A stretch of DNA of 52,358 bases from Candidatus Omnitrophota bacterium (GTDB lineage Bacteria; Omnitrophota; Gorgyraeia; Tantalellales; Tantalellaceae): assembly GCA_015231405.1 (NCBI GenBank), contig JADGBR010000024.1:3375-55732 (forward strand). The letters are read 5' to 3'. The translations under genes were made by a program, and so were the position numbers. A model generated the notes under the pieces. The model was not told where the DNA came from, made no database searches, and worked only from the letters and a program-made list of their open reading frames with translations. Below are positions 1 to 52,358 of this stretch, piece after piece. Within the stretch, counting starts at the first letter, position 1. The number at the start of each line of letters is the position of its first letter.

Positions 1-3000
1 TACCAAAAAGAGAGTACCAATATTGAAGAACCCATAACAGCAGGAAAGAGGAGGAACCGGCTGACCTTCGGCCTTGCAACGACTGATCCTGCGAAATATG
101 ACCGCGGAGATTACAGCTTGCTCCTTCACAGCGGAGTGCTACGCCACCCCGGGTATTTGAATATATTGTTCGAGGATATCGATAACGCGAAGAATCTTGT
201 TTTTTGCGCGTTCTGGAATGTGCCCGGTCACAGGAAGATATGGGGATATGGGAAAGCGGCGCTTATAGTTGACCCGACTGATTCACCCGGAGAGATCTTA
301 TGGGCAGGAGCGGTAGAGTCTCGGGATAAAGTCCCCTTCTATCCGTTTGAGATGGATGCTTTTGAGCTCGAAGAAGCTGTAGCGCGCTTACGCACGACGA
401 GGAAGGAGCTCGATCTTTCCGATCATGAGAGATTCTGGAAGTCGTTGGGAGATCATACTGACGCGTCGAACGAGTGTCCGGCAGGGGAGATAGACGTGGT
501 CGGATCCGGGATCAAGGGTGTTTATCTGGACCTTTCTCCGGAAGAAGGGGCGGAAGAAGGGGTACTGACGTCCGATGGCTATGAGTTGATCGCGTTAGCC
601 TTGAAATACAGTCTTCCTATTGTGCTGGGGGATCTCAAAGACCTTGATCAATTTACGCGGTGCCTTGCGAACCCATGGCTTCAGGACGTCCTGAAGAACA
701 GGGGAGTTTATAGTAATGATTGTTTAGAGAGGATGCGGAAACTGCTTGTTATTCCGGGTGCCACGGCAAGTATGGATCAACCCGCCGGAACTGACGAGAC
801 TTTGAGCGCGGAAGGGCGCGCTCAAGCCGCGCTTCATGATATAATCCGCGGGGACGGCATCGAGAACTCGACAAACGACGTAAGCCCCGATAATGTCCAG
901 GTCGTGGCATTTTGTGACGCCGTGTACGGGTATTTATGCGCGCGTGGAATATTCGAAAACCAGGAAATAGTCATCCCGTCCGCGGGGATAGACGGTTTAT
1001 TGCTCCGCTATAAGCCTGCCATCCTGGTGAATAGAAGTGATTCGGAACCAGCCATGAGGAAATTTATGGGGACAGTTCCGGGCGCGGAATTGAATAGCTA
1101 TGAATTTATCCGCGGTAACGCTTTCAGCGGGGAAGTATTGGCAAAGGTCCGCGCGGCCGTTCCGGCGGGTAAAGCCGTAACTGTCGTAGCTAAGGGTGTT
1201 GACGAGTTCGGGGAATATCCGTGGACTGTAAGCGGCGAGGACAGGAGAGAGGCCTTAAGAGCCATGGTCGATGAACTTGACCCTTATCAATTCGTTATCC
1301 TAAATGACCAGGACGCCGAATGGATGGTGCCGCTCCTGGAAAAAGCGGGATACGCGCGGTATAACGAATGGGCTCCGGAACCGGAACGAAGTCAGATACT
1401 TGGCGCGCTCCATCCCTCGGCGAAAAAACATTTCCGGGGGAGGAGAGATTTCTCGTATGCTTATAGTTTCGAAAAATATAATCTTCTCCCCCCGACGGCG
1501 ATCGCTATCATGAGAAAAAACCCGGTTGCTGAGCAGCCAGGCGTCGTAGCCGGCTATCCGGTGCTTGCCGAGGAATTTGAGTTCCCGATCACGAATTTGA
1601 TGCTGGGCCATCTTCAGGTCAATGGGCCCATTGACGAAGGGCCAAATACCGTTACGAGGAAACTGGAATTAAAAAACGCTTCGATCAGAGATCTATATGG
1701 GAGACCGGAACCTTTCGAGGGTTTGAGCCTCGTGAATGACACGGAAAAGGAAAGGAGCCTCACATATAAGTCCGGACGGATGGAAATGACGTTCTTTAAA
1801 AGCGTTAAGGACAGGATACCGACATACGCCGTTTCGATAAAGGTGGACGGTCATGTCGTGGGGCATGGACTGGTATTCTACAGTCCTTATATCAACGAGG
1901 TGAAATTCCGTTTTGGCGTACATAAGGGCTGCGTTGAGCCGATACGGAATTATCGGGGGAAGGGTTACGGAAAAGCCGCGCTTTTTATGCTGATGTCAGT
2001 CTGTTCCGGAGGAACGCTCTTCGAAGGCGTTAAGCCCGAAGCCCTGGAAATAGATCTCCAGTTCAGTGACGTCAAGGTCGCGGAAGAGATCAATAGTCTG
2101 ACGGGTCTGGCCCGTTCGGCCGGGTTCGGGGAAGACCTCCGATATTCTCTGTCGGATTATGACGCGCCTCCGATCGAGAGATTTCTCGTGTCCGAATATC
2201 TCACGGCTCTTAACACAACTGAAAGAGAGAAGTTGGAAGAGTTCGTAAGGGACCATTCATACGGTTTTATCTGCGAGGTCCCCGGATGTTCCGGCACCGG
2301 CGTGGCTCTCGAGATACTATCCGCCATGCTTCTCGGTAAGATATCGAAGGCCGAGGCGGTAAACTCTTTCAGAAAATATTTTGGTATGAATTCAACTCTG
2401 GCGGCTGCGGTTGCGGATAAGGCGGCTGAAATAACGCGAACATTCGCTCCACCGGCCATGACATACCGCGGCGCTATTCTTAGCGCGCTCGCGATAGGGA
2501 TGGCGAGTGCCGTCGGGTTCGTTTTCGGTGTTCCGTCCGGATATCTTATACCCGCGGTAATGACCGGCGGCATGTTCGCGGTTACGGCAGGGATTGTTAA
2601 GTTGTACGAGATGGCTCTATTCCCGGGCGGGGGTGACCGCGCGGGCCCCAAGAAAGGCGAGATCGCTACTACGGATTCGTTCTTTGTACTCGAGGCGTTG
2701 AGAGAGTTATCACCAGGGAATTCGGCCGTCATTGCGAGGAGGAGCGAAGCGACGACGAAGCAATCTATTAAGAGATCGCTTCGCTTCGCCCGCAATGACG
2801 GGGTACGGACGCTTCTGGCACTTCCTCTTATTATCCTGTATCCTTTCATCTGGATCCACGAAACCCTCCTCCACAAATGGCTCGGTATCCCCGATACCAC
2901 ACGCGCGCATACGGTGGTTTACGCCTTGCAGGCGATCATTCCGTACACGCTCGGGCTTTTTTATTGGTACCCGGCCGTTTCTGTGGTCCTTGTGCCATGG

Positions 3001-6000
3001 GTCATGGTTTTCATGCTGGCGGCAAAATCCTATTTCAGGAAAAACGCTTCGGAAAAGGAGGAAAGCCCTGTCACGGCCGGGGATATCGAAAAAGCCATAC
3101 CGCATATGGTAACCCGGAGCGGCCTCGATCTTTTGGAGGGTATCCTGGACGATCCGGGCGCCATAAAGGATGCTTCTCCCGTGGCTTTGGCCGATATATG
3201 GCGCGCGGTTTACCATGAATACGATCCCGGTAAGGGAGAGCCGGAAGAATCATGTTTACTGGACGGCAAATGGTTCCCGTCTCTCTCGATAACCGGCGCG
3301 GATAAAGCCAGGCAAAAAGATCTTATCCGGAATAAGAAGGGAGATGTCCGAGAGAGCGGTTTAGAGGAAGAACTGTTGGATCTCTTCGCTTCCCCCCTGA
3401 GAGATAGAAAGATGAGCGTACTTTTCGCCGAAAGATTCCTTCATTTGTATTTTATGCCTGATGACGAAACTCTGGAATTGTTCGGGCCCGAGGACGCGGA
3501 CTTGACAAGAGAAGATACGCGCGAATTCGCGCGCTGGGCGATCTTCGCCGCTCCGGCGGAACAGATCATGCTCCGGCAGTTATTCCTTCTCGTTAATGAA
3601 GACAGGGGGATATACACCGACTATTTATACGACTTTGCCTCATGTCCGGTCGAAACACGGAGTGAGAGGATCAGAGAGAAGTACGCGGAGCATGTAAGGA
3701 TCAGCGAAAAAGAATGGGAATGGGTGGACGCATCGAGTGTTGAAGGTGCGTACAAGTACATGCTGAAAATTGAGCCCGACCTCTCCGAAGATATCATCAG
3801 AACCCTCCGCGTCTTTATCGACAGGACCGTTATCGCCTATGCCGAAAAATTCAACACGGATAATAAAAGGGTCATTGTGGTCCGGGTCAGCGGGGACAGT
3901 TTGCATATATATTCCGAAGACGCGGAGGACAAAGTCCATACGGTCGTCTCATCGATGTTCGAGGACCTCTTCGCGGCATGGAGAGGCGGCCGCGTATGGG
4001 AAGCCGTTATCGGGCTCATCGAGGACGGATTTTTCGGTTTCGACCTGAATTGCTTTGAGGGCGCGGGTATAGAGATCGGGGATGAGGAGCTTCTTATAGG
4101 CGTACTGGATAAGGCTCTCGAGGCTAAAACCAGGTTTGACAGCGCTTACGGAAAAAAGACAAGAGCGTATTTCGCGAATATGACCGGGAATAAACTGCTG
4201 CTTGTCATTTGCCCGGCCGACGATTTCCTGAGCCAAAGCCTGGAGATGCTGGAATATGACGGTGAAAAAAATGAGTTCATCCCTCTCAGGCTACAGGGAG
4301 AGGGAAGGTACTCTTCCGTGCCGTTATTCATGCCCGCCAACCCGTATCTTATCTTCCCGCTGGCCGTTTGGCTATTCGCGTCATGGCATAAAGACGCGAT
4401 CCTCTCGTGGCTCTCGGAACGGTCGGGAAGCAATGCTTGGTACAGAGCTGTTTGCGGCGCCCTGAGAAAAGTCCTTCATGTAATACTTATCGACCGTACG
4501 CGTTTAGCCTGGGCGCTGCCTCTTTCGGGAATGCCGGTGGGAATGGTGGACGGGAACTCAACGCCGCCGGAGGTGGACTATCCTGGGGTAGGATCTGCCG
4601 GAGATATGGATAGGCCGGTCACAAACCAGTTTGCCGGGAAATTTGGCAACGCGATCATAACCCAGGGGTATACCGGCATGAACGTCCAGTCGACCCGTTC
4701 CCTGATGGCGGTAAGGTTCAGTGATCTTTCCGCCGCGCAAAAAGAAAAAGTGCTGGAGCTGTTGAAAGGGTGGAAGGGGACGGTCGATAAAGTAAGAGAG
4801 ATGAAAAAAGAGAGTACCGATATTGAACTGGCTCGAATGGGCCTTCATGTCGGGGACGCGATCTATGACGCTAGTGACATTTTGAGAAATTCGCCGTCCG
4901 GGAAAGATTTGTTCCTGGCGCTTAGGACGGGAGAACGGGCTAGGGATATCGGAGATGCGAGGGATATGGAAATAACGGGCGTTGAGTCCGTAGTGAGGAT
5001 GGATCAGTCCAGTATCGGAGGAGGAAAACGCCTGATCTTGAGCTACTGGCAGAATTCGCCGGCAAGCGTGGTTTTTGATAATTATCGTAATGACGCGAGT
5101 ATGAGTGAGCTGTTATACCCGGTCTTTAAAGGCGCCGGCCAGGGGCTTATGGCATGGGTCATACATGCGATACGTTCAGGAAAATTCAGGGAATATGAAG
5201 AGCATGATCTGCGCTTTAATCTCCGCGGCGCGTGGAAGGTTTTGAGGGATATGGGGTTCGCGCGGAAAGAGATCAAAATAGTTGATCCGGACTTTGTGCA
5301 AGAATGGGGTTACACGGATGAGGCATTAGATGACGGGCTAATGGCGTGTGCCGGAAAGACCGCGGATATACTTCGAAGGCGCGCGTCGTTAGACCCTGAA
5401 GCGGCGCTATACCTGGCGAGTTTGCGGGAGGAGCAAAATATGAACCGCGGACCGGCCTCCGGGGTTAGGGTCGAGAATGATGGTGTGGATGTTGAGGAAA
5501 TACCGATCATTGGCGAGGCGCTTAATGATACGGTCAAGGTGCCGGCATGCCAAACGGACGAGAGGCCGGCAGATATCCGCGTGGATTCTAAGATCGCTTC
5601 TCTTCTCAGCGAACGCGATCTTGCTAGGATACGCTCGGAAATAACATCCCAGCATGACCCCGAACGGAATAATAGGTCTCGCGTCGTGGAGCTCCTGGAT
5701 CCCGTCACGCAAATGGACGGCGTTACGCTCGACGATCCGATCGAATCGATACAGATCAAAGGCATCGTCCTGGACACCGGGGAACCTGTAGCGGACCATG
5801 AAGGAGACGGGAGACTTGAATATTATTTCTCTGTCACTAAGGACGGGATCATCCAGGTCGAGGATTTCATCAACAACCCTGAGGGCGGGGCGTTCCTGAC
5901 GAAAGCCGTGAATGAGTTCGTTATGGCGCGGCGTTTAAAGAAGGCCCCCGGGATTAAAGGTCGCGTCCGGACAAAATACGCCGTAGGGTGGGGCGAGCTG

Positions 6001-8316
6001 TATCCTTCGGAACCGTATTATGATAAAGACGGGCGGGAGCGAAGGCTGGGGTTCGTGCTGTTGGGAGGTCCCAAAAAAATCCTGGCCCGGCCGTCGGGTT
6101 CTGATCCCGCAAAGTCCGGTGAGGCGCTTCGGGCGTTACACGATAACGGTTTCGTCCATTATTATCTGCACCCCGGGAATATCACTTGCGAAATGGGTTC
6201 GGACGCTCAGGGTTTCCTGCACGATATGGATGTAATGAAGAACGCGCCGGACGGCCTGACCCGGGAACAGACACTGGCGTATATGTTCTATGACTTCTAT
6301 TACGCTTACGGACGAACCCTTCCTGACGGCAACAGTTTCGCCGGAGGGGATAAGGGCGAATATACTCTCGACCATTCCGGATTTTTACAGAGATATTTAC
6401 CCGAGGAGAAAGGCAATACCGGTCTCGCTCATTCTTACTATGGTGAGCTTGAGGAGTTATTTGACGAAGCTCAGTCGGTCCCGGTATCCGGCTTAAAACA
6501 TCCCTTGATTGACGCGCTAAAACGTTCCATGGAACGTTCCGGACAGGCCGATTGGGGGATGGGTCTCGTTCATGACGCGATAGCGGATAAGAGTGGGGAT
6601 GACGGGAGCGCGCGCGGATTGAGAGAGTATCTGGCGGAGCTTAACCCAAACCACCCGGAGCAGGTGAAAAGGGCCGTCGAAATATTGATGTCAAAGAGCC
6701 GTATCGTCATTGACGCGGGATGCGGCAACGCCGACCCGGCGAGGGCAATGGCCGAGGCCGATAAAGAAGCGGGGGTCATAGCGTTCGATATTTACAATGC
6801 TGGCCCTGGGGTGGCGGGTTTTAGCAGAGATGCGCTGGCGTGGGAAAGTAATACTTTGGAGGCGCAGAAAGACCAGCCTGGGAACCTGGCAATTTTGAGA
6901 GCGGATATACGCTTGTTGAAATATTTACCGGATAATTCGATGGATAAGTTCATAGCTGGATCTCCGGGCTTCGGATTGTGGGAAGATATAATGGGAACCG
7001 CGCCGAAGATCCTGGCTAAATTGAAGGCTGGAGGTGAGCTGATCATTATCCCGGAACCGGCATTAGGCTGGCAATTTTACGCTGATGTCACACCCGGATA
7101 CCCGGTACATCCTATAATTGAGCTGCTGGAAGATCTCAAGAAACGGACGATGCTCCAAGGCGCGGGCCAGATAGAGAATTGGCAGGGGTTCCTTCTCAAG
7201 ATGGTCAATGACGATGACCTGGCGGGAATGCTAGGTGCCGATTATAACTATCATTCGCATTATTATGGTAGAAATGGTAAAAGAGCGGGAGTGTTGAATA
7301 GAAACCCGATGAACGCCGTCTTCACGAAACCCGGGGATGGTGTCATGTACGATACACCTATTGATGGGATCCGTAACGATGTTACGCAATTATTGCTGAC
7401 CATGCGGGGAAAAAGCGAGATGCTGGCGGATCTATTGAGCCCGGAAGGGTTTGACGCTGGTAGCGGTGACAAGCCCGGGTTTAACGAACTTGTTAACGCC
7501 GGGGTATGTGTCGGTTTGGGGGATAACAGTTATCGGTTCGCGGAGCTTATGCGCGGGCCGGATCTGGATCATACGAGGACGATGATCAACGCGGTGTTGG
7601 GCGTTCTGGGAGGACAAAATAAAAACAGTAGGCCCCGACCCCCGTGTCGGGGCATGATCGCATCTATTTCCACGATTGATGCGCGGACTACTTTTATGTG
7701 TGAACTCGTGAAGATGGCCGTTCTTCAAGAATTGAACAACATAATCTCCCGAACCGTATCCCCGGCGAAGACGATATGGCATGTGGTCGACAAGGGGCTA
7801 TTAGCGGTCGGCGAGGAATCGTATTTCCAGAACTTGAACGCGGAGCTTGAACGCGCGGGGAGCCGGGAGCGCGTGCGGTTCGTGAGGGATGACGAGGAAC
7901 TGGCGGATGTTGTGAACGGTCTTAAAGCAGAACACCCGGGCGAAGAGATAAGCGTCGCGGCGCATGACCGGAAGGATATAGACGGGTTGGTTTCTGCCGG
8001 AGTGAAAAAAGTGCTGGTCTTCGAGGGTGAAGCCGGCGATATAGCGCATATCGATGGCATTATTGCCGCGCTCCGGGCGCTATATCTCGACCCGGAAGAA
8101 GCCGTGCCCATGTTGAAGCTGATATACACGGCCCTCGGCGCGGTGCCGGGTGATGGGGTTGAGAGTGACGAGGCGATACTGAAGGACTTGTTGGCCGGTT
8201 CGCCCGCAAATTTCGCGGCGCGGTTTGTGTATATACTGCCGAAGGTTGGGGGGTTGCCGGTCGGGGAGATCGTGCGGTTGAATAGGGTTATGAGGGAGTT
8301 GGTTGTGAAAGCGTAG
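1..8316 (+). CDS. Giant multidomain protein, 5' truncated by window edge (frame open from base 1; ORF track start at 118 is a TTG)
   Basis: Continuous frame 1 from base 1 (YQKESTNIEEP...) to stop at 8316. GNAT-like motif RNYRGKGYGKAALF (~1950-1990); TM segments (~2470-2620, ~2810-3030); kinase-like HDNGFVHYYLHPGNIT (~6140-6190); SAM-methyltransferase motif RIVIDAGCGNADPARAMAEADKEAGVIAFD (~6700-6790). Confidence 0.85.
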   Translation, partial: YQKESTNIEEPITAGKRRNRLTFGLATTDPAKYDRGDYSLLLHSGVLRHPGYLNILFEDIDNAKNLVFCAFWNVPGHRKIWGYGKAALIVDPTDSPGEILWAGAVESRDKVPFYPFEMDAFELEEAVARLRTTRKELDLSDHERFWKSLGDHTDASNECPAGEIDVVGSGIKGVYLDLSPEEGAEEGVLTSDGYELIALALKYSLPIVLGDLKDLDQFTRCLANPWLQDVLKNRGVYSNDCLERMRKLLVIPGATASMDQPAGTDETLSAEGRAQAALHDIIRGDGIENSTNDVSPDNVQVVAFCDAVYGYLCARGIFENQEIVIPSAGIDGLLLRYKPAILVNRSDSEPAMRKFMGTVPGAELNSYEFIRGNAFSGEVLAKVRAAVPAGKAVTVVAKGVDEFGEYPWTVSGEDRREALRAMVDELDPYQFVILNDQDAEWMVPLLEKAGYARYNEWAPEPERSQILGALHPSAKKHFRGRRDFSYAYSFEKYNLLPPTAIAIMRKNPVAEQPGVVAGYPVLAEEFEFPITNLMLGHLQVNGPIDEGPNTVTRKLELKNASIRDLYGRPEPFEGLSLVNDTEKERSLTYKSGRMEMTFFKSVKDRIPTYAVSIKVDGHVVGHGLVFYSPYINEVKFRFGVHKGCVEPIRNYRGKGYGKAALFMLMSVCSGGTLFEGVKPEALEIDLQFSDVKVAEEINSLTGLARSAGFGEDLRYSLSDYDAPPIERFLVSEYLTALNTTEREKLEEFVRDHSYGFICEVPGCSGTGVALEILSAMLLGKISKAEAVNSFRKYFGMNSTLAAAVADKAAEITRTFAPPAMTYRGAILSALAIGMASAVGFVFGVPSGYLIPAVMTGGMFAVTAGIVKLYEMALFPGGGDRAGPKKGEIATTDSFFVLEALRELSPGNSAVIARRSEATTKQSIKRSLRFARNDGVRTLLALPLIILYPFIWIHETLLHKWLGIPDTTRAHTVVYALQAIIPYTLGLFYWYPAVSVVLVPWVMVFMLAAKSYFRKNASEKEESPVTAGDIEKAIPHMVTRSGLDLLEGILDDPGAIKDASPVALADIWRAVYHEYDPGKGEPEESCLLDGKWFPSLSITGADKARQKDLIRNKKGDVRESGLEEELLDLFASPLRDRKMSVLFAERFLHLYFMPDDETLELFGPEDADLTREDTREFARWAIFAAPAEQIMLRQLFLLVNEDRGIYTDYLYDFASCPVETRSERIREKYAEHVRISEKEWEWVDASSVEGAYKYMLKIEPDLSEDIIRTLRVFIDRTVIAYAEKFNTDNKRVIVVRVSGDSLHIYSEDAEDKVHTVVSSMFEDLFAAWRGGRVWEAVIGLIEDGFFGFDLNCFEGAGIEIGDEELLIGVLDKALEAKTRFDSAYGKKTRAYFANMTGNKLLLVICPADDFLSQSLEMLEYDGEKNEFIPLRLQGEGRYSSVPLFMPANPYLIFPLAVWLFASWHKDAILSWLSERSGSNAWYRAVCGALRKVLHVILIDRTRLAWALPLSGMPVGMVDGNSTPPEVDYPGVGSAGDMDRPVTNQFAGKFGNAIITQGYTGMNVQSTRSLMAVRFSDLSAAQKEKVLELLKGWKGTVDKVREMKKESTDIELARMGLHVGDAIYDASDILRNSPSGKDLFLALRTGERARDIGDARDMEITGVESVVRMDQSSIGGGKRLILSYWQNSPASVVFDNYRNDASMSELLYPVFKGAGQGLMAWVIHAIRSGKFREYEEHDLRFNLRGAWKVLRDMGFARKEIKIVDPDFVQEWGYTDEALDDGLMACAGKTADILRRRASLDPEAALYLASLREEQNMNRGPASGVRVENDGVDVEEIPIIGEALNDTVKVPACQTDERPADIRVDSKIASLLSERDLARIRSEITSQHDPERNNRSRVVELLDPVTQMDGVTLDDPIESIQIKGIVLDTGEPVADHEGDGRLEYYFSVTKDGIIQVEDFINNPEGGAFLTKAVNEFVMARRLKKAPGIKGRVRTKYAVGWGELYPSEPYYDKDGRERRLGFVLLGGPKKILARPSGSDPAKSGEALRALHDNGFVHYYLHPGNITCEMGSDAQGFLHDMDVMKNAPDGLTREQTLAYMFYDFYYAYGRTLPDGNSFAGGDKGEYTLDHSGFLQRYLPEEKGNTGLAHSYYGELEELFDEAQSVPVSGLKHPLIDALKRSMERSGQADWGMGLVHDAIADKSGDDGSARGLREYLAELNPNHPEQVKRAVEILMSKSRIVIDAGCGNADPARAMAEADKEAGVIAFDIYNAGPGVAGFSRDALAWESNTLEAQKDQPGNLAILRADIRLLKYLPDNSMDKFIAGSPGFGLWEDIMGTAPKILAKLKAGGELIIIPEPALGWQFYADVTPGYPVHPIIELLEDLKKRTMLQGAGQIENWQGFLLKMVNDDDLAGMLGADYNYHSHYYGRNGKRAGVLNRNPMNAVFTKPGDGVMYDTPIDGIRNDVTQLLLTMRGKSEMLADLLSPEGFDAGSGDKPGFNELVNAGVCVGLGDNSYRFAELMRGPDLDHTRTMINAVLGVLGGQNKNSRPRPPCRGMIASISTIDARTTFMCELVKMAVLQELNNIISRTVSPAKTIWHVVDKGLLAVGEESYFQNLNAELERAGSRERVRFVRDDEELADVVNGLKAEHPGEEISVAAHDRKDIDGLVSAGVKKVLVFEGEAGDIAHIDGIIAALRALYLDPEEAVPMLKLIYTALGAVPGDGVESDEAILKDLLAGSPANFAARFVYILPKVGGLPVGEIVRLNRVMRELVVKA
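2726..2802. repeat. Intragenic palindromic repeat (cgtcattgcgagg...cgaagcaatct/agatcgcttcg...cgcaatgacg family)
   Basis: Stem ccgtcattgcg (2726-2736) / cgcaatgacgg (2791-2801). Read through in frame as AVIARRSEATTKQSIKRSLRFARNDG, the typical translation of this dispersed repeat. Confidence 0.85.
7629..7655 (+). repeat. GTAG-type REP hairpin inside giant ORF
   Basis: gtag-GCCCCGAC-ccccgt-GTCGGGGC-at; same 8-bp stem / 6-nt loop architecture as copies at 8370 and 8955. Confidence 0.8.
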
Positions 8317-8369
8317 GTTGCGTGTTCCGTAGGACGTGGGATGTGTTGGAGGGAATAAAAATAGAAATA

Positions 8370-8397
8370 GTAGGCGCGGACCCCTGTGTCCGCGCAT
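8370..8397 (+). repeat. GTAG-type REP hairpin upstream of RAYT
   Basis: gtag-GCGCGGAC-ccctgt-GTCCGCGC-at. Confidence 0.8.
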
Positions 8398-8418
8398 AAA
8401 TATGCCAGCGGATCAAAT

Positions 8419-8868
8419 ATGAAGAATATGTATCACATTACGATTTGTACCAGGTGGTATAGATGTATGTTCGGCAATGTGAACGATGAACGAATGATCA
8501 TGAATGCGCCGGGAGAAATGGTAGCGGCCGTGTGGGAAGAGATTCCAACCCATTATTCCGGTGTGACGATTGACGACTATGTAGTGATGCCGAACCATAT
8601 ACACGGAATAATGCTGGTTGGTAGCGGAGATGGAGAGAAGGCGGTGAATAAATCAATTTTGACGAATGTAATCCAGCGGTACAAATCATTTACGACACGC
8701 AAGTATATAGACGGCGTGAGAACTAAAGGGTGGCATTCGTTTGATCAGAAGTTGTGGCAAAGAGGATATTATGAACATACTATACGCAGCAGGCCGGAGT
8801 TACGGGCGATAAAAGAATATATCCGGAACAATCCGAAAAACTGGCAATCCGATGAACATAACAAGTAA
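8419..8868 (+). CDS. REP-associated tyrosine transposase (RAYT, Y1/IS200-like)
   Basis: MKNMYHITICTRWYRCMFG...DDYVVMPNHIHGIMLV...LWQRGYYEHTIRS...IKEYIRNNPKNW; HUH-type NHIHG motif. The ORF track GTG start at 8386 lies inside the upstream hairpin; ATG 8419 is more likely. Confidence 0.88.
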   Translation: MKNMYHITICTRWYRCMFGNVNDERMIMNAPGEMVAAVWEEIPTHYSGVTIDDYVVMPNHIHGIMLVGSGDGEKAVNKSILTNVIQRYKSFTTRKYIDGVRTKGWHSFDQKLWQRGYYEHTIRSRPELRAIKEYIRNNPKNWQSDEHNK

Positions 8869-11800
8869 AAACAGTAGCCGCGCACCCCTTCCTGCCCGCC
8901 GTAGCCTTGGCGAAGGTGGGTGCCCGCGGATAGATTCGTACGCGGGGCAGGGGAATGCCCCGACACGGTGGTCGGGGCCTACTACTTTTATTTTTCGGCG
9001 TGTAATTGCGTTACTACTGATCATCTCCATGGTCACTGGCGACATCTCGTTCGCCGTCGAGGAGCCGCGCGCCGCGGATTCGAAGTCCGACACACTCGCG
9101 CCGGAGTCCAGGTTCACGAGCCCCGTGGTCAGGTGGGATGACAAGAATGACGATTTCGCGCTTTCCGAGAAGCGCGGCGAGCCGTACGGCCTCGAACCGT
9201 CCATGCCGTCTTTCGGCGATATGGTGACCTTTCGCTATGTGAATCTTCTTGTGGGCGGTTTTCTGAAAGAGATAGAGCGCTTTAAGGCGATGAAGGTCAG
9301 CGAAAAAGGGGTCGGCCGGTATTTTGATAAATTCCGTAAATCCGTAAACGTTAAATACGCCGGAGTCCCTGATAAGTTCGGCCGGTTCAGGCTCGCGGAA
9401 ATGAGTTGGGACGGGGAGGGCATACGTGTGCCTTATGATGAGGTGGAAGGTGGAAGGTCGAAGGTCGAGGGTCGAGGTGCGAGGGGCGAAGCAACATCTT
9501 CCATGCCACCTATAGTCGTGCTGCGCTACCGTCTAGTTGACAAACCGAAAGAGCCGTTAACCGACGCCACCGCCGACTGCGGAACGCTCATGAACGCGGT
9601 ATATCCGATGGAGATCCCGCTCGACGAAAAATACTCGCTTATACTCGATGCCGAGCAGGAGAAAGTTGTGCCGCCGTGGGAGGCGATTGTTGAAGCGCTT
9701 GGGTCGACCCGGAAGAGGATCATGGCGTATAAGGACCACCGGGGAACGCTGGGCTATGATATTTTGAGGATACTTCAGGATATAGAAACGCTCAAAGAAC
9801 ATCTCGACAGGTACGCCGGGGAGCATAAAGTCGATATAAACCTGTTGTATGAAATAGTCGCCACAGGCGATCCATACGGCGTGTTCGAGAAAAGAGGTTA
9901 TCCGGATGTTAAAGGGGACATGCTGTATCAGATGATGACAACCTGTAATATCATCCGGAGGGTCATCGATAAAGGGGAAAAACGGATATCCGAGCTTGAA
10001 AGGGAAATAAAGGCGGGAGATGTCATCGCGGAAGTGAAGGACCCCGCGCTTCTGGAAACTTTAAGCGTTATGGCGAGATACGAGATAGGCCAGGTCGTCC
10101 GTGGTAAGGGAGAGTCCGGCGAATATGAACTGTCATATGAACGCGGCAGACGGCCCTACACGAAGATAGGCGAATGGCTCTCGTCCCGGAAAACGGATGA
10201 AGGTGAAAGCCACCTGAGCATTTTATACGGCATGTTCGTCGTCGCGTACTCCGACCCCGCCGAAGCGAAACTGGCCGGCATACCCCCGTTCATAGATTAC
10301 CCGGGCGATACCCACCAGGCATGGGACAGGATAATGAAGGTTACCAGGGGCCTAGACGGCCGAGTCGACGAGGATATAAGGGATATGATAACGGTCCGTA
10401 TGAAGGAGGCGGCGAAAGCTGAAAAAGCCGAGGCTCCGAAAGAACAGCCGTCGGCATCGATGATCGGTAGAGAGATCGCGGGTGCCTTGTCCGAAAAGAC
10501 TCAGGCGTCCGATGACACGGCGTTACCCGAGAGGTCGTTAAATGAAGAATCTGAAAGGATAGACAGGATAATGATGGAAGGGGCCGGAACGTTCGAGGTA
10601 CGCCTCGACCGGATCCGGCAGTATATGGAGAAACGGTCAGCCGGAGTCCATGCCGTACGGACGGTGTGGAGGATACTCAGGCCTTATCGGGAAGGGACCC
10701 TGCTTGAGGCGTCGAAATTCATGCGCGAGAGGGGAACCGTGAGAAAGGATATCTTAAGGGCATTAAGGGAGGATGTGTTCTGGCGGGAATACATCGATCT
10801 CTTAAGATCCGATCATGGCTGGGTGGATAGGCAGGCTCTCGAGAGTAGGGTGTCCGGGCGGATGGATCAGGAAGAGTTTATCCGGCTGGTCCGTGACCTG
10901 GAACGAAGCGGCAGGATCAGCCTGGCGGATGGCCCTCCAGGCCCGGTCATTATCGCCAATTATGAGCTCTTGGCGCGCGAGGCTATAGAGAACCAGGGTC
11001 TCGATGTCAAAGAGGTGGGAAGGGAAATAAAGAAGAAGGGAATGAGGCCGAGAGATGTATTTATCCAGGATGTGCTCGACCGGTTCACAATAGGTTCATT
11101 GGATACGTTCTTCGGGAGGAAATACCTAGTGGACACAAGGGATCTCTCTGACGCGGCTTATGTTCAGGTTAAGGAATTTATGGCCGGGAAATTGACGTCG
11201 GGTAAGAGGCCGGATGAGATAAATATCCTTACCCTCGCTTCGGCGTACGGCGTCCAGGGGTATGACGCTCTCGCGGCATGCGCCGACGCTATCGACGAGA
11301 CCGGGATCAGGGTTCCGGTCAAATTTGTAATGACCGACGCCCAGTGGGTGAGCATTGACAAAGCCAAGACTGGGATATATTCCGAAGAAGAAGTCCGTGC
11401 GATGGTGGAAGAAGGCGTAGAAAACGGAGAAACACAACGCAGGATGAGGAAGTTCTTTGAAAAAGGGCCGAGGGAGGGCACTTTCCGCATTTTGAGTGCG
11501 GAGGAATTCAATGAACGATGGGGCATAGAGATCGTATTCGAAAAGGTCGACATATTGAACGGGTACGATATCGCTAGGACAGCCCGGATAGGCGAATATG
11601 ACCTTGTTCTTGACATAAATGTGCATTTCAGGCCGTCCAACGATCAGTACGGAAAGGAGCATGACCCGACCATAGACTGGAAAGACGCAGAAGTGAGGCA
11701 CCTCGATAATGTCGCGCGGCTTCTTGCCGACGGGGGTATTGTCTTAGAGGGCTCCGTTGGGTCCGTGTCCAAGGATGCCGTCATTAAAGCCTCTAAGATC

Positions 11801-14800
11801 CTTGGGGAAGGGTTCGCCATAACTGTGCCCGAGGATAATGTCAAAGATCTGATGGGTGTCTCGAAATACGCTATGTGGTTATATAAGTTGAAAGATGTTC
11901 CGCGCGAAAATATTCTAACGAAATTCAGGACCATTGCAAGAGGGCTGGAGCAACACCGTACTTTAAGCGGCGCTATCACCGCGCTTATCCTTCTGGATTG
12001 GTTCAATGAAGATTTAAAACGCGCCATTTTCAGGGAACTGTTGAACGATTATCTCTTCCCTGTTAAACCGGAAACGGATAAAAATGCCGCTATGAAGGCC
12101 CGTTCGGGCGACCCGGAGGCGCTAATGGAACATTTCACGGTTTTGAGTGAAGATGCGCAAACGGCAATAATGGATTTTCTGGAAAGGAATAAGGATATAC
12201 TGACCGATGAGATCGCCGAGGACGGCGCGAGCGAACGCGTTACGCGCCGGCTGCGTGATCTAAGAGCGACCGGTGACATGTCCCGTCAGGTAAAAGCTGC
12301 GCGTGAGCTGGGTGAATTGGGCCCTTTTGCCAAAGACGCTATTCCCGAACTTGCAGAGGTTTTGAATGGCCGAGACGAGGCGCTCGGCCGTGCCGCGGCC
12401 GAAGCCCTTTTTGGTATCGATCCTCCGGGATATAAGACTATCCCATACCTTGTCGTTAACGGATTGGCCTTAATGGATCCCGAAAACCCGGTATTGTCTT
12501 CAGTTATTCATGTGATGCGCGAGATCGGCCGCCGTTATCCAGTCACGATCTTCACATACCTTGAGATCCTTGGAGGAAAACATGCCGCGTTAAAGGGGAT
12601 ACCGGCACCGGCGGTTACCAGGGCCAAGAAAGCCATTATCGCCGTCCTCGCGGCCATGTATACCGACGTTCCTGGTGAGCGCTCTCGTATCGAACGCGCT
12701 CTCCGTATCTATTCCGAAAACAAAGAGGACCAGATAGCCGAAGCCGCGAAAGCGGCGTTGGCCGGCCTTACCGAAAACAGGGACGTCCCCCATTTAATAG
12801 GGGAGGACAATATCGCAGATCCCGGTCCTTTGGACATTACGACATCGGCCGAACGTAACAAACGCCGGTTAGCCGTGATCACCGAGGAGATCTTTCTTTT
12901 GCCGATGACCATCCTTTCGTTCGTAACGGTATGGCCATTGAAAAAATTCATTGATTCGTATCATGATGTTCCGGAAGATAAAAAATACCAGCTCTGGGCC
13001 GGGCTCGAAATTACGCGCGGGCTCGGGATACTGGGCGGCGCCGCATTGCCGGCATATTTACTTTACATCGGCCAATTATCCTTCGCCCTCACGAACCCCT
13101 GGTGGTTCGCCTTAAGCGTCATAGGCGCCATCGCCGCCGGCAACATGCTCGGCCACTGGTTCCACAACGAGGTCCTGGTCCCGCTCCTGGGTTTTCAGCC
13201 ATTGGCTGTGAAGAGAGCAGCTAAAAGAACGGCTGAGGAAAAAGGGGTTAAAGATTTGGAAAAATATGCCAGGGATTACGGGTTCTTCGGGAATGTGGAG
13301 TTATTAAAGCGCTGGATACGCGACTGGGCGGAGATAATGGGTGTGTCCGAGGAGGATATCCGGCGGATGATGAGGAATAACGATGTGAAACACGTTTTCT
13401 CGCGGGCGATGATAATTCCCGAGGAGATGTGGGTGTATATGCTGCCGGTCCTGAAACTCGCCCGTGAGACCGGGATGCGCCCGGTATTTTTTGAGCGTTC
13501 GTGCCATATGCTGGCGGAAGTGTACGATGTGCTGGCCGAGACGATAGGCGGTGACGGGTTGAAGAAAGGTATGACCTTTAAGATCAGCCGGTTCAAGAGC
13601 CCCCAGTCCATGAACGCTATCCTGCCTATGTTCAGCGATACCGAAGATAAGTTCAAGACCTCGGTATTTTCGGGGAGTATAAACAGTCAATTGAGCGAAC
13701 AGGAAAGGGACCATCTCCTGACTGATGCTGAAAAAGCCGGGCTTAAGGGTCTCTATGAAGCCATGCCGGAGAGGGAAAGGCGTGACCTTGACGCTTTTCT
13801 GGAATTCGGCAGCGAGATCGAGGGAGGGTTCGTTAAGCTTCTGGCCGCTAAGGTCACGCGCGGCGATATTGTGAAATATCTCGGCGATTGGGGCGTAGAC
13901 TTCCGATATTACCGTTATATGAACACGCAGGATACCGACTCCGCGTGGGCGGAAGGCTACGGCGTGGGAACCGGAAAGGTCGAACAGGCTTACGCTTATT
14001 TCAATATTATCTTTCAGGGCCGTATGTCCGTAACGCCGGAGTACCTTTATAACGTCTTGAGAGAGGTAATGATGCATTACTGGTGCGGACGTCTTTTGTC
14101 CGGTGCCGAACGGAACGGTTTCGATCTCAAGCGACATCTTAAGAACATAGCCGATAAGAACAACCTGATCCACCGTTACCAGATACAGACGCTGTACAGG
14201 TTCTTTCGCATGATGTCGGTCTCGCTTTGCGACATCGGATCGGCGAGAGGCAATTTAAGGCACAAAGCCAGGCCTTTCCTTAATCAAATACTGCGGGATA
14301 CCGTTTTCAGGAGAACCGCCGAGCCGGGCATGATATTCGTCGACGACCAGGCTAAGACCGGCGAGGTAGCTTTAGTGTCGGAGATAGTCTGTAAAGCATT
14401 TTATCCGGGATTCAAAAGCAGGTATTACATCCTCGGTCAGATCGATCCGGAAGTATCAAAGGCTTCGGCGTTATACGGCCTCGTCGACGGAGTCCTAGCG
14501 CCCTGGGCCATCCGCCATCTTGAGGATATGCCGGAGCTTACGGATGTCGTTTACAAGCTTGACAGCGAAGCCGCGGTACTCCGGCGGGTATCTTACAGGG
14601 ATGAACTCTCACTGTTCAAAGCTGATCCCGGCATGAAGGATATCGAGGAACTGAGGAGAAAACAGGCTGAGCTAGAAAAGCATATAAACGCTTTGGCGGG
14701 AGGCGACAGGGAATTGGAAAGGATATCGCGGGAGATGAAAGCTCTTCCTTCGTTCAGGGCACTTCCGGGGCTTACATTTGAAAGAGAGCTCGTTAAGCAT

Positions 14801-17800
14801 TCCATAAGGGTTAATACGGGAGGAGATAATTTCATAGATGATCTGTTGGTTCCCCACGGGTATTTCACAAAGACAAAGGACCTGTCTGACCATGAATATG
14901 TCCTGATGGCGAAAGAGAAGGAACTGATCGGAAAGTATATGAGCCGTTTGTCGGCGGTCATGAGCGCGAAAAGGGATCTCATCGAAAAAATAGCGGACCT
15001 GGACGCTCACGTAAAGGTCCTGGACTATATAGCTATCCTCGAAATGTGGCTCGGCTGGTATGACACGATGTCAGCGCGGATAAAAGCTTCCGGAGAAGCG
15101 ATAACCGCCCATAAGCGGGATATCGACGAGTATCTGGAAAAAGGGAACGCCGAAGTCACGCTACCCGGTGAACTTATCGAAAAGCTTTACGAAACATCGT
15201 CGCAGACATACGGCATAGCCAAAGAGCGTTTTGACGAAGCAAAAAGAGAGTTGCCTGTGATGCTTTCCAAGAGTGAAGGTATAGGCGTGACATCGCTTTC
15301 AGATCCAAAATCTATGGAGAATGGAACAGGGAAGATAGGCTTGCCGGAAGAGTATTTTGTGACCCCGGCCAGCTTGCAAGGAACTTATTCAAGGGATGGC
15401 AAGGGCTGGCCGGGGACGAAAGACATTATCGTGATACATGAGAAACCGGAGCTTCCCAAAAAGGCGCTGGGAGTCGTCGAGGCGCCGGGCGGCGGGTGGA
15501 CGGCGCATCCCCTTGGCGTGACGGCCGAACTCCTCCATGACGGCACATATGAGTATAGCCACGATTTCGACCATATCTATCCGCCTCTTTATTTTATGGA
15601 TTTTGATATAGTGCTAGCGGGCCTTCCCGTAGCCGCTGACCTGGACGACCAATGGTCGAACTCCCAGTGGACAGGCTTAAATGAGGGGTTTGAAAGTAAT
15701 GGGATAAAAGTCGGGGATAACGAGGTATCAAGATGCGTTTCTTGGATGGTAAAGCCCGGTCCCGGTAACCCGGGATACCTTGTCCAGTTAAGAAAAATGT
15801 TCGAGGCTGATCTCGTTTATGGATCAGGCGAAAAAATACCTTACGATATTTTTGTGACTCCCCTGGACCAGATCGAAAGGATCAAAAAATACGGTTATGA
15901 CCACAATGATTACAAAGGCCACGTCACCCTGAGTTTCGGTCCGGACGGTGAGCTAAAAAGGCCTGATAATGAATGGTACATCATGGTGCTTAACACTTTC
16001 AGGGAAGAGTTGCCATGGCTAGCCGGGTTCATCCGTAAGGAATTGGAGGATCTCGAGAACCGGCCTTTCATGACAACGAACCCCGCTATCAGCTGGGACA
16101 CTTTAAAAACCGTAGAGGATACGGTTGCCGCCAGGGACCTCGGGCTCAAGGCCCCGAAAACCGGGGAAAAGACCCCGGTCGTTCATGGGGACATCGCCGG
16201 AGTGAAATATACGATAAAATGGAATAGCCTCAAGAACCGAGAATTTAACGGTAGCCGGGGGCATATCCATGAGGGAGTGAGGAAATTCCTCGGGGATGAA
16301 GAGCTTGTGAACCGGACGTTTAAGAACGCCGGACTTGATCTCGAATACAGTGAGATAGCCGCGGTTATCATACAGTACCACCGCGCGTCCGAGCGTGCTG
16401 TTTTCAGGATGAGTTTTGAGCTTACCGGAGAGGCTATAACCCGTAGAGGCCCTCCTTCTGAGACCATGAAATTCGAGCTCGCGATGAAGAATGCGAGGAC
16501 CGCGAACGACCGCCAGGCCGACGCGTTCAGGAAACTTCACGGTACGGGTCTTGTCCCGGAATTCGGCGAGCAAGTAGACGACATTTATTATGAGGAATGG
16601 ATATACGGCCCCACACTGAACAAGATCAGCAGGAATAAAAAACTTACCCCGGAAGAGGTGAGACGTATAACAGCTCATTGGCTCCGTATCATAAGAAAAC
16701 TATCGCCCGACGGCAATTACAGACCTCTGGCGGTTGACATGAACCCCGGGAATATAATGTACCGCCGGGCTGAAGCTGATCCGGACTTCGTAGTGGTGGA
16801 CATATTCGGCAGGGAGAAGCTGAGCCCGGCGCATTTCTTCCGTGAAATACTGAGGTTCTACGTGACACAAAAGTCCTCGGACATAGGGTCGGTCGTTCCG
16901 AACGATATAGGTTCGGTTCTTAAGGGCGTGCTGGACGGATTTGACGGCGATACGAAAGGAACAATATCCTTCCTTGATTCAGCGATCAATCTTCGAGGAA
17001 AGGATCTCCTTTTTGATGGTACCGTCTTGGCGATAAGAAAAGAGATCGGACGGCTGTCCGCTGGGGAGAGGTTAAACGAGCGCGGGGAATATAACCTCAG
17101 GGACATGAAGATCGGACTTACGGGAGGGACTGGGAGTCTCGGCGCGCCTTTAATAAGAAGAGCGTTGAAAAGAGAGCGTGTGACCGTAGAGACAATATCA
17201 AGAGAGCCTGAAAGCCCCAAAGCCAGGGAGAAGATCCCGGCGGATCCGAAAATAAAATTAGAGCATGGGAATCTTTTTGATATAAAAGCTCTGGACGGAC
17301 TTTGCAAGGACAACGATGTTGTGTATCACCTTGGCGGATGGGCCCGTGTAGGGCCTATGCCGGAGATGGCCAAAGCTCTTGCCTTGAACTGCGCGAGTAC
17401 CGCTTTAATGGTCAAGCTGGCCGGTAAATGGGGGAAGCGCCTGATCTACGCTTCTTCGGGCGCCGTGTACCTTAACGGCACGGATACCGGCGGCATTCTT
17501 TCCGAAGAGGGGCTTAAACTCGATCCCAAGGTGGAAGAGTTCGTTTTTGGCATCGCGAGGTACATAAATTCGATAGGCCTTTCGGTCTATGGCGACGATG
17601 AACAGGCCAATGAGACGAAGGCGATAGAGCTGATGAATGAATATCTGAAAACCCATGAAATACCCAAGGTCAAAGACTTCTACGGGCTTACTAAACTGAT
17701 AGGCGAGCGTATCGTCGCTCAGTATAACAAAGGAGTTTCGCTCAGGCTATGGCATGTGTACGGCCGCGGAGATACGAGTGAGAGAAGGATACCGACGCTG

Positions 17801-18916
17801 GTCAATGAAATGGGGAGAGATACGGATAAACCTCTGGAGATCGATGACGAGAATATAAACTTCTGCTACATCGACACCGCTCTTGACGCTCTGGAAGCGG
17901 CGGCAGTATATCCACTCGAAGGGAATAAGCGCATCATAAACGTAGCAGGCGAAACACCCGTCAAAACGCGCGACGCGGCGGAAATGATAGCGAAATCAAG
18001 AAGGGTTATCACCGATAGCGGGCGAAAAGGCCTCCCTGACATCGCCATGGACCTAAACCTTTTGCGCTCGACCCTAAAAGTAACAAAACAAAAACCTTTC
18101 ACCGAAGGCTTAGACGAGGCCGTAGATTGGCTCCTGGACGACAACAGATGGCGAAATGCCGAACACTGGAACGAAAATAAGGACGTCACCCAATTAAATG
18201 AGAAAAAACAAAGAGAGCCGGTTGATCTTGAAAATAATGGGGTGACGTCCCTATTTTTCGCGGGTGATCTTTGGGACGATCTCGCGCTGTGGGCGGATGA
18301 CGCGGGGAAAAGAGGGGAGAACGTTGTTATCGCTCTCGATGAAAGCGTTATACCTGATAAGCGCGGCCGTCAGGGCACGATACACGCGGAACTAATAAGG
18401 GAGCTTAAAAAACTGCCGGCGAAATTCCGTAAGAGAGGGGTTAAGAACGTTATATTCAAGTCGGGGACGGGAGCGGAGCTCGCGGGCGAGTTAAAAACGT
18501 TCGTGGATAATGAGGATAATAAGACGCCTTACAGGAATATCGTAGTTATTGGTCCGGATTCGATACTTGACGTTTCTACCGAAATTCAAAAGAACCCGTT
18601 CGAGGAACTGAAGAACGAGAAAGGCGACGAACGCGCGCTCCTGGCGGGTCTCGACCTCGAATTCTGTAAGAATATGTTAAAAATGGATCCTGAAACTATC
18701 GGCATAGATCTTTTCTATCTGTTCGATCTCGCGGTAAACCTGGCCGCAGGCGGTACTCTCGAAGATCTCAAGAAGCACGAGGAAAATATTAAAATACTTG
18801 GAGATCCACTAGGGCGGCCGCGTATGTTCATGTTCACGCCGGTACGGCCGCATGATCTGGAGAATTTCAGGACGGTGCTTGACACGCAGATCCGGGTGAT
18901 AGAGACGAAGGCGTAG
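8852..18916 (+). CDS. Giant multidomain exported protein (CheR-like MTase-like, HEAT-like, TM, kinase-like and SDR/epimerase modules)
   Basis: Hydrophobic segment RVIALLLIISMVTGDISFA (~8998-9060). HEAT-like repeat (~12270-12560). Kinase-like PLAVDMNPGNIMY...VVVDIFG (~16720-16815). SDR TGGTGSLG ... YASSGAVY ... YGLTK (~17110-17700). Start ambiguous (8852 ATG vs 9029 ATG). Confidence 0.85.
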   Translation: MNITSKNSSRAPLPARRSLGEGGCPRIDSYAGQGNAPTRWSGPTTFIFRRVIALLLIISMVTGDISFAVEEPRAADSKSDTLAPESRFTSPVVRWDDKNDDFALSEKRGEPYGLEPSMPSFGDMVTFRYVNLLVGGFLKEIERFKAMKVSEKGVGRYFDKFRKSVNVKYAGVPDKFGRFRLAEMSWDGEGIRVPYDEVEGGRSKVEGRGARGEATSSMPPIVVLRYRLVDKPKEPLTDATADCGTLMNAVYPMEIPLDEKYSLILDAEQEKVVPPWEAIVEALGSTRKRIMAYKDHRGTLGYDILRILQDIETLKEHLDRYAGEHKVDINLLYEIVATGDPYGVFEKRGYPDVKGDMLYQMMTTCNIIRRVIDKGEKRISELEREIKAGDVIAEVKDPALLETLSVMARYEIGQVVRGKGESGEYELSYERGRRPYTKIGEWLSSRKTDEGESHLSILYGMFVVAYSDPAEAKLAGIPPFIDYPGDTHQAWDRIMKVTRGLDGRVDEDIRDMITVRMKEAAKAEKAEAPKEQPSASMIGREIAGALSEKTQASDDTALPERSLNEESERIDRIMMEGAGTFEVRLDRIRQYMEKRSAGVHAVRTVWRILRPYREGTLLEASKFMRERGTVRKDILRALREDVFWREYIDLLRSDHGWVDRQALESRVSGRMDQEEFIRLVRDLERSGRISLADGPPGPVIIANYELLAREAIENQGLDVKEVGREIKKKGMRPRDVFIQDVLDRFTIGSLDTFFGRKYLVDTRDLSDAAYVQVKEFMAGKLTSGKRPDEINILTLASAYGVQGYDALAACADAIDETGIRVPVKFVMTDAQWVSIDKAKTGIYSEEEVRAMVEEGVENGETQRRMRKFFEKGPREGTFRILSAEEFNERWGIEIVFEKVDILNGYDIARTARIGEYDLVLDINVHFRPSNDQYGKEHDPTIDWKDAEVRHLDNVARLLADGGIVLEGSVGSVSKDAVIKASKILGEGFAITVPEDNVKDLMGVSKYAMWLYKLKDVPRENILTKFRTIARGLEQHRTLSGAITALILLDWFNEDLKRAIFRELLNDYLFPVKPETDKNAAMKARSGDPEALMEHFTVLSEDAQTAIMDFLERNKDILTDEIAEDGASERVTRRLRDLRATGDMSRQVKAARELGELGPFAKDAIPELAEVLNGRDEALGRAAAEALFGIDPPGYKTIPYLVVNGLALMDPENPVLSSVIHVMREIGRRYPVTIFTYLEILGGKHAALKGIPAPAVTRAKKAIIAVLAAMYTDVPGERSRIERALRIYSENKEDQIAEAAKAALAGLTENRDVPHLIGEDNIADPGPLDITTSAERNKRRLAVITEEIFLLPMTILSFVTVWPLKKFIDSYHDVPEDKKYQLWAGLEITRGLGILGGAALPAYLLYIGQLSFALTNPWWFALSVIGAIAAGNMLGHWFHNEVLVPLLGFQPLAVKRAAKRTAEEKGVKDLEKYARDYGFFGNVELLKRWIRDWAEIMGVSEEDIRRMMRNNDVKHVFSRAMIIPEEMWVYMLPVLKLARETGMRPVFFERSCHMLAEVYDVLAETIGGDGLKKGMTFKISRFKSPQSMNAILPMFSDTEDKFKTSVFSGSINSQLSEQERDHLLTDAEKAGLKGLYEAMPERERRDLDAFLEFGSEIEGGFVKLLAAKVTRGDIVKYLGDWGVDFRYYRYMNTQDTDSAWAEGYGVGTGKVEQAYAYFNIIFQGRMSVTPEYLYNVLREVMMHYWCGRLLSGAERNGFDLKRHLKNIADKNNLIHRYQIQTLYRFFRMMSVSLCDIGSARGNLRHKARPFLNQILRDTVFRRTAEPGMIFVDDQAKTGEVALVSEIVCKAFYPGFKSRYYILGQIDPEVSKASALYGLVDGVLAPWAIRHLEDMPELTDVVYKLDSEAAVLRRVSYRDELSLFKADPGMKDIEELRRKQAELEKHINALAGGDRELERISREMKALPSFRALPGLTFERELVKHSIRVNTGGDNFIDDLLVPHGYFTKTKDLSDHEYVLMAKEKELIGKYMSRLSAVMSAKRDLIEKIADLDAHVKVLDYIAILEMWLGWYDTMSARIKASGEAITAHKRDIDEYLEKGNAEVTLPGELIEKLYETSSQTYGIAKERFDEAKRELPVMLSKSEGIGVTSLSDPKSMENGTGKIGLPEEYFVTPASLQGTYSRDGKGWPGTKDIIVIHEKPELPKKALGVVEAPGGGWTAHPLGVTAELLHDGTYEYSHDFDHIYPPLYFMDFDIVLAGLPVAADLDDQWSNSQWTGLNEGFESNGIKVGDNEVSRCVSWMVKPGPGNPGYLVQLRKMFEADLVYGSGEKIPYDIFVTPLDQIERIKKYGYDHNDYKGHVTLSFGPDGELKRPDNEWYIMVLNTFREELPWLAGFIRKELEDLENRPFMTTNPAISWDTLKTVEDTVAARDLGLKAPKTGEKTPVVHGDIAGVKYTIKWNSLKNREFNGSRGHIHEGVRKFLGDEELVNRTFKNAGLDLEYSEIAAVIIQYHRASERAVFRMSFELTGEAITRRGPPSETMKFELAMKNARTANDRQADAFRKLHGTGLVPEFGEQVDDIYYEEWIYGPTLNKISRNKKLTPEEVRRITAHWLRIIRKLSPDGNYRPLAVDMNPGNIMYRRAEADPDFVVVDIFGREKLSPAHFFREILRFYVTQKSSDIGSVVPNDIGSVLKGVLDGFDGDTKGTISFLDSAINLRGKDLLFDGTVLAIRKEIGRLSAGERLNERGEYNLRDMKIGLTGGTGSLGAPLIRRALKRERVTVETISREPESPKAREKIPADPKIKLEHGNLFDIKALDGLCKDNDVVYHLGGWARVGPMPEMAKALALNCASTALMVKLAGKWGKRLIYASSGAVYLNGTDTGGILSEEGLKLDPKVEEFVFGIARYINSIGLSVYGDDEQANETKAIELMNEYLKTHEIPKVKDFYGLTKLIGERIVAQYNKGVSLRLWHVYGRGDTSERRIPTLVNEMGRDTDKPLEIDDENINFCYIDTALDALEAAAVYPLEGNKRIINVAGETPVKTRDAAEMIAKSRRVITDSGRKGLPDIAMDLNLLRSTLKVTKQKPFTEGLDEAVDWLLDDNRWRNAEHWNENKDVTQLNEKKQREPVDLENNGVTSLFFAGDLWDDLALWADDAGKRGENVVIALDESVIPDKRGRQGTIHAELIRELKKLPAKFRKRGVKNVIFKSGTGAELAGELKTFVDNEDNKTPYRNIVVIGPDSILDVSTEIQKNPFEELKNEKGDERALLAGLDLEFCKNMLKMDPETIGIDLFYLFDLAVNLAAGGTLEDLKKHEENIKILGDPLGRPRMFMFTPVRPHDLENFRTVLDTQIRVIETKA
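8877..8938 (+). repeat. Composite REP: second palindrome (cccgccgtagccttggcgaaggtggg) nested within a GTAG hairpin (gtagCCGCGCACCCC...GGTGCCCGCGG)
   Basis: Inner palindrome 8895-8920; outer arms 8881-8889 and 8918-8930; follows RAYT stop by 9 nt. Confidence 0.65.
8955..8984 (-). repeat. GTAG-type REP hairpin, inverted, inside N-terminal part of giant ORF 2
   Basis: GCCCCGAC (8957-8964) - acggtg - GTCGGGGC (8971-8978) - ctac; reverse complement nearly identical to copy at 7629, including the A-rich flank. Confidence 0.8.
9441..9489 (+). repeat. Degenerate heptanucleotide tandem repeat (aggtcga-type, 7 units) inside giant ORF 2
   Basis: aggtgga aggtgga aggtcga aggtcga gggtcga ggtgcga ggggcga. 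Confidence 0.85.
18181..18251. repeat. Intragenic inverted repeat ggacgtcacccaatt ... aatggggtgacgtcc
   Basis: 14/15 bp complementary arms around 18181-18195 and 18237-18251; in-frame peptide KDVTQLN...NNGVTSLF. Confidence 0.7.
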
Positions 18917-18922
18917 TGTGTG

Positions 18923-18957
18923 TGATTCGTGGTTAGTGATTCGTGGTTCGTGGTTCG
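18923..18957 (+). repeat. Degenerate heptanucleotide tandem repeat (tggttcg, 5 units)
   Basis: tgattcg tggttag tgattcg tggttcg tggttcg. Confidence 0.85.
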
Positions 18958-19017
18958 GGGATGGGCAGAGCGCATGGCGCATGGTGAAAATGGGGATGCT
19001 TTGGGATTTGCTCTATC

Positions 19018-19045
19018 GCTATGCAAGCGTTAATAACGAAATAGC
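19018..19045. promoter_or_regulatory. Nested palindrome upstream of promoter, candidate operator
   Basis: GCTAT-N5-CGTTA-A-TAACG-NN-ATAGC ending 9 bp before the -35 box. Confidence 0.4.
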
Positions 19046-19054
19046 AAGATATGC

Positions 19055-19083
19055 TTGACATTTTATACGACTAACAGTATAAT
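19055..19083 (+). promoter_or_regulatory. Consensus sigma70-type promoter TTGACA-N17-TATAAT
   Basis: TTGACA 19055-19060, 17-nt spacer, TATAAT 19078-19083. The ORF-track start at 19055 is therefore the -35 box. Confidence 0.85.
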
Positions 19084-19096
19084 GGTAAATAACCAT

Positions 19097-22000
19097 ATGA
19101 AAGATATGAGGAAAATTCTTACCTATATCGTGGTGCTTACGTTTACTACAGTGAACCTGTCTTTTGGGGACGCTAGGGGCGATCTATTGCAAAAGATGGT
19201 GGACCACCTTTCTCCGATGCTTCGTTCTTGGGGTATAAGCCTTGAAGAGAACCAGGGGGAAATGGATAAATTCATCGGCGGCCTGGGGGATACAGGTGAG
19301 GAGTTCCTTGAGCGAAAGGATGAGTTGAAAGCGGATTTCGCTAAAAAATATTTAATTGTCTCGTTCAAGAGAACATGGGCTCTTCTTTTGGCGGAAGCTG
19401 AAAAAGAATTGGCAGGCAGGACAGGCAAAATTGAAAGCCCGTTTAAACGCGCGGCCGGGCATTGGAACGATTCAAGGGAGGAGACGGTAAAGAAATGGAT
19501 AATGAGGGATGTACTTTTAAAGGCTGAAGGAAGCTTTAGGAAAGCCAAACCCCGGGGCGATTTCAGTCCGGTTGGAAGAATGATAGAAGAGGTTATTGAA
19601 GCCCTTTTCATAGAGATCGACGCGGAAACGATAACCGATACTAGTCAGGTGACGCGGATGTTGGAGGATACCGCAGGGCAGTTGTATCTTGATGCCGGAA
19701 CCCCCGCGGAAAAAGTTGATTCTCTCATCAGAGAAGCGATAAAGGAAGGGTGGAGGGATGAGATTGTAACGAACAGCGTGGAATATTCCATCACTTTGCC
19801 CGAGGTGACAGTAGTGCCCGGAACTTATACCGTGCAGAAAGTGGGAGAAAAATATGATGTGAAAGCGAGCCTCAATAAGGCACTTCCCTATGACGATATG
19901 GGGGCCCTCGACCTCCTCGAAATAGGCGCGAGATCGGTCATCGCGGTCAATGAGATAATAAAAAATATCACCGGGCTCAGTGACGATGAACTCGGGACGA
20001 GAGCCGCCGAGGTCTATGGTGAACTAGCCCGTGAAGGCGTATACCGGTATGAAACACTTGAGAGATATCCCGTGGAAAAAGCCGGGGAAAAGAATGGGAT
20101 CGATCTCAGCGGGTTATTCGATCAACTCGTGGATACTAATTCTGAACTATACTCTTTCCTTTCCATAAGATTTTCAGCGATCCGGCCCGGAGAGGAAGGG
20201 GCTCTGGCCGTTTCGGTTACGAGGACCATGCTAAATGCCTGGATATACTGGGCAGGGCAAGGCAAAAATGAAACTTTTGAGTTACCCTCGCGGATAGTCG
20301 CGGTTAAGAGGGGCCTTATTGTTAATCTGTACAACGAAAAGATGGCAGATGCACTTAACAGTAGGGGCCTAGCCGTAAATTCGCATCCGGGCCGCGGCGG
20401 GGACCCTTTTGACAGGCTGCTCTATCAAGTTCACCAGGACTCCGGGATATATCATACCGCGATAGAAGAGCGGTATGAGCCCTGGACAAAACATGAGATC
20501 GCGCATATCGATAGGGCCAATGTCGACGGAGCCGCCAGAGTGGTTTTCCACGACAGATATGACGCTATCATTGCCTTCGGAGGGAAAGAGCTCACCCCGA
20601 GTGACCGGGACACGCTAAAAAAGAAGGTCAGCCTGGATCTTAATACAAGGAGGAACCATCTTCTGCAGGTATTTAAAGATCGCGTAGCAAGCGATGTGAC
20701 TTTCTACAGGGAAAACTACGGTATAGACCTCGAGAGTATCAGCGCCGAAGAGATAGAGCGGATGATCCCGTATTTTGACAGCCACATGGTCGAGGCGATG
20801 GTTGAGACCTGGTTTCAGTGGGTCCTGTCGGCTGAAAAGACGAGGCGTGGCGAAGAGGTGTTCGTTAACGAACAGTTGAACCTAAGCGGAAAGAAAGGCG
20901 AAGCCGACGTGAGCGCCATCCAGAAAAGGGTGGAACAGGAAATAGATAAAAGATATCCGGAAAGCCAGAATAGTATTAGGGGAAGGATAGCGTCTGAGGT
21001 AGATCTTTACGACAGGCTACCGGCGGCAACGCCCGGCGATTTCGCGTCCACCGATACCGGGGGCGTGAAACAAGAGGTATTCTCCGTCACTTTCCCCGGC
21101 GGGCAAAAGAGAGCAGCGGCGCCCGCGGCTTTTACCGGGAAGAAGAAGGATAGCGACGTGTATCCATACATAAAAGAGGTCAGGTTCATGAAAGACGGTG
21201 ACGGGGATATAAGCGCCGAATGGAGCGTGAGTATCTTGGCAGAAAAGTTCTCCGAAGCGCCGGCTTTCTCTGAACTTCTATCGCATATCGAGTTTGACGG
21301 CCCCGTACAGCTCGTGTCGGATGAAGGGTTCCTTATCTTTGACGAGAAGGGTAACCGCACCGGCGTTCTTGCAAAAGGCAGTTTAGAGGTCACAATAAAG
21401 GACGGGAAGGTAGCCGGAATAGGGATAACGGTTCCGTCTGGCGCTCCAGTCCAGGAATACAAGCTTGTAGCCCAAAGCGGTCAGGTGGCGGATATACGCA
21501 TTAAATATGAACAGAAAAAAGAGGAGAAGATGATATACGCCGTGCTATCGTCATTCTTCGCCAATATCGCCGAATTGCGCGGCAAGAAAACAGATATTTT
21601 CCTGCCGGTGGAGGGTTTTAATAAAAATAGCGATATTGCCGAAGGAGATGAAAGGGAGGACAATTTAAATATCAATATGCCCGGGATCGTGAAAAGACTG
21701 CAGGATATTTTTAATGATATACTCGGAAAAGCCGATGATGGCGAGAACTCAATAAAGATAATCCCTTATGAGACGTCCTCGTTCACGAGCGGCGGACTGG
21801 ACTTTAAAAGGATGCTCCGGGCCGGGGCCAACGGCGTGGTAGGTCTTGCCCTGGACAAGGTCGATGAGGGGGTTTCGGATAAGCTTAAGGATTTCCACGT
21901 CCTACCGTTCCGTAATATCAATGAACTGGCCGAAGGCAAGAACAGGGACCTGATAGAGATGACTGCGCTCGCCATAATGCAGGCGAGGCTTACCGGGGAT

Positions 22001-22312
22001 AAGATACTCGATAAAAGTAACGAGTATGTGAGCGATTTTGCGCGCGCCGCGGGCCTCATGTACGAGAAAGACCTTTTAAACGATAGAGAAAGGCATAACC
22101 TGTTCCTTTTTATACCGCATTCCGGGCTGCCGGGCCATGATGAACTGTATAAGGTCAGGGATCCATGGGTACAAGACTTCTTAGCCGAGATCGATGGCTG
22201 GAAGACCAACATAGCCCGAAAGATCAACTTCATGCTCGGCGAGATGAAACCTCTCATCCAGGAACTCAAGAACCGCTTCGACGCGATCAAGAAAACGATG
22301 TGGTCGGCGTAA
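19097..22312 (+). CDS. Large exported protein of unknown function
   Basis: Signal-peptide-like N-terminus MKDMRKILTYIVVLTFTTVNLSFGDARG; long ORF; correct start likely ATG 19097 (or 19106). Confidence 0.75.
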   Translation: MKDMRKILTYIVVLTFTTVNLSFGDARGDLLQKMVDHLSPMLRSWGISLEENQGEMDKFIGGLGDTGEEFLERKDELKADFAKKYLIVSFKRTWALLLAEAEKELAGRTGKIESPFKRAAGHWNDSREETVKKWIMRDVLLKAEGSFRKAKPRGDFSPVGRMIEEVIEALFIEIDAETITDTSQVTRMLEDTAGQLYLDAGTPAEKVDSLIREAIKEGWRDEIVTNSVEYSITLPEVTVVPGTYTVQKVGEKYDVKASLNKALPYDDMGALDLLEIGARSVIAVNEIIKNITGLSDDELGTRAAEVYGELAREGVYRYETLERYPVEKAGEKNGIDLSGLFDQLVDTNSELYSFLSIRFSAIRPGEEGALAVSVTRTMLNAWIYWAGQGKNETFELPSRIVAVKRGLIVNLYNEKMADALNSRGLAVNSHPGRGGDPFDRLLYQVHQDSGIYHTAIEERYEPWTKHEIAHIDRANVDGAARVVFHDRYDAIIAFGGKELTPSDRDTLKKKVSLDLNTRRNHLLQVFKDRVASDVTFYRENYGIDLESISAEEIERMIPYFDSHMVEAMVETWFQWVLSAEKTRRGEEVFVNEQLNLSGKKGEADVSAIQKRVEQEIDKRYPESQNSIRGRIASEVDLYDRLPAATPGDFASTDTGGVKQEVFSVTFPGGQKRAAAPAAFTGKKKDSDVYPYIKEVRFMKDGDGDISAEWSVSILAEKFSEAPAFSELLSHIEFDGPVQLVSDEGFLIFDEKGNRTGVLAKGSLEVTIKDGKVAGIGITVPSGAPVQEYKLVAQSGQVADIRIKYEQKKEEKMIYAVLSSFFANIAELRGKKTDIFLPVEGFNKNSDIAEGDEREDNLNINMPGIVKRLQDIFNDILGKADDGENSIKIIPYETSSFTSGGLDFKRMLRAGANGVVGLALDKVDEGVSDKLKDFHVLPFRNINELAEGKNRDLIEMTALAIMQARLTGDKILDKSNEYVSDFARAAGLMYEKDLLNDRERHNLFLFIPHSGLPGHDELYKVRDPWVQDFLAEIDGWKTNIARKINFMLGEMKPLIQELKNRFDAIKKTMWSA

Positions 22313-22332
22313 TTCGAGTTAACTGAAAAAGC

Positions 22333-22360
22333 GGTTCGTAGTTCGTGAATCGTGGTTCGT
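22333..22360 (+). repeat. Degenerate heptanucleotide tandem repeat (ggttcgt, 4 units)
   Basis: ggttcgt agttcgt gaatcgt ggttcgt. Confidence 0.75.
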
Positions 22361-22410
22361 AGGAAAGACCAACCTGCAACAATAGAGAACCACTGATCAC
22401 GCCGTTATGC

Positions 22411-23505
22411 TTACGACAAGATCTGCCAGAAATGCCTCGGCATGCGTTTCGCCATCTTGAGCGCGCCGTTGGCTCCCGCGAAGACCGGTTCCTCGACGCG
22501 CCTCACTTTTCCGCCGCCCAGTTCTTTCATGCCTTCTTCGACGAGTTTAGATAAGCCGATCATCTGGCTGCCGCCGCCGGCGAGGATGACGTTATTCCGG
22601 AGGCTCTCCTGGAACTCGGGGTCGTAAGTGGCGATAAGCTCCGCTATGGCGTCAACGATAGGGGGGACGATGCTCCTACATGCTGAGCGGAGCTCGTCGG
22701 TGATATCGATCTCGTGCGGTCGCCCTTTCACCGGGAAGTTGGCCGTTATCTTGTCGGAATGGTCCGCCACGAAACCGTAGCGCTCCTTAAGGGATTTGAT
22801 CATATTGGTCGTGAACTGCGCGTTGGGATTCTTCGCGCGTATGAATTTCGCGAACTGTTCGTCAACGTGGTCGCCGGCTTTGTCGAAAGTTATCTGGTCT
22901 TCTTCCGTGGGAAGAGTGCCATGCAGGCGGCAGAGGTCTACCGTCCCGGCACCGATGTCGATGATGAGCGCCCTGTCGAGTATCCCCATGCCGTAAGCCA
23001 CCGAGAAAGGCTCGGAGCAGACCATAACCGCGTTCAAAATGCCGCGCGCGGCGTCCACGAGTATGCGTTTACTTGAGACGCTGGCCCGCGCCGGAGCGCC
23101 TATGACGCCGTAGACAGGCTGGCCCGGTTTCGGCCTTGTCAGGGTCAAAAGATGTTTTACCAGGAGCTGCGCGGCTTTCAGGTTGATGTTCTCGCCGCTT
23201 TTGGTCTCCTGTATGACGCCCTTCGCCAGGGGCCGTACGAGCTCGACGGATAACCTGTTCTTAAGCGCCGCTTCGCCGAATAAAGGCTCTGTGCCGAGGA
23301 GCTCCTCGGCGATATTATCCTTCGGGAACCCTACGAATGACGGGACAACCTCGCGGACGCCGTTACTCGCGGCTATTACGGACGACGATGTTCCGAGATC
23401 TATGCCGACAAAAAGGGCCTCGGTTTCCGAGGCGAAAGTGTCGGAATTATTGACGGAAGCGCCGGGAACTTGTGAGCCGAGGTCCATATCTTTTTTCTTT
23501 GCCAT
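22411..23505 (-). CDS. MamK-like actin-family ATPase
   Basis: VGIDLGTSSSVIAASNGVREVVPSFVGFPKD; VIGAPARAS; VCSEPFSVAYGMG; LIIDIGAGTVDLC; EEDQITFDKAGDHVDEQF; ILAGGGSQMIGL; C-terminal RMPRHFWQIL. Matches MamK motif order as remembered. Confidence 0.85.
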   Translation of the reverse strand: MAKKKDMDLGSQVPGASVNNSDTFASETEALFVGIDLGTSSSVIAASNGVREVVPSFVGFPKDNIAEELLGTEPLFGEAALKNRLSVELVRPLAKGVIQETKSGENINLKAAQLLVKHLLTLTRPKPGQPVYGVIGAPARASVSSKRILVDAARGILNAVMVCSEPFSVAYGMGILDRALIIDIGAGTVDLCRLHGTLPTEEDQITFDKAGDHVDEQFAKFIRAKNPNAQFTTNMIKSLKERYGFVADHSDKITANFPVKGRPHEIDITDELRSACRSIVPPIVDAIAELIATYDPEFQESLRNNVILAGGGSQMIGLSKLVEEGMKELGGGKVRRVEEPVFAGANGALKMAKRMPRHFWQILS

Positions 23506-23532
23506 GATAAGCTCCTTTAGATTTGAAATGTT

Positions 23533-23961
23533 TTAGGACGCGTTCTTTTTAGCCAATTCAGGTTTTTGAAGGGCTATATTCTGTTTGAGTATCGTGGCGA
23601 GGATATTTTTCTCATCCGCGCTGAACTGGTCCTCTCTATTGATGGAGTCAAGCGACATTGACACTGTCCGGGCGTTGAACCTGCCGCTGGCCTTCAGTTC
23701 CGCTATAGTTTCCTGGAGCGCGTGGATGCGTTCGGTGAGTACCTGAAGACGTCTGTTATACTCTTCCTGGGAGAGAGCTCCTTGTCCGCCGAATTCCGCC
23801 TGGATAATAGCGCGGATATCGTCCATAGACAGCCGATCCTTCCTGAACCACGAACCCGCACTCATCAAATTTCTCCAGCTACCCGCCAAATAACGGTGAG
23901 TTAATCCCGTGATCCTGCCGGCGGTCCTTATAGCAGTCAAATGTATTTTAGCGGTTGTCAT
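23533..23961 (-). CDS. Small coiled-coil protein in apparent operon with the MamK-like gene
   Basis: 27-nt gap to the downstream actin gene; heptad-like region LSQEEYNRRLQVLTERIHALQETIAELKA. Confidence 0.6.
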   Translation of the reverse strand: MTTAKIHLTAIRTAGRITGLTHRYLAGSWRNLMSAGSWFRKDRLSMDDIRAIIQAEFGGQGALSQEEYNRRLQVLTERIHALQETIAELKASGRFNARTVSMSLDSINREDQFSADEKNILATILKQNIALQKPELAKKNAS

Positions 23962-24024
23962 AAAAGTAGAGTGATTATATCAGAAAAAAAAAAAATAGAT
24001 AAGAAATAATGGGAAATTGTTGGC

Positions 24025-24234
24025 CGGAGGTATTAGCTCAGTTGGGGGAGCGATAAAAGTGTCGTGACGCCATTGCAAGGCGTCTTGCCGCGTCTTTGCG
24101 AGGAGGCCCAGAGGCCGACGAAGCAATCCCTAAAAACTATCTCAATATTTGCGAATATAAATTTGTTGAGATCGCTTCGTCGCTTTGCTCCTCGCGATGG
24201 GCGGGTTATCCCCCAACTGAACTACTGCCTCTGG
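24025..24234. repeat. Composite palindromic element: tRNA 5'-half-like terminal inverted repeats enclosing a cgaagcaatcc-type palindrome
   Basis: Left arm cggaggtattagctcagttgggggagcgata; right arm revcomp cccagaggcagtagttcagttgggggataac; inner gcgaggaggcc...gacgaagcaatccc / gagatcgcttcgtcgctttgctcctcgc. Confidence 0.7.
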
Positions 24235-24344
24235 GTATAGGAACGGGATATTTGTAAATAATAAAAAAGTAAGATATGCTAATTTGCCCCTGGCAGAATT
24301 CTTAATTATACTTGTTATGTTAATATAATAAAAATCATGAAATC

Positions 24345-24427
24345 GAAAAGGTAAACCGGTTCAAAAACCGGGACACAAAGCTACGGGTCTAAGTCCCTTG
24401 TACTGGGATACGACAGCCGGGCTGCCG
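24345..24427 (+). ncRNA. Cyclic-di-GMP-I riboswitch (GEMM-I)
   Basis: GGTAAACCGGTTCAAAAACCGGGACACAAAGCTACGGGTCTA...TACGACAGCCGGGCTGCCG matches GEMM-I core (GGnAAACC, GGGACnCAAAGC, GGGTCTA, AGCCnGGnTGCCG); TATAAT at 24324-24329 upstream. Confidence 0.88.
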
Positions 24428-24432
24428 AAAAC

Positions 24433-27402
24433 ATGAAGAAAAATAATAATTTATATATCCCCGGTTCTATAACCTCAAAACCTTTAAGGGTTTTGCTGTC
24501 CTTTATCATCTCGTTTGTTCTTATTATGGATAATTCAATGCGGGCCTTTTCTTTCGGTCTTGATCCCGGAGCCGATATCGGGACCGGAAACCCCGTGAAC
24601 GAACTCAATATCGACACTTTCACTATTCCCGGACACCTTGGCGAGATAAAAAGAAAATTCGCCGGAAGTGGCGGGAATATAGTCATACACATACAGGACG
24701 CGCATTGCAATAAATTCGCCCAGGGAAAGATCTCGGAGATACTCGATTTCATCAATAAGGAATATGGGATAAAGACCATAAATCTCGAAGGCGGCACAGG
24801 CTCTTATGATCTCAGAACTTTCACTAAGATACCGAGCCTGGAGGTGCGCCGGGACGTGGCCGAGCATTATCTGGAGAAGGGAGACATAAACGGGGCGGAA
24901 TTCTTCGCCATAAATAATCCGGGAGAGACTGAGCTCTGGGGCGTCGAGGACAAGGAGCTTTACCTCGCCAATCTCAAAGTGTACCGGGATTCTCTGGGGT
25001 ATAAGGGGGAGGTCGATAAGTACATCGATGAACTCACGTATATTCTTTCCAATCTTAAACGCCACATTTTCGGCGAAAAGCTCCTTGAGCTGGACGAGGC
25101 TTACGCCGCTTATAAAGCGGGGACGCGCGATCTCAGGTCTTATCTTGATTTTCTGGTCAAAACGTGCGGCGCGAACGGTATAGATACGGCAGGGTTCCGG
25201 AACATATCGTCCCTTATGCGGTCCGTTTCTATGGAAGGAGGCATTAATTTTGACAAGGCGAATAAGGAGAAAGAGGTGCTCCTCGACGAGTTGAAAAAGG
25301 CCCTTTCGAAATACGACAAGGAAGAACTGGTCGCCAAAGTCCTTGATTTCAGGATTAAAAAAATATCCATGAAGGGGTTTTACGGGTATCTCATCGAAAA
25401 GGGGAGGAAATGCGGCATCGAGAAGGGCAGGTTCTCTATGCTGGAAAAATATCTCGAGTACGTGATCTGTTACGAGGGCGTCGACGTTTCGGCCGTCATG
25501 AAAGAGGTCGATTCCCTCGAGAACGCGATAAAAGAAAGATTATTCGCGAATGACGCCCAGCGGGAGCTCTCGCTATTGTCGAAAGACCTGGCGCTCTTAA
25601 AGAATATCTTCAGCATAAGCATAACGAAAGAAGATTACGGATATTATCTCGCGGCAAAGGACGGTTTTGCCGTCCGGAGATACATGGATTTTATCGAAAA
25701 GAACGCGCCTCTCTATAAGATCCAGGCGAGGCCTTCGCCCGGCATAGAGCGGCTTGATTCGCACAGAGAAGAGATCGGAGCTTTTTTTGAGTATTCCTTC
25801 AAGAGGGACGACGCTTTTATGAGGAACATGAAATTCGTCGAATGCCAGGGAGGTAAAAAAGCTGCGGTCGTCATGACCGGCGGTTTCCACACGGATAACC
25901 TGGCGGACCTCTTTAAGGGACAAGGCCTTTCCTATGTGTCGATAATCCCGAAATTCAAGAACGAGGACGGCTACGAGAGCCCGTATTTCGCTTTACTCGC
26001 CGGTGAAAGGGCCGACAGTTTCAGTGAGGCGCTAAGGCCTATTCTTACCCAGGCTTCCGCGATGCAGGTAGCCAGTAAATTATCGTCGCTCGGCGACAGC
26101 GTATGGGTAGATATCGAAATGGAGGCGTGGAGGGGGGCTGTGCATATAAGGGAGATGATCGAGAAGGAGAAAAAGGCTAGAGGGAGAGACGACATAAGGG
26201 TCAGACTTGTCAGGCGCGGCGCGGATGGCTCCATTGAAGAAGTGAAAAATAACGACGGGCAGCCGGTCGTCTTTAACAGTTTGGATAACATGAAAGAAGA
26301 TTCCCCGGCCATCGAACTCTCGATCGATGAACTCGTACAAAATGTCATGACCTACGAGATCATAGCGGCAAGCCCCGAAGCTCTGGGACAGATACTTTCC
26401 GGGAGTGTGGCGCCGGAAGATGTCCGGGTCGAAACGGCAACGGCCGTGTCGGCCGGCATAATGGAAAGGCTCTCCGGTAAGAGTTCTAAAGAGGGAGAGA
26501 AAACCTCCGGGGCCGAAAAGGGAAAGCCGGAAGTGCTGAATTTTGTGGCTGTTACGGATGGGAAAGGCAAAGTAAGGATCGTATTCGGCCCGGAAAACTC
26601 GACTTCTCACGCGCTTTTGAAAGAGAAAGGTTTCAAAGGGGTAGATATCAGGAAGGTGTGGTACGGTACCTTGAGCGCCGCGGGCGTCATCGCGAAGCCT
26701 CAGGGCGAGATGTCAGCCGAAGAGAAGGCGAAGGATGAAAAACTTATCAAGGATGTCTTCAAAGCCCGTGGTTTTCAGAGTAACCGGACCGTCCAGCTCA
26801 AGGACCCGGAGACGGTCGTCTTTTTCGTGGACCCGATAACGGGCAAGGTATTTCCCAAAGAAGACAGGACCGGCAAGCACGCCAACGTGCTTAACCAGAT
26901 CAAAGCAGAATACAAGAACGGTATCAACGCCCTATTAAACAACGAGGTGCCGGATCCGGTCAAAGCAGAGATCTTTGTCAGGATAAACGACGAAACAATG
27001 AATAGCGTTTATACGGTTCGGGATGGCAGGGTCGAACCGGTATTGGGAAGGGAAAGACTTCAGGAGATCTTGCGATCGATCGACGGTTATTTCGAACATG
27101 GCTCCGATATCCTTTTCAGGGTGTTCACCGGCGGGTACGAGTCCGAGGGAGAGGACGGCGCGAAAACGGAAGAAAAGGTCTCGACCACTCAGCAGTTCGC
27201 CGATCAGGAAGAATTAGATACTTTTGCCATGTATAAGCCGTCGCTGTACGCCGCCTTCCTCAGGTATCTCAAGAAGGCAGGCATAAACTTTTCGCGTCGA
27301 ACAGGAAACTTGCCGACGGCTCTCTCGACGAGTTCGCTAACGTGCCGATGCTGCGGAAGGAAGTCTATGACGAACTTAAGAAAGAGGGAGACATGGCTTT
27401 AA
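24433..27402 (+). CDS. Large exported protein; N-terminal half possibly TIKI/TraB/ChaN-like; probably the first part of a frameshifted gene continuing in 27342-31121
   Basis: Hydrophobic LRVLLSFIISFVLIMDNSMRAFSFG; VIHIQDAHCN...NLEGGTGSYDLR...VVMTGGFHTDNLADL; C-terminal tail from ~27290 is R/S/T/C-rich and looks out of frame. Confidence 0.7.
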   Translation: MKKNNNLYIPGSITSKPLRVLLSFIISFVLIMDNSMRAFSFGLDPGADIGTGNPVNELNIDTFTIPGHLGEIKRKFAGSGGNIVIHIQDAHCNKFAQGKISEILDFINKEYGIKTINLEGGTGSYDLRTFTKIPSLEVRRDVAEHYLEKGDINGAEFFAINNPGETELWGVEDKELYLANLKVYRDSLGYKGEVDKYIDELTYILSNLKRHIFGEKLLELDEAYAAYKAGTRDLRSYLDFLVKTCGANGIDTAGFRNISSLMRSVSMEGGINFDKANKEKEVLLDELKKALSKYDKEELVAKVLDFRIKKISMKGFYGYLIEKGRKCGIEKGRFSMLEKYLEYVICYEGVDVSAVMKEVDSLENAIKERLFANDAQRELSLLSKDLALLKNIFSISITKEDYGYYLAAKDGFAVRRYMDFIEKNAPLYKIQARPSPGIERLDSHREEIGAFFEYSFKRDDAFMRNMKFVECQGGKKAAVVMTGGFHTDNLADLFKGQGLSYVSIIPKFKNEDGYESPYFALLAGERADSFSEALRPILTQASAMQVASKLSSLGDSVWVDIEMEAWRGAVHIREMIEKEKKARGRDDIRVRLVRRGADGSIEEVKNNDGQPVVFNSLDNMKEDSPAIELSIDELVQNVMTYEIIAASPEALGQILSGSVAPEDVRVETATAVSAGIMERLSGKSSKEGEKTSGAEKGKPEVLNFVAVTDGKGKVRIVFGPENSTSHALLKEKGFKGVDIRKVWYGTLSAAGVIAKPQGEMSAEEKAKDEKLIKDVFKARGFQSNRTVQLKDPETVVFFVDPITGKVFPKEDRTGKHANVLNQIKAEYKNGINALLNNEVPDPVKAEIFVRINDETMNSVYTVRDGRVEPVLGRERLQEILRSIDGYFEHGSDILFRVFTGGYESEGEDGAKTEEKVSTTQQFADQEELDTFAMYKPSLYAAFLRYLKKAGINFSRRTGNLPTALSTSSLTCRCCGRKSMTNLRKRETWL

Positions 27403-30400
27403 GAAGTGATATGGATGTAGTGCAGTTGACGAGCCCTTTCGCCAGAAAAAAATACAGGGCCAGCCTCGGCAATAAAGGCGCCATGCTGGGTGACGTGATG
27501 GACAAGGCCGGCTCGGTAAAGGAACTGGCCGGGTTGAATATCCCGGAAGGGTTCATTCTCACGACCAATATGTACCGGAAATGGTTTAACAGTGATCGTA
27601 AGATCTCTTCTTCCGAAGACATGAAAAAGCAGATCAAATTCAACCTCGCGTTCATTTATTTGCAAACCGAGGCGAATCGTGCCGGAGAGGGAAAAAGTAA
27701 CGTGGAGTTGACGGTAGAAGCCGCCAAAATAGCCGGGACCATGGAGGATGATTTCGGCGGGTGGGATCATTTCAAGGTATCCGTAAGGAGCAGCCCCGCG
27801 GCTTCCGCGCCCGGCAAATTCGATACCGTAGCCGGTAAGCAGACACTCCCGGATATCTTCGCGGCTATAGATACTGTATTCAATTCCTGGCACGACCGCG
27901 TGGAAGGCGATAAGAACAAAGCGATCGGTATGGGTATAGTGGTACAGAGGATGGTGATCGGTGACGCCCAGGCTGTGGATGGCGCTAATAACATGATCCC
28001 AAGGGAAGTCGAGGTAGATGGCGAAACGCGGCCTGATCCTTCCTACATCCCTGATTCCTTTACCGGGGTATTTTTCACTCAGAATATCGATACCGGCCGC
28101 TCTGACCAGATAAGCGGGAACGTTAAGATCGAAGCGGATGGGAAGAAGGTAGTAGCGGGAATAGACGGAGGCGTACCGATACAATGGTTCCGGGAGATCG
28201 ACAGAGCCAAATGGAAAGAAGATCTCGTGAAAACTCCCAATGGAAGAGAAATAGCGAATTTCCTCGAAAAGAACAAGGCGGTTTATGAGGAGCTTCATAA
28301 GTACGGCAAAGCCCTCGAGAAGGAATACGGCTACCCCCAGGACATTGAGTTCACCGTGGAGAACGGCGCGCTTTATATACTCCAGGTGCGGGAAGCAAAG
28401 ACGACGCCCAGGAATACGATAAAATTCCTGAAAAATATGGTGGAAAGAAAAGACGTGAAAGCGATGACGGAACGGGAAGCATATAAAAGAGCTATTCCCG
28501 TATTGAAGATGTTAAATCAGAAGAACGTCAAAGCTGAGGATAAAATCCCCGCCAATCTAGCCGCGTCTTTTTCCGAAGCTTTCAGCGTAGGCGGCGCCGC
28601 GTCCGGGAAACTTGTGTTTTGCGATAATAAAGGCGACGGCGATGAGAAAGCGTGGGCTGAGGTCAAAAGGAAAATCGAAACATACGGGACAAAAGAAGTT
28701 ATACTCGTCGCCAGGGTCGCCGATATACCGGACCACATATACGACATGGTCGGCGGCATACTTACGCTTTACGGCGGAGGCTCGAGCCACGCGGCAGTGA
28801 ACACCAGGATGAGGAACCTGCCTTCTATCATAGGCATGTTTAACGGGCAGGCTGATATGGAGCTCGGGAAAACGCTGGATATAGGAGGTACGCTTTTCAG
28901 GGAAGGGGCCGAGATGACTTTTGACTCCGAAGGCGGGAAAGTTTATAAGAAGGTCGTTTCTCTCGAGGATAACGGTATAAAAAAGGATACAAGCGAGTTC
29001 GCGGATCTCGGGGCGATATTCGCCGAGGTGGAGAGACTTGAAAATAAAGCCCCGGACGCCGGATCCGGAGCTGGATCAGATACCGTCCAGGCGGTCGGTG
29101 AATGGAGCCGTATGGAAGATAAGGCTGTCCCGATCTGGAAATGCCGTGGGTCGAACGGTAGATCCATGTATATCGTGGCTAAGGGAATTATGGGGGATGA
29201 AAATGAGCTCGGGAACATAGAGGAACTCCTCAAAAAACGCGGAAGCGGGTTCATTAAAGTGGTCCTTTTTGAAGATGGTCTCGTCCTTAATCTTGGAGGG
29301 GATATTATGCATGATGAAATAAGCGAAATGATATCCGGCAGTTCCGGGACGCCTTATGTCGCCGGAGTTGCCACTTCTAGAAACGGAAAATTCAATGGCG
29401 TTGTAATGCAGGAAATGAGGAACAGCTATGACAATGAGAAGACGGGGCATGGCGTGACCGAGGGAATATTGGGAACGCTGAACAGCAAAGAGTTCAATCT
29501 CGGACATTTGTTCGAAGACGCGCGCCTGTCATGCGCGGGTAAAAACATCGGCGGCGAAAAGCCTGGGAAGATCGTGCGCGGAGAAGACCGGCGCCTGATC
29601 CTTGAGGAGGCCGTGACGCAGAAGGCCATTGTAAAAAATTTTACTGACGCCGAGCTCGAGGCGTGGCGCGTGGAAAGGACCGGCAGCGCCGGCTCCTCAT
29701 TAATTGACGTAAAGCTGGCGATAGAGGCGATAGGGGACGAAAATGAACGGGCTTCGGCCCATAGGGCCATGGAAAAATTCATGGAAAATGGGAGTATTAT
29801 CAGGGATTACCTGGTCTCTGAGGGACTTTTACCCGAAGATCCGGCTCGCGGCACAGCGGATCTTTCCCCGGTGAAATCCGAGTTAGATAAAATACCGGAC
29901 CTTTTAAAAAAGCCTATGGGCGCCGGCGGTTTCGGGATAGGCCGATCGAAGGTGGTCAATAAAGGTAAGTACGCACTGGGTGACCCCGACATGCTCGCGA
30001 TCGATATAGTTAATTACCTTAACGCGGTTGATAAGAGAAATGGTGCGGATAGCACACTTCTCGCGGAATATATACTCCATGAGGCTTTCGAAAGGTCAGG
30101 CCTCGGGCATTATGAAATAATACTGCTGACAAGCGTTATCTTCGGAAGAACGGTTTCAGTTTTAGGCGAATTGTACTCTCCGGAGGAACTCGCGGTTAAA
30201 TTGAAAGATCGCGCCTGGGCATCTGCGGCGCTTAGCAGGATGAATAAGGAAAATGGCGGCGTCGAAACGGATCTTGGGCGCGCTTTGAGAAGTTTTATTA
30301 ACGCCAGCGCTTACCTCCAGGAAAGCCCGGACCTTGACAAGATGACGATCGATGAGCTGGAACGGCTGGAAAAAGATCTCGCTTTCGAGAATGACGCCTC

Positions 30401-31121
30401 GACGAAGCTTCGCGTGATAAGCGCGAAGGTGAACGCCGCGCGCGCCCGGGCCGCACTCGGACATGTCGCGCCCGGCAAACACCTCGATATTGTGCTCGTC
30501 CCGATAAATAAGGATCAGCTATTCTTTGACGGTACGAGTTACATAAAGATCAATAGCGACGCCGTGCGCACGATCCAGAAGGATTACGGCGTGAACGTCC
30601 GAGCGATCTATTACGCTATCGGCGACAAGGAGAGCTTTGACGAGGCCGCCGAGAAGGCCGCGAAAATGATGGGGGATGACGGTAAGGCCAGGCTCCTTGT
30701 CTATCAGAACGTGAAGGAAGAGGAAAAAGGCGGGGAATTCAAGAAGTTAGAGCTCTCTCTGGAGGTGAAAAACGTCATTGGGGAAAGGCTCACGGGCGTC
30801 GTCGCCGGCACTTTCGAGCCCGGTGTGGAAACCCAACGGTTCTCTATAACCATGCTTGTGACGCTGGGGCTGGGCCTCAATGAGGCGAACCGCGAACCGG
30901 ATAAAGCCGGTACGTTAAAAGACGCCATAATCCCTTTAATGAAAAGGATGGCCAGCAATGAGGCTGAGATAGACAGGTTCATGGAAGAAGCGAATGGGGA
31001 TCTTAATAAGTTCCTCGAAAAAGTATATCGCGGCGATATCAAACTCGACATCAAAAAAATAAACTATGAGGAGATCCGCGATTTCATGGAATCCGAAGCG
31101 GACGTGCTCCAGTCGCTGTAA
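27342..31121 (+). CDS. PPDK/PEP-synthase-like protein (ATP-grasp + phosphohistidine domain) with long unknown C-terminal extension
   Basis: SLGNKGAMLGDV; VSVRSSPAASAPGKFDTVAG; ALYILQVREAKTT; TLYGGGSSHAAVNTRMRNLPSIIG (mobile His loop). Coherent protein sequence in this frame extends upstream of 27342. Confidence 0.8.
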   Translation: MPMLRKEVYDELKKEGDMALRSDMDVVQLTSPFARKKYRASLGNKGAMLGDVMDKAGSVKELAGLNIPEGFILTTNMYRKWFNSDRKISSSEDMKKQIKFNLAFIYLQTEANRAGEGKSNVELTVEAAKIAGTMEDDFGGWDHFKVSVRSSPAASAPGKFDTVAGKQTLPDIFAAIDTVFNSWHDRVEGDKNKAIGMGIVVQRMVIGDAQAVDGANNMIPREVEVDGETRPDPSYIPDSFTGVFFTQNIDTGRSDQISGNVKIEADGKKVVAGIDGGVPIQWFREIDRAKWKEDLVKTPNGREIANFLEKNKAVYEELHKYGKALEKEYGYPQDIEFTVENGALYILQVREAKTTPRNTIKFLKNMVERKDVKAMTEREAYKRAIPVLKMLNQKNVKAEDKIPANLAASFSEAFSVGGAASGKLVFCDNKGDGDEKAWAEVKRKIETYGTKEVILVARVADIPDHIYDMVGGILTLYGGGSSHAAVNTRMRNLPSIIGMFNGQADMELGKTLDIGGTLFREGAEMTFDSEGGKVYKKVVSLEDNGIKKDTSEFADLGAIFAEVERLENKAPDAGSGAGSDTVQAVGEWSRMEDKAVPIWKCRGSNGRSMYIVAKGIMGDENELGNIEELLKKRGSGFIKVVLFEDGLVLNLGGDIMHDEISEMISGSSGTPYVAGVATSRNGKFNGVVMQEMRNSYDNEKTGHGVTEGILGTLNSKEFNLGHLFEDARLSCAGKNIGGEKPGKIVRGEDRRLILEEAVTQKAIVKNFTDAELEAWRVERTGSAGSSLIDVKLAIEAIGDENERASAHRAMEKFMENGSIIRDYLVSEGLLPEDPARGTADLSPVKSELDKIPDLLKKPMGAGGFGIGRSKVVNKGKYALGDPDMLAIDIVNYLNAVDKRNGADSTLLAEYILHEAFERSGLGHYEIILLTSVIFGRTVSVLGELYSPEELAVKLKDRAWASAALSRMNKENGGVETDLGRALRSFINASAYLQESPDLDKMTIDELERLEKDLAFENDASTKLRVISAKVNAARARAALGHVAPGKHLDIVLVPINKDQLFFDGTSYIKINSDAVRTIQKDYGVNVRAIYYAIGDKESFDEAAEKAAKMMGDDGKARLLVYQNVKEEEKGGEFKKLELSLEVKNVIGERLTGVVAGTFEPGVETQRFSITMLVTLGLGLNEANREPDKAGTLKDAIIPLMKRMASNEAEIDRFMEEANGDLNKFLEKVYRGDIKLDIKKINYEEIRDFMESEADVLQSL

Positions 31122-31211
31122 TGGAGCGCGAAAAAAACATGCTGACATTCATCACGCGCGGCGAGGTGTGGACATCCTCTTCAAGCCTTCCCCGGGTAAC
31201 TTCCACGTTTT

Positions 31212-31391
31212 GCGACAGGGTTGTGGGCGTGAAGGAGATGGGGTTCTTCGTACGGCACTTTGCTGTCCCAACAACCGAAGTAGCCTTGTGCGTAGACCTT
31301 GCAAAAATCACAATGAAAGCCACATGCCGAACTAGAAGTTTGCAAGGTGCCGGTAGAAGGTTCCCATCTCCTTCACGCCCTCGTCGCGGGA
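31212..31391. repeat. Long imperfect inverted repeat (~38-nt arms), MITE-like or structured element
   Basis: gggcgtgaaggagatggggttcttcgtacggcactttgc (31226-31264) vs reverse complement of gcaaggtgccggtagaaggttcccatctccttcacgccc (31345-31383). Confidence 0.7.
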
Positions 31392-31486
31392 AGTAAGGCG
31401 CGCTTAGACTGTCAGTATGCTTTTTCAAACTATCGCTCGACAGATACGTATTGCTAAAACCTGCCTGGAAGTATTAAAATACCCAG

Positions 31487-32248
31487 ATGCAGTCACTATT
31501 CTACGATAACACGTTCTATTTCTTCCCGATCCTCGCGGTTGTCGTGGGTGCTTTGTTCATCACGCGCGGGTTTCGTCAGATGCCGGGGAGTGTCATTACG
31601 AGATATTTTATACCGGCTCTTTTGCTGGCCGACGCGGTCCTTTTGTGGCCGGGGATAGATTCGGCCGAGCCGTCGAAATTCATCGGGGCCGGCGTATTCA
31701 CGGCTGCGGTTCTACTGATACTCGCGGATGTTATCATGGGCCTTTTTTCGGACGCGAGCGTCTATAACGCCGAGAATAGGCGCGAGAACGATTATTTCAT
31801 CCACGCGAACATAATATACGATGCTTTGCAGAATGTCGCCGCGAAAAGCCTGGGGGCGCTGGTGATCATAGAGAGAAGGGTTTCCCTCGAGGGTTTCTTA
31901 TCCGGCGGCGTCCCTTTCGACTCCGACCTCGACGCGGACGTCCTGGCGTCATTATTCCTCAAAGAGTCGGTGCTCCATGACGGCGGCGTTATAGTGAGCA
32001 TGGGTCGGATCAAGATGATAAAAGGGATACTTCCCTTGTCCGCAAACCCCGCGATATCCCACAAATACGGCACAAGGCACAGGGCGGCGATAGGTATCAC
32101 CGAAGAGACCGACGCCATAGCCTTCGTCGCTTCCGAAGAGAGGAACACGATAAGCGTCGCGTTCTACGGTAACCTTGTGAAGATAACTTCAAAGGGAGAG
32201 ATGGAGGCAGCCCTTCAGCAGGCGAGGCGGGCGGTGAGACCGCGTTGA
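31487..32248 (+). CDS. Diadenylate cyclase (DAC domain, CdaA-like membrane protein)
   Basis: N-terminal TM segments; GALVIIERR...SLFLKESVLHDGGVIV...GILPLS...YGTRHRAAIGITEETDAIAFVASEERNTISVA. Confidence 0.87.
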   Translation: MQSLFYDNTFYFFPILAVVVGALFITRGFRQMPGSVITRYFIPALLLADAVLLWPGIDSAEPSKFIGAGVFTAAVLLILADVIMGLFSDASVYNAENRRENDYFIHANIIYDALQNVAAKSLGALVIIERRVSLEGFLSGGVPFDSDLDADVLASLFLKESVLHDGGVIVSMGRIKMIKGILPLSANPAISHKYGTRHRAAIGITEETDAIAFVASEERNTISVAFYGNLVKITSKGEMEAALQQARRAVRPR

Positions 32249-32254
32249 AAAGTG

Positions 32255-32283
32255 TGGAAATAAATACAATTCTGTGGTATAAT
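32255..32283 (+). promoter_or_regulatory. Extended -10 promoter for ilv leader (TGGAAA-N17-TATAAT with TGG before TATAAT)
   Basis: tgtggTATAATgcgattATG; predicted TSS about 32290, i.e. the A of the leader ATG. Confidence 0.65.
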
Positions 32284-32289
32284 GCGATT

Positions 32290-32373
32290 ATGAGAAAGAT
32301 GACTCCCCACAAAATATCGCATTCGATATACTCGGCTCCAGTAGTAGCCGTAAGGGGGGGGCTCTTTCTCTAA
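32290..32373 (+). CDS. ilv operon attenuator leader peptide, MRKMTPHKISHSIYSAPVVAVRGGLFL
   Basis: 27-aa ORF with GTA GTA GCC GTA ... CTC TTT CTC TAA, followed by mutually exclusive hairpins, terminator and ilvB. Confidence 0.72.
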   Translation: MRKMTPHKISHSIYSAPVVAVRGGLFL

Positions 32374-32395
32374 GCCTTAAGTTTTAAGAGAGAAG

Positions 32396-32431
32396 GGCCC
32401 TGTTGGTTTTAGCCGACAGGGCCTTTTTTTT
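32396..32431 (+). terminator. Rho-independent attenuator terminator
   Basis: GGCCCTGTTGG-ttttag-CCGACAGGGCC then 8 T. Confidence 0.88.
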
Positions 32432-34295
32432 GTGCGCCCGGCAGGGCGCACTCACTCGAGGGTGAAAGTCCCTTACAGACCCGGTAGTGGGAACTGTTAG
32501 CGACTCTGCAAGGGTGTCGGTCGCGAGGCCGGATCTGAAGGAAGCGGATACCAAAACACTGGCCTGACGAACAGAAATCACATATGAGGCGGTCATGCTG
32601 GGCAAGAAGGCAAAATTATTTGAAGCCCAATAACTACACGGAAAGCATGGACGTAGATGTGGCGGGCATAAGTGTAAAAGTGAGCGCGCATTACCCGGGG
32701 AGATCTGCTCAGAACAACGGGCAGAAGTCAGCAGAGGCCATAGTAAGTCCGGTTTAGGTGCCGGGACGAAGGGCCGAACGTGAAGTGAAAGTTCAAAGGA
32801 CTGGACTTTGGTGAGGAAGAAGGCGCAGAAAACGAAGGACGTAAAACCATCGGTCTTGGCAGGTGGTAGGGAGCGGAACTCCCGAGTTACTGCCGTAGGC
32901 GCGTCAAGCCCATCGGGGGAACAGGAACCTTCGGAACTTTGGGGAAACCTGTTAATGGAAGATGTTCTGGCAAGAGAGAACATGACGCGGGCGCTTGCGC
33001 GGGTAAAGGCGAACAAGGGAGCCGCGGGAGTTGATGAGATGACCGTGGATGAACTTGGGCCTTATCTGAAAGAAGAGTGGCCGCGGATAAGGAAGGAATT
33101 GTTGGAGGGTCAGTATAAGCCGAAGGCTGTCAGACGGGTAACGATACCGAAGTCAGACGGAGGTGAACGGCCGCTCGGGATACCGACGGTTGTAGACCGA
33201 CTAATCCAACAAGCGGTTCACCAGGCAATAAGTCAGATATTCGAGAAGAACTTTTCGGAGTCGAGTTACGGCTATCGGCCGGGCAAGAGCGCGCTTGATG
33301 CCGTGGAACGTGCGCGGCAGTACGTGTCGCAAGGCAGTCGGTGGGTGGTTGATATCGACCTCGAGAAATTCTTCGACCGGGTAAATCACGACATTCTGAT
33401 GGATAGGGTTGAGCGCAGGATAAAGGATGAGAGAATTACAAAACTCATCCGGCGTTACCTGCAGGCAGGGGTCATGGAGGGTTGGATAACGGCAATAAGG
33501 ATAGAGGGTACGCCGCAAGGCGGGCCGCTGTCCCCGTTACTGTCGAACATTCTTCTTGATGACCTTGACAGAGAACTGGAAAGGCGCGGGAGCGCGTTTT
33601 GCCGGTATGCGGATGACTGTAATATCTATGTGAGGTCGAAGCGTGCCGGGGAACGTGTTAAAGCGTCGATTACGGCCTATCTGTGGGATACGCTTAAGCT
33701 GAAAGTGAATGAGAAGAAGAGCGCCGTAGCGCGGCCGTGGGCAAGGAAATACCTTGGGTACACCGTGACGATGGACAAAGAGGCGCGACTCCGGGCCTCG
33801 GCGCAGTCCATTAAGCGGTTCAAGAATAAACTCAGGGATATTTTCATTCGCGGGCGAGGATGCAATATCGGACGGTTCATCAAAGAGAAACTTAATCCGT
33901 TGATAGGCGGTTGGAAGAACTACTTCCGGTTGACGCGGGTGAAGTGGATATTTGAAGAACTGGACGGATGGATACGGCGAAGACTTCGAGTCATTCTATG
34001 GCGTCAGATGAAACGTGCGAAAACACGGGCGAAGAGGCTAATGGAACGCGGGCTGGATGAACAGCGCGCATGGACGTCAGCCTGTAACGGACGAGGACCA
34101 TGGTGGAATGCGGGGGCATTGCACATGAACCAAGCGTATCCCGCGAAATACATCCGGGAACTCGGGTTGGAAGAACTTCAGACAGTGAATCTTTAATAAC
34201 ACTTTACGAATCGCCGTATACGGAACCGTACGTACGGTTCCGTATACGGCGGTGTGAGAGGACGGCGGGGGTCAGACCCCGCCTCCTACTCGATT
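32432..34295 (+). mobile_element. Group II intron inserted immediately after terminator U-tract
   Basis: 5' end GTGCGCCCGGCAGGGCGCACTCACTCGAGGGTGAAAGTCCC; encoded RT; DV/DVI-like 3' end ...cggtgtgagaggacggcgggggtcagaccccgcctcctActcgatt. Confidence 0.85.
32808..34196 (+). CDS. ltrA: Group II intron reverse transcriptase/maturase
   Basis: RVTIPKSDGGERPLGIPTVVDRLIQQAV; GTPQGGPLSPLLSNILLDDLD; FCRYADDCNIYV; C-terminal maturase region. Confidence 0.93.
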   Translation: MVRKKAQKTKDVKPSVLAGGRERNSRVTAVGASSPSGEQEPSELWGNLLMEDVLARENMTRALARVKANKGAAGVDEMTVDELGPYLKEEWPRIRKELLEGQYKPKAVRRVTIPKSDGGERPLGIPTVVDRLIQQAVHQAISQIFEKNFSESSYGYRPGKSALDAVERARQYVSQGSRWVVDIDLEKFFDRVNHDILMDRVERRIKDERITKLIRRYLQAGVMEGWITAIRIEGTPQGGPLSPLLSNILLDDLDRELERRGSAFCRYADDCNIYVRSKRAGERVKASITAYLWDTLKLKVNEKKSAVARPWARKYLGYTVTMDKEARLRASAQSIKRFKNKLRDIFIRGRGCNIGRFIKEKLNPLIGGWKNYFRLTRVKWIFEELDGWIRRRLRVILWRQMKRAKTRAKRLMERGLDEQRAWTSACNGRGPWWNAGALHMNQAYPAKYIRELGLEELQTVNL

Positions 34296-34328
34296 AGACC
34301 ATAGACCATAGACCATAGACCATGGACC
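34294..34328 (+). repeat. Heptanucleotide tandem repeat (atagacc, 5 units)
   Basis: ttagacc atagacc atagacc atagacc atggacc. Confidence 0.85.
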
Positions 34329-34396
34329 AAAGGTGGGGATGTAAAAAAATGTTTTCGGAGAGGAAAGAAATCCAAAAGATGAGTTTGATAACTCAA

Positions 34397-34424
34397 GGTC
34401 CATAGTCTATGGTCTATGGTCCAA
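34397..34424 (-). repeat. Heptanucleotide tandem repeat, inverse complement of the 34294 array (4 units)
   Basis: ggtccat agtctat ggtctat ggtccaa. Confidence 0.85.
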
Positions 34425-34436
34425 CAGGAGGAAGAC

Positions 34437-36113
34437 ATGAAGTATTCAGGAGCAGAGATAATTATCAAGTTACTGGAGATCCACGGGATAAAGATAGTGG
34501 AGGGCATACCGGGCGGAGCGAATCTGCCGCTTTATAACGCGCTTTATAAAAGCGGCATAAGGCATATCCTCGCTCGGCATGAGCAGGGGGCGGGCTTTAT
34601 GGCCCAGGGGATGGCCCGTTCGACAGGTCTTCCGGCCGTCTGTTTCGCGACTTCCGGGCCGGGAGCGACGAATCTCATAACGGCTATAGCCGACGCTAAG
34701 CTCGATTCGGTGCCGGTCATAGCAATAACCGGCCAGGTCTCGTCGTCGCTGATCGGGACGGACGCGTTCCAGGAAGTCGACACATATGGGATGACTATAC
34801 CTATTACCAAACATAATTTTCTGGTCAAAAAAGCTGAGGAGTTGCTTAGCGTTATCCCTGAAAGTTTCAGGCTGGCCGCGTCCGGAAGGCCCGGGCCCGT
34901 CCTTATCGACGTGCCCAAGGATGTCCAGCTTGAAAAGATTGAAGTGAGCGAATGGCCGTCCGTACTGGCTGTCGATAAGCCTCCGGCTCCGGACGATAAA
35001 GTTGTCAGGGAGGCCGCGATGGCCATTAACGCGTCGGAAAGGCCGGTGCTGTATATAGGAGGGGGCGCCATATCCGCTGGGGCGGGGCCTCTTATCTCGG
35101 ATCTCGCCCTCAAAGCGTCTATCCCGGTCTCTTCCACGCTCATGGGGATAGGGGCTCTCGCTTCCGGCCATCCTCTATACGCGGGCATGATAGGCATGCA
35201 CGCCCGGAGGAAAACTAACGAGATGTTCAGGGAAGCGGACCTTATCATAGCTCTTGGCGTCAGGTTTGACGACCGCGCGACCGGTAAGGTTGACGAATTC
35301 TGCCCGCGAGCCCGTATCATCCATGTCGATATCGACGGCGCCGAGCTAAATAAGAATAAACGCGTCGATATCAGCGTGATATCCGGCCTCGCCGAATTCC
35401 TTAACGATATCTTACCTCTAATAGAGAGGAATGATAGGCGGGAATGGATAGATAAGAACTTCGGCGTGTGTGACGAGACTCCCGAGCCCGGGAATGTCGA
35501 GCCGGGGTATTTTGGGCCTAAAAGGCTCCTGAACCTGATAGCGAGGTACCTCCCCGGCGACGCGATCATCACTACCGACGTAGGACAACATCAGATGTGG
35601 ACAGCCCAGTATTATCCGGTCAAAATACCGCGGACGCTCCTTACTTCCAGCGGCCTTGGTACGATGGGTTTCGGCATGCCTGCTGCGATAGGGGCGGCAC
35701 TTGCGTATCCAGAGAGGACCGTCGCGGCCATATGCGGGGACGGGTCAATCCTTATGAACATACAGGAGCTCGCGGTCATTTCGGAGGAACGACTGAACGT
35801 CAAGGTCATCATATTCAATAACGGGCATCTGGGGCTCGTGCGCCAGCAGCAGGAGCTTTTCTATGGGAAGAATTACATCGCGTCGGGTTTTTCCTGCCGG
35901 CCGGATTTCTGCCTGATAGCGAGAGGGTTCGGGATAAAGAGTTATGACCTCGGGTCGGCTGACGATCCCGAAGGAGAACTTGAAAAGGCTTTGGCTGAAC
36001 CGGGGCCTTGTGTCATTAACGCGCCCATAATGGGGTCCATGAACGTTTACCCGATGGTCGTTCCGGGCGGGGGCAATCATGAGATGATAGGAGGTGAGGG
36101 AAATGCAGACTAA
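34437..36113 (+). CDS. ilvB: Acetolactate synthase large subunit
   Basis: ThDP enzyme: GIPGGANLPLYNAL, RHEQGAGFMAQGMAR, SGPGATNLITAIADA, GDGSILMNIQELAV; SD aggagg before ATG 34437. Confidence 0.95.
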   Translation: MKYSGAEIIIKLLEIHGIKIVEGIPGGANLPLYNALYKSGIRHILARHEQGAGFMAQGMARSTGLPAVCFATSGPGATNLITAIADAKLDSVPVIAITGQVSSSLIGTDAFQEVDTYGMTIPITKHNFLVKKAEELLSVIPESFRLAASGRPGPVLIDVPKDVQLEKIEVSEWPSVLAVDKPPAPDDKVVREAAMAINASERPVLYIGGGAISAGAGPLISDLALKASIPVSSTLMGIGALASGHPLYAGMIGMHARRKTNEMFREADLIIALGVRFDDRATGKVDEFCPRARIIHVDIDGAELNKNKRVDISVISGLAEFLNDILPLIERNDRREWIDKNFGVCDETPEPGNVEPGYFGPKRLLNLIARYLPGDAIITTDVGQHQMWTAQYYPVKIPRTLLTSSGLGTMGFGMPAAIGAALAYPERTVAAICGDGSILMNIQELAVISEERLNVKVIIFNNGHLGLVRQQQELFYGKNYIASGFSCRPDFCLIARGFGIKSYDLGSADDPEGELEKALAEPGPCVINAPIMGSMNVYPMVVPGGGNHEMIGGEGNAD

Positions 36114-36423
36114 AAACGCGAAAACCATGGAAGGGATAGTGATAGAGCTGGAGGTCAATAACCACGCCGGGGTAATGTCGCATGTGGCTGGCCTTTTTTC
36201 GAGAAGAGGGTTCAACCTTGAAGGGATACTGTGCGGCTCGATCGGCGACGGATCGAAGAGCAGGATGTACCTCCTTGTCCGGGACGACGAGAAGCTGGAG
36301 CAGATAATTAAACAGCTCAGGAAGCTTTATGACGTGGTATCCGTTAGTGTTCGACGGGATTATGATCTGGCGCTTTACAGTCGGATCCATGAGGATAACA
36401 AAGGGACCAAAAATTTTACTTGA
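36103..36423 (+). CDS. ilvN: Acetolactate synthase small subunit (ACT domain)
   Basis: VIELEVNNHAGVMSHVAGLFSRRGFNLEGI; overlaps ilvB stop. Confidence 0.92.
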   Translation: MQTKNAKTMEGIVIELEVNNHAGVMSHVAGLFSRRGFNLEGILCGSIGDGSKSRMYLLVRDDEKLEQIIKQLRKLYDVVSVSVRRDYDLALYSRIHEDNKGTKNFT

Positions 36424-36490
36424 ATTATTGAGCCGGTTAAATGGTATAATAAATTTAGACGTATACCCTAATAAAGAAAAGGAGGCTGTT

Positions 36491-36754
36491 ATGAAAATGA
36501 GATTATTAACTTTTGCGGTGTTGTTTTCGGCAGGATTGTCGTTAAGTACTCCGGTTCTTGCAATGGATCTTACGCCTGTAAAGTCCGGGCCATGCACTAA
36601 TTGTCCGAACAAGGTAAGGACGGCGCCGGAGAGAGGGATCTATAAAAAGAACGTCCTTAACAGCGTTACTCCGGTCAATACCGAACAAGATGGCCAGTGG
36701 AAGAACAACCCGGTAGGACATAAGAATTACAAGATCACAGGCAGCAGTAAGTAA
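36491..36754 (+). CDS. Small exported protein with CxxC motif
   Basis: SD aaggagg; signal peptide MKMRLLTFAVLFSAGLSLSTPVLAMD; GPCTNCPN; upstream TATAAT 36445-36450. Confidence 0.7.
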   Translation: MKMRLLTFAVLFSAGLSLSTPVLAMDLTPVKSGPCTNCPNKVRTAPERGIYKKNVLNSVTPVNTEQDGQWKNNPVGHKNYKITGSSK

Positions 36755-36781
36755 ATTTACTCAACAAAACAGGAGGATTAA

Positions 36782-36913
36782 ATGAAGAAGCTCGTATTAG
36801 CGGTTCTTTTGCTGTCGATGGTTTCGACAGTGCTTGTGGGTTGCGGTCAAAAAGAAAAAACCATATCTCTGACCGGTCCCGGAGGCCAGACGGCCGCGGT
36901 TAAAATAAAGTAA
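36782..36913 (+). CDS. Tiny lipoprotein, 43 aa (below ORF-track cutoff)
   Basis: SD aggagg; MKKLVLAVLLLSMVSTVLVGCGQKEKTISLTGPGGQTAAVKIK with lipobox LVGC. Confidence 0.7.
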   Translation: MKKLVLAVLLLSMVSTVLVGCGQKEKTISLTGPGGQTAAVKIK

Positions 36914-36930
36914 GACCGTTCCTGTATCGA

Positions 36931-36983
36931 ACAAAACTGCCTCTTGCGGTAAAATGTGGCCGCAAGGGGCAGTTTTGTTTTTT
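36931..36983 (+). terminator. Rho-independent terminator
   Basis: acaaaactgcc.cttgcgg - loop - ccgcaag.ggcagttttgt followed by T tract. Confidence 0.85.
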
Positions 36984-37003
36984 CTGTGTTATAATAAAAG
37001 GGG

Positions 37004-37636
37004 TTGTCAACGATACACAAAGGGGAAACGATCAACATTAATTCGGGAACATTTTCCGGAAGAAGGGTGAACGCGCGGCTGTTCTTTTTGACCGGCGCGG
37101 CGGTAGTTATTTTAGCGTACCTGGCCTGCATGGGGTTTCAAAAGTCCCAAAGGGCGGAAAGAAAGTTACTCGGGCGAGGTGAAAAAGCCCGCTCGGCAGT
37201 ATTAGCAGTGGAGAGAGCCTTAAAGGCCGACGGTTTTTCTCCGGGTAATGTTGACGGTGCGATAGACCTCGGGACCAGGAACGCTATCAGGGAATTTCAA
37301 AAGGCCAACGGTTTGAAAGTGACCGGTTTCGTGAACAGGAGGACGCTCGGGGAGTTGGATAAGGTGTTGTCCAGAAAGCCGTTCTCCGAGGGAAAGAAAG
37401 TGGAAAAGAAAGAGGAGAAGCCGGTCCCGTTACCCGCCAAAAGGGCTGACAGGGTCAAAAATGCCCAGGAGGCCTTAAAAAAGGCTGGTTTTGAACCCGG
37501 TCCGATCGACGGAGTGCTCGGTCCAAAGACGGTAAAAGCCTTAAAAGCGTTCCAGAAAGCGAATGGCCTTGTCCCGGACGGTAAGCTCGGAGACAAGACG
37601 TGGGGCGCGCTAAGTGAGTATTTGACAAAAAGTTGA
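37004..37636 (+). CDS. Membrane-anchored protein with two peptidoglycan-binding (PG_binding_1) domains
   Basis: TM LFFLTGAAVVILAYLACM; VERALKADGFSPGNVDGAIDLGTRNAIREFQKANGLKVTG and AQEALKKAGFEPGPIDGVLGPKTVKALKAFQKANGLVPDGKLGDKTW. Confidence 0.88.
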   Translation: MSTIHKGETININSGTFSGRRVNARLFFLTGAAVVILAYLACMGFQKSQRAERKLLGRGEKARSAVLAVERALKADGFSPGNVDGAIDLGTRNAIREFQKANGLKVTGFVNRRTLGELDKVLSRKPFSEGKKVEKKEEKPVPLPAKRADRVKNAQEALKKAGFEPGPIDGVLGPKTVKALKAFQKANGLVPDGKLGDKTWGALSEYLTKS

Positions 37637-37649
37637 CTATAGGTATAAT
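37622..37649 (+). promoter_or_regulatory. Promoter TTGACA-N16-TATAAT overlapping the end of the upstream gene
   Basis: TTGACA 37622-37627, TATAAT 37644-37649. Confidence 0.7.
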
Positions 37650-37704
37650 CTATAAGCTGACCTATATATCGAATATCAGAAAACAAACATAAAGGAACAC
37701 CGCT

Positions 37705-38754
37705 ATGAATAACAAAAGGGTTTCGATCTTAGCCGTTATCTTTGTTTCGTTAACGGGATTTTTTCTCTTTTCAGGAGCCGCGGCTTCTTCGGAAGGGACA
37801 TCAAACGTCGAAGAAAGTAATGCCGAGGTTAAGGGAACTGAGCCGGCCAACCCGGTCTTTCTCGTGGATGAGAGCGTGCGTGAAGAGAAACGGAAATCCG
37901 AGTGGGAACAGTTCAATAAAAATTTTGAGTGGTGGCCTACCGACGCCAAACCTGGCCCGGTAAAAGACCCCGTGAAAGGCGGTTATTGGTGGATGCCTAC
38001 GGAGCCGGGAGAAGCGAGGCCATGGGGCAATAGGGGGTATATCTACGTTTATAAGATAATCTTTGATTACAAGGAAGAAGAGTTGCCGCCCGCGAAACCG
38101 CAGGAATTAAGGCCGTCTCTGCTCGTAAAAAAGATAATCAAGAACGTGAAGATCTACTTCGATTATGATAAGTCCGATCTCCGCGAAGACGCCGTCCAGG
38201 TGCTTAAGGCCGCGCTTGACACAATGAGGCGTAACCCGACGGCGAGCATACTGATAACCGGTAATTGCGATATACGGGGGACAGAGACATACAACGACAA
38301 ATTGGGGAAACAGCGCGGCGAAGCGGTGAAGAAATTCATGATGGACAACAACACGCCCGAAGAAAGGATCAAGATAATAAGCCGCGGGAAGCTCGACGCG
38401 ATAGCCCCTGTGACCGATCTTGTCGGCATGCAGAAGGACCGTAACGCGCAGTTCATGATCGCAGAGGTCGAGGAAGTGATGATCCCGGCTCCGGGAGAAA
38501 TGCCTAAAGAGCCCGGCGTAAAGCAGATCGAGGAAGGGAAATACATCGTAGAGAAAGAGGAGAAAGTGGAATCTGGGCTCAAGGTCTCTAAAAGGGACTA
38601 TATAGTAAAAAAAGGCGATACGCTGTCGAGCATAGCCCAAAGCGAGCTCGGAGCCGCCCATAGGTGGCAGTACCTTTATGAGATCAACAAAGAAAACATA
38701 AAGAACCCCAACAGGCTCATCCCGGGGCAGAAGATAACGATACCGATCGAATGA
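37705..38754 (+). CDS. OmpA/Pal-like C-terminal domain plus LysM domain protein
   Basis: VKIYFDYDKSDLREDAVQVLKAALDTMRRNPTASILITGNCDIRGTETYNDKLGKQRGEAVKKFM; YIVKKGDTLSSIAQSELG...LYEINKENIKNPNRLIPGQKITIP. Confidence 0.9.
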   Translation: MNNKRVSILAVIFVSLTGFFLFSGAAASSEGTSNVEESNAEVKGTEPANPVFLVDESVREEKRKSEWEQFNKNFEWWPTDAKPGPVKDPVKGGYWWMPTEPGEARPWGNRGYIYVYKIIFDYKEEELPPAKPQELRPSLLVKKIIKNVKIYFDYDKSDLREDAVQVLKAALDTMRRNPTASILITGNCDIRGTETYNDKLGKQRGEAVKKFMMDNNTPEERIKIISRGKLDAIAPVTDLVGMQKDRNAQFMIAEVEEVMIPAPGEMPKEPGVKQIEEGKYIVEKEEKVESGLKVSKRDYIVKKGDTLSSIAQSELGAAHRWQYLYEINKENIKNPNRLIPGQKITIPIE

Positions 38755-38867
38755 TTTTTACAAGCCGGAGAGGGGCCGGCTTCTCATTTTCAATATGAAA
38801 ATAGAGGCGAGGGTCCCAGTGCTCGCGCATAGATCGGTCCCGATCTTTGCTCATTCCGAGTGACACG

Positions 38868-39713
38868 ATGGAACAAACCGATAAACATCACAAACTTGAT
38901 AAACTGAAAACCATCCTGCAAGAGATGAAGAGCGTACTCATCGCCTATTCCGGCGGGGTTGACAGCACTTTTCTTATGCGCGTAGCGAAGGACGTTCTCG
39001 GGGAAAAGGTACTGGCGGTCACCGCGGCCTCCGAGACCTATCCGGAGAAGGAAGTGAAAAATGCGGCTATTTCCGCCCGGAAGGCCGGGGTCAAGCATCT
39101 GGTCATACGTACGGAAGAACTCATGGACGAGAAGTTCTCTTCAAATCCGCCGGATAGATGTTATCACTGTAAACGCGAGCTTTTCGTAAAATTATCCCGG
39201 ATATCCGCGGAGCGCGGGATCGCTAATATAATAACCGGCACCAATCTTGACGATATGAGCGACTACAGGCCCGGCACGAAAGCCGCGGAAGAAGCGGGGA
39301 TCAGAAGTCCATTGAAAGAAGCCGGCCTGTCTAAAGCCGAAATAAGGTCGCTGTCTAAGGAAATGGGCCTCGACTCATGGGATAAACCGGCATACCCGTG
39401 CCTTTCGACGAGATTCCCTTACGGGGCTAAAATAACCGGTAGTGAGTTATCGAAAGTCGCGCGGGCGGAAGAGTTCCTGACTGATATGGGGCTTGGGGAG
39501 TTCAGAGTAAGGGTACACGGAGATATCGCCCGGATCGAAGTTCCGCCCGGAGATATGGCTGTTTTTTTAGATGAGGACAAGGCCGGGAAAGTCGTCGGAG
39601 AGTTCAAAAAGATAGGCTATAATTACGTGACCCTTGACCTGGAAGGTTACCGCACCGGAAGCATGAACGAGGTTTTGCCACAGCATCGGATCGCGGCACT
39701 CGATCCTCAATAA
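38868..39713 (+). CDS. larE: ATP-dependent sacrificial sulfur transferase LarE-like
   Basis: LIAYSGGVDSTFLMRVA; NPPDRCYHCKRELF; DKPAYPCLSTRFPYG. Confidence 0.85.
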   Translation: MEQTDKHHKLDKLKTILQEMKSVLIAYSGGVDSTFLMRVAKDVLGEKVLAVTAASETYPEKEVKNAAISARKAGVKHLVIRTEELMDEKFSSNPPDRCYHCKRELFVKLSRISAERGIANIITGTNLDDMSDYRPGTKAAEEAGIRSPLKEAGLSKAEIRSLSKEMGLDSWDKPAYPCLSTRFPYGAKITGSELSKVARAEEFLTDMGLGEFRVRVHGDIARIEVPPGDMAVFLDEDKAGKVVGEFKKIGYNYVTLDLEGYRTGSMNEVLPQHRIAALDPQ

Positions 39714-39756
39714 ATTTCTGATCTCGACTCTATTTGACCCACTCGAGTATTTGTAA

Positions 39757-39785
39757 TTGACAAAAAAATGTTTTTTTGTTATAAT
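39757..39785 (+). promoter_or_regulatory. Consensus promoter TTGACA-N17-TATAAT upstream of rrf2
   Basis: TTGACA 39757-39762, TATAAT 39780-39785. Confidence 0.85.
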
Positions 39786-39809
39786 GTTTACCAAGTTGAT
39801 AAACATAAT
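39781..39809. promoter_or_regulatory. Candidate Rrf2/CymR-like operator overlapping the -10 box
   Basis: ATAATGTTTA-ccaagttga-TAAACATAAT, 8/10 complementary arms. Confidence 0.6.
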
Positions 39810-39832
39810 GATGTATAAAGGAGCGCTGAAAA

Positions 39833-40255
39833 ATGAGGATATCCGCCAGATGTGATTACGCATGCAGAGCACTATTGGAGCTTTCGCTGCATTGGCCTCA
39901 GGATGAACCGCTTACCATACACGCGATAGCCCAGAAGCAGGGGATCCCGATCCGTTATCTGGTGCAGATACTTATTGCCCTGAAAAATCACGGGTTTGTG
40001 GCAAGTTCCAGAGGAAAAATGGGAGGTTATAATCTAGCTTGCGATCCGGAAGAGATAACTTTGGGAGATGTCATGAGAAAACTCGGGGGAGCTTTACTCC
40101 CTGTCGCGGGAACTGCAAAAAAAAATGGGTCTGTATTCGCGGATGTCTGGAAAGAAGCGGAGCTTGCTATGTCAAAGGTGCTCGACAAAGTGACCTTTGA
40201 GGATATTTGCAAAAAAATGAAGGAAGAAGGTAAAGTGTTGTTTTATCAAATATAA
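39833..40255 (+). CDS. Rrf2-family transcriptional regulator (CymR-like; lacks the IscR-type Fe-S cysteine cluster)
   Basis: MRISARCDYACRALLELSLH...IHAIAQKQGIPIRYLVQILIALKNHGFVASSRGKMGGYNLACDPEEITLGDVM. Confidence 0.9.
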   Translation: MRISARCDYACRALLELSLHWPQDEPLTIHAIAQKQGIPIRYLVQILIALKNHGFVASSRGKMGGYNLACDPEEITLGDVMRKLGGALLPVAGTAKKNGSVFADVWKEAELAMSKVLDKVTFEDICKKMKEEGKVLFYQI

Positions 40256-40278
40256 AAAGATCAAGGAGGCTGAGTGAT

Positions 40279-41004
40279 ATGGGTATATTGGAAACTAAAG
40301 AGGACATAAAGCAACTGGTCGAGAGTTTGAATTTCAAGGAGAAGGTCGATAGGTCATTAGCTCTCATTGACGAAGCGTACGCGAAATACGGCGATGCTCT
40401 GGTAGTGGCTAACAGCCTTGGTAAGGATTCGGTGCTTGTGTGGGACCTGGCTAAAAGGGTCAGCCCGAAGATCAGGGGTTTTATAGTTACAACAAGGTTC
40501 AAACCCAAAGAGACCGTCAAATTCATGAACGAGACGGTCGCGAGATACCCGGAACTCAAAGTTTTCGATAACAAGCAGGATATCCCCGAGAGGCTGTATG
40601 AAACCCAGCCGGATCTCTGCTGTGACATATTAAAGGTAAAGCCCACGAGGGACGCGATAAAGAAAATGGGTGTGGACTGCTGGGTCACGGGGCTTCGTTG
40701 CACGGAAGGGCGGACGCGTACAGATTTCAGGGAAGTGGAAGAGAGGGATAAGGGACTGGTGAAGCTGAACCCGATACTGGTCTGGAAGGAACGGGAAGTG
40801 TGGCAGTACCTGGCGATCTACGATGTGAAAGTGAACCAGCTGTACCGGGAAGGTTACAGGTCTCTCGGCTGTGAGCCCTGCTCGAGAATAACTACGGACG
40901 ACAATGAACGTGCGGGCAGATGGATAGGTACCAGCAAATGCGGCGGGGAATGCGGTATACATACGAGGCCTTTGAAAGAGAATGACGGAGGCGAGAGAAA
41001 ATAG
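40279..41004 (+). CDS. cysH: APS/PAPS reductase
   Basis: VVANSLGKDSVLVWDLA; DLCCDILKVKPT; GCEPCSRIT (CC...CxxC of Fe-S APS reductases); CGGECGIH. Confidence 0.87.
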   Translation: MGILETKEDIKQLVESLNFKEKVDRSLALIDEAYAKYGDALVVANSLGKDSVLVWDLAKRVSPKIRGFIVTTRFKPKETVKFMNETVARYPELKVFDNKQDIPERLYETQPDLCCDILKVKPTRDAIKKMGVDCWVTGLRCTEGRTRTDFREVEERDKGLVKLNPILVWKEREVWQYLAIYDVKVNQLYREGYRSLGCEPCSRITTDDNERAGRWIGTSKCGGECGIHTRPLKENDGGERK

Positions 41005-41975
41005 TGGCTAAGTATATCCTTCTTATCACTGCGGTAATTTTTTTCGCGCTGAACATGGGCGGGAGCGGATTCGGTGTTTCTTTCGCCTCTTCGTACGGCG
41101 CGAAGATGCTGTCGAGATGGAAAGCGTGCATTCTTTTCGGGGTTTTTGTGGTTTTGGGGGCCGTCGTGCTTGGCCAGCCCGTAGCCCAGACGCTCGGGAG
41201 TAAGATAGTCAGAGCGGGGTTCCTTTCGAAGGATACGGTCATAATAATACTCGTTTCGGCTTCCGCGTGCCTCCTCCTCGCGAACCTGATACACATACCC
41301 CAGTCAACCAGCCTAGTCACGGTCTGGGCGATAGCGGGGGTCGGCATGTATTTCCACTCGGTGAACTGGAAGACCATACTTTATATGGTCCCGTTCTGGT
41401 TCCTGTTCCCGGTTCTCGGATACTTTGTGACGAGGTTCATCGGAGGAAAGGTATACCCGCCGCGGAACGATAATTTCTGGGTATACGAAAAACTCGTCAA
41501 CCATGAGTCCAGGCTCAGGAAACTTGTCATTGCCGCGAACTGCTATAACGCTTTCTCGGTCGGCGCGAATAACGTCGCTAACGCGGCCGGGCCGCTTTTC
41601 GGGGCCGGTATTACAGGTAAGGACGCGGCGCTCCTTTCCATAGCTCCGCTATTCGGGATAGGGAGCGTCGTGTTCCCCGGCGCTTTAAAGACCACGGGCT
41701 CGGACATAGTGCCCTTGGGGACCGTGGCAGCGACGATAGTATGTTTTGTGACCGGGACGCTCATGATAGCGGCCTCTCTTCTCGGTGTGCCCCAATCGAT
41801 AGTTATGATAAAGGTCGCCTCGGTTGTGGCGATAGACGCTCTTAAGAATGCCGAGAGGAACCCTTTCTCGAATCCGGTCACGCGGAAGATGTACATTCTA
41901 TGGGCAATAAATCCGGTCATAGCGTTCATTATGGCATATTCGCTGGCGTACGTGAGGTTCGGGATCATGAAATAA
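41004..41975 (+). CDS. PiT-family permease, CysP-like sulfate transporter by context
   Basis: ALNMGGSGFGVSFASSYGAK; YNAFSVGANNVANAAGPLFGAGI; GTG start overlapping cysH stop. Confidence 0.8.
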   Translation: MAKYILLITAVIFFALNMGGSGFGVSFASSYGAKMLSRWKACILFGVFVVLGAVVLGQPVAQTLGSKIVRAGFLSKDTVIIILVSASACLLLANLIHIPQSTSLVTVWAIAGVGMYFHSVNWKTILYMVPFWFLFPVLGYFVTRFIGGKVYPPRNDNFWVYEKLVNHESRLRKLVIAANCYNAFSVGANNVANAAGPLFGAGITGKDAALLSIAPLFGIGSVVFPGALKTTGSDIVPLGTVAATIVCFVTGTLMIAASLLGVPQSIVMIKVASVVAIDALKNAERNPFSNPVTRKMYILWAINPVIAFIMAYSLAYVRFGIMK

Positions 41976-41987
41976 CCGGAGGTATAT

Positions 41988-42197
41988 ATGAAGATAACAA
42001 TAAACGGCAAAGGAACGGCGCATGACAGGACGGATATTACTCTCGCCGAGCTTCTCGTGATCAATAAAGTGGCGGCGCCGCATATGGTGACCGTGCAGCT
42101 TAACGGCGGGTTCGTCGCAGGCGACAAATACGAAAGCATTTTTATCAAAGACGGCGACGAGGTCGATTTTCTTTATTTCATGGGCGGTGGGCGATGA
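41988..42197 (+). CDS. ThiS/HcyS/CysO-like sulfur carrier protein with C-terminal extension (GGGR)
   Basis: MKITINGKGTAHDRTDITLAELL...GDEVDFLYFMGGGR. Confidence 0.85.
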   Translation: MKITINGKGTAHDRTDITLAELLVINKVAAPHMVTVQLNGGFVAGDKYESIFIKDGDEVDFLYFMGGGR

Positions 42198-43423
42198 AGT
42201 TCACGACCAGGGTGCTCTCTTCGAGGTTCCTGAAGGACGATCCGCACGGGTCACTGCGCATGCCGGTTTACGATAACGCCGCGTTCGAATTCGCGTCGGC
42301 CGAAGAGCTCGAGCTGGCTTTTCTGGGGAAGAACCCGGCTCACGCTTATTCGAGGATAACTAACCCCACCGTCGAAGATCTTGAACTAAGGATAAAAGAA
42401 GGGACCGGAGCCATTGGGGTGGTAGCGCTCTCATCGGGAATGGCGGCGATCGCCAACGTCATCATGACTATAGCCTCATTCGGAGATAATATCGTGACGA
42501 CCAGGCACCTTTTTGGTAACACGTATTCTCTTTTCGAGAATACGCTGAAAGCGTGGGGGCTGGAAACCAGGTACGCGGACTTTACGGACCTTGCGGGCGT
42601 CGAAAAACACCTTGATGGAAGGACAAAAGCGGTCTTTCTCGAGACTATCACGAACCCCCAGCTTGAAGTGGCCGATATCAGGGCTTTGTCGGATATCGCG
42701 AGAGAGAGAAGGGTCCCGGTAATAGCCGATACGACACTTACGCCACCGGGGCTTTTCAGGTCGGGGGATTTCGGTATTGACATCGAGGTCATTTCGAGCA
42801 CAAAATACATATCGGGGGGAGCAACATCGGTAGGCGGGCTTATAATCGATAACGGGAAATTTGATTGGCGTGCGAATTCAAAGCTGGCGCCCGACGCGAA
42901 GAAATTCGGGCCATTCGCCTTTTTAAGCAGGCTGAGGCGCGAGGTGTACCGTAACCTGGGGGCATGTATGTCCCCGCATAGCGCGTATCTGCAGTCTCTT
43001 GGCCTTGAGACGCTCGAGCTTCGGGCCGGCGCGGCATCGGCTAACGCCGAAAAACTGGCTCTTTTTCTCGAAGGCGCCCGCGGGGTGAAGTCGGTCAATT
43101 ATCCCGGTCTTAAGTCATCGAAATACTACGTAACGGCAAAAGAGCAGTTCGGGGGTAAATTCGGGAGCCTTCTCACTTTTGATCTTGCCTCCAAAGAAGA
43201 GTGTTTCAAGTTAATGAACGGGTTGAAGATATTGAGGAGAGCCACGAATATACAGGATAACAGGTCCCTGGTCATACATCCCGAATCCACGATCTTCGCC
43301 GAATACCCCGACGCGGTGAAATCCTCTATGGGCATAAGGAAGACCACCGTCAGGATATCGGCCGGGATAGAGGACGCGGACGATCTGATCGCGGACATAA
43401 AGAACGCTTTGGAGGCATTATGA
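42194..43423 (+). CDS. O-acetylhomoserine sulfhydrylase-like PLP enzyme (MetY/Cys-Met metabolism family)
   Basis: YSRITNPTVEDLELRIKEGTGAIGVVALSSGMAAIA; ISSTKYISGGATSVGG (PLP lysine region). Confidence 0.85.
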   Translation: MKFTTRVLSSRFLKDDPHGSLRMPVYDNAAFEFASAEELELAFLGKNPAHAYSRITNPTVEDLELRIKEGTGAIGVVALSSGMAAIANVIMTIASFGDNIVTTRHLFGNTYSLFENTLKAWGLETRYADFTDLAGVEKHLDGRTKAVFLETITNPQLEVADIRALSDIARERRVPVIADTTLTPPGLFRSGDFGIDIEVISSTKYISGGATSVGGLIIDNGKFDWRANSKLAPDAKKFGPFAFLSRLRREVYRNLGACMSPHSAYLQSLGLETLELRAGAASANAEKLALFLEGARGVKSVNYPGLKSSKYYVTAKEQFGGKFGSLLTFDLASKEECFKLMNGLKILRRATNIQDNRSLVIHPESTIFAEYPDAVKSSMGIRKTTVRISAGIEDADDLIADIKNALEAL

Positions 43424-44229
43424 TCGATCTTACGGAAGACCAGCTCGAGCGGTACTCTCGGCATATAATACTTAAGGATATAGGCGTGGAAGGGCAGTCG
43501 AAGATACTTGAGTTCAAAGTCCTCATAATAGGGCTCGGAGGGCTTGGCGCTCCCGCGGCGCTGTATCTCGCGGCCGCCGGCGTCGGGACAATAGGTATCG
43601 CCGACGGGGATACCGTCGATCTTTCCAACCTCCAGCGGCAGGTCATACATTTTACGGCCGACGTCGGCAAACGCAAGGTCATATCCGCTATGGAAAAGAT
43701 GAAGGCGATAAATCCCGACACGAACGTAGTCGTATATGACGAAAAACTGGTGGCCGCTAATATCGCCGGGGTAATAAAGGATTACGATTTTATCATAGAC
43801 GGCACGGATAATTTCCCGGCGAAGTTCCTTATTAACGACGCGTGCGTCATGGGGAAAAAACCATTTTCACACGGCGGTATCCTCAGGTTCGAGGGGCAGA
43901 CCGTCACTTATCTTCCGGGGCATACGTGCTACAGATGTGTTTTTACGGGACCGCCTCCTAAGAGTTCGGTCCCGTCATGTTCGGAGGCAGGGGTGCTGGG
44001 CGCCATCGCGGGCATGCTGGGGACGATACAGGCCGCGGAAGCGATAAAGTATGCGGCGGGAGTGGGGAGGCTTCTGGTCGACAGGATGCTGGTATTTGAC
44101 GCGCTCAAAATGGATTTTAGGACGGTGCCTCTTTCAAGGAACCCGCGCTGTCCGCTCTGCGGTGAGAACCCGTCGATACGTGAACTCGTGGACCATGAAC
44201 AGCCGGCTTGCGATATCAGGAGAAAATGA
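43420..44229 (+). CDS. ThiF/MoeB/HcyF-like E1 adenylyltransferase
   Basis: YSRHIILKDIGVEGQSKILEFKVLIIGLGGLGAPAALYLAAAGVGTIGIADGDTVDLSNLQRQ; CYRCVFTGPP; CPLCG. Confidence 0.93.
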   Translation: MIDLTEDQLERYSRHIILKDIGVEGQSKILEFKVLIIGLGGLGAPAALYLAAAGVGTIGIADGDTVDLSNLQRQVIHFTADVGKRKVISAMEKMKAINPDTNVVVYDEKLVAANIAGVIKDYDFIIDGTDNFPAKFLINDACVMGKKPFSHGGILRFEGQTVTYLPGHTCYRCVFTGPPPKSSVPSCSEAGVLGAIAGMLGTIQAAEAIKYAAGVGRLLVDRMLVFDALKMDFRTVPLSRNPRCPLCGENPSIRELVDHEQPACDIRRK

Positions 44230-44232
44230 GCC

Positions 44233-44652
44233 ATGACAGTTATTGCCCGACAGGAGATATTTAATAAGATGATCGCTCATTCGAAAGTTGAGGCGCCCAT
44301 AGAAGCCACAGGTTACCTGGCGGGCATAAGGACGCCTGAAGGGATAATTGCCCTGGAAGCGTATCCTATGGTTAACATTGACGCGAGCGCCGAACATTTT
44401 TCGTTCTCTCCCGAAGAACAGTTCAGGGTGATGAAGGAAGCCAGGGGGAAGGGGCTCGAAATGGTAGCGGTATATCATAGTCATCCGGCCACTCCCGCGA
44501 GGCTTTCGGAAGAGGATATACGGCTGGCTTATGATCCGGATATGGTGCACGTAATAATATCTCTTAAAGACGATAAAGTCGATATCAAGGCTTTCAATGT
44601 GCGTGATTCGGCGGTAAGTGAAGTTAAAATGGAGGTTAAGCGCCATGGGTAG
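44233..44652 (+). CDS. JAMM/Mov34 (M67) metalloprotease, HcyD/Mec+-like
   Basis: VAVYHSHPATPARLSEEDIRLA: HxH-x7-S-x2-D JAMM motif. Confidence 0.9.
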   Translation: MTVIARQEIFNKMIAHSKVEAPIEATGYLAGIRTPEGIIALEAYPMVNIDASAEHFSFSPEEQFRVMKEARGKGLEMVAVYHSHPATPARLSEEDIRLAYDPDMVHVIISLKDDKVDIKAFNVRDSAVSEVKMEVKRHG

Positions 44653-46993
44653 CTATGAGATACCTGCCGGTTTGACCGGTGAGATAAAGGACTTCTCGTG
44701 TCTCATCAACGAGTTTAAGAACGGTCGTGTGGCCGCAAAAGAGTTCAAGGCCATAAGGGTGCCGTTCGGCATGTACGAGCAGCGGGAGGAAGGGACTTAT
44801 ATGATCAGGATAAGATGCGCGGCCGGGATAATTACGCCTGGCGAGCTGGGGCATATCGCGTCTTTGGCCGCGAGATACGGCGACGGGACCATACACATTA
44901 CTACCCGACAGGAACCCCAGCTTCACTACGTTAAACTCGAGGACGCCCCGAAAATAATGGAAGAGCTGATCGGCCTCGGCTTGTCGTCAAGGGGCGGCGG
45001 GGGTAATACCGTGAGGAACATTACGGTATCCGAGGACGCAGGGGTGGATCCTTACGAGGTTTTCGACGTTACTCCCTATGCCGTCGCTCTCACGTCGCGG
45101 TTCATAGCCGAGCCGGATTCATGGACGCTCCCGCGAAAATTCAAATTCGCTTTTTCCGGATCAGGCGCGGATAAGGGCCTTTCGACCGTATCGGACCTGG
45201 GTTTCATCGCTCGTGTGGATGGTAACGGGAGAAAAGGTTTCAAGGTGTACGCCGCCGGAGGCATGGGGGCGAGGTCCAGCGCGGGTAAGCTCCTCCTTGA
45301 GTTTATCCCTGATACGGAAGTTTATAATGCCGCAAAAGCCGCGAAGGAGCTTTTCTGGAAACACGGTAACAGAAGGAATAAACACGCCGCGAGGCTCAGA
45401 TTCCTCTGGGATTCACTCGGTGAGGCCGAGTTTAGGCGATTATTCGGCGAGGAATACAGCCGGGTCAAGGAACGCGCGTATCAGCCGCTGGATGTGAAAG
45501 AGACCGGCGAAACTTCACGCGTTCCGGATATCGCGGCGGAAGGCCCGGGTAACGCCGCGGATTTCGCTCTTTGGAAAGACAGGTTCGTTTCCATGCAGAA
45601 ACGGAAAGGTTTCATGAGCGTTACTCTCCCTGTTGAATTCGGCTTTCTCGGCCACGAACACGCTTCCGGGCTTGCCGGGTTTATTTCAGTTTTCGGGGAT
45701 GATACCGTTAGGTTCACGAGAGACCAGAATATCCGTCTCAGGAATATACCGGAAAAATATCTGGGGAACCTGTATAACTTTTTAATAAAAAGCGGGGTCT
45801 CGTTCAACCGCCCTCAAGTTCTTGACGGCATAGTATCCTGCGCCGGGGCGTCGACCTGCCAGCTTGGTATATGTTTATCGAGGGGTGCCGCCAAAGCCGT
45901 CATAAATAAGCTCGAGAATTCAGGGCTCGACCTGGACGGTCTTAAAGGCCTCAAAATAAATATTTCAGGTTGTCCGAATTCATGCGGGCAGCATCCTGTA
46001 GCTGATCTCGGGTTTTCCGGAAAGGTGTTGAGAAAGAACGGAAGGATGTATCCGGCGTACAAGATATCCGGCGGAGCCGTGATAAATGACGTCGGGACGA
46101 AGCTGGCAGGCGACCTTGGGGAAGTGAGCTCAAGGGATCTTCCGTCCATCGCCGCGGATATCCTTGGCGCGTATCTCCTGGACGCGGACCGGGCTAAAGG
46201 ATTCCAGGGGTTCATCGCGGGATCCGGCAAGAAGGAAATAGAACGGCTATGCGCGAAATACGCCGAAATACCTGAGTTCGAGGAAGACAGGAACTACTAT
46301 TACGACTGGGGCGCGAAAGAGCCTTTTTCGCTTGCGACCAGAGGCTCCGGGGAATGTTCCGCCGGGGTATCCGACCTCATCGAAGTGGACATGGACAATA
46401 TCGCCCGTCTTCAAAAAGAGATCTTGTCCCTTGAGAGAACTGCCCCGGGCGCTCGCCGGGGTGAACTCGCGCGCGAACTTATTTTTTATTCTTCCAGGGC
46501 ACTTCTTGTAACGCGCGGCGTTGATGAGAGGGCAGAAAAAGGAGTGTTCGGCGAGTTCATAGAACATTTTATCGATTCGGGGCTTGTCTCCGGGAGCTAC
46601 AGGGACATATTATGCGAAGCGTCACGGAATGACGCGGGGTCGCTTGCCGGGAAAGCGGAAGAGGCATTAAGCCTGGCCGAAAGGGTAAAGTATCTGTACG
46701 GCGCTATGGACAGCTCTTTCTCTTTTGACGCCGCTTCGCGGGTTCAGGCCGCGGGAGATATCGCTAGACCCGGCGTGAGCCGTGATCTCAGGGGTGTAGC
46801 GTGTCCGATGAATTTCGTTAAGACAAAAATGGAGCTGTCTAAACTGAATCCGGGCGATACACTGGAGATATTGCTTGATGACGGCAGCCCCATCGAGAAC
46901 GTCCCCGGGTCAGTGAAAGCCGAAGGGCATGAGATAGTCGCGAGCGAAAAGAAGAACGGGTACTGGTCTTTATTGATACGCAAAAAGGCATAA
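44645..46993 (+). CDS. Siroheme nitrite/sulfite reductase fused to a C-terminal TusA-like domain
   Basis: TTRQEPQLHYVKLED; SCAGASTCQLGICLSRG...KINISGCPNSCGQHPVADLGFSG; C-terminal DLRGVACPMNFVKTKMELSKLNPGDTLEILLDDGSPIENVPGSVKAEGHEIV (TusA-like CPxx). Confidence 0.88.
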   Translation: MGSYEIPAGLTGEIKDFSCLINEFKNGRVAAKEFKAIRVPFGMYEQREEGTYMIRIRCAAGIITPGELGHIASLAARYGDGTIHITTRQEPQLHYVKLEDAPKIMEELIGLGLSSRGGGGNTVRNITVSEDAGVDPYEVFDVTPYAVALTSRFIAEPDSWTLPRKFKFAFSGSGADKGLSTVSDLGFIARVDGNGRKGFKVYAAGGMGARSSAGKLLLEFIPDTEVYNAAKAAKELFWKHGNRRNKHAARLRFLWDSLGEAEFRRLFGEEYSRVKERAYQPLDVKETGETSRVPDIAAEGPGNAADFALWKDRFVSMQKRKGFMSVTLPVEFGFLGHEHASGLAGFISVFGDDTVRFTRDQNIRLRNIPEKYLGNLYNFLIKSGVSFNRPQVLDGIVSCAGASTCQLGICLSRGAAKAVINKLENSGLDLDGLKGLKINISGCPNSCGQHPVADLGFSGKVLRKNGRMYPAYKISGGAVINDVGTKLAGDLGEVSSRDLPSIAADILGAYLLDADRAKGFQGFIAGSGKKEIERLCAKYAEIPEFEEDRNYYYDWGAKEPFSLATRGSGECSAGVSDLIEVDMDNIARLQKEILSLERTAPGARRGELARELIFYSSRALLVTRGVDERAEKGVFGEFIEHFIDSGLVSGSYRDILCEASRNDAGSLAGKAEEALSLAERVKYLYGAMDSSFSFDAASRVQAAGDIARPGVSRDLRGVACPMNFVKTKMELSKLNPGDTLEILLDDGSPIENVPGSVKAEGHEIVASEKKNGYWSLLIRKKA

Positions 46994-47005
46994 GAGGGAG
47001 GAAGG

Positions 47006-47944
47006 ATGTCGCCGTTTTCGGAAAGCGTCGCGGAAAACATACTGGATCTTATCGGGAACACCCCGATGGTAAGGCTCGGTAAGATAGTCGAACCGGGTAT
47101 GGCGCGCGTCCTGGCGAAATTGGAATCATTTAATCCGGGCGGAAGCGTAAAGGATCGGATATGCAAAAGGACCATTGAGGAGGCCGAGCGGGAAGGGCGC
47201 CTTATCCCTGGATCGACCATAATCGAGCCTACGAGCGGGAATACGGGTATTGGCCTCGCGATGATCTCTGCGGTCAAGGGATACAAATGCGTGCTCGTCC
47301 TCCCGGAAACTATGAGCCTTGAGAGGATATACATACTCCGTTCCTACGGCGCCGAGGTGGTCCTTACGCCCGGAGCGGAAGGGATGGAAGGCGCGATAAA
47401 AAAAGCCGAAGAGATCCACAGGAGAACGCCTGCGAGTTTCATGCCGCGGCAGTTCACGAACAGGTTCAACCCCGACGAGCACAGGAAGTCCACGGCGAAA
47501 GAGATATTGAGTGCAGCCGGTCCGGACATCAGCGCGTTCGTAGCCGGTGTAGGCACAGGCGGGACCATCACCGGAGTAGGTGAAGTGTTGAAGAGAAAGA
47601 ACCCCGGGATAAAAATCATCGCCGTCGAGCCTAAGACGAGCGCTGTGCTTTCAGGTGGTAAGCGCGGCCCTCATAAGATACAGGGCATAGGCGCCGGGTT
47701 CGTTCCGGAAATTCTTAATACGGGCATCATCGATTCCGTAGTTGCCGTAGACGACATGGACGCTTTCGGGATGGCCAAAAGGCTCGCTCGCGAGGAAGGG
47801 ATATTCGTAGGCATTTCTTCGGGAGCCGCCTGTTACGGGGCGTTGAAGGCAGCGGGAGAGATAGGTCCGGGCGGGACGGTGGTTACGCTTTTTCCGGATC
47901 TTGGCGAAAGATATTTTTCGATGGAGAGATATTTCGAGACATGA
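47006..47944 (+). CDS. cysK: Cysteine synthase (O-acetylserine sulfhydrylase)
   Basis: IGNTPMVRLGKI; SFNPGGSVKDRI; EPTSGNTGIGLAM; GVGTGGTITGVGE; GISSGAACYGAL. Confidence 0.92.
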   Translation: MSPFSESVAENILDLIGNTPMVRLGKIVEPGMARVLAKLESFNPGGSVKDRICKRTIEEAEREGRLIPGSTIIEPTSGNTGIGLAMISAVKGYKCVLVLPETMSLERIYILRSYGAEVVLTPGAEGMEGAIKKAEEIHRRTPASFMPRQFTNRFNPDEHRKSTAKEILSAAGPDISAFVAGVGTGGTITGVGEVLKRKNPGIKIIAVEPKTSAVLSGGKRGPHKIQGIGAGFVPEILNTGIIDSVVAVDDMDAFGMAKRLAREEGIFVGISSGAACYGALKAAGEIGPGGTVVTLFPDLGERYFSMERYFET

Positions 47945-48010
47945 CGCGTGTGAGGTTCTTGATAAATATTTTTTTGGGGAAGAGAGAGTAGTTTATAAAA
48001 CGATTTTTTA

Positions 48011-48038
48011 TTGACTTTGGTAATAATTAGTATATATT
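48011..48038 (+). promoter_or_regulatory. Promoter-like TTGACT-N16-TATATT upstream of kamA
   Basis: Boxes at 48011-48016 and 48033-48038. Confidence 0.5.
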
Positions 48039-48095
48039 CATTAACGAATAGATAAAAATAATTCGCGCAAAAAAAAATATTAGAGATCAAAAGAA

Positions 48096-49274
48096 ATGCC
48101 GACCGAAAAGGCGGCGAAAAGGGGGAAATCAGAAATGGAAAAAGAGCAGGCGATAGTGGGTGCATCGGCCGGAGACGAGCCCCCCGGTACTATCGTCGAA
48201 TGCGAAGCGCAGGGGACATGGCAAAGAGGCTATTCGCATTCGATAAAAGACATTGAAGAACTTTCCAAACGGATCCCCATAAGCGACGAGAATAAAGCGA
48301 CCCTCCAAAAAGTTTCTGAAGAGTTCCATCTGAGAATAACGGATTATTATCTGTCACTCATCAAAGACCCGTCCGACGCCAAAGACCCGATCTACATGCA
48401 GTGCGTGCCTTCACCCGAGGAGATAAAAGTTTCGGAGCACGACAGCATTGATCCGCTCGGCGAAGTCGAGACGGAAGCAACTCCGTTCCTAGTGCACAGG
48501 TATCCCGACAGGGTGCTCTTCCTGGTGACGGGAAAATGTTTTATGTACTGCAGGCACTGCACCCGTAAAAGGCTGTGGAAATGCGGTACAGCGGAGCCAG
48601 GGCGCGCGGACATAGACGAGGCCGTGGCGTACATAAAGAAGAACAGGGAGATAAGGGAAGTCGTCATATCCGGCGGCGACCCCCTGACCCTTAATACCGA
48701 AAAGCTCAGGTACATACTTTCCTCTGTCTCCAAAGTCCGGACCGTCGATGTCATGCGCGTCGGGACCAGAACGCCGGTGGTGTTCCCCGAAAGGATAGAC
48801 GACGAGCTGTGCGACATGCTTGAGGGTTTCGAGAAACTTTGGATGAACGTGCAGTTCAACCATTCGAGGGAGATAACTCCACAGGCGATAAGGGCGTTAC
48901 GGCGACTGCAGAAATGCGGCATACCAGTAAGCAACCAGTCGGTGCTATTAAAGGGCATAAACGACGACCCGAAAGTGATGAAGGACCTTTGCCAGAAACT
49001 TCAGAAGGTCAGGGTGAGGCCGTATTATATTTTCCAGTGCGATCCGGTCGTAGGCGCGGCGCATTTCAGGACGTCTGTCTTCAAGGGCATGGAGATCATC
49101 GAGAAGATGAGAGGGCATACGAGCGGCATGTGCGTGCCGACTTTCGTCGTCGACGGTATAGACGGCAGGGGCAAGGTGCCGATAATGCCGAACTATATAA
49201 CCTCCGTGACGGAAAAAAGCCTCATCCTTCGCAATTACGAGAATGAGGTTTTTGAGTATCACAATCCGGCCTAG
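48096..49274 (+). CDS. kamA: Lysine 2,3-aminomutase family radical SAM enzyme
   Basis: TGKCFMYCRHCTRKR (CxxxCxxC); ISGGDPLTL; YIFQCDPVVGAAHFRTSV; RGHTSGMCVPTFVVDGIDGRGKVPIMPNY. Confidence 0.92.
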   Translation: MPTEKAAKRGKSEMEKEQAIVGASAGDEPPGTIVECEAQGTWQRGYSHSIKDIEELSKRIPISDENKATLQKVSEEFHLRITDYYLSLIKDPSDAKDPIYMQCVPSPEEIKVSEHDSIDPLGEVETEATPFLVHRYPDRVLFLVTGKCFMYCRHCTRKRLWKCGTAEPGRADIDEAVAYIKKNREIREVVISGGDPLTLNTEKLRYILSSVSKVRTVDVMRVGTRTPVVFPERIDDELCDMLEGFEKLWMNVQFNHSREITPQAIRALRRLQKCGIPVSNQSVLLKGINDDPKVMKDLCQKLQKVRVRPYYIFQCDPVVGAAHFRTSVFKGMEIIEKMRGHTSGMCVPTFVVDGIDGRGKVPIMPNYITSVTEKSLILRNYENEVFEYHNPA

Positions 49275-49297
49275 CCGGAAGTTCTTAGGCGCGCGGT

Positions 49298-50305
49298 ATG
49301 GGCATTTTGAAAAGCATAAGCGTAATTTACAACCTAAAGGATAAGACCCGGACGGACGATCTCCATGAGGAATACGACGAGATAGAGACCATCCTCGCGC
49401 TCAAAAAAGAGATAGAGACCCTCGGGCTTACCGTAAACCTCCTCCAGCACGACGATGAGTTCCTCCCCAATGTGGTTCGCGACACCCCCGAGATGGCGTT
49501 CAATATAGCGGAAGGTATAGGGAAGACAAGGGGCCGGGAATCCCAGGTGCCATGTATACTCGAAAGCCTCGGAGTGCCTTATTCCGGGTCTGACCCCATA
49601 TCTCTCGGGATAACGCTGGACAAATATCTGACGAACGTGGTCTTAAAGTCCGCGGGCGTTCCCGTCCCGGAAGCGGTCACGGTAGAAACTCCGGAAGATG
49701 CCGAAAGGATAAAGGATATTTTTAAGCGCCGTTCGCGTTGTATAGTCAAACCCCGCTGGGAAGGTTCGTCGAAAGGGATATTTGATAATTCAGTCGCGTC
49801 CAGCCCCGCGTCGGCTTCCGAAAAGGCTATGGAGCTGCTCATAAAGTACGAGCAGCCGGTGCTCGTCGAGGAGTTCCTGCCTAAAGACGAGATAACGTGC
49901 GGGCTTACCGGTAACGGCGAACCTGAGGTCCTCGGGATGATGAGGATATCACCCAGAGAGAAAGGAGATAATTTTATCTATTCTATCGAGCAGAAGCGCG
50001 ATTGGAAAAAAAAGATAATGTATGAGGACGAAAAAAGCATCCCGGAAAACGTGAGGGAGAATGTCGCCCGTAACGCGAGGGCCGCCTTTAGGGCCCTCGG
50101 TCTCCGCGATGTCGCAAGGATAGATTTCAGGCTTGACTCCGACCTCACTCCGAAGATAATAGATGTGAACCCCTTGCCGGGCCTTTCGCCGGCGTACAGT
50201 GACCTCGTGATAATGTGCCGGCTCGGCGGCGTCGAATACAGTACGCTGGTTGGGAAGATCGTTAAGGCCGCCCTTACGCGTTGCGGGTTCACGCTTCCCC
50301 GATAA
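49298..50305 (+). CDS. D-Ala-D-Ala ligase-like ATP-grasp ligase (copy 1)
   Basis: MAFNIAEGIGKTRGRESQVPCILESLGVPYSGSDPISLGITLDKYLT; CIVKPRWEGSSKGI; VARIDFRLDSDLTPKIIDVNPLPGLSP. Confidence 0.87.
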   Translation: MGILKSISVIYNLKDKTRTDDLHEEYDEIETILALKKEIETLGLTVNLLQHDDEFLPNVVRDTPEMAFNIAEGIGKTRGRESQVPCILESLGVPYSGSDPISLGITLDKYLTNVVLKSAGVPVPEAVTVETPEDAERIKDIFKRRSRCIVKPRWEGSSKGIFDNSVASSPASASEKAMELLIKYEQPVLVEEFLPKDEITCGLTGNGEPEVLGMMRISPREKGDNFIYSIEQKRDWKKKIMYEDEKSIPENVRENVARNARAAFRALGLRDVARIDFRLDSDLTPKIIDVNPLPGLSPAYSDLVIMCRLGGVEYSTLVGKIVKAALTRCGFTLPR

Positions 50306-50340
50306 CCCGGACTCTTTGACCGATCGAGATATCGCGCCCC

Positions 50341-51345
50341 ATGAATAAGAAAAAAGTAAAAAAGATCGTTATTGCCGTCGGCGTTGACGATGTCCCCAGG
50401 GAGGACACGCTTGACGCTTTGCGTTCCCGTGATTCGGTGCGTATGGCCCTAGTCTCTCTCGGTTACGAAGCCGTTCTTCTGGATATAACCGAGAACGACA
50501 TGGCGGCAGGAGCGGATATGATACTTTCCAGGCTGGAGGAAGAAAGCCCGGACGCGGTATTCAACATCTTTGAAGGTTTTTCGGACGATTCGCGGGCCGA
50601 AATAACATTTGCCGAGATACTGGAAAGCTCGGGCATTCCTTTTACGGGGAATGGCTCACAGGCGCTGGAGATATGTCTCGATAAGTCGAGGACAAGGGAT
50701 GTGCTTATCAAGAACGGGGTGAGCGTACCTTACGGATTCCCTGTCTATAAAATGTCGGATATCTCCGCGAGGGAGATCCGGTATCCATCTTTCATTAAAC
50801 CTTTAAGCGAGGACGCGAGTGTCGGTATAGACGAGATGTCTTTCGTCACCGATGAGAAGGCCCTCCGGGATAGGTTGGAGGCGAAGCTGAAACGGTTCCC
50901 GGGGGGCCTTGTCGTCGAGGAGTTCATATCCGGAAAAGAGTACGCTGCCGGGTTTTTCGGGGAATATCCCTATGAACTGGCCGGGGTGTCTTTGCTCGAT
51001 TTCGGTAATGCCCCTTCCGGAATGAAATTCCTCAATTATTCTTCGAAATGGGACAGATCATCGGCCGAATATACCGGCCTTATCCCCGGAATAATGCGGG
51101 ACGACTCGGAAGTGACGAGGGAGATGGTATCCGATCTTAGCCGGAAAGCCGGACTAGCCCTGGGATGTTCGGGGTATTTCAGGGTCGATCTTCGCGAAAA
51201 GGACGGCGAGCTGTATGTCCTGGACGTCAACCCGAATCCCGACATAAACAAGGACGCCGGTTTCGCAAAACAGTGCTATGCAAAAGGCCTTAGTTATGAG
51301 AAAATGATCATGAAAATAATCGAAATAGCTTTGCGCAAAAAATGA
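50341..51345 (+). CDS. D-Ala-D-Ala ligase-like ATP-grasp ligase (copy 2)
   Basis: AVFNIFEGFSDDSRAEITFAEILESSGIPFTGNGSQALEICLDKSRTRDVLIKNGV; PSFIKPLSEDASVGID; YFRVDLREKDGELYVLDVNPNPDINKDAGF. Confidence 0.87.
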   Translation: MNKKKVKKIVIAVGVDDVPREDTLDALRSRDSVRMALVSLGYEAVLLDITENDMAAGADMILSRLEEESPDAVFNIFEGFSDDSRAEITFAEILESSGIPFTGNGSQALEICLDKSRTRDVLIKNGVSVPYGFPVYKMSDISAREIRYPSFIKPLSEDASVGIDEMSFVTDEKALRDRLEAKLKRFPGGLVVEEFISGKEYAAGFFGEYPYELAGVSLLDFGNAPSGMKFLNYSSKWDRSSAEYTGLIPGIMRDDSEVTREMVSDLSRKAGLALGCSGYFRVDLREKDGELYVLDVNPNPDINKDAGFAKQCYAKGLSYEKMIMKIIEIALRKK

Positions 51346-51346
51346 C

Positions 51347-51373
51347 GTAGGGGCGCCCTTTATGGGTGCCATG
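51347..51373 (+). repeat. GTAG-type hairpin (degenerate REP)
   Basis: gtaggGGCGCCC-tttat-GGGTGCCat. Confidence 0.5.
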
Positions 51374-51383
51374 ATAAATGAAA

Positions 51384-51411
51384 GAAAGTCGAAGATCGAC
51401 GATCGATAATA
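51384..51411 (+). repeat. Degenerate heptanucleotide tandem repeat (4 units)
   Basis: gaaagtc gaagatc gacgatc gataata. Confidence 0.55.
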
Positions 51412-51421
51412 AAGGAGTCCA

Positions 51422-51901
51422 ATGAGCACCCTGACAAAAGAACTGACCAGTAATGCGCTAGTCGCTATGGCGCGGAACACCCTGGTTTTCCGCGATAAAG
51501 AGCTTGAGATACTTAAAGAGCTTGCCGACGAGTGCCTGAAGAATGAGGCGACTACGTATAAACTTATTTGCGAGAACGACGGCGACAAGCTCGCCGGGTT
51601 CGCCATATTCGGTAAAACCCCGCTCACCGATTTCGGGTGGGATATTTACTGGCTGGTCGTCGATAAGGACCAGCATGGGAAAGGCATAGGCAAAAAGCTT
51701 CTTTCCTCTATGGAAACCGCCATGACAGATCTTGCCGACAGGGCCGTGATCCGGGTCGAGACCTCCTCGACCGACGAGTACCTCCGCGCCAGGCTTTTTT
51801 ACCGCAACCAGGGCTACCGCGAAGCCGGAGTCCTCCACGATTTCTACGCCCAGGGCAACGACCTCGTGATCTACACGAAGAGCCTTAAGAGCACGCGATA
51901 G
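51422..51901 (+). CDS. GNAT-family N-acetyltransferase
   Basis: DIYWLVVDKDQHGKGIGKKLLSSMETAM; ARLFYRNQGYREAGVLHDFY. Confidence 0.9.
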   Translation: MSTLTKELTSNALVAMARNTLVFRDKELEILKELADECLKNEATTYKLICENDGDKLAGFAIFGKTPLTDFGWDIYWLVVDKDQHGKGIGKKLLSSMETAMTDLADRAVIRVETSSTDEYLRARLFYRNQGYREAGVLHDFYAQGNDLVIYTKSLKSTR

Positions 51902-51918
51902 ACCTACTTGTGCGGTTC

Positions 51919-51942
51919 CCGCCTTCTCCGAGGCTACGGCGG
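51919..51942. repeat. Palindromic repeat ccgccttctccgaggctacggcgg
   Basis: Inverse-orientation relative of the copy at 8895-8920 (cccgccgtagccttggcgaaggtggg). Confidence 0.65.
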
Positions 51943-51964
51943 CCAAGCATGGTTCGTGCTTCGA

Positions 51965-52112
51965 CCCTGTTTGCAGACCTGTTTGCAGACACCCTGTTTG
52001 CAGACACTATCCTTAACCCTAGTCCACATAATAATATATAAAACAAATCCCACCCTGTTTGCAGACACTATCCTTAACCCTAGTCCACATAATAATATAT
52101 AAAACAAATCCG
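51965..52112 (+). repeat. Nested tandem repeats: two ~61-bp units (51991-52051, 52052-52112) preceded by extra ctgtttgcagac copies
   Basis: accctgtttgcagacactatccttaaccctagtccacataataatatataaaacaaatcc repeated almost exactly; ctgtttgcagac occurs four times. Confidence 0.92.
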
Positions 52113-52293
52113 GGTATCTTGAATAAAAATTTAAACACATGTCTCATTAAAAATAATATTGAGAATGAGTTTATGTAATACCCGTATTTGTTTTAGAAAA
52201 GCAATTGTGGTAAAGGGTTGGATAAAGTGTCCTTAGGTTCAAGCTACTAGTGCAACACCTTATTCTGCTACTATAGCAGGAAAGGAGTTGTAT

Positions 52294-52358
52294 ATGGCTA
52301 AGTATAACCGGCTTAATATGTTAGAACGTGAAGAATTAAGTCGTCAACTAGCAGCAGG
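52294..52358 (+). CDS. IS30-like transposase, N-terminus only (truncated by window end)
   Basis: SD aaaggag; MAKYNRLNMLEREELSRQLAAG resembles the IS30 N-terminal HTH (LT..ER.EI..LLAAG). Confidence 0.6.
   Translation, partial: MAKYNRLNMLEREELSRQLAA

Follow-up and report, generated by a model that had tools for sequence, protein, structure and literature searches.

Results

A c-di-GMP-I aptamer precedes an exported-protein gene

The locus lies in a 52,358-nt stretch of an Omnitrophota contig (hereafter the window), where a riboswitch aptamer on the forward strand runs almost directly into a long open reading frame, ORF A, which is followed by a second long frame, ORF B (Table 1). An Rfam cmscan of the window matched the c-di-GMP-I family RF01051 at 24340-24429 over the full length of the model (positions 1-87 of 87), with 82.4 bits and an E-value of 8.6e-15 for the window. 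This score stands well above the gathering score of 35 bits, and 100% of the consensus pairs are canonical. The original prediction of a GEMM-I aptamer at this site is borne out; its proposed end at 24427 was 2 nt short of the Rfam boundary. Among approximately 150 matches listed from 59 related genomes, 54 of which contain the family, this aptamer has the third-best score, and the source genome (3.66 Mb, 93 contigs) holds four RF01051 matches in all.

Table 1 Features of the riboswitch locus, in window coordinates.
Feature	Position	Strand	Basis
Alternative promoter-like site, TTGCCC-17-TATACT	24284-24312	+	promoter scan
TATAAT, possible -10 element	24324-24329	+	read from sequence
P1 extension, 5' strand UCAUG (predicted start-codon partner)	24335-24339	+	MFE and constrained folds; shuffles
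c-di-GMP-I (GEMM-I) aptamer	24340-24429	+	RF01051 covariance-model match
Inner P1 strand UCG (predicted partner CGA, 24426-24428)	24343-24345	+	folds
First aptamer hairpin, loop CAAA (most relatives: GNRA)	24356-24371	+	
Second aptamer hairpin with CUAAG/UACG receptor-like internal loop	24379-24423	+	Rfam alignment, predicted pairs
P1 extension, 3' strand CAUGA (holds AUG 24433-24435)	24432-24436	+	MFE and constrained folds
ORF A, 989 aa, predicted exported protein	24433-27402	+	open frame, signal peptide
ORF B, 1,259 aa, PPDK_N and PEP-utilisers domains, different frame	27342-31121	+	

GEMM-I variants that recognise 3',3'-cGAMP carry an A where the Vc2 aptamer has G20. In the Rfam alignment, we map the ligand-contacting bases G20 and C92 of Vc2 to a G and a C of the present aptamer, which points to c-di-GMP, and not cGAMP, as the expected ligand; the cGAMP variant that had been raised for this site does not apply, the selectivity position being G and not A. 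The pair adjacent to the binding site is U-A instead of C-G. The tetraloop is CAAA, keeping the three As but not the G of a GNRA loop. GNRA loops occur in 110 of 114 sampled aptamers and CAAA in only one, the present aptamer, where it may weaken tetraloop docking. In the Cd1 aptamer, the A24-26U substitution abolishes binding (PMC9262584).

Only a 3-nt spacer, AAC (24430-24432), separates the aptamer from ATG 24433, so that the aptamer is fused to the start codon much as predicted. Neither an SD-like tetramer upstream of this ATG nor an intrinsic terminator between it and the aptamer was found, again as originally proposed, and the sole near-downstream hairpin on the forward strand (24476-24495) lies within the coding region and lacks a T-run. 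Upstream of 24433, the ORF A frame stays open for another 26 codons, none of them ATG, GTG or TTG. Twelve paralogues encoded by the source genome, together with seven homologues, begin in the register of 24433 with a hydrophobic signal peptide of ~25-40 aa, and several tblastn alignments of paralogues run from residue 1 of ORF A; this shared register supports ATG 24433 as the likely start codon. In a comparison covering the window and a set of paralogues from the source genome, most of these paralogues have no SD, while genes such as those at 40279, 44645 and 47006 do have one. The missing SD is therefore a habit of the gene family here and not specific to the riboswitch.

A transcript driven by the possible -10 element would begin at the P1 extension described below. 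The alternative promoter-like site was the only one listed by the promoter scan, which gave no excess over shuffles. Further upstream, a REP-like element (24024-24234), which contains a nested repeat and is bounded by imperfect inverted ends of 26 nt, has 48 matches in the source genome; a tRNA within this repeat was considered and discarded, ARAGORN finding none.

The downstream gene is probably interrupted

The N-terminal domain of ORF A (residues ~57-530) occurs 42 times in the 3.66-Mb source genome, marking a large family of exported proteins that has no name; in relatives, it lies in open frames that reach 11,228 aa. No match to it was found in Pfam, NCBIfam or among PDB folds, and an AlphaFold2 model with a pLDDT of 85 gave a best PDB E-value of 0.069 and a TM-score of 0.09. 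The TIKI-like (TIKI/TraB) identity suggested earlier is accordingly not upheld by any of these resources; a large helical insertion could mask a relation. Giant open reading frames with few annotated domains are common in Omnitrophota (PMC10066038), and that study mentions neither riboswitches nor c-di-GMP.

Near 27.29 kb, the two ORFs overlap but are read in different frames. In two related genomes (G008:C233 and G014:C14), matches to both lie in a single frame, so one gene is probably interrupted here, with ORF B the rest of ORF A's gene; the break may stem from an assembly error, a real frameshift or recoding. The picture of one intact giant gene is not supported, given the frame clash between the 989-aa ORF A and the 1,259-aa ORF B. 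The proposed PPDK-like character is real in that a PPDK_N domain (PF01326) is present, but it belongs to the second frame and not to one intact gene.

A diadenylate cyclase gene (31487-32248) had been pointed out in the same neighbourhood. Its product is c-di-AMP, the wrong dinucleotide for this aptamer, so the gene lends no support to a c-di-GMP switch. It adjoins a group II intron (RF02001, RF01998; 32517-34196) with an ORF of 462 aa. The source genome has 12 GGDEF matches and can therefore make c-di-GMP.

The P1 helix is predicted to extend across the start codon

Folding of 24320-24460 gave a minimum free energy of -30.2 kcal/mol (z -2.63). The P1 helix predicted to close the junction of the aptamer consists of UCG/CGA, a 3x3 internal loop and then UCAUG/CAUGA, with 24335-24339 pairing to 24432-24436 (24335-24436, 24336-24435, 24337-24434, 24338-24433 and 24339-24432), which carries P1 across the entire start codon. 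The extension contributes approximately -5 kcal/mol and the inner UCG/CGA alone approximately -0.5 kcal/mol; in these models, nearly all of the P1 stability is supplied by the helix that bears the AUG.

Pairing of the start codon with the 5' flank had a probability of 1.00, compared with a mean of 0.19 when this flank was shuffled (preserving base composition only, with the aptamer core replaced by a forced closed hairpin; p=0.004). The same procedure gave p=0.004 and p=0.044 at two other loci where the aptamer abuts a start codon (L243 and L238), and most of the remaining abutting cases were not individually significant. Combined by Fisher's method over 16 abutting cases picked by eye, the value was p=0.009, driven mainly by three cases.

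In the ligand-free model, the AUG is unpaired with a probability of only ~0.01-0.05 on transcripts up to 24465, so the switch could be permanently closed. Either it is nearly always closed, or the helix of approximately -5 kcal/mol would be loose enough for a ribosome to compete for the site when no ligand is bound. No dedicated anti-sequester was found, the competitor formed by the first codons being equalled or exceeded by 32% of synonymous recodings. An anti-aptamer of this kind (CCCCGGUU with AACCGGG) appeared in one longer minimum-free-energy fold and was rejected as no better than such recodings.

The layout recurs on gspC-like genes

Of the 145 aptamers for which sufficient sequence was available downstream, 11 are followed within 15 nt by an ATG that opens a long frame. 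A better, SD-preceded start lies downstream in three of these 11, which leaves about eight abutting cases, two of them in the source genome. A terminator-like run of at least four Ts is found within 120 nt downstream of 137 of the 145 aptamers. When 386 genomes from the phylum were searched for the pattern, 66 contained matches, as against three control matches, and only a minority of the matches open convincing genes. At the 20 nearest homologue loci of ORF A, no aptamer was present (0 of 20); we therefore rejected the idea that aptamer and gene are conserved together, and these loci offer no orthologue against which to test the present instance.

The strongest independent support for a recurrent layout with the AUG in P1 comes from a gspC-like gene (T2SSC/PDZ) in three genera (G181, G190 and G398), at which the aptamer ends a few nucleotides before the ATG. 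At these loci (L276, L277 and L279), the start-codon-fused c-di-GMP-I aptamers score 78-80 bits in Rfam. Their P1 extensions differ in sequence (CAUGA/UCAUG, AUGA/UCAU and AUAAAC/GUUUAU), while at least the AU of the AUG is predicted to be paired, and in one pair adjoining the start codon both bases are replaced, G-C becoming A-U; these pairs were read by hand from a four-sequence comparison. Taken alone, the G398 locus has a shuffle p of 0.12.

Aptamers of this class were also seen in other settings. At a second abutting site in the source genome (L002, contig C27), the ATG is likewise SD-less, and a 5' segment, AAAUAGUG, is fully complementary to CACUAUUU directly after the ATG; AAAUAGUG is also able to form a local upstream hairpin and so could switch partners. 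In five genomes, an aptamer with a terminator-like hairpin lies 5' of IS200-like Y1 transposase genes (PF01797; L091, L119, L131, L140, L153 and L166), where second-messenger control of REP-associated transposases is possible. Another aptamer with a terminator-like hairpin precedes a GH113 glycoside hydrolase gene (L029), and similar proteins are encoded downstream of aptamers in several other genomes of the same family.

Discussion

A proposed translational OFF switch built from the aptamer

Since the leader contains neither an SD nor a terminator, the aptamer itself must act as the expression platform. The original prediction had drawn the same conclusion, and the modelled P1 extension containing the AUG now makes it concrete. 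We propose a translational OFF switch, in which a c-di-GMP-I riboswitch uses its own P1 helix as the expression platform, and assign this reading a probability of roughly 0.6. The RNA from 24335 to 24436 would fold as the aptamer, with five extra P1 pairs taking in all bases of the AUG. Binding of c-di-GMP at the base of the aptamer would stabilise P1, keep the start codon paired and block 30S initiation. At low c-di-GMP, P1 (approximately -5 kcal/mol as modelled) would open often enough for the SD-less, A/U-rich site to be used. Direct results of the computation are the aptamer together with its key bases, the choice of start codon, the predicted helix with its excess over shuffles, and the gspC-like layout in three genera. 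We infer that the ligand binds, that it turns expression off and that translation, not transcription, is the regulated step. We hold, at slightly less than even odds, that the locus belongs to a recurrent Omnitrophota sub-type of c-di-GMP-I riboswitches, in which P1 runs through the start codon of SD-less exported or secretion-related genes and the aptamer makes up almost the entire leader and the switch.

Other readings of the locus fit the data less well. The aptamer could be a relic, left from another gene or attached to a decaying one and without any regulatory role, as the split of the gene over two frames, the unusual CAAA loop and the absence of the aptamer from homologues would allow. 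We consider this unlikely, given an aptamer that ranks third in score among the ~150 listed, two ORFs that are otherwise long and open, and a frame clash that may reflect an assembly error. It is also improbable that the aptamer binds c-di-GMP to act on transcription or RNA stability, through Rho access, a terminator deeper in the coding region or protection of the 5' end, with the pairing of the AUG incidental. The T-runs within 120 nt of nearly all c-di-GMP-I aptamers in relatives are consistent with terminators, but this locus has none and its coding-region hairpin has no T-run, while the AUG helix outperforms shuffled flanks and recurs on gspC-like genes.

An ON switch, in which the ligand remodels P1 and frees the AUG, would make sense of a closed ground state, since the AUG is already paired in the ligand-free folds, and GEMM-type switches act in either direction (PMC9262584). 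The class I ligand, however, sits at and stabilises P1, the very helix that holds the AUG, and no alternative ligand-bound structure freeing the AUG was found, making this reading very unlikely. Translation from a downstream start such as TTG 24493, which has AAGGG just 5' of it and would give the aptamer a normal leader, is likewise very unlikely, as it would cost residues 1-20 and with them the charged segment of the signal peptide, and several paralogues align from residue 1.

If the proposed translational OFF switch is correct, a c-di-GMP switch can be reduced to its aptamer, dispensing with a terminator, an SD and a separate hairpin. Such a very short OFF module would be directly testable in a laboratory strain and suggests a route by which second messengers could control SD-less genes. 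It would also link c-di-GMP to families of exported giant proteins and to type II secretion in an uncultured phylum.

Relation to known riboswitches

The aptamer class, its use in translational OFF control (Vc2) and direct occlusion in other riboswitch classes (PMC10907184) are already known. In the papers searched, we found no description of an SD-less c-di-GMP-I leader whose start codon is paired within P1, although an earlier report of such pairing in GEMM may exist. Compared with the 3',3'-cGAMP variants of GEMM-I, the present aptamer shares the fold but has G at the selectivity position. Ordinary c-di-GMP-I leaders of the same phylum, such as that of the GH113 gene, contain the same aptamer class, downstream of which come a terminator-like hairpin and an SD, typically 50-150 nt before the start; neither is present in the leader described here.

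A close parallel in ligand and direction is Vc2, from the tfoY gene of V. cholerae, a translational OFF c-di-GMP-I switch in which the stability of P1 is reported to be the key factor (PMC9262584). Vc2 shares its aptamer class with the present locus, and its control by P1 stability corresponds to what we propose here (PMC9262584, PMC7371385). The title of Inuzuka 2018, cited in PMC9262584, describes the masked ribosome-binding site of Vc2 as distant from the aptamer, whereas here the start codon itself, only 3 nt beyond the aptamer, is predicted to be part of the P1 extension in a leader that has no SD.

In its architecture, the predicted switch resembles the direct-occlusion riboswitches SAM-II, SAM-III, preQ1-I and preQ1-II (group 1 in PMC10907184), in which aptamer and expression platform form one unit; the same review treats c-di-GMP switches under strand exchange and not under direct occlusion. 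In the direct-occlusion group, a ligand-stabilised structure hides the initiation site, and the same is predicted here, with all three bases of the AUG paired inside the structure that the ligand would stabilise. Those riboswitches, however, hide an SD inside the aptamer, whereas here it is the AUG that would be hidden. The proposed switch would thus work like the direct-occlusion group, but as its aptamer contains no SD, we do not file it as a member.
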